This document shows positions 1 through 62,881 of a DNA stretch of 62,881 nt, piece after piece. Location of the stretch: NCBI GenBank assembly GCA_002946415.1, contig NJPS01000078.1:1-62881 (forward strand), written 5' to 3'. Below the pieces are notes generated by a model, which searched no databases, was not told the origin of the DNA, and saw nothing but the letters and a program-made list of their open reading frames with translations. Both the position numbers and the translations under genes were made by a program. Origin of the DNA: Rutstroemia sp. NJR-2017a BVV2. Its lineage: Eukaryota; Ascomycota; Leotiomycetes; Helotiales; Rutstroemiaceae. The number at the start of each line of letters is the position of its first letter. The first letter of the stretch is position 1.

Positions 1-7
1 ATATTTA

Positions 8-117
8 TAGGCCTTTCAGGCCTATTGCCTTAGGCTTCTCAAGCCTATTTGCCACAGGCATCGTAAGCCTGAACCACAGGCTTCGTAAGCCTGAAGTCAT
101 AGGCTTCGTAAGCCTAA
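8..117. repeat. Cluster of five short AGGC..GCCT hairpins
   Basis: Five consecutive inverted repeats lie within about 110 bp. Their arms are AGGCC/GGCCT, AGGCTT/AAGCCT (three times, one with loop ctc and two with loop cgt) and AGGC/GCCT. The clearest form is AGGCTTcgtAAGCCT, seen near 79-93 and 102-116. They sit directly upstream of the GH78 fragment. Related AGGCC/GGCCT palindromes recur at about 1298-1415. They look like a mobile or amplified palindromic repeat, or repeated hairpin insertions; origin unknown. Confidence 0.7.
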
Positions 118-186
118 TCGATCACTACGACGTTAAGTTTAAGGTGGTGGGTATAGGCCCACCTACCCCACCACCTACCCCACTAC

Positions 187-638
187 AGCGGTTCCAACAG
201 GATGGACCAACGGCATCCTGTAGTGGCTGTAACAGTCTAAATCATTTTATGCTCGGATATGCCGATCAGTGGCTGTATGAGCTGAGTGGCCTCTCGCAGG
301 AAGCAAACTCATCTGCCTGGGAGGCAATTTCCTATTCTCCGATTTTCCTTACTGGTATGACCAGCGCAAGTAGCAGTTATCGCACCGTTCGTAGCATGGC
401 CTCAGGAAACTGGACAATCATAGATGATACACTTACATATGATATCATGGTCCCTGTCGGTGCTTCTGGCTTCGTAACGCTTGACTTGTCAACATATAAC
501 TTTGACGTCGTTCGGGAGAGTGGGATTGCGCTTGGATCAAACACAACCGGAAATGGTATTGCTGGGTTCTCTAATAACAATGGTACTGTATCGATTCAAA
601 CTGGCTCGGGGGAATACAAGTTACCATATCTGAGTTAG
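187..638 (+). pseudogene. Orphan C-terminal fragment of a GH78 alpha-L-rhamnosidase-like protein
   Basis: The frame reads RFQQDGPTAS, then SLNHFMLGYADQWLYELSGL, and ends after a beta-rich segment with VPVGASGFVTL. This matches the end of the GH78 (alpha/alpha)6 barrel followed by the C-terminal beta-sandwich of fungal rhamnosidases. The catalytic part is absent. There is no ATG start for the frame, and the homologous reading begins right after a proline-rich junction next to the hairpin repeats. The natural stop (TAG at 636-638) is intact. I read it as a 5'-truncated relic. Family assignment is from motif memory; a search with these 150 residues would settle it. Confidence 0.55.
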
Positions 639-1705
639 CATAAGACGCTACCAAATAAATTATCTCTAACTACAACAATCTGGTAGAAATGACTATAGGG
701 CTAGCAATTATATAACTGCGATTCAAATCGAGTCCTCACACTACCCCGCCCTTCCTTTTCCTTATCAAAGAGCATAACTTTGAGAGATAATAAATAACTC
801 AAAGCTAAGAAATGAAATGAATATAAGAAAGATAAGTATCTGGTTATCCTTCAATCGTAATCATCTCAGGACACCTTCCTAGACCTAGCAGCTGAGATAA
901 AAATATGATCTGTTGTAAGTACTTATCGATAGCCTACAAAAATAGGTACTTATAGGTAGATAGTCTAGCTTTTCAACCTGCCCAGCAACCCAACCAGGGG
1001 TGTTATATATCAGGACAAGATTAGGTATAACTAATAAATAGTTAATACCCTCTTTAACCTAGCCGACAGGTATCTATTAGTCGCTATCCTAACGCACCTA
1101 TTAGTAGTCTCTAGAATATTCTCCGACCGTTTCGTATACAGTGCTGTAAGTGGCATTGTATTGCACGGTTGCACAGGCACAGCGGGTAAATATAGGCTTA
1201 GGCTTAAAAGACATCAATTAGAAGGTACTGAATGCTTGGCTTGATTGAACTGTTCTACCTATTTTACAGTGGTAAAGGACTGCTTATTTATACCTTATAG
1301 GCCTCGCCACAGTGTTGGTAACTGGCCTATATATGGGCCTATTCCTGAAGGCAATATTCCTTCCTTCAGGGCTAAGCCACTTCCTTTAGGCCTATCAGGC
1401 CTATATAGGCCCAATACGCCTCAACACACTAAATGTCCAGAAAGCTACTGTCTAGGTATTGTTTCATGAGTTCGAGTGCATTCTATTCTTCTCCCAGAAT
1501 ATGACGTTGCTAACCCCGTGCCATTTCACGGGGTCGTCGACTCTGTTAAGGCATTGAAACGGAACAAGATAAAGCGACAGAAATACCAAATATCAACAAA
1601 ACGGTCTTACCAGGACGGATTAACATAGTTCTGTGCCCCCTACCCAGCCTTCCCTATGCCAGAATTAGGAAGAAACATGATTTTGCTAAAGCTATACAGA
1701 TCTTT
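639..1705. other. AT-rich intergenic stretch
   Basis: No convincing gene. It is AT-rich with many short TA-rich words, and at 1190-1415 contains further AGGC/GGCCT palindromes, for example a GGCCTatcAGGCCTatatAGGCC run near 1396-1421. The composition suggests a decayed repeat, possibly affected by repeat-induced point mutation, but I could not assign a transposon family. Confidence 0.5.
1288..1425. repeat. Second AGGCCT palindrome cluster
   Basis: Several overlapping palindromes built on AGGCC/GGCCT and GGCCTATATA occur here. They resemble the cluster at 8-117, and the two groups bracket the AT-rich stretch that carries the GH78 relic. Confidence 0.5.
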
Positions 1706-3916
1706 TTACACAATTTGAACAATAGCTCTCTCGAAATTAGATGCTGGATATTGAGATCCTCTAGGTCCTTCGCATGTGAACATCCCGATTCGGCGATAAG
1801 TATTTGCACCGCTAAGGCAAAGGATTAGCCCATAGACACATGGACGCACATCGCCGTTCTCTTCAAGATTGTTCTCTTCGAATATATGCAAAGCAAAAGG
1901 TTGTTCGGAATCATCGTATCTCTCAGCTTCCCCTATTTTAACACGCCATTTGCATTGACTCAGTAGCTTCATTCTTGATACTGGACCCTCGATGGTGATC
2001 TCTGCCGATGAAAGTTGACCGTAAGGATTGCGCTGATCTACAAGATCAATGCAGACATCGACAACAGTTGAAATAATTTGCCGTGACTCTTGCCATGAGC
2101 ACAATCTACCCTGGCCCCAATTTGCCGCAGAAAAATAGATTGGACCATCCAAGCTTCCCCAACTCCTGGACAAACCAATTTAAGCATAATTCTTGTATTT
2201 AGTTGAGGCCTGAACGTACCATGAAGGTGCCCGGTAAGCATAATCTCGCTGGCTGTCGAGAAAAACTTTCTCCCGCCAGCCATTTCCCCATCCATTACCT
2301 TCACAATCTCTAGGGAAGCATACTAGTTTGCTTTGCTGCCACAGAAGTCCGATTGGAAGGTCAGAACAAAATAAGCCGGCAATGTACTGACTGTTAAGGA
2401 CACAGTTAAATTTCTTAGCAATCGCGGCAATCGCTACGAACTTGTCTTTGTTTGGGTACGTCAAATCCGTCGCGCTATAGTCATTAACCACACTGTACCA
2501 CGCGCGGTGCATAGAAGCAATGTCTTCATAGGTCGAAGGATTTAGACGAGGTTCAAAAATACTGTCCGGCAGATTGAATGCCCTCTGGTAATGCCCATCA
2601 AACATAATGCCTGAGCCCGGAATACCCCAAGGAAGGTATTCGTTTTGCACTCTTTCCTTGCATTCCCAATAGATCCGGTCTCGGCCAAAATACAGCGCCC
2701 GTGGAGCCATGAGTCTTTCCTGGATAACCCAGCCTCGTTTTTGGAGAGGAAGAGACCAAAGGGCGGATTGGAAATCATACCATGCCGCGAAGATGGTGAC
2801 CAAACTTGATGTACTCTCGGGGCTCGAACTTTCATCTTCTATTGTAAGCTGTTGATTTTCAGCAGGTGGGTCAATGGCTGCAGCATCGTTGAAATCTTTT
2901 TCATCAGGTAAAGGTGCTTCCGTTACGCCGAGCAGGTTCATAGTGATAGGTACATAAACGAAGGCAGTTTGTAGAAATTCTGGATCTCGATCAACAAATG
3001 CACCTTGTTCTGCATTTGCTGCGCAAGAAACTGCTAGGTTTAATTCGCAGTTAGCATATATTGAGTCCATTGTGGCAGCGTGTGCTTGCCAGTCTTCTTC
3101 CGCTCCTGGACCAGACTGCATGATACAAAGACTATCGATCCAGAGATATCGAAACCCGAGTTGTCGACAAATATGCAATGAGTCCACGAAGGTCTTTGGG
3201 AGGCGGTAGAGCGGGATCCCCCGCTGTAAGTCATTCATATTGCGACTCGTCAAAGTTAAGAAAGAAGGGTTTTTGCCCCAGCAATGACTCAGAGCGACAT
3301 AACCACTACCATCTGTTAAATTTCCGTTCTCAGTGACAAGCAGACGGCAGACTTGAGTGTCCATATCAGCGATATCGAGCAGACGTCCGGGATAATACTT
3401 GCAGTCAGCATCTTTGTCTATCTTCCGACACCTATCATGATTGCTTTTGCAAGCTTTTAACCAATCAAAGGCAAGTTGCAACACTTCTGCATCCCCAGTG
3501 TTGACTGGGATACTTCTTTTTGGAAATTTGTCGTTTCGAACATGCCACGGTTCAGTGTGAAGATCTTTACGAGCAACTTCCAGAAACTGAGACCACCACT
3601 CGGGAGTTGCCTTCGGATCTGACACGTGGAGATAGAGATGCTTCCAGGGCAGATCGTGCTCCAGCCAAGAGACATCCGCCATAAAATTAATGAATGGAGC
3701 TTCCTCATCGTCGTACTTTCCATAACGAAAGCGGGTGAATGGATCCGAATGCAGCTCGCCAGCTTCGTCAGGGCCAAGATCTTCTCGGAACCGGCATAGA
3801 TATTTGCATATCTTGCAACCTGAATTGGCCGCTTTCACTAGGTTCCCGAAGCTAGCATGATGGTTTCCTTGCTTCGCAGGACCCTCAAATACTGAGATGC
3901 AGATAGCACATAGCAT
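1706..3916 (-). CDS. HET-domain (heterokaryon incompatibility) protein, two exons
   Basis: Proposed join complement(1706..2165, 2220..3916), 718 aa. The ATG at 3916 opens MLCAICISVFEG, a usual HET-protein N-terminus, with a second Cys pair in GCKICKYL. The HET core lies at about residues 204-310: YVALSHCWG, LPKTFVDSLHICRQLGFRYLWIDSLCIMQ, then EDWQAHAATMDSIYANCELNLAVS. A KRGWVIQERLMAPRALYF block follows. The 54-nt intron (2166-2219, GTACGT..CAG) is needed to rebuild APSWSWGSLDGPIYF, the conserved motif that the unspliced frame breaks. HET-domain proteins trigger cell death after fusion of incompatible hyphae, and many paralogues are of unknown role. The open frame extends further upstream only from a non-ATG codon, so I rejected that start. 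The gene sits in AT-rich accessory DNA. Confidence 0.85.
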
Positions 3917-5270
3917 AGCGAAGATGTGTAAGATAGGCAAGGAGGAAGAAAAGGTTGAACGAGACTGACGGAGTTGGATTATACTCAAGTACGAACCCCA
4001 CACTGTTGCCTACATACATGGCAAGTGCTTATCTCTTGGTCGCAGTGCGAGAAAGTGGGGTAAGCGGCGGGTGAGCAAGGCTGAATAGGGTAGTTACAAG
4101 TTCGAATTGGAGGTACAGTATGATCCTTTCCTCGATATAACCTCAATTCGATTACCTATCTAAAACAATTATCCATTCCCCTTAGGGTGCAGTACTATAA
4201 TTAGCGTTGTATCTACGATATAATTATCGTTACACTATATTATACTTCTCCTTCTTATCTTTTTATCTCATGTTAGTGAAGAGTTAGGCATATGATTATA
4301 AAGTGACAATTGATTGGTTTTCTCGGTCGAGTATTTCAGCTATTATTTGTAAGCTTAGTGAGCTTGGTAGTACGTGGTAAAATGCCGAATCTAATTTAGG
4401 TATAATCCCTATATACTTGCTGATTAATACCTTTACTATTGCTAGACGACGACGAGGTTCTGTAGTGTTGTCTACCCCTCTTTCCAAGAGTGGGTAGTAT
4501 GCCAGCTGCATGTCAGGTGATCATTCCGTGACAGCTAGTTGTTTGTATTATGTTGCTTACTAGTTAAATTGCTTTAGAGCTTTAAGATAATTTATCTGGA
4601 ACAAATTTGATTAGAAAGATATAATAACCGAATATATGAACTTGACCTAAGTGATGGAAACTATTAATTATTCTTCCAATCTAGAGAGATATTTCCATCT
4701 CAAACCCGGAAATCAATCAATCTAGAACAGATGGATAGCTCCACAACTATGCTCACATCCATAGCTACCCAATAACTTCCAAAGCTCATTCGTATAAGCG
4801 AAAATTCTCGCGCGTTCATCACCACATGCAGCGATATTGCCGCTGATATCAGTCTTTTATTCCTCTACACCAAGACAAGCTTGTCCGTTACATTAACCTA
4901 CTAATAGCTATCCTATCTCCAAGCTAATGGTTGTGAGACCAGGGTAGATGTTATCCGCGAGCTCGAATTGCGCGAGAGTGGATCGTCCGGCGGTTTGAGC
5001 CGTGAACGCTGAGAGGACGGGGACTGCATGATGATAATGGTGGATAATTAGTGGGGTGTCCAGAACCAACGACCTCAGAAATGGATATAAACAGTATTAT
5101 AGTTTGTGCATGTCGATGTGGTCACATTCCTTAGTACAAGTTTATCCAAGCAACCTACGGCATTTGAGTCTTTCAAGAAAAACGAATGTATGAATTGGTC
5201 TACAGCTAACTCGAATACAGCAACCCTATCGTTGAATCTTCTGAAAAGATCCGCGGCCTCCCTTTTACAA
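3917..5270. other. AT-rich intergenic stretch
   Basis: No ORF with recognisable content. Composition is strongly AT-rich between about 4120 and 4700. It separates two genes on the minus strand and should hold the HET promoter (near 3917-4100) and the 3' end of the next gene. No element recognised. Confidence 0.5.
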
Positions 5271-6206
5271 TCAGAATGCCATCAGAGTGGCGATAGGCTT
5301 GTAGCTTCTCCAAGGTAATACCTCCTCACTACCCACTTCATTGCTCGTTGTGTTGTGAGGTGTATACGCATACCAATCAATCCAAGATGAATTTGAGATA
5401 GCAATGTGTAAGTCCTTAAGTTCACCTCCAGAAATTTCCGGCAAAACCTGGAAATAAATGTTATCCGAAGCGCCACCTCCAGACATCATGACCTTCGAGA
5501 ATTGTAAGTCTTCGACCCTGCACAGCTCTCGACTCGAGACATAGATGTCATTCCATCCTGGTCCACCAGACCAGCTTACTTCGTGTTTTCCGCCGTTGTT
5601 GTCATTCCATAACACAACCCTGCGGCTATACACTTGTTTTACCCTCAACGACAGTGCGACCCAGACTTCTTTCACGACCACATCACCCAAAGTTCCATGA
5701 GTTGTAATCTTCTTCACGGTTTTGTTGTCGAGCGTGGCCTCCACACTAGCCTCAGCCTTCAGCTTCGCCTCAATTTTCACACCGTAGAAACTCCCACCTC
5801 CAGAGATCTCAAGCTCGGATGAGATCTTGCCAAAAAGCTTGCTTTCCTCGATCGAAGTCTCTTCTTTCTCGAAATCGGTTTGCAGTTTACCTTTCGGATA
5901 TGTACGTTCGGAGACCACAATAGGAACCCATTCAATTGGCTGATAGACTATCATTTGGCCGGTGATATCCCATCCTTTGTCTTTTGAATAGTTCCATGTG
6001 GAATTGAGGCGCGGGCGAACCAAGTATTTCGGGACACGCGGCAAATCTTTACTGAGCTCAAAGTACTCATCAAGCTTTTCCATGCTTATGTCGACGTTGC
6101 CTTCGAAGTTCTTGGAGATTGGTACAGTAATCTTAGGGATGTCGTCATGGTCGTAATAGTATGCTCCATCATCGTCTCGTTTTATTCCAGGAAAGGTGTA
6201 GCCCAT
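5271..6206 (-). CDS. Hypothetical 311-aa beta-rich protein, possible pore-forming-like fold
   Basis: Single exon from ATG at 6206. I do not recognise the family. No signal peptide or transmembrane helix is visible. The N-terminal 70 residues are acidic. Residues about 115-170 (from TSIEESKLFGKISSELEISG through VKIEAKLKAEASVEATL) form a long run of alternating polar and non-polar residues flanked by Gly-rich turns, followed by KEVWVALSLRVKQVYSRRVVLW. Such an amphipathic double strand is typical of the membrane-inserting region of aerolysin/ETX-MTX2-type proteins, but also of plain beta-sandwich proteins. This is a pattern argument only. The C-terminal third (WSGGPGWNDIYVS, FQVLPEIS) also looks beta. 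A TATA-like tatttatatt lies about 140 nt upstream. Confidence 0.6.
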   Translation of the reverse strand: MGYTFPGIKRDDDGAYYYDHDDIPKITVPISKNFEGNVDISMEKLDEYFELSKDLPRVPKYLVRPRLNSTWNYSKDKGWDITGQMIVYQPIEWVPIVVSERTYPKGKLQTDFEKEETSIEESKLFGKISSELEISGGGSFYGVKIEAKLKAEASVEATLDNKTVKKITTHGTLGDVVVKEVWVALSLRVKQVYSRRVVLWNDNNGGKHEVSWSGGPGWNDIYVSSRELCRVEDLQFSKVMMSGGGASDNIYFQVLPEISGGELKDLHIAISNSSWIDWYAYTPHNTTSNEVGSEEVLPWRSYKPIATLMAF

Positions 6207-7138
6207 TTTGAATATGAGGGCCGAGTTTTATTCGAGGGACGAATTCTGGTGAGTACGAAGAAAAATTGAATAGAACGGATCTAATATTGGCAAGGAGAAA
6301 CTGAGATTATTTGATGTTTGTAGGGACAGTAGGAGGGTGATCAGGTGTATTTATATTCTTGCCTCGCTGCTTTTGGATGGTATTCTTACGTTTAGAAGAT
6401 GATCCTCATTTGCCGAGTGAAGACATTTCATTGATTGACACAAGCAATGATCAGTGTCATTAAACCCCAAGTTCCCACTTCGAGGCCTTCATTTCTAGTT
6501 TGATGTGCTGAACCCAGCGACAGCGGTATTTTTGTGAAGCAGGTGCATAACAATAAGGTCCACAGCTCCGCTATGGTGACGCCATGGTACTAAAGCTGAG
6601 GAGCTGAAATGTTGTTTTAGGAAACTTGCACATCTTTCCATCATAAAGTTTTGTTAATCACTGTCGATCTGATGCACTCACTTCAGCTTCAACTCCATCG
6701 GGTATTACTCGTCGTTCATCCGTTGCAGCTGGCTCGGCCCGCCTCCTATTTACTGGCCACACTATCATGAGCATTCCACACAACACAGAACACGTACGGA
6801 AATCATCTGGAAAGGATTTGACTTCGCGACCGGACACTGAATAAGTCCTCAAATTTGTACAGCCTACAGCGACATGCCATTACAGACCTCATTGGTTCTT
6901 GGCTGTTTAGAGTTTGCAAAATTTGCAGATTTCCTTGGATTAAAGTGCAGTCGCTATTCTGTCAACATTAGCCATATAAACAACAAAATCGGTTATTGAT
7001 TGGGTATTAAACCTTACTTACCATAATAATCATCAGAATTACATGTTTATGTTCTTCACGTCCAAACAAGCAAGATCGACAGCTAGTATCCCGCCCTATG
7101 TACCTTGCTGTTAATCTGTAGATCAGATCCCGATGATT

Positions 7139-7293
7139 CTTGGTCTCAAGGATAAGTAATTGTAGTCCCTGTTTTCTACACTAGCAATTTTACCCAATGA
7201 GATATCACATATCATACTCTGTCTGCTGGCTGATTGGCCCAACTTCATAACGTGGAGCGACAGGGACTACAATTATTTATCCTTGCCACCAAG
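7139..7293. mobile_element. MITE-like element, family A, copy 1 (155 bp)
   Basis: The left end CTTGGTCTCAAGGATAAGTA, continuing to ..TAGTCCCTG at 7171, is matched in inverse by 7261-7293. The right end, reverse-complemented, reads CTTGGTGGCAAGGATAAATA then ..TAGTCCCTG. About 29 of 33 positions pair. Only about 90 bp separate the arms and no coding capacity is present, as expected of a non-autonomous DNA transposon. I could not define a target-site duplication. The same termini occur at 10328-10462 and 7771-7803. Confidence 0.7.
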
Positions 7294-7449
7294 TTACATG
7301 AAGCGCGATGCGTTGTATCGCACTGGAATCGCCAAAAGACCAACTTTTGACCTGTGCAGGAATATACACAAAGTGTATATTCGACCATTCAGATTACTGC
7401 CATTGCTTGGACTCCACACTGACCCACCAAAATATAAAAATCCCGGAGG

Positions 7450-7712
7450 CAGTCACCCGGCTCCGCTTAGTCGTGGCACACCAAAACTGTACTTGAAAGC
7501 GTTTTCTATATCGCGCAAAATAGAAAAGTTGAGATATTTTAAATCTGAAAGTTGTCAGTTACTCAGGGACTTAAAGAAACATATACATAATTTTTCGGAT
7601 AATTTAATTATAAGAATCGAGAAAGTTACAGAAAGTCGCTTTTAGTGCTTCTCACTGTAATTTTGGTGAGGTTTCTCTTGGTGTGCCATGACTAAACGGA
7701 GCCGGGTGGCAG
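7450..7712. mobile_element. MITE-like element, family B, copy 1 (263 bp)
   Basis: The termini at 7450-7484 and 7678-7712 are inverted copies over about 35 bp. Both contain CACCCGGCTCCG, then TTAGTC and TGGCACACCAA. They differ at a few positions, including C-to-T or G-to-A changes. The interior is AT-rich and non-coding. A related but shorter copy lies at 27430-27512, sharing the terminus and the adjacent CAAAACTGTACTTGAAA word. Confidence 0.65.
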
Positions 7713-7770
7713 ACAGAATTTCTTTTGTGTTATTTGATTGGCTAAAATTTAGAATATGGAGCGATATGAG

Positions 7771-7803
7771 CTACACTTATTTATCCTCGAGACCCAGTAG
7801 ATC
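7771..7803 (-). repeat. Solo terminus of MITE family A
   Basis: Reverse-complemented, the stretch reads GATCTACTGGGTCTCGAGGA then TAAATAAGTGTAG. It matches the family-A terminus (CTACTTGGTCTTGAGGATAA type) with a few changes. No inverted partner of its own is obvious, so it is a truncated copy or the far end of a larger nested element. Confidence 0.5.
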
Positions 7804-10327
7804 AGGCTCTATCAAGCACGATCATGTTATACACACATATTACAACTATCAAAATTCTCTGATGATAACCACTATTTTCATAAAATGTGAACCTCTCAAA
7901 TGCAATTATTATCGTAGCTTTGTTTTCAGAAATCATGTAAATAGATTTCTTTTAATAATTTTGGAAGGAATTATAATGAATCATCAAAGCGCAGATGACA
8001 GAGAATCATTTCTTGTGGCTGCTGGATATCCTGCAGATGATCGTGAAATTGTGAAGAAACTGAGGCTATTCCGAGATGCTCCGATTCCCGTCGGCGCCCA
8101 TAATTCCGAAGCAATCTCCGATACGTACAACGTAGCCACAAACTCATCCAAATGCATCGTTTTGGCCACTGTTTTAAGGACATAAACCCATGATTTTCAC
8201 GATAATTAGTGTTGTGGATGGCTTCAATCGCATGCATCTCGATTCCCACGTCTGCACAGAATCATTGGCACTGATCGCCGATTACCTGTACAGACACGAA
8301 TCTGGCAATGTGGATTGAGACATATCATATCTAGTCCAACGGATTTCTCTATGAAGGTGTGGAATCTACGAAATGAATGTGTGCACGTTTTCAGGAGCGG
8401 GGGGTACGAAGCATTGATGGCGAGGAGAGACTGGTCTAGAATATGAAACCGCCAGGAGACCAGCAATCAGATTCATGATGCCTAATCAGATCTAAGAGTA
8501 CAAAAGGTCGAAAGTTCTCATCTTGTTTCTTTGGAAAGTAAGCCCAGATGTGCCTGCACTATAGGGAATCGCGGCTGACATTTTTAAGGTGTTCGCAAGT
8601 TTTTCCACACAGTAAGAAGTTATTTCCGAGTGCACAATTTTGCCTACGTGTTCACTTCAACTTTTATTTTATTTTTATTCAGCAAAGTGAAAAACACCAG
8701 CAATCCCCCAGTTTGGATTTTAATTGAATAATTTTTCTTGTTGAGGACATTCGTCGTACTTCGTTACCATAGCTTCCAACTACATGATGGTCATATACTC
8801 AGATTGTTCAAGAGTAACTTCTCGATATTATCATAATTACCATAGATCTTGCCTTGTATCTGAGATCTTCATGCATTAATTTTCAAGGATGAGCGTTACC
8901 TAATTGCTAGAGGAGCGCCAAATCACAAACATTCGGTTTTCAATCAGATGAATATCATCAAACAGCAGACAAATCGTGGCAAAGAATACAGAAACGCAAA
9001 TGGCCTGTTTGAGCAGGTCCACAAGATGCGGCAAATCTTTTTGACAATGGATAAACGATAACACTTGAGACGGTTCCAAGAAAGTTTCAAACAGAACTCG
9101 CAGATGTGATGAGACAGAGCTTCAATTAGCTGCATGGACTTCGCAAAGCAACAAGACAACTGATGTCATGGTAGCACAACATATAAGTAGTTCCTGATCC
9201 GCCTGCACAACCTCCCGTTGTCTCAAGACTTCGTCTCCACAACTCCACATCTGCGGAGTAGGTTGTCGATCAGCTGATCATGCACTGACTCGACGCTTGG
9301 ATGTATTGACCGGAACCTCCCACAATCTATCCTTTCGCCCGATATCCTGGAGCGAAGATTTGAGTTGGACGTATGATCCATATCCTTGGGTGGATAAAGA
9401 ACTGTCCAATCTGGCGTTTGTATTCTGGCAGCCGAACAATTCAAGAGTTTACGGTCCAGGTGTGTGCCACAGTGCCATATCTACTACTTGAGAGACATGA
9501 CGACTTATACTACAGCCTTCTGGACCTATTCATAAACATTACTTCGCTGGCTACGAAATCATCCACCTTCACCACCTTTCACTTCGTCCTCAAACACCTT
9601 CAATGAACTAACATATGATCTCCAAACTCTGCTTCTAATGGTCTACAACGGGATAACAGACTGCCACAAAGAAATTTATTGGAGAGGCCGATTCTGGAGT
9701 TATCCTGCGATAAGGTCAGATTTGCAATCTCCCGCTTTCAGCAATTATGGAACCTCAAAATTGTCTTCGGTGATACCGGAAATATTTCCTAAAATGTCTT
9801 TCGAGGTGTACAATCCAGGAATAGGCACTTATTGCAACCTGCGGCGGTTCAAAGTTTAATCTACGCACTCATCTCGAGTATCTTGCAACGACGATCATCC
9901 CCCATCGACGCTTCCGGGAGTCCATGCTTAACATCTTGATTGGGTTGTGAGGGCATGGCCCACATTCGATCACCCAAGCCTGTACATGAATGGCCCTCCG
10001 GGGCCTTTTACTCATCACTGTGAACGTCGAATATCTGCTTCCAGAGATCCAGGCGATGTAGAAACCATGGGTAGATCTACCCGCAGAGAACCAACCAATT
10101 GGTGCCTTGAGCTCGGTAGGAACCTGCAATGACACAGGTCAGTGTCACCGACTAAGCTGCAATCTATCTGCGGACCAAAAAATAGTGTTCGAACCAAAAC
10201 TTTTCAACACACTGTGACGTCTTCGCAAGCCAGAATGACCCAAGACGTCCTTCGTGGTGACCTCCCTGAAACATTGTATATCCCACGATTCGTCCTCTAG
10301 AACACGCATATCTTCTCTCTGCATGGA

Positions 10328-10462
10328 TCTACTTGGTCTTGAGGATAAATAATTGTACCCCTAGCACTTCACTTCTAGCACTTCCATATGCTCAGCTCCC
10401 CGGCTGCGGCTAACTTGAGCACCCTCAAGGTTACACTTAAATTTATCCAAAGACCAAGTAGA
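10328..10462. mobile_element. MITE-like element, family A, copy 2 (135 bp)
   Basis: The left end TCTACTTGGTCTTGAGGATA (10328-10347) followed by AATAATTGTA is mirrored at the right end, which reverse-complemented reads TCTACTTGGTCTTTGGATAA then ATTTAAGTGTAACC. It shares its termini with the element at 7139-7293, but the roughly 70-bp core differs, as expected for MITEs of one family that captured or degraded their interiors. Confidence 0.65.
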
Positions 10463-11217
10463 GTAAGGTACTTGTTGCCGACTCGAAACCTGCAGACTGC
10501 ACATCTAGTGATGGGGGCTCTGGTACCTGATTATCACTACACAGTCTCATACTTCTTCATCATCCATCTTCGTGTCCATTCAGGGGTTTAGCGAACGCGC
10601 GCCCAGCCCGCACAACACAGCCCCCACGAACCATGCATGCTGATACATGCACAAAGACATCATTGCACTCCTCCTCCCAAATATGCATTCCCACAAGCGA
10701 AGTGAAGCCACGCATGGGAAAGGAGGTAAACAGTTATCGTCCAGTCCAGTGGTTTCTTCATTTTACTTCATTGTGAATCAAAGACAACTGTTTGTATAAG
10801 TCAACAACCACCTCACTCAATTTCAATTAACCCTATGAACCACGCAATATCGATCACATTTCGATATGAACGAAGTTAGGAGTAGCTGACGGGATACCAT
10901 ATTTGGTCTTTACAGTATTGATTGATTAGTTGGTTGAAACGTAGATTGGTTGAATAATCTTGAATTTGCGTTGTGCAATGTCATTTATTCATCATGCCAT
11001 GATATATGCCTACATCAGTCCATTCATTTCATATATCTCATCGATCAATCTCTTTCAGTGACTTAGGTGGTGGTGTAAAACCAAAGGAAGTAGTAGATAA
11101 TCTACATAAAAAATTTACAAATCGCATTCGTTTTCCATGCATTAACATCGTCTCATCTGATCTCATCTCATCCCAATCGTGCACCAACCCCTAAACCATA
11201 TCATACAAAACCCCCTC

Positions 11218-14200
11218 TTACGAACCTCCACCAGCCGCCTTGTCGCCCATAACATCAATGTAACCTCTCCCCGTCTTCTTCTTCCTCCCAGCCGTACCCT
11301 TTCTACCCCCCGCACTAGGCGGTCCCAATAAATCGTCAATACTACTCGCGTTACTCATACTAGTCGTAGGGCGGCTAGGTGGCGCACTGCGCATCGAGCC
11401 ATTTGACTGCGACCGAGCCATCATTGGCGGTGCCGCCAGTCCACCTGGACCTGGACCTGCACCCACTGGTGCACCTTCTCCATCCCCACCAAGACTGCCT
11501 CGGTCTGAGCTCCCACTTGCGGCTCGTTGCAGCGGCGCGCTGGCTGCACTCACGCTCCTAGGTATACTGGTTGGGGCCCCAAGACTAGGCGGTCCACTGG
11601 CGGTACGTGGAGGACCGGCTGCACGTGGTGGAGGAGGTGTCGCGGAAGGAGTAGGTGTGTTGTCTGCACCTGCTTTCTTGTTGATCCAGCGTTTGAGTTC
11701 TGGGTCATAGACGAAACTGGATTCCTCACCCAGCTTGGCTCGGATGGGCTTATTAGGTTGAGATGCATCGACTGGAGCAGCTTCTTTTTTACCACCACCG
11801 AACCAGCCACCAAGTCCCCAGCCTTTCTTTTGTGGGGCTGCTGGCTTTTTATCTCTTTTGGCTGCAATATATATTAGTGAATGCAAAATTAATGGAATAG
11901 GGAATGGCTTACCATCTTCCTCAGCGGCTTTTCTGAAGGCTTCATCTGCTTCACGATCCTTTTCAGCCTTCGTTTTTTCTCTGGGCTGAGTTGACGCCTT
12001 GAGAGTTGGAATATCGTCATCGTCATCATCCATAAAGCTTTTCTTTTTCGGCTTTGTGTCAATAGGTGAATCTGGCTCCTCCATGGAACTTGGCTGGTAT
12101 GAAGGAGGTTCGTAACCGCTGCCCATTGAAGGTGGTTCATAGGAATTTCCAGTGGGTGGCTCATAAGAACTACTAGCCGGTGGCTCATAGTTGTTGGAGG
12201 AAGGAGGTTCATAGACATTAGAGCTAGGTGGTTCATAACCACCCATTGAAGGTTGATACTGGTTCGGACCATCGAAGCTATTTACATGTTGTGGTGAATC
12301 AAAGGTCCGAGTTTCCCGGGTAGAGGGAGCCGTGTGAGGCGTGTATGGAGAATCACTGCCCATATATGGACTGTAACTAGCACTTTGGGGGGTGTATATG
12401 GGAGTTTGTTGAAGTTGCTGGGATGATGGTCGATATTCAGAAGACTGGGATGCTTGTCGTTGTGGCTCATATGGTCCACGACGATATTCGCTGGAAGACC
12501 TTCCTTCAAGTGAAGCTCGGGGTTGAGAGCCGTGCGAGGAATTAGGGGGTTCATATGCCGAAGGTGATGCGTAGCTGGCTCCTGGTGCATAGCGCGAAGA
12601 AGTCTTAGTTGGTTGCGCTGCAGACGCAACCCCATTGATTCCAAGACCTCCGTTATATGAACCATAGATATCAGCAACGGAAGGAGAACGACTGATTGTG
12701 GGGGTACCACCTGCGATGCGTGCAAAAGGACCAACATCATTAGCGCTGCCAGCCACAGAAGCAGCATCATTAGTGTCTTGATCATCACCTGCAACGAATT
12801 TGTTAAAGGTTGCCCAAACAGAGCCAGAAACTTTGTCAATGCTAGGCTTCGAAATCCATGATCCATTTTCGTCCTTGGGTGATTGTTTGAGTCGTTTGCT
12901 AAGATCGTCAAGACACGAAACCAACTGGGCGTGGTGATAAGGTGACCGCCTTGTTTGCGAAGTGATTGAAGTCGCTAGATTTTCGCAGTATTGTAGTGCC
13001 TTCTCTCGATATCCATACTCCGCAAGAACCATAGCATGATGCAATTTGTAGACTGCCAAATGAGGGCTCGAAAGTGCAATGCTCGAAGTACTGGATAGGG
13101 ACAAACCATACTCATAGACTTCGCTGAGCAATACCGGCTCTAGTTCTCTGTCGAAGTCAAAAGGCTGCCTCAAGTGATCGGATCCTACAAGGACCATATT
13201 TGACTGGGGATCATCAATTCCACCAAACACAGAAGAACTTCTTGCAAACAAGAAACAGATGTGCGCTGCTTCAGCTCGTCCATATCCAGAGAGAAGTTTC
13301 CCTAACGCGGTCAAAGCTTGACTATCGTCGACGCTTCGGTTGCTCAATACAAGACCAAGGGTCTCACGCCATCTGTCGAGCCCTTCCAGAGCATCCTTTG
13401 AAGGACTCATGGTAGAAGTTGACGTACTGACCATCTGGAAGCCGGCACGAGCAGAAGGCGGTACGAGCTCATCAATGCTCTCCTCAAAATTGCCTGCAAA
13501 AATTTCGTACAAAGCAGCAAGGGGTTCTGTATTGTCACCCACATTCTTGACTTCCTTTTGTACGAATTCCTGACAGACTTGCTTATAAAGCTCTTTCGAC
13601 ACTGTATTTGAGATCAACATCGCATGAGCCCAGAGACGTTTATCGACCGCTTCCCACACAGCCTTCTCGCGTTCACCCCGTAGTAGGTGTCGTCGCATTT
13701 GGTCGACAGCTGCCGGGTCTACTGGGTCTGCTTTTGTCATCGTAGACGCAGACTGAGATATTCCCGTTAGATCTGCGCCGGTTGCATACAAGGGAGCTTC
13801 TTGGCCAACTTCATCCTCAATGCCTGGTGACAATATAGATCTAACGGCTTTATCAACAACAGGATTACCTTCAAGAACTCCATCATTGTCAATGAAAACT
13901 TGCAGAATTTTCCAGAGAAGAAGGCGTTCTTCGGTGCGCTTGTCTTGGTGAGATAGGACTGATACGTTTCTCAGATAAGATGCGTTTTGCTCAAGCACCT
14001 CGATGCCTGAAGCTAGCCATGCAATCACTTCTTTCTTCTTTCCTTTGCCTTTCAATGGACCGGGGAAACTTGTTAGTCTGTTTTCCAGAGGATCAAGATC
14101 CTTGATGTTTCGATTTTTCACCTCACCAGGACTACGTACAACCATAGGCGTAGTAGAACTGATGCCATACCGAGGAATATCTTTGGGAAAGGTAGTCACC

Positions 14201-17200
14201 ATAGTACCGCCAACGCCCCAGGCGAAAACTGGGCAGCCTTTCCATCTCTGAAGGGGGTCATGCTCACGCCCATCTGAAGGAGCAACGTAGTCAACATTGG
14301 ATGGTGCTCTGGGACGTCCTGGGGCCATGAATGTGGGTACCGATGAGAAAGAGTCAGCGTTACGAGGAGATAATGCCTCGATAGAAGCGGGACGTCGATA
14401 CGGTTCAGCACTGTTCATTTCAAGTCGAGGACCTCCAAAAGCCCTCCCGGGAGACTGCGTGTGTGACCTTGGAGGTGGAACAAAGCCTTGGCTGGGACTC
14501 AGGTTTGTAGACGAAGGCTGAGGAGCGTAATGTGATGAGGACGCTTTTTTTGGTGGTGACCGCCCTATACGAGCTGCGATGCTTGAACTTGGCGGAGGGG
14601 TCTGAGATACAGGTCTTATTCCTTGTGGAGGCGATGCAAACATCTTCGGTTGTTCGGTGTAGATAGGGGTGTGTGGGGGATAATTGCTCTCTGTCTCATC
14701 TACTTCTCTAGTTGGTGGCAGTGTGTTTGTTCTGAGATTGCTTTCATACCCTGATGAGCTTCGTCGATCATAATTTGCGACTTCACCATTGGAGCGAGTC
14801 GAACGACCATCTTGGCTTTTCTCGAAATGTGCCAACGGACTCGACGTCCGCGGGAGATGGGGTAAGATTGATTGGGGAGGAGATTGAAGCAGGGCTGATT
14901 GCGGTGCATACTGTGCTCGCGATTGAGGAGGCGCAGGTGAATATCGAGCTTGTGCTGAAGGAGGCGGGGCGCTGTGAGCATGATTTAAGGGGGGTGGAGC
15001 TGGCGAATACCGCGAAGTGATGACAGGTGGTACAACAGGCTGCCCCACGGATGGTATAGCAGCATAAGGACTTACCCGTTCCGGAGAAACCAGTCCTTGA
15101 ACAATTGGTGGTGACTGCATTGCCGGTTGAAGACCAGATGGTTGGCGTACATTAGCCACCTGGTGAACAGGCGCAGTTTGTGTTTGAATACCGGGAGTTG
15201 GCATATAGCTCTGATGCCCAGCATCCATTGAAGGGCTATACATCGATTGGTTCGAGATAGGGGTAGTAGAATGCCGGGTGGCAGCTTTCGGTCGAGAAAG
15301 AATTGGGAGATCTTCGAAGAAACCACTTCCTCCAGATGACTTTGGCTTCGGTGCAGACGATCCCACCGGGGGCGCATTTGTGGCAGATTGTACTTGTGGT
15401 ACTGGCTGACCGGTGATTGGTGGCGTTCCAGATGTACGGGGAGGGGCCGTGAAGCTAGAATTCATACTACTTGCTCTGGGTGGTGCTGTGTTGATCGGAG
15501 GCGCCGAAGCATTAAATCCACGATTCAATTGATTTGTGCTTACCCTTTTACGAGGCTTTACAACTTCCATTGGCAGATCGTATGGCGATGCATAACCGCC
15601 CTTAGACTTGTCTGCGAAGCTTTGAGCCTTGGGCAGATCCGGCCGTTGCTGTTGGGGCTGCTGTCCCGGATAACTGCCCATGGGAGGAGTCGCCACATAC
15701 CCAGATGCGTTTGCTGAGTTAGCAGGTTTCGAGAAGTCCGTCAAGAGCGGAGCTACTGGTGCATATGAATTACTAGCCTGACGCGAGGGTGCAGCTACTT
15801 GAGCAGCACCGGCAGGGAGGTAGCGATTGCTGCTATTACTTGGTCGGCCTTGGTTTGCAGCCACGTGACCGTTTTGAGTTGGGACGGAGGTAGCACTTGG
15901 CGGATCAGGTAAAGGATTAGAATCCTCATTATCGTCCAAAAATCCCTCGTCATCACTTCCAAAGAAAGCAGCTGGATCAACAGCTTTGTTCGCATCTTCC
16001 TCATCGTCTGGCAACAGTTCATCATCGTCATCTAGGAATTCATCTTCCGCCAATGCAGCTTTCCACTTTTCCGCCAAATCGACTTCACCGGGGTCTGCGT
16101 TATTCGTGCTCGCACCCAAAGGAAATTCTGAATCCGAGTCGTCAAACATTCCTTCTAGAGCATTCTTCGGAGGCTCCTTTTCATCCAACGTAGAATCTGG
16201 CAAGTCTTGGTGGCTCTCAGTCTCTTCCTGTATTGGTGAGTCGGGAGTTTGGTTATGAGGTTCAAAGTGTAACGAGTCTATAACTTGCATGGTAGATTTT
16301 CGTTCAATGGCAGGTTTGCCGGCATCATGATTTTGATCGGATGGTGAAGCACTTTGAGCAAAGAAGTCTTCTCCCTCAGCAGGCCCATTATCCGAGAAGA
16401 GGTTATCGCGCGGAGGTTGCGCTTCGTCGTTTGATTGAACAAGTGGGATTCCTTCTTCAAATCGTGCGCGCGAATCCTCCTCCTCTTCATGCTCAATCTC
16501 ACCACCGTAAGATTGCCCATAGCCTGCGAGATCCTCATCGCGGCCAGCTTCGGGAGCGTTAGACTCCGCGAACTCATTTTCCCCAGATGCTTGCTGCGTA
16601 AAGAAGTCTGCTTCATCATCATGGGCGCCTTCAGAAAATAGATCGCGCGGCGACTGCTCCACCTCATTCATGATATCTTCGACTTGAGAATGTGGAATAC
16701 TTCGGGTGTGCTGGTGGTGATGTTCGCTCGCAGGAGGCACTGGAGGGAATGAGTTTGTGCGATCAGTTTTGGGCATCATCTTAAATGGGTCAGTATCAGT
16801 TCTAGATAAATTCCATTCCGAGTCTACATCGTCCTCCTCGCCCCAATTTACATCGTGCGACACAGTTCTTGCGAAAGATGATGTGCTGAGATGTTTACTC
16901 TCTTTCGTAGGACCTGATGTCGGAAACTCTGCTTTGCCTTCTTCTCCAGCAGTTGCTTCGGGTGCATTGCTGTGGGACGGACTCTCATCCATTTCCACGC
17001 CGCCACGGCTCCTCAAAGATGATTCGAGCGCATTTCGTAGGTCGGGTAATTCTGGGTGATCGCTATTGTCCTCTACAGACTCATCTGCATCTACGTCCAA
17101 GCTCTCCGTTCGATCTTCTGCCTCCTCTTCCCTTTCTTCTTCGTGTACATGTTCCTCGGCTTCAGTGGCTACATGCCTGGGAGATTCGAGGTCGGATGCT

Positions 17201-17313
17201 GGTTCCTCAGTCGCGTTGGATTCCGGTTCTAGACTTGGCTCCGCAGTAATCAAATCTTCAGCATTTGGCATTAGAGCCGGATTCCATGATGCATTTCCAG
17301 AGTGGGATGTCAT
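11218..17313 (-). CDS. sec16: COPII coat assembly protein Sec16
   Basis: Large scaffold of ER exit sites that recruits Sec23/Sec24/Sec13/Sec31 and modulates Sar1. Chosen start is ATG at 17313 (MTSHSGNASWNP); the frame upstream is open only from a non-ATG codon. The N-terminal 1000 residues are acidic, Ser/Pro-rich and disordered. The central conserved and ACE1 region starts near residue 1025 with CPVFAWGVGGTMVTTFP and KGKGKKKEVIAWLASGIEVLE. The C-terminus carries the conserved KKGWGLGGWFGG and FVYDPELKRWINKKAG motif. A 51-nt segment (11862-11912, GTAAGC..ACTAAT..GCAG) is almost surely an intron: it encodes a hydrophobic insertion between EED and AKRDKK in a charged region, but being 3n long it leaves the frame open. 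Spliced product about 2014 aa. Six YEPP repeats precede the C-terminal block. Divergent partner of Neo1. Confidence 0.93.
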   Translation of the reverse strand: MTSHSGNASWNPALMPNAEDLITAEPSLEPESNATEEPASDLESPRHVATEAEEHVHEEEREEEAEDRTESLDVDADESVEDNSDHPELPDLRNALESSLRSRGGVEMDESPSHSNAPEATAGEEGKAEFPTSGPTKESKHLSTSSFARTVSHDVNWGEEDDVDSEWNLSRTDTDPFKMMPKTDRTNSFPPVPPASEHHHQHTRSIPHSQVEDIMNEVEQSPRDLFSEGAHDDEADFFTQQASGENEFAESNAPEAGRDEDLAGYGQSYGGEIEHEEEEDSRARFEEGIPLVQSNDEAQPPRDNLFSDNGPAEGEDFFAQSASPSDQNHDAGKPAIERKSTMQVIDSLHFEPHNQTPDSPIQEETESHQDLPDSTLDEKEPPKNALEGMFDDSDSEFPLGASTNNADPGEVDLAEKWKAALAEDEFLDDDDELLPDDEEDANKAVDPAAFFGSDDEGFLDDNEDSNPLPDPPSATSVPTQNGHVAANQGRPSNSSNRYLPAGAAQVAAPSRQASNSYAPVAPLLTDFSKPANSANASGYVATPPMGSYPGQQPQQQRPDLPKAQSFADKSKGGYASPYDLPMEVVKPRKRVSTNQLNRGFNASAPPINTAPPRASSMNSSFTAPPRTSGTPPITGQPVPQVQSATNAPPVGSSAPKPKSSGGSGFFEDLPILSRPKAATRHSTTPISNQSMYSPSMDAGHQSYMPTPGIQTQTAPVHQVANVRQPSGLQPAMQSPPIVQGLVSPERVSPYAAIPSVGQPVVPPVITSRYSPAPPPLNHAHSAPPPSAQARYSPAPPQSRAQYAPQSALLQSPPQSILPHLPRTSSPLAHFEKSQDGRSTRSNGEVANYDRRSSSGYESNLRTNTLPPTREVDETESNYPPHTPIYTEQPKMFASPPQGIRPVSQTPPPSSSIAARIGRSPPKKASSSHYAPQPSSTNLSPSQGFVPPPRSHTQSPGRAFGGPRLEMNSAEPYRRPASIEALSPRNADSFSSVPTFMAPGRPRAPSNVDYVAPSDGREHDPLQRWKGCPVFAWGVGGTMVTTFPKDIPRYGISSTTPMVVRSPGEVKNRNIKDLDPLENRLTSFPGPLKGKGKKKEVIAWLASGIEVLEQNASYLRNVSVLSHQDKRTEERLLLWKILQVFIDNDGVLEGNPVVDKAVRSILSPGIEDEVGQEAPLYATGADLTGISQSASTMTKADPVDPAAVDQMRRHLLRGEREKAVWEAVDKRLWAHAMLISNTVSKELYKQVCQEFVQKEVKNVGDNTEPLAALYEIFAGNFEESIDELVPPSARAGFQMVSTSTSTMSPSKDALEGLDRWRETLGLVLSNRSVDDSQALTALGKLLSGYGRAEAAHICFLFARSSSVFGGIDDPQSNMVLVGSDHLRQPFDFDRELEPVLLSEVYEYGLSLSSTSSIALSSPHLAVYKLHHAMVLAEYGYREKALQYCENLATSITSQTRRSPYHHAQLVSCLDDLSKRLKQSPKDENGSWISKPSIDKVSGSVWATFNKFVAGDDQDTNDAASVAGSANDVGPFARIAGGTPTISRSPSVADIYGSYNGGLGINGVASAAQPTKTSSRYAPGASYASPSAYEPPNSSHGSQPRASLEGRSSSEYRRGPYEPQRQASQSSEYRPSSQQLQQTPIYTPQSASYSPYMGSDSPYTPHTAPSTRETRTFDSPQHVNSFDGPNQYQPSMGGYEPPSSNVYEPPSSNNYEPPASSSYEPPTGNSYEPPSMGSGYEPPSYQPSSMEEPDSPIDTKPKKKSFMDDDDDDIPTLKASTQPREKTKAEKDREADEAFRKAAEEDGKPFPIPLILHSLIYIAAKRDKKPAAPQKKGWGLGGWFGGGKKEAAPVDASQPNKPIRAKLGEESSFVYDPELKRWINKKAGADNTPTPSATPPPPRAAGPPRTASGPPSLGAPTSIPRSVSAASAPLQRAASGSSDRGSLGGDGEGAPVGAGPGPGGLAAPPMMARSQSNGSMRSAPPSRPTTSMSNASSIDDLLGPPSAGGRKGTAGRKKKTGRGYIDVMGDKAAGGGS
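11862..11912 (-). other. Predicted 51-nt in-frame intron in Sec16
   Basis: The minus strand reads G|GTAAGCC, then CACTAATATA near the end, then TTGCAG|CC. Removing it joins EED directly to AKRDKK and deletes a 17-residue hydrophobic insert. Length divisible by three and lack of a stop mean retention would also give a full protein. Confidence 0.8.
12095..12257 (-). repeat. YEPP coding minisatellite inside Sec16
   Basis: Six consecutive YEPP units are encoded (GGYEPPSSN, VYEPPSSN, NYEPPASS, SYEPPTGN, SYEPPSMGSG, YEPPSYQ), mostly eight residues (24 bp) apart. They lie in the disordered linker before the conserved C-terminus. Copy number is likely to vary between strains. Confidence 0.75.
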
Positions 17314-18386
17314 TGCGATTCTTTGGTATCCTAGATAAAGGATTGAATAACTTTGAGAGAGAAGATCAGTAAACGCATAGATAATTTCCGCGATTGCATC
17401 ATGTGGTGATCCAAGCAAGCAAATATAAATATGTAGGAGGCATTAATTGAATATGCTGGATGAGACGGACGGACTTACTTATACTGTATAATACAAGGAG
17501 AGTTTCCTGTCCGCTAAAAGAACAAAAATAAATTAAAAAGACGACGTTGATGATCTGAAGTGAAGTTTATTCATAACTACAGTTTCCACTCTTTGAACAT
17601 CGAAAAGAAGAAAAAGGACGAAAGGCAGACGAGGAGAATTTGCGGTTGACGTTTCCAAATTCCCGTGTTCGTATCTAATCAAAAATCCATGTAAGTGCAG
17701 TAATTTCTTGTGAGCTCGAGTCCTTAGACGTTTCTTAAAGGGGAGAGAAGAGTTGGTAGTAGACTCGATAGATTTGATGATGACAACCTTGGAGTGCAAG
17801 AGACCTGGCTTCTGAGGCTGAGATACGAGGCTGAGAGGCTGCCGTAGAAGGCTAACGGCGGAATTTGGAAGAATTCCGCGATAAGGCTGGGATGAGTGGC
17901 TAAAAGATTAGACGACTGGCAAGGCCAGATATTGACAAGATGAGATGACGAATCAGCCAAGAGAATGGCTGGAATAAATTGAATGGAAGTTTCTGTCTCT
18001 TCTCTTATCGTTCAGTCTTATCGTCAAAACAGTCGACTTTTCAGACCATTAACGCAGCAATTTGGAGCATACACACACACGCATATTCATTATGCTGTGG
18101 TTATAGTTGTGATTGTGGCTGAGGCTGAGACCGAGACGAGACCGAGAAGGACAAGAAGCGACGAATACAATTTCCTATTTGCGGAAACACTCTGGTAAAT
18201 ATTGTTTTCGTAACGGCAACAGCAACGGCAACTTGACCTTTAAAATAAATAGCAACGCCTCGTACCTATACTCTTCTCCAGTTCTCAATCCCTCACGCAC
18301 TCCGTACAAACCACAAACCGCAAAACACACTCTCTCCCGCCCGCTCCACTATCGAGAAACAAAAGCACCCACCGCATCCATGAGTT
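17314..18386. promoter_or_regulatory. Shared 1.07-kb divergent promoter region, Sec16/Neo1
   Basis: The spacer lies between the divergent starts of sec16 (17313, -) and neo1 (18387, +). It contains pyrimidine-rich tracts near 18260-18350 typical of fungal core promoters and an acacacacac run near 18069. No gene is seen. Both products act in the early secretory pathway, so common regulation is plausible, but no specific site was identified. Confidence 0.5.
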
Positions 18387-18442
18387 ATGTCTTCAAGTGG
18401 TGCATATCATCAGCCAAACCCACCAGATTCTCCTGTGGATGA
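18380..18442 (+). promoter_or_regulatory. Upstream ATG overlapping the Neo1 start
   Basis: An ATG at 18380-18382 lies 7 nt before the Neo1 ATG in another frame and opens a 20-codon ORF ending at 18442, inside the Neo1 coding region. Scanning ribosomes meet it first, so Neo1 translation would need leaky scanning unless transcription starts between the two, which is unlikely. Confidence 0.6.
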
Positions 18443-21400
18443 TCCCGATTCCGACCTTGAGCTGGACTTGCAGGAATTAGACTCAATAACCACATCTGAC
18501 TCCAAACCACACAATTCATCATCGCGCAATCACCAAAATACTCGAGAAGAACGAAGAGGGCCACATATCCCTTTAAGAAATCTGCGTATGGGTGGTCTGC
18601 GAAATATCGGAAGAAACAGAGGCTATGGAGACTTGGGAAGAAATAGGGATGCGGATAACGACGAGGATCAACAAGGCTTACTGAATGATGATCAGGGAGG
18701 GGATGGTATGGCGAGAACATCAGGAGGAAGTTCGAATGCTGCCGATGATGATGCGCCTTTATTGTCCGGGGATGGTAGCGGAGGTTCGAGTTCACGACGG
18801 CGACGGAGATCAAGCTTCAATAAGGTTACGAACGTTGGATCTCAACTGCGACTACCCAGTTTCTTGTCCGGAAACAAGAATACCACGCAACCAGTAGAAG
18901 ATGATGGAGACGAACAAGAGGAAGACCATGATCCGGCTTCATCACGAACGGTAGCTGTCGGTGCCACGCAAACCTCCCGATTCCCACCGAACGCCGTTTC
19001 AAATGCAAAATATACCCCAATCAGCTTTTTACCACGAACACTGTATAACGAATTTTCTTTCTTCTTCAATATGTACTTTTTACTTGTGGCACTCTCGCAA
19101 GCGATACCCCCATTACGCATTGGATATTTATCAACCTACATCGTACCTTTAGTATTCGTCTTAGCAATCACATTAGGAAAGGAGGCATTTGATGATATTG
19201 CCAGAAGGAGAAGGGATGCGGAAGCCAACTCGGAGGGGTACACCGTTTTATGTTTCGATAAGCCGTCCGCCAGTGACGCTGCTAGATACCGTGCAAAGAA
19301 GAACTTGAAATCGAAAGGAACATCGAAGAAAAGGCGGTCCTTGGTTGAGCCCGATCGATTGTCGGATATTCTGGAAGAGGAAGAAAGTGCCGAGAGCCAC
19401 GGGAGAGATGCACCAACTTCCACTGTTCGTGAAGTGATTCGAAAATCTCGAGACTTGAAAGTTGGAGATGTTCTGAAATTGGGGAAGGACCAGAGAGTAC
19501 CTGCAGATGTCGTCATCTTGAAAAGTACTTCTAATGATTCCGCTTCTGCGGTATCACCTGAACCTGTCGTGACCCCCTCTGCAGTGGCCACTGAATCGTT
19601 ACTAGTAGACACAGTATCTGACCCTCCCATCGACATGTCATCCAGTACCAACACTGAAGCTCACCAATCTACCTCGGAACTTGGGAATACACCTTCGGCG
19701 GATGCTAGTGGTGCTGGGGAGACTTTCATCAGGACGGACCAACTTGATGGTGAAACTGACTGGAAATTAAGGTTAGGATCGCCTTTAACGCAATCTCTCG
19801 AGACATCTGAATTTGTACGTCTTCGCGTTGTGGCCGGAAAGCCGGACAAGAAAGTCAACGAATTTATCGGTACCGTCGAACTTCTACCAAAAGGCACAAC
19901 TGGGTACGACCCCCACGTTCCTAAGGGTAAAGGCAAAGCAGTTGCTCCAGACGAAGAACATGGTGGAGAATCGGCGCCATTGACGATTGATAATACCGCC
20001 TGGGCAAACACTGTTCTTGCCTCAAATGCTACCACTTTAGCCGTGATTGTGTACACTGGACCTCAAACTCGTTCCTCATTATCAACTTCACCTTCTCGGT
20101 CGAAGACTGGTTTGCTGGAATTCGAGATCAACTCCCTTACAAAGATTCTTTGCGCATTAACATTGACGTTATCTATTGTTCTTGTGGCCTTGGAAGGCTT
20201 CGAACATGTAGAAGGCGTAAAATGGTATGTCAAGATCATGAGATTCTTGGTCCTATTCTCCACCATTGTCCCAATCAGTCTCCGTGTCAATCTCGATATG
20301 GGAAAGAGTGTTTATTCTTGGTTCATTCAAAAAGACCCCGGGATTGAGGGCGCTGTTGTCCGGACAAGTACTATTCCAGAGGAACTTGGCAGGATCGAAT
20401 ATCTATTAAGTGATAAAACCGGGACTCTGACACAAAATGAGATGGAGATGAAGAAGATTCACGTTGGAACTGTTTCATATGCCAACGAGGCCATGGATGA
20501 AGTTGCTACTTACGTTAGACAAGGATTCTCTATTCCTGCCTCAACTGATGGCAATCATTCTGCAACACTTGTTACGCCCTCTTCGGTCGCATTAACCACT
20601 ACTACAGCTACTCGAACTCGCAGAGAAATTGGATCACGTGTACGTGATGTAGTTCTCGCCCTTGCCTTGTGCCATAATGTTACTCCTACCGTCGAAGAAG
20701 AAAACGGCCACAACATAACCTCCTATCAAGCTTCTTCGCCAGATGAGATTGCCATTGTGAAATGGACGGAAGCCGTGGGTCTTCGATTGGTTCATCGTGA
20801 CCGAAAAGGTATGCTTCTACAGTCGGTTGATACTGGTCGATCTGTCGTTCGCGTTCGCATCCTCGAAGTCTTCCCTTTCACATCAGAGGGCAAACGCATG
20901 GGAATCATCGTACAATTTATGGACGGTACAGAAACTACGAGCACCAAGCTTGACGCTGGAGAGATTTGGTTCTATCAAAAGGGAGCTGATACTGTCATGA
21001 CTTCTATCGTTGCATCAAACGATTGGCTCGACGAAGAGACAGCCAATATGGCTCGTGAAGGGCTTCGAACTCTGGTTGTTGGGCGAAAGCGATTGTCAGT
21101 TCAAAACTATCAAGACTTCACCTCCAGCTATAAAGAGGCATCCGTCTCTATCAATAACCGTGATGCAGGCATGGCCCGTGTGGTATCACATTATCTGGAG
21201 AAGGATCTCGAGCTCTTGGGTGTTACTGGTGTTGAAGATAAGCTTCAGCGCGATGTCAAACCTTCGCTGGAGCTGCTACGAAATGCTGGAATCAAGATCT
21301 GGATGTTGACTGGTGATAAAGTCGAGACTGCCCGATGTGTTGCCGTCAGCGCTAAACTGGTTGCTCGTGGACAATACATTCATACTATTGCGAAACTGAA

Positions 21401-22487
21401 GCGAAAAGATAACGCTCAAGATCACCTTGACTTTCTTCGAAGCAAAACCGACGCCTGCCTTCTGATTGATGGTGAAAGTTTGGCTTTGCTACTTACGCAC
21501 TTTCGAACCGAATTCATCTCATTGGCAGTTCTCTTGCCAGCTGTGGTTGCTTGCCGATGCTCTCCCACTCAGAAGGCCGATGTTGCGAAACTAATTCGAG
21601 AATACACCAAGAAACGTGTCTGTTGTATTGGAGATGGTGGGAATGACGTTTCCATGATCCAAGCTGCAGACGTTGGTGTTGGTATTGTAGGAAAAGAAGG
21701 AAGACAAGCTAGTCTTGCTGCTGATTTCTCCATTGAACAATTCTGCCACCTCACGAAACTTCTAGTCTGGCATGGTCGAAACAGCTACAAACGAAGCGCT
21801 AAACTTGCACAATTTGTCATCCATCGTGGTCTCATTATCAGTGTTTGCCAGACCATGTACAGCATCGCCATCAAATTTGAGCCTGAAGGTTTATACAAAG
21901 ATTGGCTACTAGTCGGATACGCAACAGTCTATACCATGGCACCTGTTTTCTCTCTCGTCCTCGATAAAGATGTAGATGAGAATCTTGCGAATCTGTACCC
22001 GGAACTCTACAAGGAACTTACTTCGGGCTCGTCGCTCTCTTATCGAACTTTCTTCGTTTGGGTCTTTGTATCTATTTATCAAGGCGGAATGATCCAAGGT
22101 CTTTCGCAGCTCCTCACCGAAGTCGACAGTCCTCGCATGGTAGCCGTCAGTTTTACTGTCCTTGTCCTCAACGAACTCACCATGGTTGCGTTCGAAATCA
22201 CCACTTGGCATCCGATCATGATAATAAGTTTGATTGGAACCCTTGTTCTCTATCTAGGGTCTATTCCTTTCTTGGGTGGATACTTCGATCTGGCTTTCAT
22301 TGTTACTTGGTAAGCTTGTTCATCCTAGCCTTAAGATTTTTTAGGCCCTGCACTAACACGATTATTTAGGGGATTTGTCTGGCGCGTTGCGGCTATCTCG
22401 GCAGTTTCACTCATTCCTCCATACGCGGGAAAATTGATCAGGAGGACTATTAAACCTCCTTCGTATAGAAAGGTTCAAGGGATATGA
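18387..22487 (+). CDS. neo1: P4-type phospholipid-translocating ATPase, Neo1/ATP9 family
   Basis: Join(18387..22309, 22370..22487), 1346 aa. Neo1 is the essential flippase of Golgi and endosomal membranes that keeps PE and PS on the cytosolic leaflet and needs no Cdc50-type subunit. Visible signatures: DQLDGETDWKLR (the Neo1/ATP9 form of the P4 DGET motif), PISLRVNLDMGKSVYSW, DKTGTLTQNEM with the phosphorylated Asp near residue 676, SSPDEIAIV and GDGGNDVSMIQAADVGVGI. About ten membrane segments are expected, with a cluster from SICQ-like helices to the C-terminus. The first 200 residues are acidic and Ser/Gly-rich. The 60-nt terminal intron (22310-22369, GTAAGC..CACTAACAC..TTTAG) restores IVTWGFVWRVAAISAVSLIPPY and a basic tail ending KVQGI; without it the protein stops inside the last membrane region. 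Confidence 0.95.
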
Positions 22488-23510
22488 TGTATAAATGTTA
22501 TTTCTTATCTAGATCAGGTATAGGAAGATGGCATAGCGGTAGGCGTTCTGGATGGGAATGGGAGAGATGTTTTGAGCGGGCAAATTTTAATGAATCATCG
22601 GTGTTCCTGTCTCTTGTGTCTTGCTAAATGAGGGGGAAAATCAAATTTTTAAGCCTTCTTGAACTGTAATTGTCTCTTGGAAGTGTGAGAGCTTTGTTGC
22701 ATGTCTGCGATCACATGTTTGGTGACTTCTCGATTAATGTTTCTGATGGCAAGCTTCTTAGACGTGTTTCTTATGGGCCACACTCACTGGTGATTACTAC
22801 GTCGTCATTTATTTCTGTTGAAATTTTATATGCTCGTTGGATAGCATTGCATTCATAACGTGGAGTGACCGCTGCGAGTCTCCACGCGCATGCATCAATC
22901 TCCATGCTAACTTGTCTCTATCCAGTCTTACTTCGCGCCAAACTTCAACACCTATTGGGTGTCTACGATCACATGTTCTGAACTCTATCCTCATGATCTT
23001 CCATATTGTCGCTGAACGCCGTTGGGCTAGCCCGTTCCTTCCTTCTGACTGGACGCAAAGAACCCCCCTTACCACATCTTCCAATTCCCCGGGTTATCTT
23101 TAGAGATTGTTCTAGTACAGAAACACAAGATTTCATATGCATCTATGATGTCACCCATCTAAAGACAGTGTCCCAATCTCTAGGGTCTTTCTTCTCTCGC
23201 CGTCTGGAGCTAAACTGCAGAATAGGTAGTCGGTCAATTCGTATCTGATTCAGGGCCTCTAGTCTGTCAGTAGCGCAGTCTCAACCGGTGGTACTTGCCT
23301 CTAACAGAGCGCAGGATTTACAAATGAACTGAATGCTCGACACTTGGCCAAGCCGTTGCAGTGACGGTTTTGGGGAAGGAGGGAACAGCTCGATATTAGT
23401 ATGGTTCCAAAATGTCGCTATAATGTGTAGTCTGTATTACCGTTCAAATGTGCAAGATAGTCGGCGTCTGAATTTCAATCTGAACTGAACTAGTTCATCT
23501 CATGAGTTTC

Positions 23511-23516
23511 TATAAA
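23511..23516 (+). promoter_or_regulatory. TATA box of the GATA-finger gene
   Basis: TATAAA follows a CATGAGTTTC word, about 300 nt before the ATG at 23815, with a pyrimidine-rich leader after it. Assigned by position and consensus only. Confidence 0.45.
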
Positions 23517-23574
23517 TGATTTGTGCAATCTACATCTCGGTGACAATTTCTATCAACATTTAATTCTCCAAATT

Positions 23575-23736
23575 CGATCCAATCATTCTCTTAACTATAA
23601 TATCCTTTCTCATTACATTGTCCAACCTCAACTCAATCACTCCCCTAACCACAACATACCTTCTCGTTATATAGTCCAACGTCGACTCAATCATTCTCTC
23701 GACCTCGATATACCTTCTCGTCACATTCTCCAAGTC
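23575..23736 (+). repeat. Three 54-bp tandem repeats in the leader of the GATA gene
   Basis: The phased word CAATCA/CAATCATTC starts at 23580, 23634 and 23688, giving an exact 54-bp period. Each copy continues with an ATATC/ACATACCTTCTC/TATACCTTCTC word and ends with GTCCAA or CTCCAA. The period is a multiple of three and the stretch is open in the frame of the downstream ATG, but no ATG opens that frame upstream, so it should be untranslated. Confidence 0.75.
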
Positions 23737-23814
23737 CAATTCGACTCTTCTCCTCTTTCAATCTTCAACCCCATCTCAATCTTCATCTTCATCAGGATCT
23801 TTGAGTCCAATACA

Positions 23815-24557
23815 ATGGACTATACTCACGCAAGCAACGTCTGCAGGTACGTACTCATAACATTCAACCTTCCTCACTTCCCGTGCTACCTTCGCTAACC
23901 CCTTACTTAATCAGCAACCCAGTCTGCCGCTCCACAACCACTAAAGGGGAGTGGCGCCACTATCCACCAAAGACCGGCCCCGTCTACTGCAACGCTTGCG
24001 GCATCTATCTCAAGGAACATAAAACGCAACGTCCTGCACAGCTAGTGCAGAAGCAGAAGCAGAGTGATGCAAGGAGACAGGGTGCCCTGGCTTATGCCGC
24101 TCCTGCTCTCGCTCCTGCTCCTGGTTCCCCGGCCTATGGTGCACCTGCTTTTGCTCCTGCTACCCCAGCTTACGGCCCTCCTGCTCCTGCTCTTGGTCCA
24201 CCCCGTCATGCCCCCGCCCCTCATTTAGACGAGGAACTCCAAGGGTTCTTCGCTCCCGGTCCAGCTGGCCGAATGCCCCAGCTCACGGCTGCATTCGATC
24301 GTCCTTTATACCCGGGCGCTGCCCAGCCTGCACCCAGAGCTGGTACTAGGAGCTTGTCAAGCAGCATATCGTCGTTCTTTAACTCGCCTCTTACACCCGA
24401 CAACCTGGCGGCAAGGAGACTGCCCCCTCCCGTACTTAGTCCACATCTCGCTTATCCTCGCCCAGTCCAGCATTCGCCTTCTCCGCCGATCCCGGAGGGT
24501 TTCAAGCCGGCTCCTTTTCTGCACCCGCCTCTGTTCACTGGGATGGTTCGTTTCTGA
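23815..24557 (+). CDS. Small GATA-type zinc-finger protein with a 20-residue loop
   Basis: Join(23815..23846, 23915..24557), 224 aa. The 68-nt intron (23847-23914, GTACGT..GCTAACCCC..CAG) falls inside the finger. The spliced protein starts MDYTHASNVC and continues SNPVC, RSTTTKGEWRHYPP and GPVYCNACGIYLKEH, giving C-X4-C-X20-C-X2-C. The CNACG(I/L)Y half is classical GATA, but the first Cys pair is wider than the usual C-X2-C and the loop is longer than the usual 17-18 residues, closer to the ASH1-like class. The remaining 170 residues are Pro/Ala-rich (repeats of APA, AYG, GPP) with no other domain. Likely a nuclear DNA-binding regulator; target unknown. Convergent with the membrane-protein gene downstream. 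Confidence 0.8.
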
Positions 24558-25026
24558 GCGTCGACGGCCGATTTCGGTGCTGAAAAGTTGATATATTACT
24601 TTCTTTGGCTTTGGGATAACGGAAAATTGAGGGGGAGGTAGATCGTTGGGTTGTCATGGGACATTTGCAAGTGAATAGGGGAAGTTTATTAGGGGTGTTT
24701 CGACTGATATACTCACTGGGGAGGCTCTGAGGTGCTTTGCTAGTTGCAATTCTTTTTGTTTCTTTTTGCTATATGATCTTTTGGTTTTATACCAGTATTA
24801 GATTGGGTGTTATGAAAGAACGAGATCACTATAGGAATACCAGTGTGGGCTAGGAATGGAGTATTGTATATTTGCGTTCTTGGGTAAATTGGTTGGTCGG
24901 TTGGAGTTGGAGTACTTGGAGAATCCCAGAAGCAAGCATAGTTGTATACCATTGATATTTTTGTATTTCTCGGATGAATCAAAGACATCTTCATCTGTAC
25001 CTGAGAAAAACTTTACAAGTGCGAAA
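24558..25026. other. Convergent intergenic spacer
   Basis: Shared 3' region of the GATA gene (+) and the membrane-protein gene (-). AT-rich with no ORF of interest and no repeat noted. Confidence 0.5.
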
Positions 25027-26958
25027 TCATATCCATTCCATTTCATTATGATCAATCAATCTAGAAGTACTCTTATATATAGCGACCCCTCTCCGGCTAG
25101 CAGCAACCCCCAATACATAACCCCCCTCCCCTTCCCTAACCATAACCCTCACCCCCTTCCCATCACCACCCCGCACGCCGCCCTCCACTCCACTCAACAA
25201 CTCCTCCCCACCCCTCGAACTCGCCGTCACCAAATCCCTGAAATCGCAATAATCCCAATTCCACAAACCCCTCCACCCTCGCGTTCTAACTGCTTCCGCA
25301 ACCACAACCAACACCACCAAAGCATTCACCACGAACGTCGAGTACACGTACACAGGCTGCCCGAACCGCACAGCGTTAACTGTCATCTGCACATCTACCG
25401 TGCGGGTATCGTTCGCGATCATCAGCTGTGCGCTGGCGTAGGCGACCAGGAGATCGTCGGTCATTGCTTGAATTGAGTTTTGGAGACCGATAAGGTTGAT
25501 TTGGGATTCATTCTGGGAGGGCCCCGAGTACGCTTTGCTGCTGATGTAGTTGCGGTGGTCGGCAATGCTGAAGTTGAGGGCGTTGCCTATTACACTCTGG
25601 AAGGAAGGGGGGTTAGTATACATTGGATCACGAGTAGTGGTGTACGAGGGCACCTACTTGATAGATGTTTGTGAGATCATTAGAAAACAACTCAAACTGC
25701 CGCTGAACAACATGCGTTAGATTCCCAGAAGGTTCCAGATCGTCCGCGATATCTTTGACTTGCGTCACGGTGATATTCTTCCCCGCAAGCGCAACAGAAA
25801 CATTGAAGAGCGCGGGCTGAAATGTTGTTTTACATTGTGTGGCGTTTAGGTTTAGATAGCTGGACCCCGCAGCGATGCCAAGGTATCTATCTTTCAAAAC
25901 ACCGGGCTTCTGGGCAGCAACTCCTATGGCTACGATTGCCGCCCCCTTTCCATGTCCAACATATACTGAAAACTCCGGGAAAGCACTGTCAGGTAATTTG
26001 CCTCGTGCTGCAAAGAACTCTTCATCGGGTATTATGGTGAAATCGGTGCTTGAATTGTATATACAGCTGGTTTGGGTGGCGTAGCCGACTTCTTGATACG
26101 TGTAGCCAGTGGCCAGTGTATCATTGAGGATATGATCATCCACAAGCCCAACCGAACCACCAACTCCGAATGATCGACCTAGGTAGATGAACTTCGAATT
26201 GTCGTATCTTGCATGTTGACGTAGAGCACCATTGGTGGTTGTTGCAGAGGAAAGACAATTGGATAAAAGGCCTTGGAATAGCACTCCTGGAGAATATGTG
26301 AAGAAGCCCTTCTCGTTTCTCAAAGCAGGACCGGACGAATCTATTTCCGACGGCCATTCGCGAACAGAAGTCATATTCCCATACTGAGGAAGTTGGATTG
26401 ATGTGTCTCGGGAGGTTTTGATCACGACAGGTGTAATTGCACCGGCCCATAAACCAGCAGGAATTGCACAGATACTGACCCATGCTACGAGAGGGAAGAG
26501 GTACCGAAGCTTTAGACTCCAGTTCAGCGAAACCAGGCTGAGCCCATTCCAAAGGTTCAAAATTTCGATTGGAACAGACGTTCGGCTCAGATGGATTCGA
26601 GTAGCGTAGTTGACGAGTCGGCACATAGCTGCCGTTTGGATGAACCCGAGGCCGGTTGAGATCAACTGGATAGCGATTTGGATAGAGGCTCGATTCGAGA
26701 TGATAAAGTTGTACAAGTCTCCGCCTGATACGGACGTGTGACTAAAATCGGCTTTCAGCAGAAGGCTGCTGATAGTTGTGGTACATATGAGACCAAGAAA
26801 GCCAGTGTACCGAGATATCGTCTCCAACCACGAGGGTATTCGCTGGTTGGAAATTTCTTTCGACGGCAACATATCCTCAGACTCGCTCACACTGTGAAGT
26901 TGTACAACGTCATTAGCATACCCGATTAATTGGTAGGAGGCCACACATACTTATCCAT
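25027..26958 (-). CDS. Hypothetical multi-pass membrane glycoprotein, three exons
   Basis: Join complement(25027..25596, 25658..26891, 26951..26958), 603 aa. The first exon is only 8 nt: ATGGATAA is followed by a 59-nt intron (26892-26950, GTATGT..CTAATG..CACAG) to give MDNVSESEDMLPSKE. The second intron (61 nt, 25597-25657, GTAGGT..ACTAACC..CCAG) joins NIYQ to SVIGNALNF. Hydrophobic segments are YTGFLGLICTTTISSLLL, IQIAIQLISTGLGFIQTAAM, LFPLVAWVSICAIPAGLWAG and, near the C-terminus, VYVYSTFVVNALVVLVVVAEAV. The roughly 280 residues between the third and fourth segments carry several N-X-S/T sites and are probably extracellular. The layout is common among fungal hypothetical proteins of unknown role. 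No family name can be given. Confidence 0.8.
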
Positions 26959-27979
26959 GTTGAACGTGTTGCTTTTGCCATGAGGAAAAATGGTCAGGCA
27001 CCACGTGGGGATCGGGTCATTTTTGGGCCAAATGGTAAAATTGGGGGTCAAAATAGTTTATTGGTGCACATCTAGAAATAAGTATAAATTCCTATTTCCA
27101 GCCTCAGCCGCGCAGCTACTAGCAGCTACATGCAAGGGGGCTTGTAGGTTAGCACGCGAATTTCACCAACAGAATGATTCATTCGGTGACATCGCACGAG
27201 AAGGATTTGACTATGAGACCGGAAGGTTACATTAACCGCCCGGGCTTAACGTCTACTCTCGCCGATGTATATGCAAGCGGCTTGACCAGCTATTCGGTAC
27301 CGATTATTGACCAATGGAATACTTCATTGGATGACATCGCACGGCCAGCATACAGGTTAAATTAAGCGCCCTTATTATTCATCTAGTGATACCAATCAAA
27401 CACGTGGAAAGTACCCAAGTAGAACATGGGCCACCGGGCGGCACAGCAAAACTGTACTTGAAAAGGTCGTTTCTATCCTCGAGCACCACTACTAAGCGGG
27501 GACGGGTGAAGTCCTTCATACACCCATCGCGCTTATTTGCGGGTGGTACTTGTTGGCTGACGAATTGAACGATTCATCTGGCGCTCTATTGCTGCAACAA
27601 ATGGCTATCATCTCACCAAGAACGCGCATCTTCAAACCCACAAAAGTAACATACCTAGAGCTTTTAAATATTCTAAGCCTATTGTGGTAGAGATTATATC
27701 ATTATAACTACCTAATTAGTAATATCAGGTACAAGAACATCATTAGTAAATATTTTCGCGGGAGAGTAGTCTTATTTCTCCACCTAATTATATACTGGCT
27801 TCTAATTGGCACATGGATGCGGTGATGCAGTTGGAAGGCCATACTCGTGTAACTAATAAGTCGTGACCTCTCAGAGACGGTGTGCAAGAAAGCATACTTT
27901 CATTTCCTCGTGAGTTTTCTCATCGAAAAGCACGTCTGCTTTAATCTACTTCAACTCAAGTCATACTCAATCTCTCATT
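26959..27979. other. Divergent intergenic region with a family-B MITE relic
   Basis: Lies between two divergent genes. It holds a short family-B element (27430-27512) and a direct repeat of GACATCGCACG followed by GGTTA.ATTAA..GCCC at about 27187-27240 and 27333-27372. No gene seen. Confidence 0.5.
27430..27512. mobile_element. MITE-like element, family B, short copy
   Basis: CAAAACTGTACTTGAAA followed by a GTTTCTAT..TCG word matches 7480-7515. The right end (27490-27512) reverse-complemented reads TTCACCCGTCCCCGCTTAGT, matching the 7450 terminus (GTCACCCGGCTCCGCTTAGT). The left terminus is degenerate (CCACCGGGCGGCAC). About 83 bp, so internally deleted relative to the 263-bp copy. Confidence 0.5.
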
Positions 27980-29755
27980 ATGTCTGTCGCAAGCCGACCA
28001 CGTTCTTTTCACACAATATTAACTTTCTTTCTCTTAATCACAACCGCTTCAGCAAGCTCAGACTGCGCTCCTCCTCCTATTCCCATCCGCATCGGTAATG
28101 TCACACTGTCAAATGGTCAGACAGCACGAGGCTTAGACATAGCTGTCGGAACTCCACCACAACCCTTCGCCTTCTTGCCACAATGGTAGGTCCACACAAA
28201 GCTAGCTTGAGTTCATATCGGCGTGATTACTGACGGCAACGATATAGGCCACTCAATAACTCCTTCATTTATGGTACGAACGGACTCTGCAGCTCATCAT
28301 GGTCGAGCGCTGGATGCACGACCTTTCGTGGGGGACAATACAACGAGTTTGCATCCAAGTCACGAGGCTCTCCAGGCACTAATTCATACTCGACGGATGC
28401 ATCTCCTTACCCAGACATGGATTTTGTTACGGACGACTTTGTTCTGAACTCCAACATCACCAAGGAGGACTATCCCATCGGAATAGCGCGAGCCGACTGG
28501 GGAGAGCAAGGATACTATCCCCAAATGGCCCTGGGGCTTGGTTCAAATTCTTCAGTTTTGAATGCTTTATCAGCTTCCAGTCAAATTGCCTCTCGCACAT
28601 GGTCCATGTTCTGGGGCCGAACCGGTGCGACTTCAGCAACGCAACTGGATGGGAGTTTCGTATTCGGTGGATATGACCGTGCCAAGGTCTCTGGTCAGAA
28701 TTACACACAAAGTCTCAGCACTCCGAGGACAAGTTGTCCGACTGGTATGCTCGTTACAATCACGGACATGACTCTCAATTTTTCCAATGGCACGGATACC
28801 AGTTTATTCGATGGCGTCCAATCAAATGCGATTTCCGCTTGCATTGTTCCATCGTATCCTGTTCTGATGACGATTCCATTCAGTCCGTACTTCGAAAACT
28901 TCCAGACCTTCACGAACCAAAACCTGTCGCTGAGAACATTCGGTCTGTACTACTATGGTCTTTTATACGATCGAAGCGCAGCCGGCGCCGGACCGTAAGC
29001 AGTGCTCCTTCCCTCCCATGCAGTGGATTCGGTGACTAATGAAAGAGAATAGGTACACAGGAGATTTGACCATCAAACTAGACTCCGGATTCTCGGCTCG
29101 CATTCCCAACGATCAACTGGTCGTTCCTAATCTTTCGATCGATCAACAAACGGGCGCTTTCAACGCGAATAATTCGGCACCGGAGCTCGTTATGAATTCT
29201 ATACAAGACGTCAATGAGGATGACCTTCCACAATTAGGTCGACAGTTCCTAAGCGGCGCGTATCTAATGCTCAACCAGGACGCGCAGAAGTTCACTCTGT
29301 GGCAAGCGAACCCTACAGAGAATGAAGATCTCGTAGCAGTGGATTCTCAGAACAAAGTCGTAGACAAGTTCTGCTCTGCGCCGTCGACGCAGAGTAACGA
29401 CAGCTCGAGCACCAACAGCTTGAACACTGCGTCCAGTGGTTCAAACAAGACATCATCTACGAATAGTCCTGCAACGAGTGCTCAAGCGAAAAGCGTTTCG
29501 ACTGGAACTATTGTTGGTATTGCAATTGGGTGTACTGCTGTCGTAGGACTTCTTGTCGGAATTCTATTCTGGATTTGTGTTCGGAAAACCAAGTCGAAAC
29601 GCGAGCTTGATGCAGACGCTGCTTCTAAAGCTAGCCTTAACTCTCCGGCTGAGCAGTTCTATCCAGATCCTTTGAAGGTTCCTCATTTCATTCCTCAGGA
29701 GCTTCATGCGACTCCTGTAAAGCCTATTAATATGGTACATCAAGAGCTGCCCTGA
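27980..29755 (+). CDS. Membrane-anchored aspartic-protease-like protein lacking the first catalytic Asp
   Basis: Join(27980..28185, 28248..28994, 29053..29755), 551 aa. Introns are 62 and 58 nt, the latter with GACTAATG branch and AATAG acceptor. A signal peptide (FHTILTFFLLITTASAS) precedes IGNVTL and DIAVGTPPQPFAFLPQW, the pepsin-fold VGTPPQ strand. The usual DTGS that should follow is replaced by PLNNSFIYGTNG. The second lobe keeps LTIKLDSGFSARIP, so a DSG stands at the second catalytic position. Then come a Ser/Thr/Asn-rich stalk, a membrane helix (IVGIAIGCTAVVGLLVGILFWICV) and a cytosolic tail beginning RKTKSKRELD. Loss of one of two Asp residues predicts no normal proteolysis; a cell-surface binding or sensing role is inference. 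Confidence 0.85.
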
Positions 29756-31108
29756 TAGACGATCGTTTTAAATAATTTGTTCATGTATCCTTCATTAATG
29801 TATAGTTAGGCTTTATAGATCTTATCTAAAATATAGATGTTTATTACTCGTCAATCGGTTGGAAAGTGATGATCTAGATCTGTGTGTGTGCGTACGTGTG
29901 TAAAGCTGCGCCCATATTTGTTGTACAGTGTGCTCTCATAGATTTGCTGCCAACGACTTTGGATTTCTCTGCTGCTGTCGGTCCGCAAGAACTGAAACTT
30001 GGAATTTGGAGCGAGCCGTGTTGCGCAGCCCGGTAGTTTCGTTCGTTTAAGTCCGACGTTGTCGGACATACTGCCGCAGACATAACTTCGTCAAGGAGAA
30101 CGACAACGGTTTCGATGTTGAGTACGAAAAGCTACTGCAGTCGAACGGTTCGGTCTATCGCCTGCAGAACTGCATTGCAAAGTCTGCCGACACTCCTTTC
30201 CCCGCCCACAAGTAAATGACCGAGATAGGACAGCTAGATATTCTTATCAGAGCTGCAATGAAACGTTTATCTCGTGATGCTGACTCTATACGGCAAGGAT
30301 CTCGCAATTAAAGTACCCATCAATCAGGTTTCAGGAAGTCGCACCGAGACCTTGAGATGTCATTGTCACCTGTATCACAACTTCAAGGAGAACATATATT
30401 GGACGAAGGAAGGCCACCTCACAATTCCTAGGACAGTCTACTTCAATCCAAGACTAGATACGCTTTGCTTCAAGAGATATTCTATCTGGGATCCTAGATT
30501 CCTAGGGTCTACCTCGATGATTTATTTGCAAATCACGACAAATATCATCTGAAATGCATAGCTCGAGTCAAAGAAGTAGAGTACTACGTCCACTTCTAGC
30601 GAACTACTGTTGAACGAGAGGAAATTCATCCGGCTCGCAAACCTCGAACGCATCGTACTTGTATGTCATTCGACCACTAGTCGCTATACGGATGCCCGAA
30701 ATTGAGACTGTGCACGCTGCTTGATTATACAAACCCGTCCTAACGTGGTGCGAGGGGAACCGGAAATTACGGTGCGGATTGGCGATTGCGTTCACAGCTT
30801 CGAGGAGCCGAAATCCCCACGGTGAGATACAGCGAAGTGGATAGTCAACCTCTTTGATATCCGCACTGAAGTACTCCGGAATTTTCTCCAATAGACGCTG
30901 TAAGCCATAGGACATTGCCAATAGTATTACTTGGAGTGAAGGCTTCGAAACCAACAACTGTTGGGAAATCTCATTTTGCTTTCGACCTTTCGCCGTCCAA
31001 TGGGTCTTGCCATCCAAGATCATGCACCGCGAAGCAATTCTGAACCAACAAACAGTTTTGTAGGGCGCCCAAGTGAAGGTAGTTGTCCAATGATTTTCAT
31101 ACGAAATA
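29756..31108. other. Convergent spacer containing a decayed 2EXR-like gene
   Basis: Apart from the relic listed next, no intact gene. A long minus-strand frame (30604-31212) runs antisense to part of it and into the CYC2 3' end; it has no recognisable domain. Confidence 0.45.
29950..30700 (+). pseudogene. Degenerate 2EXR-domain-like relic
   Basis: Plus-strand pieces in shifting frames resemble the 2EXR family of fungal F-box-like proteins: PQELKLGIWSEP near 29975 (family PxELRxxIW), TVYFNPRLDTLCF near 30430-30470 (family hYFNPxxDTLYh), and FIRLANLERIVLV near 30625-30665 (family FxxLExIxLV). The order and spacing are right, but stops and frame shifts separate them and no splice set restores one frame. 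The assignment rests on short motif memory. Confidence 0.35.
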
Positions 31109-32395
31109 CTAAAGTTTGAAGACGCTCCAATCGCTAATCCCCATACGGCCAAGAATTCCGCCCAATTTCCCTTGTGTTTCTTTTCCATTCCACCATTTTT
31201 TGGGGCCGGCAAAGTAATTTATGAAGCCTTCTGGTCCAGAAACGAATAGTAATTTGGAGTTCGATTGAGCAAGATCATTGTCGTCCTGAGACTCTGGTGA
31301 TGGCTTAATTGCTCGAGATATCATCTTCTGATCGATGAATGTCCTCTCTTCATCCACAACATAATCAACGCGGAGGTTTTCTGGATATTTATCTTGAAGT
31401 TCTTGTAGCTGCCGTACCATGACTCCCAAGTCCTCTGTTGTTCGTCCCGTCGAGTATCTATCCGGAACATATGCGCCTGCTCCAATGCATTCCTCCCGCC
31501 TTCTGTTTGCCCATATGATATGTATTCTTGGTTTTGCAGCTTCCTTCTTTCGAGCTTCGAGTAAGGTATGAACGACCTGTAGTGCGGGAGCGATTCCTGT
31601 GCCACCAGCTAGGAAAACCACATTCTGGACGTTCTCTGGCATGTCGAATTCGCTATGTGGACCGCGAACCTCCACCTTTCCATCTACCGAAAGTCCAAAC
31701 AAGTAATTGGACATTTCTCCCGTTGGCTCTTTCCGAATCAAGAATCGTAGATCCCCATTCGCAGTATTTTCAGTCGGTGGTAACGGTGTATATGATCGTG
31801 CGATTTGCAGAAGCGGTTGCTTGAATTCGACCGACCATAGCCCCTTCTGCCAATATTCCGTGTATGGGTCCGAATCCAATTTTGTTTTCGGTCTTATGGT
31901 TAGGATCATACTCGTGGGAGAAACATCTTCTCTGGACACAATGGCAAAAGGTGTGAAGCGAGGCGCATCAAAGACCTTGTCTTGCTTCTCCGGCAGAGGA
32001 ACTAAATATATAAGATAGAGAGGCACCGCAAAGAAGAAGATGAAACCCATGAACCTCCCTACTCGGCGCTTCATCTTTGCGTCTTCCGCGTCTTCCGCGT
32101 CTTCCGCATAATAAATAGAGTCACGTTCAGCGCTTGGCGCACGTTCAAACGGCCATATGGAAACATAGTAGTGAGGTTGCCCAGGCGGTGGTGGTTTTCC
32201 ATGAACTGTTTTTACCTTCTTCGCATCCTCTGCTGCTCGGGCGTCGCGCTCGGGAGTACTCTTGAAGTCATCGCGCCATGTATATCTAGGTTGCGATGAG
32301 TATATTAGACGCCGCTGCGCAAATGGTGGAGCTTTGAAGAGCCTCTGAGGCCGCGGCCAAATCGTAACTGCAGTGCTGGAGAGTCGTAATCGCAT
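31109..32395 (-). CDS. CYC2: Mitochondrial FAD/NAD(P)H oxidoreductase, CYC2-like (cytochrome c maturation)
   Basis: Single exon, 428 aa from ATG at 32395; upstream extension is only from a non-ATG codon. The Arg-rich N-terminus (MRLRLSSTAVTIWPRPQRLF) is a mitochondrial presequence, followed by a membrane segment (GFIFFFAVPLYLIYLVPL). The ferredoxin-reductase-type core has RSYTPLPP (FAD), GEMSNYLFGLSVDGKVEVRGP, and VVFLAGGTGIAPALQVVHTL (pyridine nucleotide), ending in LLFVSGPEGFINYFAG. Yeast Cyc2 is an inner-membrane flavoprotein that helps attach haem to cytochrome c; this match in topology and domain order is the basis of the call. An in-frame GTCTTCCGC triplication (AEDAEDAEDA) lies just before the membrane segment. 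Confidence 0.85.
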   Translation of the reverse strand: MRLRLSSTAVTIWPRPQRLFKAPPFAQRRLIYSSQPRYTWRDDFKSTPERDARAAEDAKKVKTVHGKPPPPGQPHYYVSIWPFERAPSAERDSIYYAEDAEDAEDAKMKRRVGRFMGFIFFFAVPLYLIYLVPLPEKQDKVFDAPRFTPFAIVSREDVSPTSMILTIRPKTKLDSDPYTEYWQKGLWSVEFKQPLLQIARSYTPLPPTENTANGDLRFLIRKEPTGEMSNYLFGLSVDGKVEVRGPHSEFDMPENVQNVVFLAGGTGIAPALQVVHTLLEARKKEAAKPRIHIIWANRRREECIGAGAYVPDRYSTGRTTEDLGVMVRQLQELQDKYPENLRVDYVVDEERTFIDQKMISRAIKPSPESQDDNDLAQSNSKLLFVSGPEGFINYFAGPKKWWNGKETQGKLGGILGRMGISDWSVFKL

Positions 32396-32744
32396 GTTCA
32401 AGTGGTCGACTTGTATATCGGGAGCGAGCTTTGAAATTGATTTTCGCAAGGGATAACCGGTTATAATTCTGCCATAGGTAGTTCCGTAAGGCGGTCACAA
32501 CGTTGGAGTTTAGTGGTGCTTTAGTGCCATACTCTTCAATTACTTAAAGATCAGCAAGTTGAGATATTTATATCTAGCTAACTCATATCTATAGATCTAC
32601 TTAAAGAGTACTTTAAGTTACCATGCGCTGAGAATTATTTTGAGAAGTATTGAGTCGTATTGATTGGTAGAGATAAACAGTCTCTCAAATCGCATTTTGG
32701 TGGAGGTGGGTGGGGTGGTGGGGTGAGGCACTCCTTATGCCGCA

Positions 32745-33850
32745 GATACCCACAAGAAGGAAAATCACATCGAGGGGGTACGTTTGATATATATAGGGAG
32801 GGGGGATGCATTTGGGTTTATCTCAGTTCTGAAGTTTTCCCGGTATACTTCTTGCACGCCTTCTGCATAAGATTAAAGTCACAAGTCAAGTTGGAAAGGA
32901 GATAGTCAAGTGGCAAAGAAGATGGAATTCAAGAAGGCTAATATGGGAATATTGATATTGTAGGTAAATTATGAAAATTGTAATTTGTGAAGAGATGTTC
33001 TCTAGAGAGCTGTAAAGAGATGAGTTGGAGAAATTTTTTAGAGAAATGTGGCAAACAGTGTGAAAGCTGCAAGTGATGAAGAGATATGTTGAAGAGAGAC
33101 TCGGAGGTGTAATAGTACCCAGATTTTTAGGCACCTTCCTCTGATCTAGGAGTACCTCGTTCCGATTCAGGAAACATTGCTAATTTCTGTCTCCCATTTG
33201 AGAGGAGCTCCCTTAAGACACGGCATTTTTCTGCCGGGGTTTCGGCTCCGACTGAGCGTAAGTAGGCATAAATCGCTTCCTTGTTTCCTCCAGCTTCAAC
33301 TCTCTCTTCCGGCACAACTTTCTCTTCCGGAACAACTCGTGAGAGAAGCTCCTCCAAGACGGAATCATCCATCTCATTCAAGTTGAGATCGTAACGACTG
33401 GTTTCCCAAGGGATTGTTGAGTGCCTAAAAAGATATTTCTCCATCAGGACGTGGACTTCGGCAGGTACTGTAGGTTGTGGAGAATCGCTCCATGAGATAT
33501 ATCCCCAATTACCACCATCAGGGTTACATTTTTGAAAGCCTTGAGGCCATTTCTCGTCCTTCAGGATCACCTCAAGCAAATACACAGTCAGTGCTTTGAG
33601 CAGGTAGGGTTGCTTTGATCGCAAGTTACCGAAACAGACACATAATGAGGCTCATGATTGCAGTTGAATAAGGTACTTAGAATATCCGAATAGTTTGATT
33701 TTCTTTTTGGTAGTTTGGTAGTATGAAGGTAGAATGAGTTCCGAGTCCAGTGCTTTTGTAGATTATGTTGTAGGGAATAGACAGAGAGGAAGATACCCCC
33801 GATTATTTAGAGAGCAAAATAACTTTGTTTTGTCCTTGATTTTATCTTTG
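32745..33850. repeat. Tandem segmental duplication, unit 1
   Basis: It aligns with the next unit in its 5' part (CACAAGAAGGAAAA..ACATCGAG; GATTAAAGTCACAAGTCAAG), through a homologous small gene, to TAACTTTGTTTTGTCCTTG. Corresponding landmarks are about 1.23-1.32 kb apart, so the copies have drifted with indels. Confidence 0.75.
33127..33651 (-). CDS. Hypothetical small protein, paralogue 1 (5' end unresolved)
   Basis: The open frame (to 33651) has no ATG at its start; an upstream exon is likely. It reads CVCFGNLRSK, ALTVYLLEVILKDEKWPQGF, EVHVLMEKYLFRHS and LNLNEMDDSVLEELLSR, followed by a charged tail. The neighbour at 34452-34889 has the same skeleton: ICFCDLRK, ALDMYMTKVVLQDPEWPRG, EVQRLMGKYHFELF, LNPADMDESFFELI. 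I do not recognise the family. A conserved upstream word (AAGAAAATCAAACTATTCG near 33680-33700) is shared with the paralogue and may be an exon. This copy has a C-terminal extension of about 60 residues and could be a drifting pseudogene. Confidence 0.5.
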   Translation of the reverse strand, partial: ASLCVCFGNLRSKQPYLLKALTVYLLEVILKDEKWPQGFQKCNPDGGNWGYISWSDSPQPTVPAEVHVLMEKYLFRHSTIPWETSRYDLNLNEMDDSVLEELLSRVVPEEKVVPEERVEAGGNKEAIYAYLRSVGAETPAEKCRVLRELLSNGRQKLAMFPESERGTPRSEEGA

Positions 33851-33969
33851 AATAACTTTGTTCTGTCCTACTTTTATCTTTGAACAGAGTGAATTCAGAA
33901 TTCATTTTGTTCAAAAGATAAACAACCAAGCGCCTCTGAATGTATACACGAATACGCATCGAAACATAC

Positions 33970-35104
33970 CACAGAAACTCACAAGAAGACAAGAAGGAAA
34001 AACATATCGAGAGGGTAATATTTATAAAATGGAGGGGGAATGGAGATTGATTAGTTTATTTCTGAACTTTTCTGATAGTTTCTATACGCTTCTGCAAAAG
34101 ATCAAAGTCACAAGTCAAGTTGCGATGGAGACGGAATTCGAGGGGGCATATGGGAAAATTGATATAAGGTATATTGTGAAAGTTGTAATTTGCAAAGAGA
34201 TGTACTGGAGAGTCAAGTACGTTGGATAGAGCTGCAAAGAAATCTGCCAGAAAGAGCACTAAGAGATGATCGGAGACTTTGCCAGAGCGATTTAAACGGC
34301 CGTATCACCAGGAGTGTATCGTTTCGCTGTTACTTTCTCAAAGGCATTCTGAGCAGTATATTCTGGTGTGTAGCTGTAGAAGAATATGTATATCTAGGTG
34401 TACGCGGAAACATAATAGAATCCAGATATCTAGTAGATACTTCATCTTCCACTACAAAGTCTTCTCTTTAATGAGTTCAAAGAAGGACTCATCCATATCA
34501 GCCGGGTTTAAGTGATACCAAACCTGGCCATCAGGAGACTTGAAAAGTTCAAAATGATATTTCCCCATCAAACGCTGTACTTCTGCTTGTACTTCTTCTG
34601 ATATTGACGGTGGGGCTCCCACCCAGCGTTCATCTAGAACAAATACTGGACGTTCGTTTCCCCCATCTTCCCCACCATTAAGGGAGACAACAAAATCTTG
34701 GTTCATTACCAGGTATCCGCGATCAATCTCAAAAAACTCCCACTTTTTCAATCCTCGAGGCCATTCTGGATCTTGTAGAACCACCTTAGTCATATACATA
34801 TCCAGTGCGTTGTCCAGGCCTGGTCGTTGTGATTCCAACTTGAACTTGCGCAAGTCACAGAAACAAATCTCGATTACCGACACCAACATGATTGGAATTA
34901 AACAAGTCACTTACTTATCTTTTCGAATAGTTTGATTTTCTTGTTGGTAATATGAGTTGGAAGTGGTGTAGACTGTAGTCTTGAGATGATTGCCAGTGTG
35001 CAGTGAACAGACGGAGATGATTGTGTGGTGAAGAGACAGAGACGAAGATACTTGCAATTATATAAACAGCAAAACAACTTTGTTCTGTGCTTGTTTTTAT
35101 CTTT
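33970..35104. repeat. Tandem segmental duplication, unit 2
   Basis: Second copy of the roughly 1.2-kb unit, in direct orientation. It includes the non-coding 3' flank, the small gene and the promoter region (ending ACAACTTTGTTCTGTGCTTG). Confidence 0.75.
34452..34889 (-). CDS. Hypothetical small protein, paralogue 2
   Basis: ATG at 34889 opens 145 aa (MLVSVIEICFCDLRK) to a stop at 34452. Paralogue of the gene at 33127-33651 (shared blocks given there). No signal peptide or membrane helix beyond the short hydrophobic start. A potential short intron with GTAAGT at about 34916 and a shared upstream exon could change the N-terminus, so the start is provisional. Function unknown. Confidence 0.55.
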   Translation of the reverse strand: MLVSVIEICFCDLRKFKLESQRPGLDNALDMYMTKVVLQDPEWPRGLKKWEFFEIDRGYLVMNQDFVVSLNGGEDGGNERPVFVLDERWVGAPPSISEEVQAEVQRLMGKYHFELFKSPDGQVWYHLNPADMDESFFELIKEKTL

Positions 35105-35514
35105 TACACCGGGAAGAGTTTTCTTCTTGCTGGGAAGGTTGATGTTTCGCGTTGTTAAGAAGGAGTGTTCTTCCAAATAAAGAAAAGTAATCTTCATTGC
35201 ATGATACTGGCGTCTGATTTCCTGGCCAGCAGTATTGTTAATTAGAATTTGGTCTAAGTAATACAGTACAGTATAGGAGAGCGGCCTATGATCTTTCTAC
35301 TTCAATCCATTGGTTTAGAAGAATCATACGTAGACCAAACAAGAACAGTCACGAGAAACCTATAAAATCACTGATTCTCCTCAAGCACAACCAAAAGGCG
35401 AGACCGGTCATCCGATGGATATGAATACGCAAGTATGAATTCTAATATGATACGTGGCCTCCTGTTCTTCATTCTTTAGATACTTTGATTCAATTCATCA
35501 ATCTCACTACACAC
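34890..35514. other. Intergenic spacer
   Basis: Promoter side of the small gene and 3' side of the second HET gene. Its right half is not part of the duplication. Nothing further recognised. Confidence 0.45.
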
Positions 35515-38064
35515 TCATCTAATCGTAATAACAAACCTCTCAGTCGGGTGAGTCACCTCCTGCACAACCTCCTTACATACTTTCCTCGCAGTCTCAGCAC
35601 CATACCGATCCAGTGCATCCAAAAAGATGTCCTGATGCGTTTTCAAACTCACAATCCAAAACGATCCCACTCTCTTAAACTCACCCGTCTCAGCATTCGT
35701 ACCCTGTAAAATAAGTCCCCTAATACAAGTACAGAAACTCTCATCTTCTCCATCCCCAACCTCAACTTCAACTCTCCCCGATATATCGGTCTTATAACTA
35801 AACAACGGGAGGAGGGCGACATCTACTTCGTCGTCTATATGAGAACTTAAAGCATAGTTGTACCCATAATATTCCTTCAGCACCCCTCGATCTGTCGATA
35901 GAATCCGCAGTCTGCGATTCGTCCCCGGCGAACTCGTATCTAACGTATGAAACCTCCCCAATAGCAAACCACGACAAACCACCGTAAGCACACCATCAAC
36001 CACCTCTCCAAACTCATCTACCCCTTTCGGCGTAACTCCACTCCGCGAATGATCCACCACCGCATAATAGCACGAATCATGCATCCTCCTAACATCCCAC
36101 CCAACATCCCTCACCTCCCCATCCACCGCCGCCCAACTCCAACTCGGCGCGCGATACGCACCCGGAGTTTGGAAATCCACACATCGCCACGGTAATTGCG
36201 TTTCTAGCCCATTTCTCCACAAACCGGCAAGATACCCACCCGTATGCTGATCCTGCAGCGGTCGCACAATCCCAGATATCGCGACGAGTTTGTCACTCGT
36301 GTGGGTGAGTTGTGCTTTGGTGTAGAGATTTATAATCTCATGCCAATTCGTCGTGGGGAACTTGCACTCGACTAGCTGCGGGGAGGTCTCTGTCGCGGTG
36401 CCGGTTTTGCATTCCCATGCCAGTCCGGTTCGGGTGAAGTGGATGCTGCGGGGAGCTAGTAAGCGTTCTTGTAAGGCCCATGCTCTTTTGGCTAGTGGGG
36501 TGTCGGATATTGATTCGGGCGGATTGGAGATGGTCCAGATTTCTTTGAATCCGCGTTGCGTGATTGTGATTTGGAATTTCGTGACAAAAGTGCTGGGAGT
36601 GAGAAAAAGGCCTTCGGTACCGTTGCGGGCTCCTGCTGCGGAGATGTTGATTACGGCGCCTCTGTAGACGGAGGCCATCTTACTCGACTCTGCGGTCCAA
36701 TCCTCTACCGAATCTTGGATGATGCAAAGTGAGTCGATCCACAAATAGGAGATGCCAAAGTGTTGGACGGTTGTTATAGCATCCTGGAAGGTTTTCGACA
36801 AAGTTCCTGCGCGGATGTTACGCAAGAAAGAATCTAAGTTATCTCTGGTAAGAGTCTGAAACTTATGGTCTCCCCAACAATGGCTCAGTGTGGCATATGG
36901 AGGCTGATGTGTCCATTCAGCCGTAAGGACGAGTTTGACTGATTTTTCACGGATCTCCAGCAACCTGCATGGAAGTGCGTGCAGGAGATTTGTCTGACAT
37001 AACTGGTGATGGTTTAAGCAATCAGTAACCCACCTCTTCGCAAGTTCGAATTTCATCATTGAGCGGTCGATATGGACCATCGATGACATCTCGGGGTCGA
37101 TGGATATATCTAGCATATGTCAGAATAATTCAAGCTTCAGACACTGGGACATGAAACTTGCCTTTATTATCAGTTCCAGTCATTGTTAGATTAGCTACTC
37201 CCATCTCACGGAAACCGTCTCGAGCGATGCAAGGTTGAGTTAGGAATAAAGTCAAATCACGACTGTGAGGCGATTCCGAGGACTCATATGCAGTAGATAT
37301 CATATCGCTGGAGCCTTTATTTCTGATCTCTACACTGAACGAGATATCTTTCCCCAGACATTTCAGTCGGTTTTCCAGTTTGAAAAAGTCCGCGATACTG
37401 AGCGAATACCATGGTCGCCTCGGATATTTATGCTGTTGTTCCCACATGGTACACAACTTGCATCCTCTGACTACCGAAGCGTAAAAGGCAGCTACATGCG
37501 GGAAATACGGTAGCGAGAGAGGACGGTGTCGTTGCTCTTGTCGGTCTTGTGAGGCGGGCTCAATAATAGCGATAGCAGCAGGTATGCCGTCTAGCAGGTT
37601 GCGGCAGTCTGTACAGCATTCCTCGACTAACTGTACAAGAGGTACCAGAGATTTTATTTCTTCGAGACAGTTCTCGACATCCAGGAGATCATCATCGAGG
37701 CTCCACTTACCTACTCCTGAGCTTCTGCCCCAACTTGAGTACCATTTATCAAGAGATATGTGTCCGGGGTTCCCGCAAGCGCAAGAATTAAAGTCTTGAT
37801 TGGTCACTTTGGCTCCATTTGGAATATGCCTTGACTTCCAAAGCACTGGCTTGCCTGAGTGTCCAGGTGAAACCTGCGTCACAAGATTGGTTACCAGATG
37901 TTTAGCAAACAGATTCAGACTTTTTTCTATACCTTGGCTCCCAGCGCCTGATCTTGGTAGTTATCACTCTTTTCGTAAGCAGCCCACCAAGCTTTAAGGC
38001 TTTCGATATCAAGTGAGTGGTAGTTCGGAGTTGGATCGTCCTCTTTCTCTTCCTTATCTGGCAT
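35515..38064 (-). CDS. HET-domain protein, three exons with one GC-AG intron
   Basis: Join complement(35515..37109, 37162..37873, 37933..38064), 812 aa. Exon 1 starts MPDKEEKEDDPTPNY. Intron 1 (59 nt, GTATAG..GCTAAAC..GCAG) joins GAK to VSPGHSG. Intron 2 (52 nt, 37110-37161) starts G|GCAAGT and ends TCTGACATATGCTAG, so it is a GC-AG intron; it joins GTDNK to DISIDPEM. The N-terminal third has CTDCRNLLDGIP and GCKLC cysteine pairs. The HET core begins near residue 350: YATLSHCWG, LSKTFQDAITTVQHFGISYLWIDSLCIIQ, EDWTAESSKMASVYRGAVINISA. It is followed by RAWALQERLLAPRSIHF and AYRAPSWSWAAVDG. The predicted role is cell-death triggering in vegetative incompatibility or a related immune-like response; the partner is unknown. 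Confidence 0.88.
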
Positions 38065-40150
38065 GGTGATACACAACAATCAGTTCTTCGCTAATTGAGC
38101 CTCTTGAAAGCGTTGAATACACCGGGTGTACGCTGTACAGGCAGGCGTAATTCTCGTCGTCGGTTAACACGCAGATCTTGAGGATGCACGCTTCACAAAT
38201 TAAGGCCGTAGGGTATGCAGTCTTTCGACCGATGCATAACCTGCGAGAAGCTGCAGAGCTGATGTGAGCGGGGTTGCTCGGATGGTCATTGCTCCGATAG
38301 GCGGGACGCGCGTATCATCATGCCATTCGTCGATGGATTGGATGAATACTCTCACGCTGTAGAGAGCAAATTATCTTTCACAAAAAGCCAGTATTCTGCA
38401 TCCAAGAAAGGCTGACAGCGTTGATCTGCTCCTTTCGCGACGGCTTTGTAACTAGGCAAATGTTACTAGTCGCATGTTTGACGCAAATGCTCAATCTGAC
38501 GCCGCAAATATTTATATGGATGCGCTACATCAAATAGAATCCCCATTGAAGCCTCCATTGCAACAATGACCGCGATTTATTTAAGGCTTCATAGAGAGAC
38601 TTCTCCACACATGAAGTCGGGGTCTCACGTCATCGGAAGTGTAATGCTCACTAAGCACCTCAACGGCTTGGTCGTGGAGTCCCAACGGCAGGTCTCCCAT
38701 TCACGAGAAACGCGCGATACTAGAGATTTATGGCGAGAAACGGTGCTATACTGGCATCTCAGTGTATGACGAAAAGGACTACAACTTGATCATCGCTTGC
38801 CAGCACTGCTCGACACCGTTGAGTCTAAATGAATCAGGAAGGAAATAAGTAGACTCTGGCGAACCAAGATGAGACACTCAACGTAGACAACCACCCGAAA
38901 ACAACTCTCTCGTTGTCAGAGTAAGAGAGCAAGTCGAAATGCAATAAAATCCCCCAGCCCCAGGCCCCGCGCTGAAGGGAGACCATCTCTGCGCACTTGC
39001 ACGTGAGGAAATCCCATCAAGCCAGATCACGACGGCAGATTTCGCAACTCCAGTGCCGATAATACACTCACTCATATTAGCTGGTCTGCAAGAAAGCAAA
39101 ATATACAAGAAACAATTTGTATGAAACGAGCTGACCACTCCCTCGCGACCACGAGACCTTTTACTTTTACTTCGTAGATGAAGATCCATCTATTCCACAT
39201 AGCCTAGCCCAAGGAGTGTTCTTCCGACAATTGCCGCGATGGTGTATGTAAGAATATATTGCGATTATATTGCTGTATGTAATCTCGGTGAAATTATGAA
39301 GAGCGCCGTCTGGCGGGCGGGGTTCGGAAGGTACGTACTTTACTGAGCGCTCTGGGGTCGATGTCCATTCGAGGTACGAATATTTTGAAGATATAACTCC
39401 CAGCACAGGAAAGTCGCACACATCACCACACTCCACCCTCAACAATATCTACACCTCATAATGATATAATGATAACCACATCCCCTCCCCCGATCCGAAA
39501 ATCACGTCCGACCGCACCCACACATACCCACGGCTGCCGAGCCCCAACCCCGTGCTCGGCACTCAAACCTCAAACACACCCCTGCCGCAACGACAAGACC
39601 GAAACTCCCACGTATGATAATCATCGCGCGTGTCCCTTCAAACCGTGGATCTCCATGTGCAGTTACCGGATTCGGACGTCATACCGGTTATTTTGTTGTT
39701 TCGAGGTTCTAGAACGTCGAGGAGGAGGGCTAGAACTACTTGCTGGTTGATCTGCTTGCAGGGTGCTCGTACAGTAAGACTTGTAGTACAGTACCGACTA
39801 GCTTACTAACTACGTACCTTGTATCTGTCAACGTCTTGCCGTCGCATGGGAATACTGCAATATGCCTAGATGTGATAGATGGCCGTCTTGGAAAGTACTC
39901 CAGCATAACCACCGCACCAATAAAACACCGCCCTTCTCAGCAGACCGGCTGGCTTAATTGTACTACACCACCATCTTTTCTCTACTGTCAGGGCATAAGA
40001 GACATGAAACGGAACGAAACAGCAACCATATCACGCGACGGCTCGGGGCAGACCTAAAACAGGCAAGTCCAGCAAGAGTCTATACCAACATCTACCCTAC
40101 CTTCTTTGTACAGCCCGCCCGTCACCAACGGAGAAATTTAATATAAGAAT
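38065..40150. other. Intergenic, 5' of the HET gene
   Basis: No intact gene found. Short open frames here have no recognisable content. The right border is the beginning of the TTTGTTGCA box array. Confidence 0.45.
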
Positions 40151-41321
40151 TTACGACATGCAACAAAGTCTCAGCATCCTGATTCCCGTGCTCGGGTTCG
40201 CCGAGCTAGAGATTAAATTTATAGTACCTGACATGCGATCGATTGGTTTGCGACGATGATGATGTAAGTGTTGGAAATTCTAGGACTTTGCTTATTCGGA
40301 GTTAGGATGAGTTTATAGTAGTGATGCTGGTCTATATTATACAGTAATCAAAGTCAGGGCTGATATGATATGATATGATACGACATGACAGAGCCTAGGC
40401 ATAACATAAGGCTGAGATGAAACGAAACGAACCGCAGCGTCAGTCACGGACGGGAACATCCATCCGGGCCAAACATCCAGAGTAATATGACAGTGATATG
40501 ATGTGACAAGTTTGCTGCGTACAGTCAGTCCGTCGCATAATTGATAGATACTATACCTACCTACCCAGTATTTACTTCGGAGAATAAATACGACATGCAA
40601 CAAAGTCTTCCCATATGATAAGTTTTAAGCATAAACATCAGCAAGGACGTTCGTCCGTCCATTCTTGTATGTAATCCGTCCGATCATGGTTGATGCCATC
40701 CATCCATCCTGTTTTCAAAAAGTGTGGGGTGACGCGAAGTGGGGCGCGCATCGCATAGCATAGCATAAATCCTTCCGGTCGAAAAAGCCCACCAAAGTGA
40801 ACCCCTCGCGTCTCAGGTTAAGTCACGACATGCAACAAAAAAGTTCAGATGTGGATTTGGTGGCTGGGAGCAGTAGAAGGTACAGTCTGGACTCCGCGCA
40901 GTCGGTGAATTGATGGGTGGGGTGGGGCGGGGATGGGATGAGAGTTTCATCTGATATCCACGTCCAGGACGTTGAAACCAACGTTGGGACGACTCGGAGA
41001 ATTAGACATGCAACAAAAACGTCAAATACCCTGGGAAGAGTGGAGTACTGTCGTCTGAAGAAACTTGGAGGCAGGGACAAGACGGGTAAAGCATTAAGCT
41101 TCAATTGCAGGATCGTCTTTGGCAAGGCAGAGATTGAACCACATCGCCCCACGTGTATCCATCCACGCCAAGCTATATGTTTCCGGTGTATTGTGTATAT
41201 GACTTCATATACCAGGTGGCAGATAAAGTAACTCCGCCATCTAGATCATACGAATATGGATGAGTCTAGCTTCGGAGAATAAATCAGACTTGCAACAAAA
41301 CGTCGAAACCTTGAACTTATT

Positions 41322-41414
41322 TTATGGATAGGCGGACTCGATATCTGGTCCGAGATCTGGTCTTACCTCTGAAAGGGAGATTCGACCGAGCAGGCGGGGG
41401 AGCTCCTCGACCAT
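41322..41414 (-). CDS. Micro-ORF 1 of the box array, 30 aa
   Basis: ATG 23 nt after the box at 41437, context AACAATGG. The peptide begins MVEELPRLLGRISLSE and continues VRPDLGPDIESAYP to TAA. It has exactly the length of the neighbour at 41461-41553. No other support; could be a by-product of tandem duplication. Confidence 0.3.
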   Translation of the reverse strand: MVEELPRLLGRISLSEVRPDLGPDIESAYP

Positions 41415-41460
41415 TGTTTGAAGTATAAATCAGACTTGCAACAAAACCTCGAAACCTGGT

Positions 41461-41553
41461 TTATGTATAGGTGGATTTGACATCTTGTCCAAGGTCTGGT
41501 CTTACCTCAGAGAGGAAGATATGACCGAACAGGAGGGGCAGCTCCTCGACCAT
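41461..41553 (-). CDS. Micro-ORF 2 of the box array, 30 aa
   Basis: ATG 23 nt after the box at 41576, context AACAATGG. The peptide begins MVEELPLLFGHIFLSE and continues VRPDLGQDVKSTYT to TAA. Compared with micro-ORF 1 there are no indels; five codons differ silently and about nine change the residue. Confidence 0.3.
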   Translation of the reverse strand: MVEELPLLFGHIFLSEVRPDLGQDVKSTYT

Positions 41554-41606
41554 TGTTTGAAGTATAAATCAGACCTGCAACAAACCGTCGAGACCTTGAA
41601 CATATT

Positions 41607-41681
41607 TTATGAACAGGTGAGATCTGGCCTCACCGCTAAGATAGAGACCTGACCGAACAAGCGGGGGAGCTCTTCGACCAT
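41607..41681 (-). CDS. Micro-ORF 3 of the box array, 24 aa
   Basis: ATG 24 nt after the box at 41705, context AACAATGG. The peptide begins MVEELPRLFGQVSILA and ends VRPDLTCS. It shares the first two thirds with micro-ORFs 1 and 2, then a deletion brings the stop forward. Confidence 0.3.
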   Translation of the reverse strand: MVEELPRLFGQVSILAVRPDLTCS

Positions 41682-41717
41682 TGTTTGAGGTATAAATCGC
41701 GACTTGCAACAAATTCT

Positions 41718-41807
41718 TTATGACCCTAGTGTCACCATGGGACACATCTTGCTCGCTCCGACATAAATGAAATCGCTGACAGAATGGGAAGTAACTCCTT
41801 CCACCAT
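41718..41807 (-). CDS. Micro-ORF 4 of the box array, 29 aa
   Basis: ATG 24 nt after the box at 41831, context GACGATGG. The peptide begins MVEGVTSHSVSDFIYV and ends in CPMVTLGS. Only the first three residues, the position and the length match the other three, so homology is weak at peptide level although the box and TTTATA-type leader are shared. Confidence 0.25.
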   Translation of the reverse strand: MVEGVTSHSVSDFIYVGASKMCPMVTLGS

Positions 41808-42080
41808 CGTCGCAGATATAAACCACGATTTGCAACAAACGTCTCCAACATAAGAAGTGCTAGCCAAGATTGACGATAGCTTGTAGCAGGTTAAGAAAAG
41901 ATATGCAACAAAACAGAAGGAAAGTGAATACCTACAGCACCTAGATCCAGGACCCCAGGACCAGTTCGTCTCACATAGAAATTGCGATATGCAACAAAGG
42001 TGTTGGAAATGATCTTGCAGTTTCCCCAACGACCATTCCATTCAGCGCAAAGGAAGAATGTCTTTATAAACGTCTTCACT

Positions 42081-45000
42081 CTACCAAACACTTCCGTCTC
42101 CCCACATACTTCCATTCATACTCTCATCTCCATTTCGCAGGCCATTCATCACCATCTCATCGAAGCTAGCCTCCATCCCCTCTAGTTCTCTCATGAAGAA
42201 ATCGTGTTCTTCTTCCAATAGCTTGGTGTCAGCGCCCATACTTTCGGGATATCGTCGCACATTGAACCAATGAGTTAATGCCCTCAACGCTTGCTCCAAA
42301 GGCAGTGCTTCCTCAACTTCCGAATCCACATCGCCACCTGCTAGCCAATCATCTCTCAGCTCAGGTCTACAATGTAGATAAACAGCGGTAATGACCCTCA
42401 TATTCCCTTGCCTCCATTTCCGTCCACAATAAGGAACTTGATTTTTGAATAATTTAAGTGTATATAGCCGAAGTTCGGGTTGGGGTACTTTCAAAGATTT
42501 CTTGAAAATATTCGAGGACTTGTATTGTACAAGTAGTAGATTCCGATGAGCTTTGTTTTTACAGATTTTCTGCATGATTCGTAGGAAGTTGATGGAGGAG
42601 AAAAAGTTTCGCCAAGAATATTCTGTTTCGGGAGCCGGGCTAGTTTCAGTGGTTGGATTCCCAAGTTCGTCAACTTCAGGTACGTCTCGACGTGCTGCAT
42701 GTTGACCTTCTTGAAATGCTAGTGCTGGAAGCTGGTCATTAGAAGTAGCTGCCTTAGTCTCACGCTGCATCTTAATTGGAGGTGGGGCAGCATCATCTTC
42801 GCTTTCTGGTTCGGGAGGTGACGGCACGTTTTTGCTGTTGGCATTGCAGAAGGCGAAGAAACTATCAAATTTAGTACAGGAATCAGGATGGGTTTATTGT
42901 TCTTTACCTTAGTTCTTCCCGATCTGTTCTGCTGACGACCACCCTATCTATTTCTTGATGTGCGAACATCTTTAAGATCAAAGGAATATAATTCGAATCT
43001 AGTAGCAACTGAGTGAAATACTCAAATTTTAAAACATCTGTATGATCAGCATATCTTCGAGCAGGAAGATGGACACGTCTTACGTGAAACTTTGAACCAT
43101 TTCAAAAGGATAAGAAGTATGCCAGTGACGGCTTTCGACGTGATTTCCCGAAATCGCATTGCCTCAATCTCATCCACGGAGAGATCAGCAAGATCGATAG
43201 GATTCGGAAGAGGGACATTCGCTGGGTCCGCCTGCCGATTCTGTCCTGGAGCTCCATTCGTTCTGGGACCGATAGGAATGCCACTTTGTGGTTGTACATT
43301 TACTGATTGAGTTAAAATAGCTGTCACATTTGCTAGAACGGCCTTGAGCAGGACAATCACAAGGGATTGGAGATGTGGAAGTGAATGTTGCTGCGGGCTG
43401 TTAGAGAAGAAAGTAGCACTAAGAGCAGAAAACTTACATAGAATGACTCTATCATGTTTAGCTTTTCTTTGACTTCCGCACTGATGTCTCCACGTGGTCC
43501 ATAGTCAACATCAAGTGCCGGCCGTTTCTTCTTTTCGAATTTCAGCCCATCAGCCAGAATATGATCTAGATCCAATTCCTCGATATCCTCGTCGTCCGGG
43601 TCATCCCAACCTCGCTCGAACTTCAAGAAACGTTCTCGCTCGTCCCATAATTGTCGCATCGCTCTAGTCATCCTCATTCTGCCAGCAAACAACTCACCAG
43701 CCTCTAGAATCGACTTCGGTATATCGCTTCCCTCCCATTTTCGTCCAACAAGTAAGTCTTGTAATCCTGCGGTGCCTTTCCCACCTGCACTATTACTGGT
43801 GCTATCAAGAGGTGGGTACATGAAGGGGAAGTTCTGATTCGTCTGGTAGTTTTGCTTTTTGCCGGCTTTTCCACCTACAGGTGGGGATGGAGGTGGAGAA
43901 GGGGCAGGCGTCGCTATATGAACAGGCTGATGAAGAATAGACGCCCCACCACTGTTCGCGTTGGGTGGATTCAATATTCCAGACGTACTGGCTCTACTCG
44001 GACGGTTTGGAAGAGGCGGTAGTATTGAATTGTTATCTGGTTCCAGAGGTATCAAAGGTTCGGGTGGGATGTATGCGGGGTACTTCGACGTAATTTCTTG
44101 ACGGAAGATATGGTAGTCCAAAGGAGACGCGGTGATGATCTTTTCGCCAGCCGAATTGGCCAACTCATCGGTTGCTCTTTTAACATTGTCGATTTCATTG
44201 GTACCGCCAAATACCAGCAATATGGCTTTCCAGAAAAGAAGAAAGATCTGTGAATATGGGTGTGAGCAAAGTGGTCGTACAATACTTGGAATACTGACTC
44301 GTGTCTGAGGTAGTTCATTGGCCTCGTCCCATCGTAATTTTCCAGTAATGGTCAACAAAAACTCCACGAGGCTTGGTTCCAGCTTGGCTAGAAAAGGTCA
44401 GTGATCAAATATGGCTTTATATAGCTTGACTGACTTACAGAGTTTCTCTCGAGCATTCTGCATATCGTCTTTGTGGAATCGAATACCCTCTATAATTAAA
44501 TAGAAGATTGTCATCACGTTATCGAGTTCATCTTGTACAAATGGCACATCCTCTTCCGTCAATTTTGTTTCCCTCACGTCGTCATCCCTGCAAGTTCATT
44601 AGTATTGCCGTATTCGATTATTCTTGTATTTTCCTCACCATAAATACTTAAAAGCATTCTGCGTAACATCATATACCACCTCAATTCCTCCGCTCTCCGC
44701 AAGTAGTAACAAGTTCTCCTTCATGTGTTCAATTTGCGAGGGCGTCGCTTTCGTTTTATTTTTCGGTTTTTTCGACGAAGTTGCATCGAGCTCCTCCTTC
44801 TTTCCAGCAGTCTCATCCCATATCCCAAGCACAACGTGAAGTATTGTCTGTAGGCTTTTGCATCTCCGTCGCAAATCCGCCGCATGCATCCCTTCGATTT
44901 CCTTCTTTAAAAAGTTGAGTCGCTGTTCTCGACCTGCTTCCAGCCAGGATTTCTCCGATGACTTCTTCCATCGTCGTCTAAATGTGTCCTTTGCTCTGTT

Positions 45001-45393
45001 CAGCCTTTTGAATTCCGCTTCATTGTATGAAAACCACTCATCGATTTCCTCCTCGAACGAAGCAGTATCAGCATAGACAAAGGTATATGAGGTAGGATCA
45101 ATCTTTGGAAACTCGGTGACAAGCTTCTTCAGCTGCACCAACGAGAGAGAGTCCGTCGGATTTCCGAGCATTTGCTGTTGCTGCTGCTGTGGGGCAGGAG
45201 GTGGTGGGGGTTGATGCGGCGGAGGGGGTTGAGGCTGGTGTCGCTGTAATTGTGGACGTGCCATAGGAACACTTGTCGGAGGATCTGGGGCAGGAGAAGG
45301 AAGCCCTACATCTGCCAGCCCGGTATCTGCGACATCAGCTGTATCCTTTGGAGTGGCATCGCCAGTGGAAGATTTGGTCCATAAAGAAGACAT
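42081..45393 (-). CDS. ham-2: STRIPAK complex subunit, FAR11/HAM-2 (STRIP1/2) family
   Basis: Seven exons: complement(42081..42861, 42908..43037, 43084..43390, 43438..44247, 44299..44387, 44439..44587, 44639..45393), 1006 aa. All six introns are 46-51 nt and each junction restores family sequence, for example KYLWDDDVRE, LPQTRIFLLFWK, ESFYQHSLPHLQSLVIVLL, KWFKVSHVLKFEYFTQLLLDSNYIPLI and REELSFFAFCN. The N-terminus is Pro/Gln-rich (poly-Q run), then the N1221 region (LVQLKKLVTEFPKIDP to about exon 4), a Pro-rich linker and the C-terminal DUF3402 region. Homologues (yeast Far11, Neurospora HAM-2, Sordaria PRO22) are scaffold subunits of the striatin-PP2A complex, acting at the nuclear envelope/ER in hyphal fusion and fruiting-body development. 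The 3' flank carries the box array. Confidence 0.93.
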
Positions 45394-46010
45394 TGTTTAG
45401 GATTTCGGCAGTGTAGTCGGGAGTAGAGAAGGGAGGATGTGGCAGATAGATCATTAGTCAAGTAATACTCTCATGATTCGTAGAATTCGTAGACTTCATC
45501 ATACATCAAATGTGCGACAAGGAGGCGTTCGCAGTTCGCAGTATTATGTATCGCATATTTATTGTTGATGTTGGTACAAAGGCAAATTGTATGGCGGTTT
45601 GCGATCTACGCGCGTTGGGAGCGGAGGAGCTGTCTCGCTTATGATAAGGTCGATAAGAGAATTTGGTGGTGCAGTTGCTCATTATTAGTTTCAAGGGTGA
45701 GAATAGATACGCTTTCGATGGGTTGTATGTCACTTATGCTACCAAAACTTTTCGGTTGGGATCTCTTCATAACCAATGGCTGATTTCCTCCTGATATTGG
45801 TCTGACGAGAAAAAGAATACAGACTCAACCCCGCTAGATCGGCCACCGGCCACGTGTGCTACACGCGCCACACAACCATTCCACGGATAGCAGCAGACCC
45901 ATTTGGAACCCGATGCAACCCCTCGCTGAAAGTAAGAAAAATGCATAACGTAGGACCCGAGGGAAGAACAAAAAATGCCAAAAGCTCAACCCGGAACAGG
46001 CAAAAGTTGA
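45394..46010. promoter_or_regulatory. Promoter side of ham-2
   Basis: Upstream region of the ham-2 ATG, bounded on the other side by the tRNA-Glu gene. No specific site recognised. Confidence 0.4.
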
Positions 46011-46109
46011 TTCCGGTACGGGGAATTGAACCCCGGTCTCCCGCGACCGTTGCTAACTGAGAGTTGAGCGAATGAGAGGCGGAAATGCTAGCCACTACAC
46101 CATGCCGGA
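46011..46109 (-). tRNA. tRNA-Glu(CTC) with a 27-nt intron
   Basis: The minus strand folds to a cloverleaf: acceptor TCCGGCA/TACCGGA, D stem GTGT/GCAT, anticodon stem TCCGC/GCGGG around loop CTCTCAC (anticodon CTC), T arm with GGTTCAATTCC. The intron (46046-46072) follows position 37, the canonical place, giving a 72-nt mature tRNA. One acceptor position is a C-A mismatch (position 6; usual fungal sequence TCCGGTA). Confidence 0.9.
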
Positions 46110-47175
46110 TGTTGTATACTCTGGTTGCCTTATTCTAACTTATATATTATTCACCTTTTTTTCAACGAGGTTACTTTTTATATTCTGTAACAGGCCGATC
46201 ATAACTTCAAGAGCAACTTCTGCGCTGGAGACAACACGAGAGTAGAGTTGATAACCTGCGACATTTTGACGGTGCACTTCAGACAAGAATTTGTATAACT
46301 ATTTGCATGTCTCAATCACGCAGCCAGAGGTTAATATTACAGCTCAACTTCTACAACTGGCTGTAGTAGCCTAATTGAAAGATCAAATGCCATGATTTCG
46401 CGTCGGAACCTCTTCATATTTTGCATCTTCCCTCATATGCCGACCAGAAGTCGTGGTATTGGCTGGATTATCATGAGACGGAAAGCTTGCTATCACAGAG
46501 AGATTTCAACTTTTTCGCACTTCAAAGCTCATCAAGTAGAGACTATTATGCACACCGAGAGAGTTCACCGAGTGGCCACCCTCACTACGGATTGGCATTA
46601 TCTACCACGAGCGGCGTGAAACCCCATTGACGTCGACTAGAAGAAATGAAGCTAGGAGTTTAGTTGGATAGTTAAGATACTCGAAACGCGGTGGCTCTTG
46701 AGATGGATACTAGGATATTTCCGCATATTCTAGCTTGGGCCTACAGACTCAGATGTACTAGCAAATAACCACCTGATCATTCTCAACCATCTATTTTAAC
46801 ATCGCCGCACGAATGTTCCCCACTACAAGAGAGACCCCAAATGTTGCAATACCGTCGTAAAAATACTTATCTGATCTTTTGCGTTGATATCATTTGATGT
46901 TGTCGAGAGACTAAGTGGTCCGATGGATGTCGCTATGATACGCATGATGTTTCGAAAACAATGTGAAGTACAACATCACACAGTACTTCGTCATCTGTTT
47001 TCTTGGCTGTTTGAAGGCGCAGATCTTTATAGTTATATTTCTCCGGAAGGATCCTTCCATCTAAAGAGATATACTGTTATTGAGAATTTCATGAATCCGG
47101 GAAAATCCTGATTTCGTTACTATTGCTATGTGTGTTTAATCAGATATCCCTATTTTCATATTAACAAACTTTATA
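46110..47175. other. Intergenic spacer
   Basis: No gene recognised between tRNA-Glu and the PEBP gene. Short plus-strand frames at 46392-46619 and 46884-47111 have no identifiable content. Confidence 0.45.
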
Positions 47176-48046
47176 ATGTACACAATCTCTTCACTTCTCG
47201 CGGTGGCGCTCGCTGGCGGCGTCTCTGCTTTCACACCTACTGGTTTTGAACCGGCTTCTTCCAACAACCTCACCGTCGCGTACGGCAAGACTCTCGCCAT
47301 AAATGGCCGACAGATATTACGTGCAGGTAAATACCACTTCCAAATTCCATCTTTCCCTCAACCATAAACTAATAAAGGCCTCAGACACAGCCCAACCGCC
47401 CACCATCGGCACAACTACTAAACTCACCGGCACCTACACAATCCTCATGGTCGACCCCGACATCCCCTCATCCTCTGGTACCGGCCCCACATCTCAATTC
47501 CTCCACTGGGTACAATCCGACCTCGTCTCCTCCAACACCACCACAACAATCTCCGGCCAGAAAGTCTACACCCTAGTCAACACAAAAAACACCACCGCCT
47601 TCGCCGCATATCTGCAACCCAATCCCCCCAACAAAGCACCCACCACGCATCGCTACACCCAACTACTTTTCAACACCACAGGCGGAAGTGCTAGCACTGC
47701 ATTGAAAAGTCTGCAGACAGCAGCAAAGTCGAGGGAAAACTTCAGTACAACCGATGTGGTGAAAAGTGCCGGCTTGGTGGTGCTCATGGGGAATAGTTTT
47801 GATGTGGCGTTTGCGGATAAGGGGATAAACTCTACGGGAGCTGGCGCGGGCTCGAGCTCAGGAACGAGTGGCGGGAAAGGCTCGGGGACGAGTGGTGGGG
47901 AAGGCAATGGAACGGCAACGTCGAATTCAACTAGTACTTCTACCGCTGGTCCGGTGGTGAGTACGGGTGGTGCGGGGATGGTCAATGTGCGGGGGAGTGA
48001 ATGGGCGGCTTTGACTGCGATGGGAGCGGCTGTTATGTTGCTGTAG
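47176..48046 (+). CDS. Secreted, GPI-anchored-type PEBP family protein
   Basis: Join(47176..47326, 47385..48046), 270 aa. The 58-nt intron (GTAAAT..ACTAATAA..TCAG) joins QILRA to DTAQPPTIG. A signal peptide (MYTISSLLAVALAGGVSA) precedes the phosphatidylethanolamine-binding fold. DPDIPSSSG..SQFLHW is the anion-site motif (DPDxP..HW) and PPNKAPTTHRY is the second signature. A Gly/Ser/Thr-rich linker then leads to a short hydrophobic C-terminus (WAALTAMGAAVMLL) typical of a GPI signal. PEBP proteins bind anionic ligands; secreted fungal members have no settled role. Several N-X-T sites are present. Confidence 0.9.
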
Positions 48047-48979
48047 GGGGATGAATTATGATATAGATAATGATATTATGATTATGATTGCGCGATTTGA
48101 TATGCTTGTTTTTATGAAGTTAATGTGCGCGAAGCTTTCATGTCAAGATGACCTCCCACAACTGACTATGAGATAAGACTACTATATCATCTGATTGCCC
48201 GGTTGAGTGTACATCTACTTTGACTTCGAGTCTACACTACACGCCTCTACATTATCATTATCGATGCCTCCTCGCAGTCATTACAGTTAACTTCCTCTTT
48301 CTCGTCTAGTCTATGATCCTATCTCTGTGTACCGACCAGCAATCCTCAATCTGCGCCCAGGTGTCCAGTCCACAGAACTAGATGTCTCGTCAGACCTAAA
48401 CCAGATCAGAGCAACTCCCAAAACGACGCACCAGAATATTCGCGGAATGTTGGATATTCTGGTCCCGCCATCTGGTCCCGCCATCTCAAGTGTGATGTGT
48501 AAAGGCACTTATGTCGGTGATGTATTAAAGCGGATGTGACTGCTAAGAGTGTGATGTTTGGCTTTCGTGGAGCAATATCACTACCCTTTTTATCTCCAGG
48601 TCAGATAGTGAATGCGGGTAGATGCAGAAAACCACAGCCATAGCAGTGACAAAGCAGATGTGCTATTTATGATCCTTCGAGTTTATCCTTCTCATTTCAA
48701 AGCTTTTACCTTCGGTGTCTACACTAACCTTGAGGGAAATTAATTACTCTTAGAAGGATTTAGTCCTATTTATGTTTTTAAATAGCAATATCTCCGCTTG
48801 TTTGAAAATGGATGTTCTCAATATGCCGACCCGATATGTTCCACGACGATGCTCCAACGGAATGACTGTTGCTGAATTGATTGCAGTTACACCAGCAAGA
48901 TACCCTGTCGCACATTCGTGCAGATGATTCATCGGATGTCTATATGCTGGAACTTTTACTTAATCACCCTTTTACATAT
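48047..48979. other. Convergent intergenic spacer
   Basis: 3' regions of the PEBP gene (+) and the decarboxylase gene (-). No gene recognised. Confidence 0.45.
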
Positions 48980-50396
48980 CTAATCCTTGTCCTTAACTAC
49001 ACGTGCCAATTCACTCCGAACAGGCACATTACTACTTCTATTGATATCCGGAAACCCCTTGACATTTACCCCTTTCCTGAACAAAACACAGTGCGTAGAA
49101 CCCCCAAAATGGAACTAACAAACAGATCAGTTAGTTATACCCTAGTACGAACCAGATTACTCACCATTCCCAGCTGATCCCCCTTCTTCACACGTTCACC
49201 TTCCTTCACCGTAACCTCACATGTCGAAACCTCCACCATCCCCACCGGCAGCACGCAAATGAGTCCAATATCCGGATTGTCCGCCTCGATGAAGATAAGC
49301 GCGCGAGTAGCAAGCACAGAAAGGTATTCCTGGCCGGTATTTTGGCCCTCCGAGCTAATCGAACTGGATTCCTCCAGCGTTGTGAACGGGGGCTCGGAGT
49401 AATATGTTCCATCTACTGTATACGCCTTCACGATCTTGCCACTTACAGGCGAATGCCAACGGTGGTAACTTAAGGCACTGAGGAAAGCTTGGTAGATGGT
49501 GCCGCCGACGAATTGATCCGCGAGTTCATCATGCGCTAGCATTTCAAGCACGGAATACGGCTGGCCTTTGACCCAGAATTTATCGATTGCTTTGACGTTG
49601 GAGGCGACCTTGTAAGGCTGCGACTCGCAGGAGTTGGCAATGACGGAATCATCGTCGGGGGAAGCCACGGGGCGGATGTTCTCTTTGAATCTCCTGGTGA
49701 AGAAGTGGTCCCAGGAAGTATAGCCATGGTATTTGTCCGACGGGTCGCACTCGTACATTTCTTCAAACTTGTACGATGTCCCAGCCGCGGCGTTTGCTGC
49801 GTGGGTGAGATCTTCGTATCCAGTGGGGCCAAACCATCCATCGGGCTCGGTGGAGAGGACAGAGGCGGAGTCGGGGCTGGAGAGGAATTTGGACCATTCG
49901 TTGAGGATCTTCTTTAGCATTTTATTGACGGTAGGATCTTGGAAGACTGCGAATCCACTTGGTGTGCCCATTGGCCAGTCAAAGATGGCATGGAATGGAA
50001 GCCCGACAAGACCTGCTTGGTGCTCTCGTTCGCTATACGACGGCGCGGTGGTGAGAAGATGGTTCATCAATTGCAGCATGTGATCGTGATCACGGATCTG
50101 GTATTTGTCGGCGGGATTTGAATTGTACGGTTTCTTGTTTGGAAGTTGCTCGAACATGGAGTTGAAAAGGAGATGGTAGCGGGTGTCATTTTCAATCAAG
50201 TCTTTGAACTCCTTTATCACTGGGTGGAGTTCTTGAGGTGTGTTGTCCACGTGCTGGATTTTCTGATTGAGCCAGTTTTGATGCACGCGGTGGTCGTTGG
50301 GAAGCCAATTGCCAATTCTGTCTTGTTTAATAGTGCTGTCGAGGGAGAGGAATGTTGGACTGACCTGTGGACTCTGTGCTCTTCTGGTACACCCAT
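48980..50396 (-). CDS. Phosphatidylserine decarboxylase-family enzyme with PsiD-like layout
   Basis: Join complement(48980..49114, 49165..50317, 50365..50396), 439 aa. The 32-nt first exon (MGVPEEHRVH) is joined by a 47-nt intron to RIGNWLPNDHRVHQNWL; a 50-nt intron (GTGAGT..CTAACTGAT..GTTAG) joins DQLGM to FHFGGSTHCVLF. The C-terminal domain has WDHFFTRRFKENIRPV, YHRWHSPVSGKIV and the GGST motif, where the chain cleaves itself to make the pyruvoyl cofactor. No mitochondrial presequence or membrane segment is present; instead there is an N-terminal domain of about 150 residues as in the soluble fungal group that includes the tryptophan decarboxylase PsiD. The substrate may therefore be an aromatic amino acid rather than phosphatidylserine; this is inference. 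No neighbouring pathway genes are seen. Confidence 0.85.
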
Positions 50397-50495
50397 GATG
50401 ATGATTCAGGTGAACAGAATATAATGAGAATATCTAGGCTGGAATTATGATTTGCGATTGAATACTCTATAACGTAGCTGCTTCTTTGCCCGGGG

Positions 50496-50501
50496 TATAT
50501 A
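50496..50501 (-). promoter_or_regulatory. TATA box of the decarboxylase gene
   Basis: The minus strand reads GGGTTATATACCCCG, with TATATA about 100 nt before the ATG at 50396, inside a short GC palindrome. Confidence 0.55.
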
Positions 50502-53500
50502 ACCCTGACCTCTTAAGAATGTGGAGTTTGCAAGAATACGTCATATGACGTTGGAACTAAATCAAATTTAAACAATTCTATTATTAAAAATAACAGGATT
50601 GAAGTTTATTTATTATATATACACGTCCATTATTTTCTTTAATTCTAAACCGAAAGATTTAAATCCCCAAAAACTTGTTTCAGTTCTCACATTGAAATTG
50701 TTGGCAGCGATAGTAGTACTCGTGCTCAACCGCGACAGCTTTAGATGGCCGGACCACTCACCATACATACTAGCACAAGAGCGGGGAAACCCTTATACAC
50801 CATTGGGACACTCTCGAAGAACTTTCTCCAGAGAATATAGAATCTAGGTTGGAGAGGAGAGAGTAAAGACAATGTGCCGCTATGACGCGTCATCAATCGA
50901 CATTGGAAGAGCAGAAAATCTCAGCGCAGTATCTGCAATACACAAGAACGAGACATACAATGACTGTGTCCCTGGGAGGAGCATAGTTTGCCCGTAGCGA
51001 ATCCAGATACTCTCGCAATTTCATTTACGATTGCCCAGCGCCCGCAGGATCCAACTCATGTCTACTCGTGATGGTATCATCAGTGAAGAAGTGTTTTCCT
51101 CAAGCGGCCATAATCTCCTCCCAACGAACCTTCATGATCTCAACTCCTCCTTTTCGTGTTTTTTGTGGTCCCATGAGAAATGCTCAACGTCCACCCGCAT
51201 TGCAGTAATCCTTGAAATATAACCCTAGTATCAGAGCCACTCTTCTCTTGGAAACGACTAATCACCAGAGGATGTACTAACTATCCGACCAACTTCAAAA
51301 CTTCGATATTCTCAATGTCCAAATTTCATTTAAACAATCAGATATATAATTGTACTTAAGTGTATATTAGTTCATAATGTTCAAATATCACTTAAACAAT
51401 CAGAAGTTGGTTGGGTAGTTAGAACACCTCCTGGTGAATGATATCGATTCAATTCCCCTTCCCACAATCACCGAACTCCGGCTCATGATCATTGATAGAG
51501 TCTCGGGATGGAGTACGCACTGGCATACGAGTTCAGACCGCTAGACCTGAGATCAATTTGTAGAATGAAGACAGAGGAAGAATACTGCTGATCTTATGGA
51601 CGAGAAGGAGCACCCGGGACGAGTAACGCATCTCGTCCAAGTTTCAGAAAAGTCGATAGCATAGTAGTGAAGTCAACTGACAGCTCTCCGTATATATGCA
51701 ATGACCATCCCGTTCACCTAAATCATGCAGCAGCCGAAATAACCCACTGGTCTCTAACATCATGTCCTTCAGATACGCCACACGCCCAATTCTCCTGCAT
51801 GCGTTTATCTGGCATTTGCATCGTGCAGCGCTCTTCCTCCATTCTGGTTTCGTGTTACAAGCACAAAATACCTCTCACTTTCCATCCCATCACCTACCTC
51901 TCTTCTCCTCCCCCTAGCTCATCTTATCGCAGCTGAAACTCTTCCCTTCCAACCCCTCTAACTTATCTATTTATTCCCCTTCAATCGGCAACCCGAAAAC
52001 TCGGACCGTACACCCCAACCGAAGCTGCCCCAATCGTGCCCCCAGCCAGCCACGAAATCCCAAACCCAACACCCAGCGCCTAATGGTTCAAATACGATCT
52101 TCCTCCCCCCAAACACCACACCCCATCCCACTCCACCCGTCTCGTCTGGGCGTCTGCCTACAGTCCAGTCCAAACACGGACCACCCGTCCCGCCCGTTTT
52201 ACGACTGAACAACCGACCAACCACATCTCCCGCATCGTAAAATCGACTTCTACCCACGTGTGATATCGATGATGTGCACCAGGGTCAGAAACTTAACTCA
52301 GATTACTTTCGAAGTTTGGACAGAAAAGATATGCGACTCATAACCGTTGCCTCGGCTCAACTTTTCAGCTCGCGCCATAGCTTTTCCTGACTCGAGAGAG
52401 GGAAATCATCGGATCATGTATGCAGACTGACTTACTGACTATCAACAAATAAACGAAAGATGGACGGCAAGGAAGAAAAGAAACGGGCTCGGGTCATTTC
52501 GCTTGTCAATCGCCCGTTCCCATACCAAGCAAGCAACCAAGCCGAACTGAGCCCGACCTCGCACACATGAATCGTGCGAAAAACGTGGCGAGCCGATATT
52601 GACAGGTCAGATGCGGTTTGGCACTGCCATGACCAAACTCGTAGTCATTTACGGACGAGGCTCGTTGCCGCCGATAGTGGGGTGATGTGATGCGCGTGTT
52701 AGGGTGAGGTTACACAGCGGAACTACTCCAACAATTAGAGTTTTTCCTGGGGAGGGGCAGAGGAATAGTGATCAAGTGTTTTCCAAGGTTGAGGAGCAGA
52801 GTGCGGAATTGCAGAAAAGTTTAAGAGATGAGTTCCAAGCAGAAATACAAGCTTGCTCCTTGTTGCGGTGGTGAAGAGAAAGGGGGGATTTTCGGTGCAT
52901 ATACTTTTTTGTGGTGCGAGACGAGCCGCCGCGGAGGGAAAGTTTGGAGATACGAGGGGAGAAGAGTGGTTATTGTGATGACGATGATGGCAAGGTTGTT
53001 GTGACTTCGCTCGCAGCCGGCATGTCGTCGATACAAGAATAGAAGACGAAATATCACATCACACCCATATGCATCTCATCTCATCACCAAAACCCCCCCG
53101 GACATTTATACCCCCTCCCCTCGACCTCGACCGAGGATCAACCACCGCGCGCGCGCTCGTCCTGCCTGTACTACCTACCCAAGAGTCCAAGCGGCTCACC
53201 AGCTCGAGCCATCCCAAAGCAGAAATAATACTCGAGCTTCGTCTAGAGTACATCGGTCAGGTATTCCAGGAGAAAAAAACTCTTTCGTTCCCGGCCCCGT
53301 AGCTTTCTTACTTTACTTTACGGTTATCGCAATCTGCGAACGAGAGTCGCGGCCCGCGAGAAGCGAGTGCGAGCCTTTTTCAGGGGTGTTCCTTACGGTT
53401 CGTTCGCAAGTTCATGGTTTTTTGGGGCAGCTAGAGTATGAAGGAGAGGACCGGACAGGTACAAGTACAGGTACAAGTACAAGGAGACTAGGTTGGGGAA

Positions 53501-55555
53501 AGCTTTGATATTGTTCTTGGGTGAGTCTGGATTTAATATGGGAAGTATGAAGTGCTTCGTAGCAAGCAATCGATTCTCTGGTACCGGAAAGTGGAGACGA
53601 CGGATTTAAGATTGCGAAAGTCATGTATATCCGTAGAAGAGAGTTTCCTCATGAGTCCTGTGAGAGTTTCTGGAACGCGGTTTCTGATTCGTGTTATCGG
53701 CGGTGAAGCTGTAAGAAGATTCTAGCTGGGTGAGTTTTATATTGGGTATACGCTCGTAAGGTAAGGTACGAAGACGACGTGCAGTATGCTTCTAGCGAAC
53801 GGAGATGTTCCTGAGAAGGAAATGTACCCCCTGAATGAGGACGACGAATCCGGTCTTCGGCGGAGCAGTTATGTAACTGAGAAAAGTACGTGAAAATTCA
53901 TTAATCCGCGGACCTTGATTGGATGATTCGATTTCCTTTCGTAGATTTATGTCGGTACATTTTTTATCTCCGTAGTTTCGCAAGCAAGATACTTGCCTTT
54001 TCGACGATCATCATTATATCATCATATCAGAACCATGCCAGCGGTGTTCGGCTTTCTAACGTCGAGAGGGGCATTCGCTTGCCAGATTTCTCTCTCTTGA
54101 AACATTTCGCTTGAGATCGTACCATAGCTGCAGAACTTCGGCGCGTTGTCTGAATGGGCATGTGTCAGTTGTATATATGGGGGAGGGGAGACTTTGGCCC
54201 GGAGCTCTGGGATTGACTGGGCCGTGTTACGGTATGAGAATTGGCGAAATGGATAGCTTATCAAATTGGGGTTCGAGGGAGGGGAGGCAATTCGCATTTT
54301 AAGGGTCTCTCTTGTTACCCCGTGAGTAGCCCCGTGAGTAGGAGCGGTGGAATGAAATTTTTGACGTGATTGCGGACTTTCGGCCGAAAAGATCATGTCG
54401 CAAAGGGATGATCTGATTTTTTGATTGATAGGAGAGCAGAATATCTTGCGTGGCATGTAATTCGTATTACCTTTCTTTTCTTGTATATGGCAGTATGCTG
54501 TGGAAGCCATCTCTCAGTCACACGTGGAAGTTCACTGTTCATGCCCACGAGGAAGAGGCTTGACTGTCTACCAATCCTGAAGCTTTTTTGTCCTCATATA
54601 CCAGCATCAAGCTTCGAGAAATGCACGCAGCCAAGCAATTGTGTTCTCCAAACAGAAATCATCTAGGCAAACCGATTGTTGCACAACATGTGTGGATCTT
54701 CATGCTGAGTGATATGAATAAACAAAAAACGGCAGAGAAAATGTGAACACCAATAGAGTTGCTTTGCTGAAGGAGCGCAACATGTTATGGCATGAAGATC
54801 TGCATGATGATGATCTGATATGTGATTGGATCCTTGGTTTCTTTTTCTCTCTCGAAAGTGCTGTTTATCCTGCCAACATCACAACACCAACTGAAATTAA
54901 GAATTGAACAATTCATCAGATAGGCACGGTTCATCCTCCCTAGTTTTTGATATTTTGATTGATCTGCTCTCCGGGTTTTCTAGACCCGGCAAGGGACCCA
55001 TCCTCCGCTCCTTGTGTCGCTAGCCAAGCCAGGGAAACCTTTCTTGGACGAGGAAAATACCCCTTCATTGACTAAAGTGCGAAGCGACAGAGCACAGAAG
55101 CAGCGCACACACCCTTGCTGGGTAAAGCGGAAGCGCGGAATTTACTTGCATCTTGAAAATGTTACCGGTACCCGTAGGCTAAATTACTGGAAAATTGGAG
55201 ACTTAATAAAGAGTGGGTAGGGACTTTGCACTGCATTTTTACTGCTAACCCACAATATTCTGGCTTCTACAGAGGCTCGAGAGGTAAGCAGAGGGTTCTG
55301 TCAGTGGGCGGAGCTGCTGGAGAGTGTAAGCTATCACATCAACCTTGGAACCACGAGTGTCAGCTTGTAGGGGAGAAAAGGAATAAACGCCTAGCACTGC
55401 TGCGCGCCAACCTGCAGGAGGAACATTCATCACAAGCAGCGATCGGCGGTCGTACAGTAGAAGGTTGGAAGAGGTGAAAGAAGTCGAGGACAGCACATAA
55501 AGCTAGTTCCATTAACCTCTTCCATCGGGTACTACCTAGATATACTCGGGCTAGA

Positions 55556-55606
55556 TGTGCTGTGCTGTGCTGTGCTATGCTATGCTGTGCTGTGCTGTGT
55601 TGTGCA
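55556..55606 (+). repeat. TGTGC/TATGC pentanucleotide microsatellite
   Basis: About nine near-perfect five-base units (GCTGT, GCTAT) in a row. Followed about 100 bp later by five CACCCAT units. Confidence 0.8.
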
Positions 55607-57070
55607 GGAGTAACCTACCATGTCCGTCTTTTCCCATTAAACCCCGATCACTTACACAGCACTCCCTAGTCAGCAACACGACTCTGACGCCGCTGTACCT
55701 CATTACCCATCACCCATCACCCATCACCCATCACCCATTACCAGCCGGCCAGCCAGCTACCCTGGAGCTTTTTCCCATCCTGCAACGCACGACTCACTAC
55801 TGCGTGGAAGGCAATTCTGGAAACTCTGGACCCAGACACCAACACCGACTACCGCTGCTGCTACCCAGCCGGACCCAAATAAATGCTCCTGCGATCCACT
55901 TCAATTCACAAAATTCATCAATCAACCCTTCGTTGACCCCGTCATTTCAATTCCACTTCCCTGCGTCTGCGTTTATGTTTGTGTTTGTATTTGTGGTGTC
56001 TGGATGATCGATGCTTTCTATATTGCCTACCACAGGAACAGGTTTCGAGCATTTTACGAAGTCGACGCCGAGAAGAATTTACATAACTTCATAACTGCAA
56101 TCAAATTTCAGGAGAAGGAGAAGACGACGGCGAAAGAAAGAGAGAGTAGAAAAGAGACACAAGGGTCGTCTTTTTTCCCAACGGGATCTTTCTGTTTGCG
56201 ACAACACACTTACCAAAGTGCTGGGCTCCATTCAATTCAATATTAACACAGACGGATTATTATTTCCATTCCACGCTCTTTACGTCCACTTTACACTCAT
56301 TCCTCCAGTTCCGGGCCAGCAACCACAGTAACCTGCAATAATTCAACTACCTGTGGGTTCTTTTATACGGCCGGACTTCGTGCTGAACTGGACTGTGGGA
56401 CCTTCACTTCAATTTATGCGACATCCAATCCATAACCTGAAGCCGCGGAAGCAAGAAGGAAAGGCAAACGCAGGAGCAGATACATGATACATGATACACC
56501 CATCAGATAGAGAGAGGCTGAGACGAATGCAAAAGCTGTAGCAGAAGCAATATTCTTTACATACATACGACCGGCATATGGTATTACGAGAGGATAGGAT
56601 AGGTATTACGATATTGCTTCTACGGCATTACGGTCTACCCTCCACGGTTCTTTTTCTTCCATTCGAGAACATCTCCTCCTCCTCCTCATAGCTTCATAGC
56701 CTCAGAGCCTCATACGTTCTTCCAAGTTCTTACAAGTTCTTACATTCGTTACTTACTGAGTAAGAATCGACCCATATCACCCATATCAGGGGTAATTATC
56801 GAATCGACAACGGCATATTCGGGACCCTGTTCTCTCTCAATCTTTTCTTTTTTTTAATTCGAGAATTTGACATTCGATCTGCGGGAGTACGAACTTCGAA
56901 CCTCTTCCTTCTTCCCTCTATTCAGTACCGGCTTTCTTTCTCACGATACTATGTTTTAATCCTTCGTCTTTAATCGAAATAATTTCAGTCGCGAGAGCCT
57001 TACTCTTTCGTTCCCCCCCCCTCGTCGCATTTCTAATCTTATCTTTAACCCTCGCCTTACACCAACCAAT

Positions 57071-59276
57071 ATGATCTTAATGGAGGGATTAATGCTAGTA
57101 CCACCCGAGAGAGGGACAATTATTGGAAGGGCGGTTTGGAAGGTAATTATACATCTGCCATTCTATATGTCCATATATATTTCCTCTTCTTTTCTGCATT
57201 GAAAGTCGCTGACAATCTCTCGTCTCCCAATTCACAGGCTCGATATGTTGTTCTCGGTACCGGAGCCCATCTGCAGACGCAAACAGATCTCCTCGAGAAG
57301 TCGACCTCGAGAAAGGGAAAGAATGGCAAGAGTACGTCGAAGAAACCGAGTTTAATCGATATTGGAACATCATCCAATCCTCAAGAAAGTTTATACATTT
57401 CAATTTACAAAGCGAAGGTATGGATACAACCCTGCGGGCCTGGTTGGATAGAGGGGCATTCACATTCTGACTTCACCAAAAGGGCGACTGGGAATATATT
57501 GCGCAGCATCCATTATCTGCGTTCAGATCCTGCGAAATTCGATCACTATCCCACCGAAAGCAAAGCCCTCCACTCCCCACCCTCATGTTGGAATTCAAGC
57601 CGGATTCAATCACAGAAAAACAACGCAAGAGACGATCGAGTCGCACAGGGGGTCTGTCTTCTGGGAAGGATGCACAATGGGCGGATACACTTTTATTTCG
57701 ATCAGTTCCCGAAGAACGGCACAGTATTTACGATTGGCAGATTGCGATCAAACCACGATTAGAGCCGGAGCTGGAAGAAAGTCCAATGAGTCCATTGAGT
57801 CCGGTATTTACTACATTCTCCAACCCCTTCGTAGCTCGGGATGAGCAACCATCTTCAAGAAATGGACGCACAGAGCAATCAAATCGGTTACCATTCCAAC
57901 AACCACCGAGCTCCTACGCTCATGCCCCGCGAGATCGGCCTTCCGCTTTGATCTCGCCTTCACCCAGCCTTCGTTCCCGCCGCTCAGACCTTTCTTCACA
58001 AGCCAGTTCATCCCATCCACCAATGGGTTTTACTCACACTCAGAATTATGCACCAAATCTGCCGTCCGATCTTCCTTCCCCTATTTCGGTTTCTGGCTAT
58101 GAAAACTTTATTGAGGGATGGACATCCGCTCAGGGGCGATCTTCAGCCTTGTCCCACCATACTAGGGGGAGCAACAGTATAGCGTCTGTACCACCGGCCC
58201 TTACCTCACCCATTTCACCCTCGCCCGGACCTAGGGAGACGATTCTGGACCGAGCTTTTCAGATGAGATGCATACCTGGCAGTGAGCGGTTGCAGGATGA
58301 TGAGGAGAAGATTAGTAGTATTGCACGATTCGAGGCTTTGATGAAGGAGGCAGACGAAAGGAGATTACAGAAATCGTCATCATCAACTGGCGGGAGTAGC
58401 AGCCATTATAAGCCAGGATGGGAATTGGAGGAAGAATCCGAGGAATCAGATAATGATACTGGTGCTAATAGTACAGATGTGGACGAGCGGGATCGAGATA
58501 TTCTGATGCCCACTCCAGCCCAACGAGCACTAGATTACATTGCTGGACGTCGGACCCCATTAACGTCAACAAATTCTCGACCGCTATCTCCCAAGAGCCC
58601 GTCAGTCCCATATTCAAATTCCCAAGCCATGAGCGCTCTTAATAGCGGTTCGTCATCAACTAGTCAAAGTGTGACATCCTCGAACGGAAACGGCCTCCGA
58701 CCCCGAACGGGTACCACATCCCACATTCGCAAAAACAGTCGACCAAGTTCCCTACTCTTACCGTCTCGTTCCATGTCCACAACTACCATCCCCACCGTCA
58801 AAGACACAAGCAGCACGATGAGTTCGAATCTCGCGCCATTCAAGGAGGAAAGGGAGAAGAAAAGAAGCAGCAGCACGAGTCAGAAGCGTTTGAGTTTTCA
58901 AGAATTCGCGAGACGGTTAAGTAGTACGAGTTCGCTTCTCTTGGTGCAGACAAACGCGAGCTCGAATTCGGGACGGGGGGAAGAGGGGAGGGGAAGTAGG
59001 AGGGGGAGTTGTGATGCTAGTGTTTTGATGGAGAATTTGGAGGAGAGTGAGGAGATGGGTGTGAATGATGGGATGGGGATGAGCAGAGGGTTGAAGAGTA
59101 GTAATGGGTTGAGTTTACGGGGGGGAGAAGGCGGGAGGAAAGCTAGTCGACGGAGTGGGGGTAGTAGTGGTGGTGGTGGTGGTGGTGGTGGTGGTGCGAT
59201 GGTGGAGAATGAAAAATGTGGGTTTAAGGGTAATTATGGGGTTTTTCCCGGGTCGGGAGAGGGGGGGTTTCTCTGA
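57071..59276 (+). CDS. Fungal PH-domain-like protein, three exons
   Basis: Join(57071..57142, 57238..57417, 57483..59276), 681 aa. ATG at 57071 or, nine nt later, 57080 (MEGLMLVPPERGT, probably the conserved start). Intron 1 is 95 nt (GTAATT..GCTGACAA..CACAG); intron 2 is 65 nt (GTATGG..TCTGACTT..AAAAG). The spliced N-terminus reads GRAVWKARYVVLG, SLYISIYKAKGDWEYIAQHP, SCEIRSLSHRK, LPTLMLEFKP and later ERHSIYDWQIAI, the strand order of a PH-like lipid- or protein-binding domain over about residues 1-185. The rest is Ser/Pro-rich and disordered, with one acidic stretch (ELEEESEESDND) and a Gly run near the C-terminus. Role unknown; probably cortical or signalling. Confidence 0.85.
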
Positions 59277-60222
59277 TGTTGATATGAGGTGATGGCTTGC
59301 TTGCATTGCATTGCATCTGAAAGAGCGTGCGTTTTTTTTGGATTCTTGGTTTGTTGCTTTTTGGTTTGGGCTTTTCATGACTCTGATGGATAGCGATACG
59401 TTTTGCGATGCGATGATACCTTAGATGAAATTTTGTTTTGATGGGCTTGGATTTTCGTTGGATGGATGATGAGAGTTTCGATGATTGGATTGGAGGGGAG
59501 GGGCTTTGGGGTTAAAGAGGTGGAGAAGGGCTTGGTGGTTGTATACATTTATTTTGGATTCTGCTTTGATTTCGGGTTGGATGATGATGGATGGATGGTT
59601 TGATGCATTGATGTATGAATAAGAGCTTTTTGAATTACTTTTCTTGGGACATGAGGACGTTGATTAGGGCTTTGAGGAGGGAGGAAGATATGGGATGGAT
59701 TGGATTGAGAAAAGATGGATATGGATATGGAAGGGGTGCTCTGCCTGGTGTCGAGGCCATTTGGTGAATGAGCCTTGAAAACAGAGAAAAAGGGAAAATC
59801 GGAAAAGGTGGATTAAAGAGAGGGTTTAGAATCGGATTGGATTGGATGGGTGGATGGGATGATTGTTCATAGATGGGTACATATGTGTGCGCGCGACATC
59901 ACCGGTCTGATATAAGGAAAGGTGGTGGCTATGTACGCTATGATATGCGAATTGAAATATATTGGTACCTACAGCGAAAGCCAAAGTGACATTGTTCCCA
60001 TTCGTGAAATATTTTCTAGGCGCACTTAACTATTCACTTGCTGTTTTTGTGAAGTTGTAATGGACGACGCTGTTAAAATATTGCCAACTATCCCTATTGA
60101 TCCCCAATTATGTCAATCGCAACTTTTTCTTTCTTCGCAGGGAGTCATATGTTATAGTTTTTAATAAGCCTCCCGTCCACCATCAAACCCAACAAACATC
60201 GTTCGTCTGTTCATCGGTTACA
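59277..60222. other. Intergenic, 3' of the PH-domain gene
   Basis: T/G-rich with many GATGG/GGATG words on the plus strand; presumably UTR and spacer. No gene recognised. Confidence 0.45.
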
Positions 60223-60296
60223 TCCCTCGTGGCGCAATTGGCTAGCGCGTTCGACTGTTAATCGAGAGGTTGGTGGTTCGAGCCCACCCGAGGGAG
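60223..60296 (+). tRNA. tRNA-Asn(GTT)
   Basis: 74 nt, no intron. Acceptor TCCCTCG/CGAGGGA pairs fully, discriminator G; D stem GCGC/GCGC; anticodon loop CTGTTAA in stem TTCGA/TCGAG (one G-T pair at the end), anticodon GTT; T stem GGTGG/CCACC with loop TTCGAGC. Confidence 0.95.
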
Positions 60297-62881
60297 GAGG
60301 ATTTTCCCTGTCGGGGATAATCAAGCTTTTGCGGTTTGAATGGATGGGGGGTTTGGGCTTTGTTTTTTTTTGGGAGATTTTTTGGGAAGGGGGAGATGGG
60401 GGGGAAGGGCAGGAGGATTTTTGCAATTTTTGGGGCGGACGGGGGTAGAGAGGGACAGGGATAGGGAGGAGCGGGGAGGAGAGGGGTGGAAGAGGGAGAT
60501 GTGGGAGAAGAGCAGGGGGGTGAGTTGGAGAGGGTTGGATTCTTTTTTGATGAGGCGGGGGGGTGATATATGGATGGGATGAGATGTGATAGGTGGTGAG
60601 TGGATGAAGGGGTAGTACTTTTGGACAGCAATCGCTGTGTGTGGATGTTGTACATCAAGGTGGCGGGGGTTACCGGCTGGCTGGCTGGTTTCTTACGTGA
60701 GGTGAGCGAGGAGTAAAATATGGATGTAAGATGCGAGATGCGGGATGCGGGATGCGGGATGCTGGATGTAAAATGTGTGTGGGCTTATGAGTATTGGATT
60801 GGTGATCGGTGAGTGGGTTGAGTTTCTTTTGAGGTGCGCGGGGGAATGTTTATGTTCTTCTCCCTGTATCATCTTTCTATCTTTTCTTTTTTGTTTCTTA
60901 TCTCTGTCTATCTTTTCCTTTCCCTCTCCTACCTCTTCCTTCCCTTCTCCAATCATCCCAACCATCCCAACTCCAAGCCTAGGCCCGCCCCTTTCTACTT
61001 TTTCTCTACACAGTAATGAATCTCCCTCATCCAACCATAGCTCCTAGACTTCTCCAAATACAACGAACTAGTGGCATTCCTCCAGTCTAGTTAAGGGTAT
61101 CAAAACTATGGATGAAGATGCTCGGTACGAAGATGCGTTGATGGTCGGCAAGTAATCGCATTGTGTTGTTCGGGATTCTTGAGTTTAAGAGTGTTGTTGC
61201 GGTTAGTCTATATTCTCCTCCTTTTCCTCCTCCTCCTCCTTCTTCTTCTTCTCTGATTGGATTTCAGGAGTTGCATGGATATGGAAGTGAAAGTAGAGAA
61301 TAGGAATCGGATTCGTGGAGCTTCTGCTTAAAGGCTGAATATCACTTTCTTTTCCCTCCCCCACGCGGGTTTGGCTGTTGCTCTTTCTTTCCCACCTCCT
61401 GATCCCCCATCTCTTGGAATTTATCACGCCCTTCTATTCTATAATTTTTACTCTCTACCTCCGTACAATTCTTCTCACTTGAACTAAGTCAGTTCCTCCA
61501 TCACCACCACTTCACCTTCTTTATCATTTTCCCTCACTGACCAACCTCCCCGCCTTTAGTAAACCGCACCCACATCCTTATTCTGGCAAGGACCATCAGT
61601 GATGTCCGTCTCAGGGCTTCATATCTTCCTTTCGAGTTTAGAATCTACAACTAGAAGTTGTAGATTCATAAGTTGTAACTTGATCTACAAGATTTAACAC
61701 TTATATCGCGAGTGAATCTGGCTTAGCATTTCTCAATTTGCGGCCTAATGGTATATAATATTCAACTATTCACTTTTAACATGGAATAACCGGTTGCATA
61801 AGACTTGGGTTATCACGAGCTTACACTCAAGTAAGTCTAGTAGTCTACTGAAACTCTTGCTCGACTCATCACGGTTATGGAATTTACTCCATGCTGTGGG
61901 CATCACTGTTGCATCACCACTCTATGTCATGTGCTGTGCCTGGCACGTGAATCGACTGAACTCGTGAGTCCATGAGAAAGACGCATAGTAGTCTGGGGAA
62001 TCTTTCCTCGAATAATCGTCTTTTCGACTCGTTCGTACCACACGGTACTGGAAAATCACAGATTGGCACCGCGTCGCATTGTTGTTTTTCTCATCTCCGC
62101 GAATGCTGAATGTTCATATCTCTATGGTAGAATGCTGATATCCCCAGCGCTGGTACCGTCAGATTCTGAACGATAAGGCTGGGTCCTTTCCAGGTCATTG
62201 CCCTTTTCATTTCTTGTGCGCGAATCCTTTGTTACTTTTCGTCGTTGTACATTAATCTATTTATATATCGTCGTGCAACCCCAGATCTGCCGAAGTAGAT
62301 ATGTCACATCACTGTGCCTGCTTACTGCATAATTGAGGGCATTTTGCAAGGCATACTGTACCGGTACTATCCATCAGGGGACCTTATAATTATCTTTGTG
62401 CTCTACGAAGTGGTACTTTCCCACCCCCTTTTTGAACTTAAGATTACATTATGATCATGAAGGGGCCGCTACGAAACACCTGTAGCTTTGCCTCCGCCTC
62501 TAACTCAAAAATTTTCTCTGCGCAGAGCTGTGGCGGTGTATGGTTTTCGATGTTTAATGTAAAAATTTCCTCGTAGTATTTTCTAAATCAGAAAGCTTTC
62601 CAGTGTTTTTAACCTTTCCATTTCTTCTCCATTCATCAGCTCGAAGAGACCAGTGTCGTGTATTTTCGATATGTCACCCCAAGGCCAATATCCGGTAGTA
62701 GCGCGCTGTTCTTTTTCGGCCTTTACAATCCAGTCCCAGGCTGATGCGACCTCTATCTCAACGTGTCGGGACTTCTTAGGCCGTCTCTACATAGAACCCA
62801 ACGCAGACACGGATAGCATATCGTTCGAAGGACTCCAAGTGGTTGGTGGTATTACTCTCAAGAATTCAACACACTTACGAA
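60297..62881. other. Intergenic to window end
   Basis: G-rich then pyrimidine-rich tracts (GGGATGC tandem near 60740-60765; TCCTCC microsatellite near 61209-61255) and a perfect 12-bp hairpin at 61641-61667. No gene seen; a gene may start beyond the right edge. Confidence 0.45.
61641..61667. repeat. Perfect 12-bp inverted repeat
   Basis: GAATCTACAACT and AGTTGTAGATTC surround three bases. AGTTGTA and GATCTACAA recur just to the right (61670-61692), so it may be part of a larger decayed repeat. Confidence 0.7.

Follow-up and report, generated by a model that had tools for sequence, protein, structure and literature searches.

We lean towards reading the array of eleven boxes at 40155-41998 of the window (the whole stretch of 62,881 nucleotides analysed here, from the Helotiales fungus Rutstroemia sp. 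NJR-2017a BVV2) as a homotypic cluster of sites at which a single putative DNA-binding protein of Helotiales, with high sequence specificity, would recognise double-stranded DNA, combined with a locus-specific partner sequence. The putative protein would read a strict 3' box, [A/C]GA[C/T]NTGCAACAAA, with an A/T-rich lead-in; the 5' prefix of about 15-30 bp, which is alike within a cluster and different between clusters, suggests a second, locus-specific contact or a partner factor, and a group of these composite sites within a single intergenic region could form a regulatory or chromatin-organising element. A sequence that is long, asymmetric, strict, noncoding, present in both orientations, clustered and intact amid change is best explained as the recognition site of a very specific protein, and it is from these features that we infer protein binding, the role of the prefix as a second contact and a regulatory or architectural output.

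An earlier note on this DNA had singled out an exact nine-base word, in a single orientation, as too frequent to be chance. Both points hold: TTTGTTGCA is the most frequent 9-mer of the window, with 13 copies compared with a mean of 0.82 in shuffled sequence (largest count 5; none of 100 shuffles reached 13), and the 11 copies with TGCAACAAA all lie on the plus strand, at 40159-41998. This nine-base word forms the core of a longer, 13-base box. The first three boxes lie at 40155-40167, 40592-40604 and 40827-40839, and these three and box 4 (41005-41017) read GACATGCAACAAA; boxes 5 (41287-41299), 6 (41433-41445) and 8 (41701-41713) read GACTTGCAACAAA, box 7 (41572-41584) reads GACCTGCAACAAA, box 9 (41827-41839) reads GATTTGCAACAAA, and boxes 10 (41900-41912) and 11 (41986-41998) read GATATGCAACAAA, all on the plus strand. 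A prefix search found CGGAGAATAAAT at 40578 ahead of box 2; the same prefix stands at 41273 ahead of box 5, CGGAGAAT precedes box 4 at a distance 4 bases shorter than in boxes 2 and 5, GTATAAATC precedes boxes 6, 7 and 8, and ATATAAACC precedes box 9.

Box 5 opens a degenerate tandem block of five units on the plus strand (41250-41865, limits set by hand), in which the boxes start at 41287, 41433, 41572, 41701 and 41827; the steps of 146, 139, 129 and 126 bp agree with the spacing reported before, and TRF finds a tandem repeat with a period of 139 bp at 41279-41596. Conservation of the boxes above the spacers, which had been proposed as a check, is borne out, as the 11 fixed bases agree throughout the 10 possible pairings of the five units while the aligned spacers are 37-81% identical. 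The flanking GAC described earlier is present in part: all 11 boxes include GA[C/T], but as GAC in 8 and GAT in 3. Similarly, GTC follows within a few bases at 6 of the 11 window boxes, by eye, but is not a general feature, no base immediately after the box exceeding 39% over 94 sites. The extra copy noted near 27593 exists but lacks the GAY part, and it is probably a chance occurrence; a solitary full box, GACATGCAACAAA, at 22693-22705 on the minus strand, outside predicted coding sequence (CDS), had been overlooked.

The array lies 3' of ham-2, as had been stated: exons of this STRIPAK Far11/STRIP family gene, identified by Pfam N1221 and DUF3402, occupy 42081-45396 on the minus strand with their 3' end facing the array, so that the boxes are antisense to ham-2. 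On the other side, a HET-domain gene identified by a domain match (35515-37119, minus strand, start approximate) turns its 5' side towards the array over 2-3 kb. The closest protein with an organism name is from Monilinia for HAM-2 (80%) and from Mollisiaceae and Acephala for phosphatidylserine decarboxylase (69-70%). By these proteins the host is a Leotiomycete, probably of the Helotiales, and Neurospora was rejected as a candidate. Rfam also reports a tRNA at 46011-46109 of the window (43.9 bits, 99 bp, minus strand, perhaps with an intron), which is absent from the ARAGORN output obtained with a bacterial setting.

Across the 43.4-Mb assembly, GAYNTGCAACAAA has 313 matches compared with 4 for the reversed pattern (60 GACA, 108 GATA and 145 GAY[CGT] forms, with reversed controls of 0, 0 and 4), where 313 is an upper figure because the assembly seems partly duplicated. 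Contig C74 shows the same site positions as C25 and, in reverse order, as C50, and the assembly seems to hold a duplicated region. Over 94 sites with GA from 60 loci, A or C stands immediately ahead of GA in 98%, T is the favoured base two positions upstream of that (54%), and an A/T-rich stretch precedes.

The strictness of the box was examined in 46 regions of 210,659 bases in all, 45 of them merged from 66 loci (L008-L073) and one being the window. These contain 104 exact MGAYNTGCAACAAA (MGAYN) sites compared with 31 one-mismatch forms, the reversed forms totalling 2; the regions were picked for exact sites, which favours exact forms, while additional sites within them are unselected. Of the 31 one-mismatch forms, 19 deviate at one of the two final bases and 12 at other positions. 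When up to one mismatch is allowed, MGAYATGCAACAAA has 451 matches in the whole genome compared with 47 for the control, and subtracting the exact and N-position forms leaves roughly 150 near-misses, as estimated from the matches listed. With about 150 near-misses genome-wide, and 12 compared with 104 exact sites in the regions, near-miss boxes are rare, not absent.

No flanks are shared between loci, the surroundings being unrelated; no partner motif other than the box itself stands beside all boxes, although there is some excess of CACGTG, and the prefixes carry no general CGG (Zn2Cys6-type) signal. Among open-licence papers, searches with box strings and topics returned nothing relevant, which is weak evidence of absence; a 13-mer of the box occurs in two papers, one on planarians and one on a melanoma lncRNA, which we judged by title to be unrelated.

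The box also occurs in a second fungus. When bacterial and archaeal genomes were scanned for paired boxes, 11 records turned up, eight of which are repeats by eye. Among the viral and bacterial paired-box matches, L074-L079, L081-L084, L086 and L087 are repeats by eye, L080 has its box pair inside an ORF of 489 aa, and L097 has repeats in an ORF. Two of the 11 records, L085 (NYXK01000181.1) and L088 (NYXK01000053.1), carry fungal sequence in a metagenome-assembled genome (MAG) labelled Deltaproteobacteria CPC1; this misbinned MAG is filed as the genome of a prokaryote species. L085 shows a HET-like match with the window and carries six boxes on the same strand plus three GAAA variants. L088 encodes a Sec22 that is 93-99% identical to those of Cadophora, Rhexocercosporidium and Leptodontidium and 88% identical over 130 residues to the Sec22 of our own genome, near whose locus no box of the GATA or GACA form lies. 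The whole 7.3-Mb CPC1 record, including any bacterial part, has 28 box matches compared with 3 for the control, and both the flank rule (A or C directly before GA, T two bases further up) and the array form are the same as in the first fungus. From the 28 matches compared with 3, the same flank rule and the divergence of Sec22, we conclude that the box is common to two fairly distant Helotiales.

The sites are noncoding and clustered. None of 106 overlaps a CDS predicted by a simple gene finder trained on these sequences, by which CDS makes up 19.5% of the 45 regions, and none of 104 lies inside coding sequence by a cruder coding measure. Grouped at 3 kb, the 205 sites in the complete lists for contigs C2-C41 fall into 109 groups, 73 with a single site and 36 with 2-8 sites. 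The 15 contigs whose length is known (16.8 Mb) carry 156 sites, among which 78 neighbouring pairs are separated by no more than 3 kb; 500 random trials gave 4.3 such pairs on average and never more than 13. Many above-chance copies in noncoding DNA are what a homotypic cluster would lead one to look for. Orientation is shared by 72 of 96 adjacent pairs and is mixed inside many clusters.

The sites face 3' ends of genes more often than 5' ends. With one site counted per region and ends taken within 1.5 kb, 3' ends account for 32 of the facing gene ends and 5' ends for 13 (P 0.003 when tested against one half), a tally in which 14 of the 45 regions have no gene end and for which the control, positions in the window and hence one contig only, gives 630 to 707. 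The 14 regions with ends on both sides comprise 6 convergent, 8 tandem and 0 divergent arrangements. When the nearest site is compared by eye with the strand of the gene whose 3' end it faces, 14 of 28 regions have the same orientation and 14 the opposite. The neighbouring genes, judged from their translations without a domain scan, look diverse, with no regulon evident.

The second element of our reading is the prefix. Its likeness within clusters was scored in 118 sites from 49 groups (23 with at least 2 sites), using a shift-tolerant local score and 1000 shuffles of the group labels. The stretch from -32 to -3 before GA is alike within clusters with z 16.0 over all 209 pairs, 9.8 without the window and 7.8 without the window and L085. 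For the same three sets, the comparison stretches give z 3.0, 1.5 and 1.1 at -60 to -33, 2.2, 0.7 and 1.0 at +1 to +30, and 3.5, 2.9 and 1.4, hence not zero, at +31 to +60. Finer windows place the signal at -1 to -34, and the likeness persists between sites on opposite strands (z 5.0). Ungapped identity in a fixed register is weak and owes most of its signal to the window and L085; without both, individual positions ahead of the box reach only z of about 2, so that variable spacing must be allowed.

The prefix sequence differs from cluster to cluster. CGGAGAA, the word of the window prefix, has 4 copies compared with 0.4 expected, CTCCGG at C5:15-19k has 13 compared with 1.5, CAGGGAAAT at C15:902-905k has 4 compared with 0.1, and GCARGGG in L085 has 6 compared with 1.3; CTGAAG, chosen by eye at C41:136k, shows no enrichment at that place (4 compared with 2.7). 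With up to 3 mismatches, the window prefix together with the box is confined to the window (4 of 4 matches). Sharing of 7-mers is nominal (P 0.02-0.04) in three of 15 clusters besides the window, whose own value gives no fair P because the random sets reached nine sites only and its cluster has 11.

Copying of a composite unit would leave a different trace from selection. A copied unit of 45 bp would make all variable positions alike. Within clusters there is no significant concordance at Y (P 0.15), at N, which falls below expectation, or at the second and third bases ahead of GA; the base that adjoins GA shows a weak concordance (P 0.08 with the window and 0.04 when it is left out), as copying would give. 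That the variable positions of the box are mostly not concordant argues against simple copying, and we favour the view that the locus-specific prefix is kept by selection, as the pattern in about 20 clusters suggests.

Some of these observations count against our reading. The preference for 3' ends is unlike the sites of common activators, the mostly coherent orientation would fit an RNA element as well, and the presence of near-misses, the lack of an evident regulon and the weak concordance before GA weigh on the same side. More tentatively still, and as a proposal that we consider rather unlikely, Helotiales may use two-part addressing, in which a universal strict box of 13 bases is joined to a 5' locus address of 15-30 bp, alike within a locus and seemingly not simply copied. 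Together they could label dozens of intergenic loci with several sites each, with a preference for the space between gene 3' ends; such loci would serve either as directional chromatin anchors or as locus-specific short-RNA units.

An RNA-level element is the alternative that retains most, although we regard it as unlikely. Each cluster would then be a noncoding transcript, the box, on either strand, a processing or protein-binding site, and the adjoining 30 nt or so the RNA that is made or kept; the processing sites suggested in the earlier note are a possible reading of the boxes. Viewed from the opposite strand, the order is a constant box and then a short unique sequence, which is the layout of motif-driven small-RNA genes. 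The noncoding location, the coherent orientation within clusters and the placing of the locus-specific sequence directly beside the constant box, whose other side is sharply bounded, are all consistent with an RNA-level element. However, many clusters are of mixed orientation, the prefix is alike even between opposite-strand sites, and orientation to the nearest facing gene is evenly split. Moreover, folding of prefix plus box shows a weak excess (mean z -0.33, s.e.m. 0.1), and no Rfam family was found at the window array, nor at the sites in 20 loci apart from a tRNA at L033. Elements of tRNA, 5S or other known RNA genes were considered separately and rejected, as this same tRNA is the only one in 56 loci scanned with a bacterial setting and the only Rfam match in the 20 loci, and none lies at the window array.

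By analogy with directional CTCF sites, the box could instead mark boundaries, loop anchors, replication origins or recombination hotspots and not promoters, an architectural role that we consider quite improbable. The preference for gene 3' ends, the absence of divergent arrangements among the two-sided regions, the coherent orientation and the diversity of the neighbouring genes would all suit such a role, but the 3' preference derives from a simple gene finder, many regions contribute no gene end, and its control covers a single contig.

That the box just happens to be the core that is conserved in a satellite or mobile-element remnant is very improbable. The idea of a decaying satellite in the earlier note is right as to local tandem duplication, which is evident in the 139-bp block of the window, but elsewhere the surroundings are unrelated and near-misses outside the last two bases are few. 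Head-to-tail units alike over their full length were seen at 41279-41596 and, by spacing, at C2:816.6-816.9k; the other clusters are alike in prefix and box only. Nor does the array have a DNA-level relative in the genome, in a search that passes over very common words, and its boxes stay intact though the spacers diverge. A homologous body at several loci, as a transposon would leave, was not found, with one possible exception in L026 and L027. At C2:816574-816923, five GATGTGCAACAAA sites lie 84-85 bp apart, apparently in a minisatellite that contains the box, judged by spacing only. L026 (C5:152595-152657) and L027 (C5:281502-281568) are two inverted box pairs, 50-54 bp apart, that enclose CACGTG, are adjoined by CCTATAGG palindromes (on both sides in L026 and on one side in L027) and lie at most 100 bp from the 3' end of a predicted gene; together they look like one small palindromic element.

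Finally, although a distance of 83 bp separates the last box from where the final ham-2 ORF ends (42081), the extended ham-2 3' UTR that had been offered as an explanation can practically be set aside, since the same box stands at nearly 300 other places, in predicted CDS at none of the 106 examined, is antisense to ham-2 here and keeps no fixed orientation to its host gene elsewhere.

The recognition-site reading thus concerns a strict, noncoding sequence of 13 bases that stands at nearly 300 places in this genome and is present in two rather distant Helotiales, which implies a dedicated, putative selective reader. Because the box is short and exact, a single oligonucleotide would suffice to fish for this reader. 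Should the locus-specific prefix prove real, it raises a new question, namely how one factor ties to a different address at each locus. The preference for 3' ends would give access to fungal boundary or loop elements.

Four known systems resemble the sites in part. One is the CENP-B box, YTTCGTTGGAARCGGGA, in which TTCG, A and CGGG are essential, together with pogo-type HTH proteins. Part of the CENP-B box is matched by the reverse strand, TTTGTTGCANRTCK, of the present box, and the genome has 11 HTH_Tnp_Tc5 matches, but the present box lacks the essential CGGG half and has TTTG for TTCG, so that the resemblance is a lead only. The upstream (Ruby) motif of C. elegans 21U-RNAs is likewise constant, adjoins short unique sequences and occurs in intergenic clusters; its sequence is different, the spacing in C. 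elegans and that of the fungal boxes differ, the latter being the closer, and the boxes belong to a fungus and are known here from DNA alone. CTCF sites combine a core with an upstream motif in directional clusters. They share with the present sites a long asymmetric core, additional sequence on one side and an intergenic position in clusters of mostly the same orientation, which 72 of 96 adjacent pairs bear out here; the sequences are unrelated, the upstream part of the present sites is locus-specific, our comparison is drawn from sequence, and we know of no fungal CTCF. Homotypic clusters of transcription-factor sites, such as those of the Mcm1 type, pair a universal box with different partner sites. 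The present box differs from them in being strict over 11 fixed bases, in its preference for the 3' sides of genes and in having a partner sequence specific to each locus, but it resembles them in what would be repeated sites of one, here putative, factor in intergenic DNA, with partner sequences adjoining the box.
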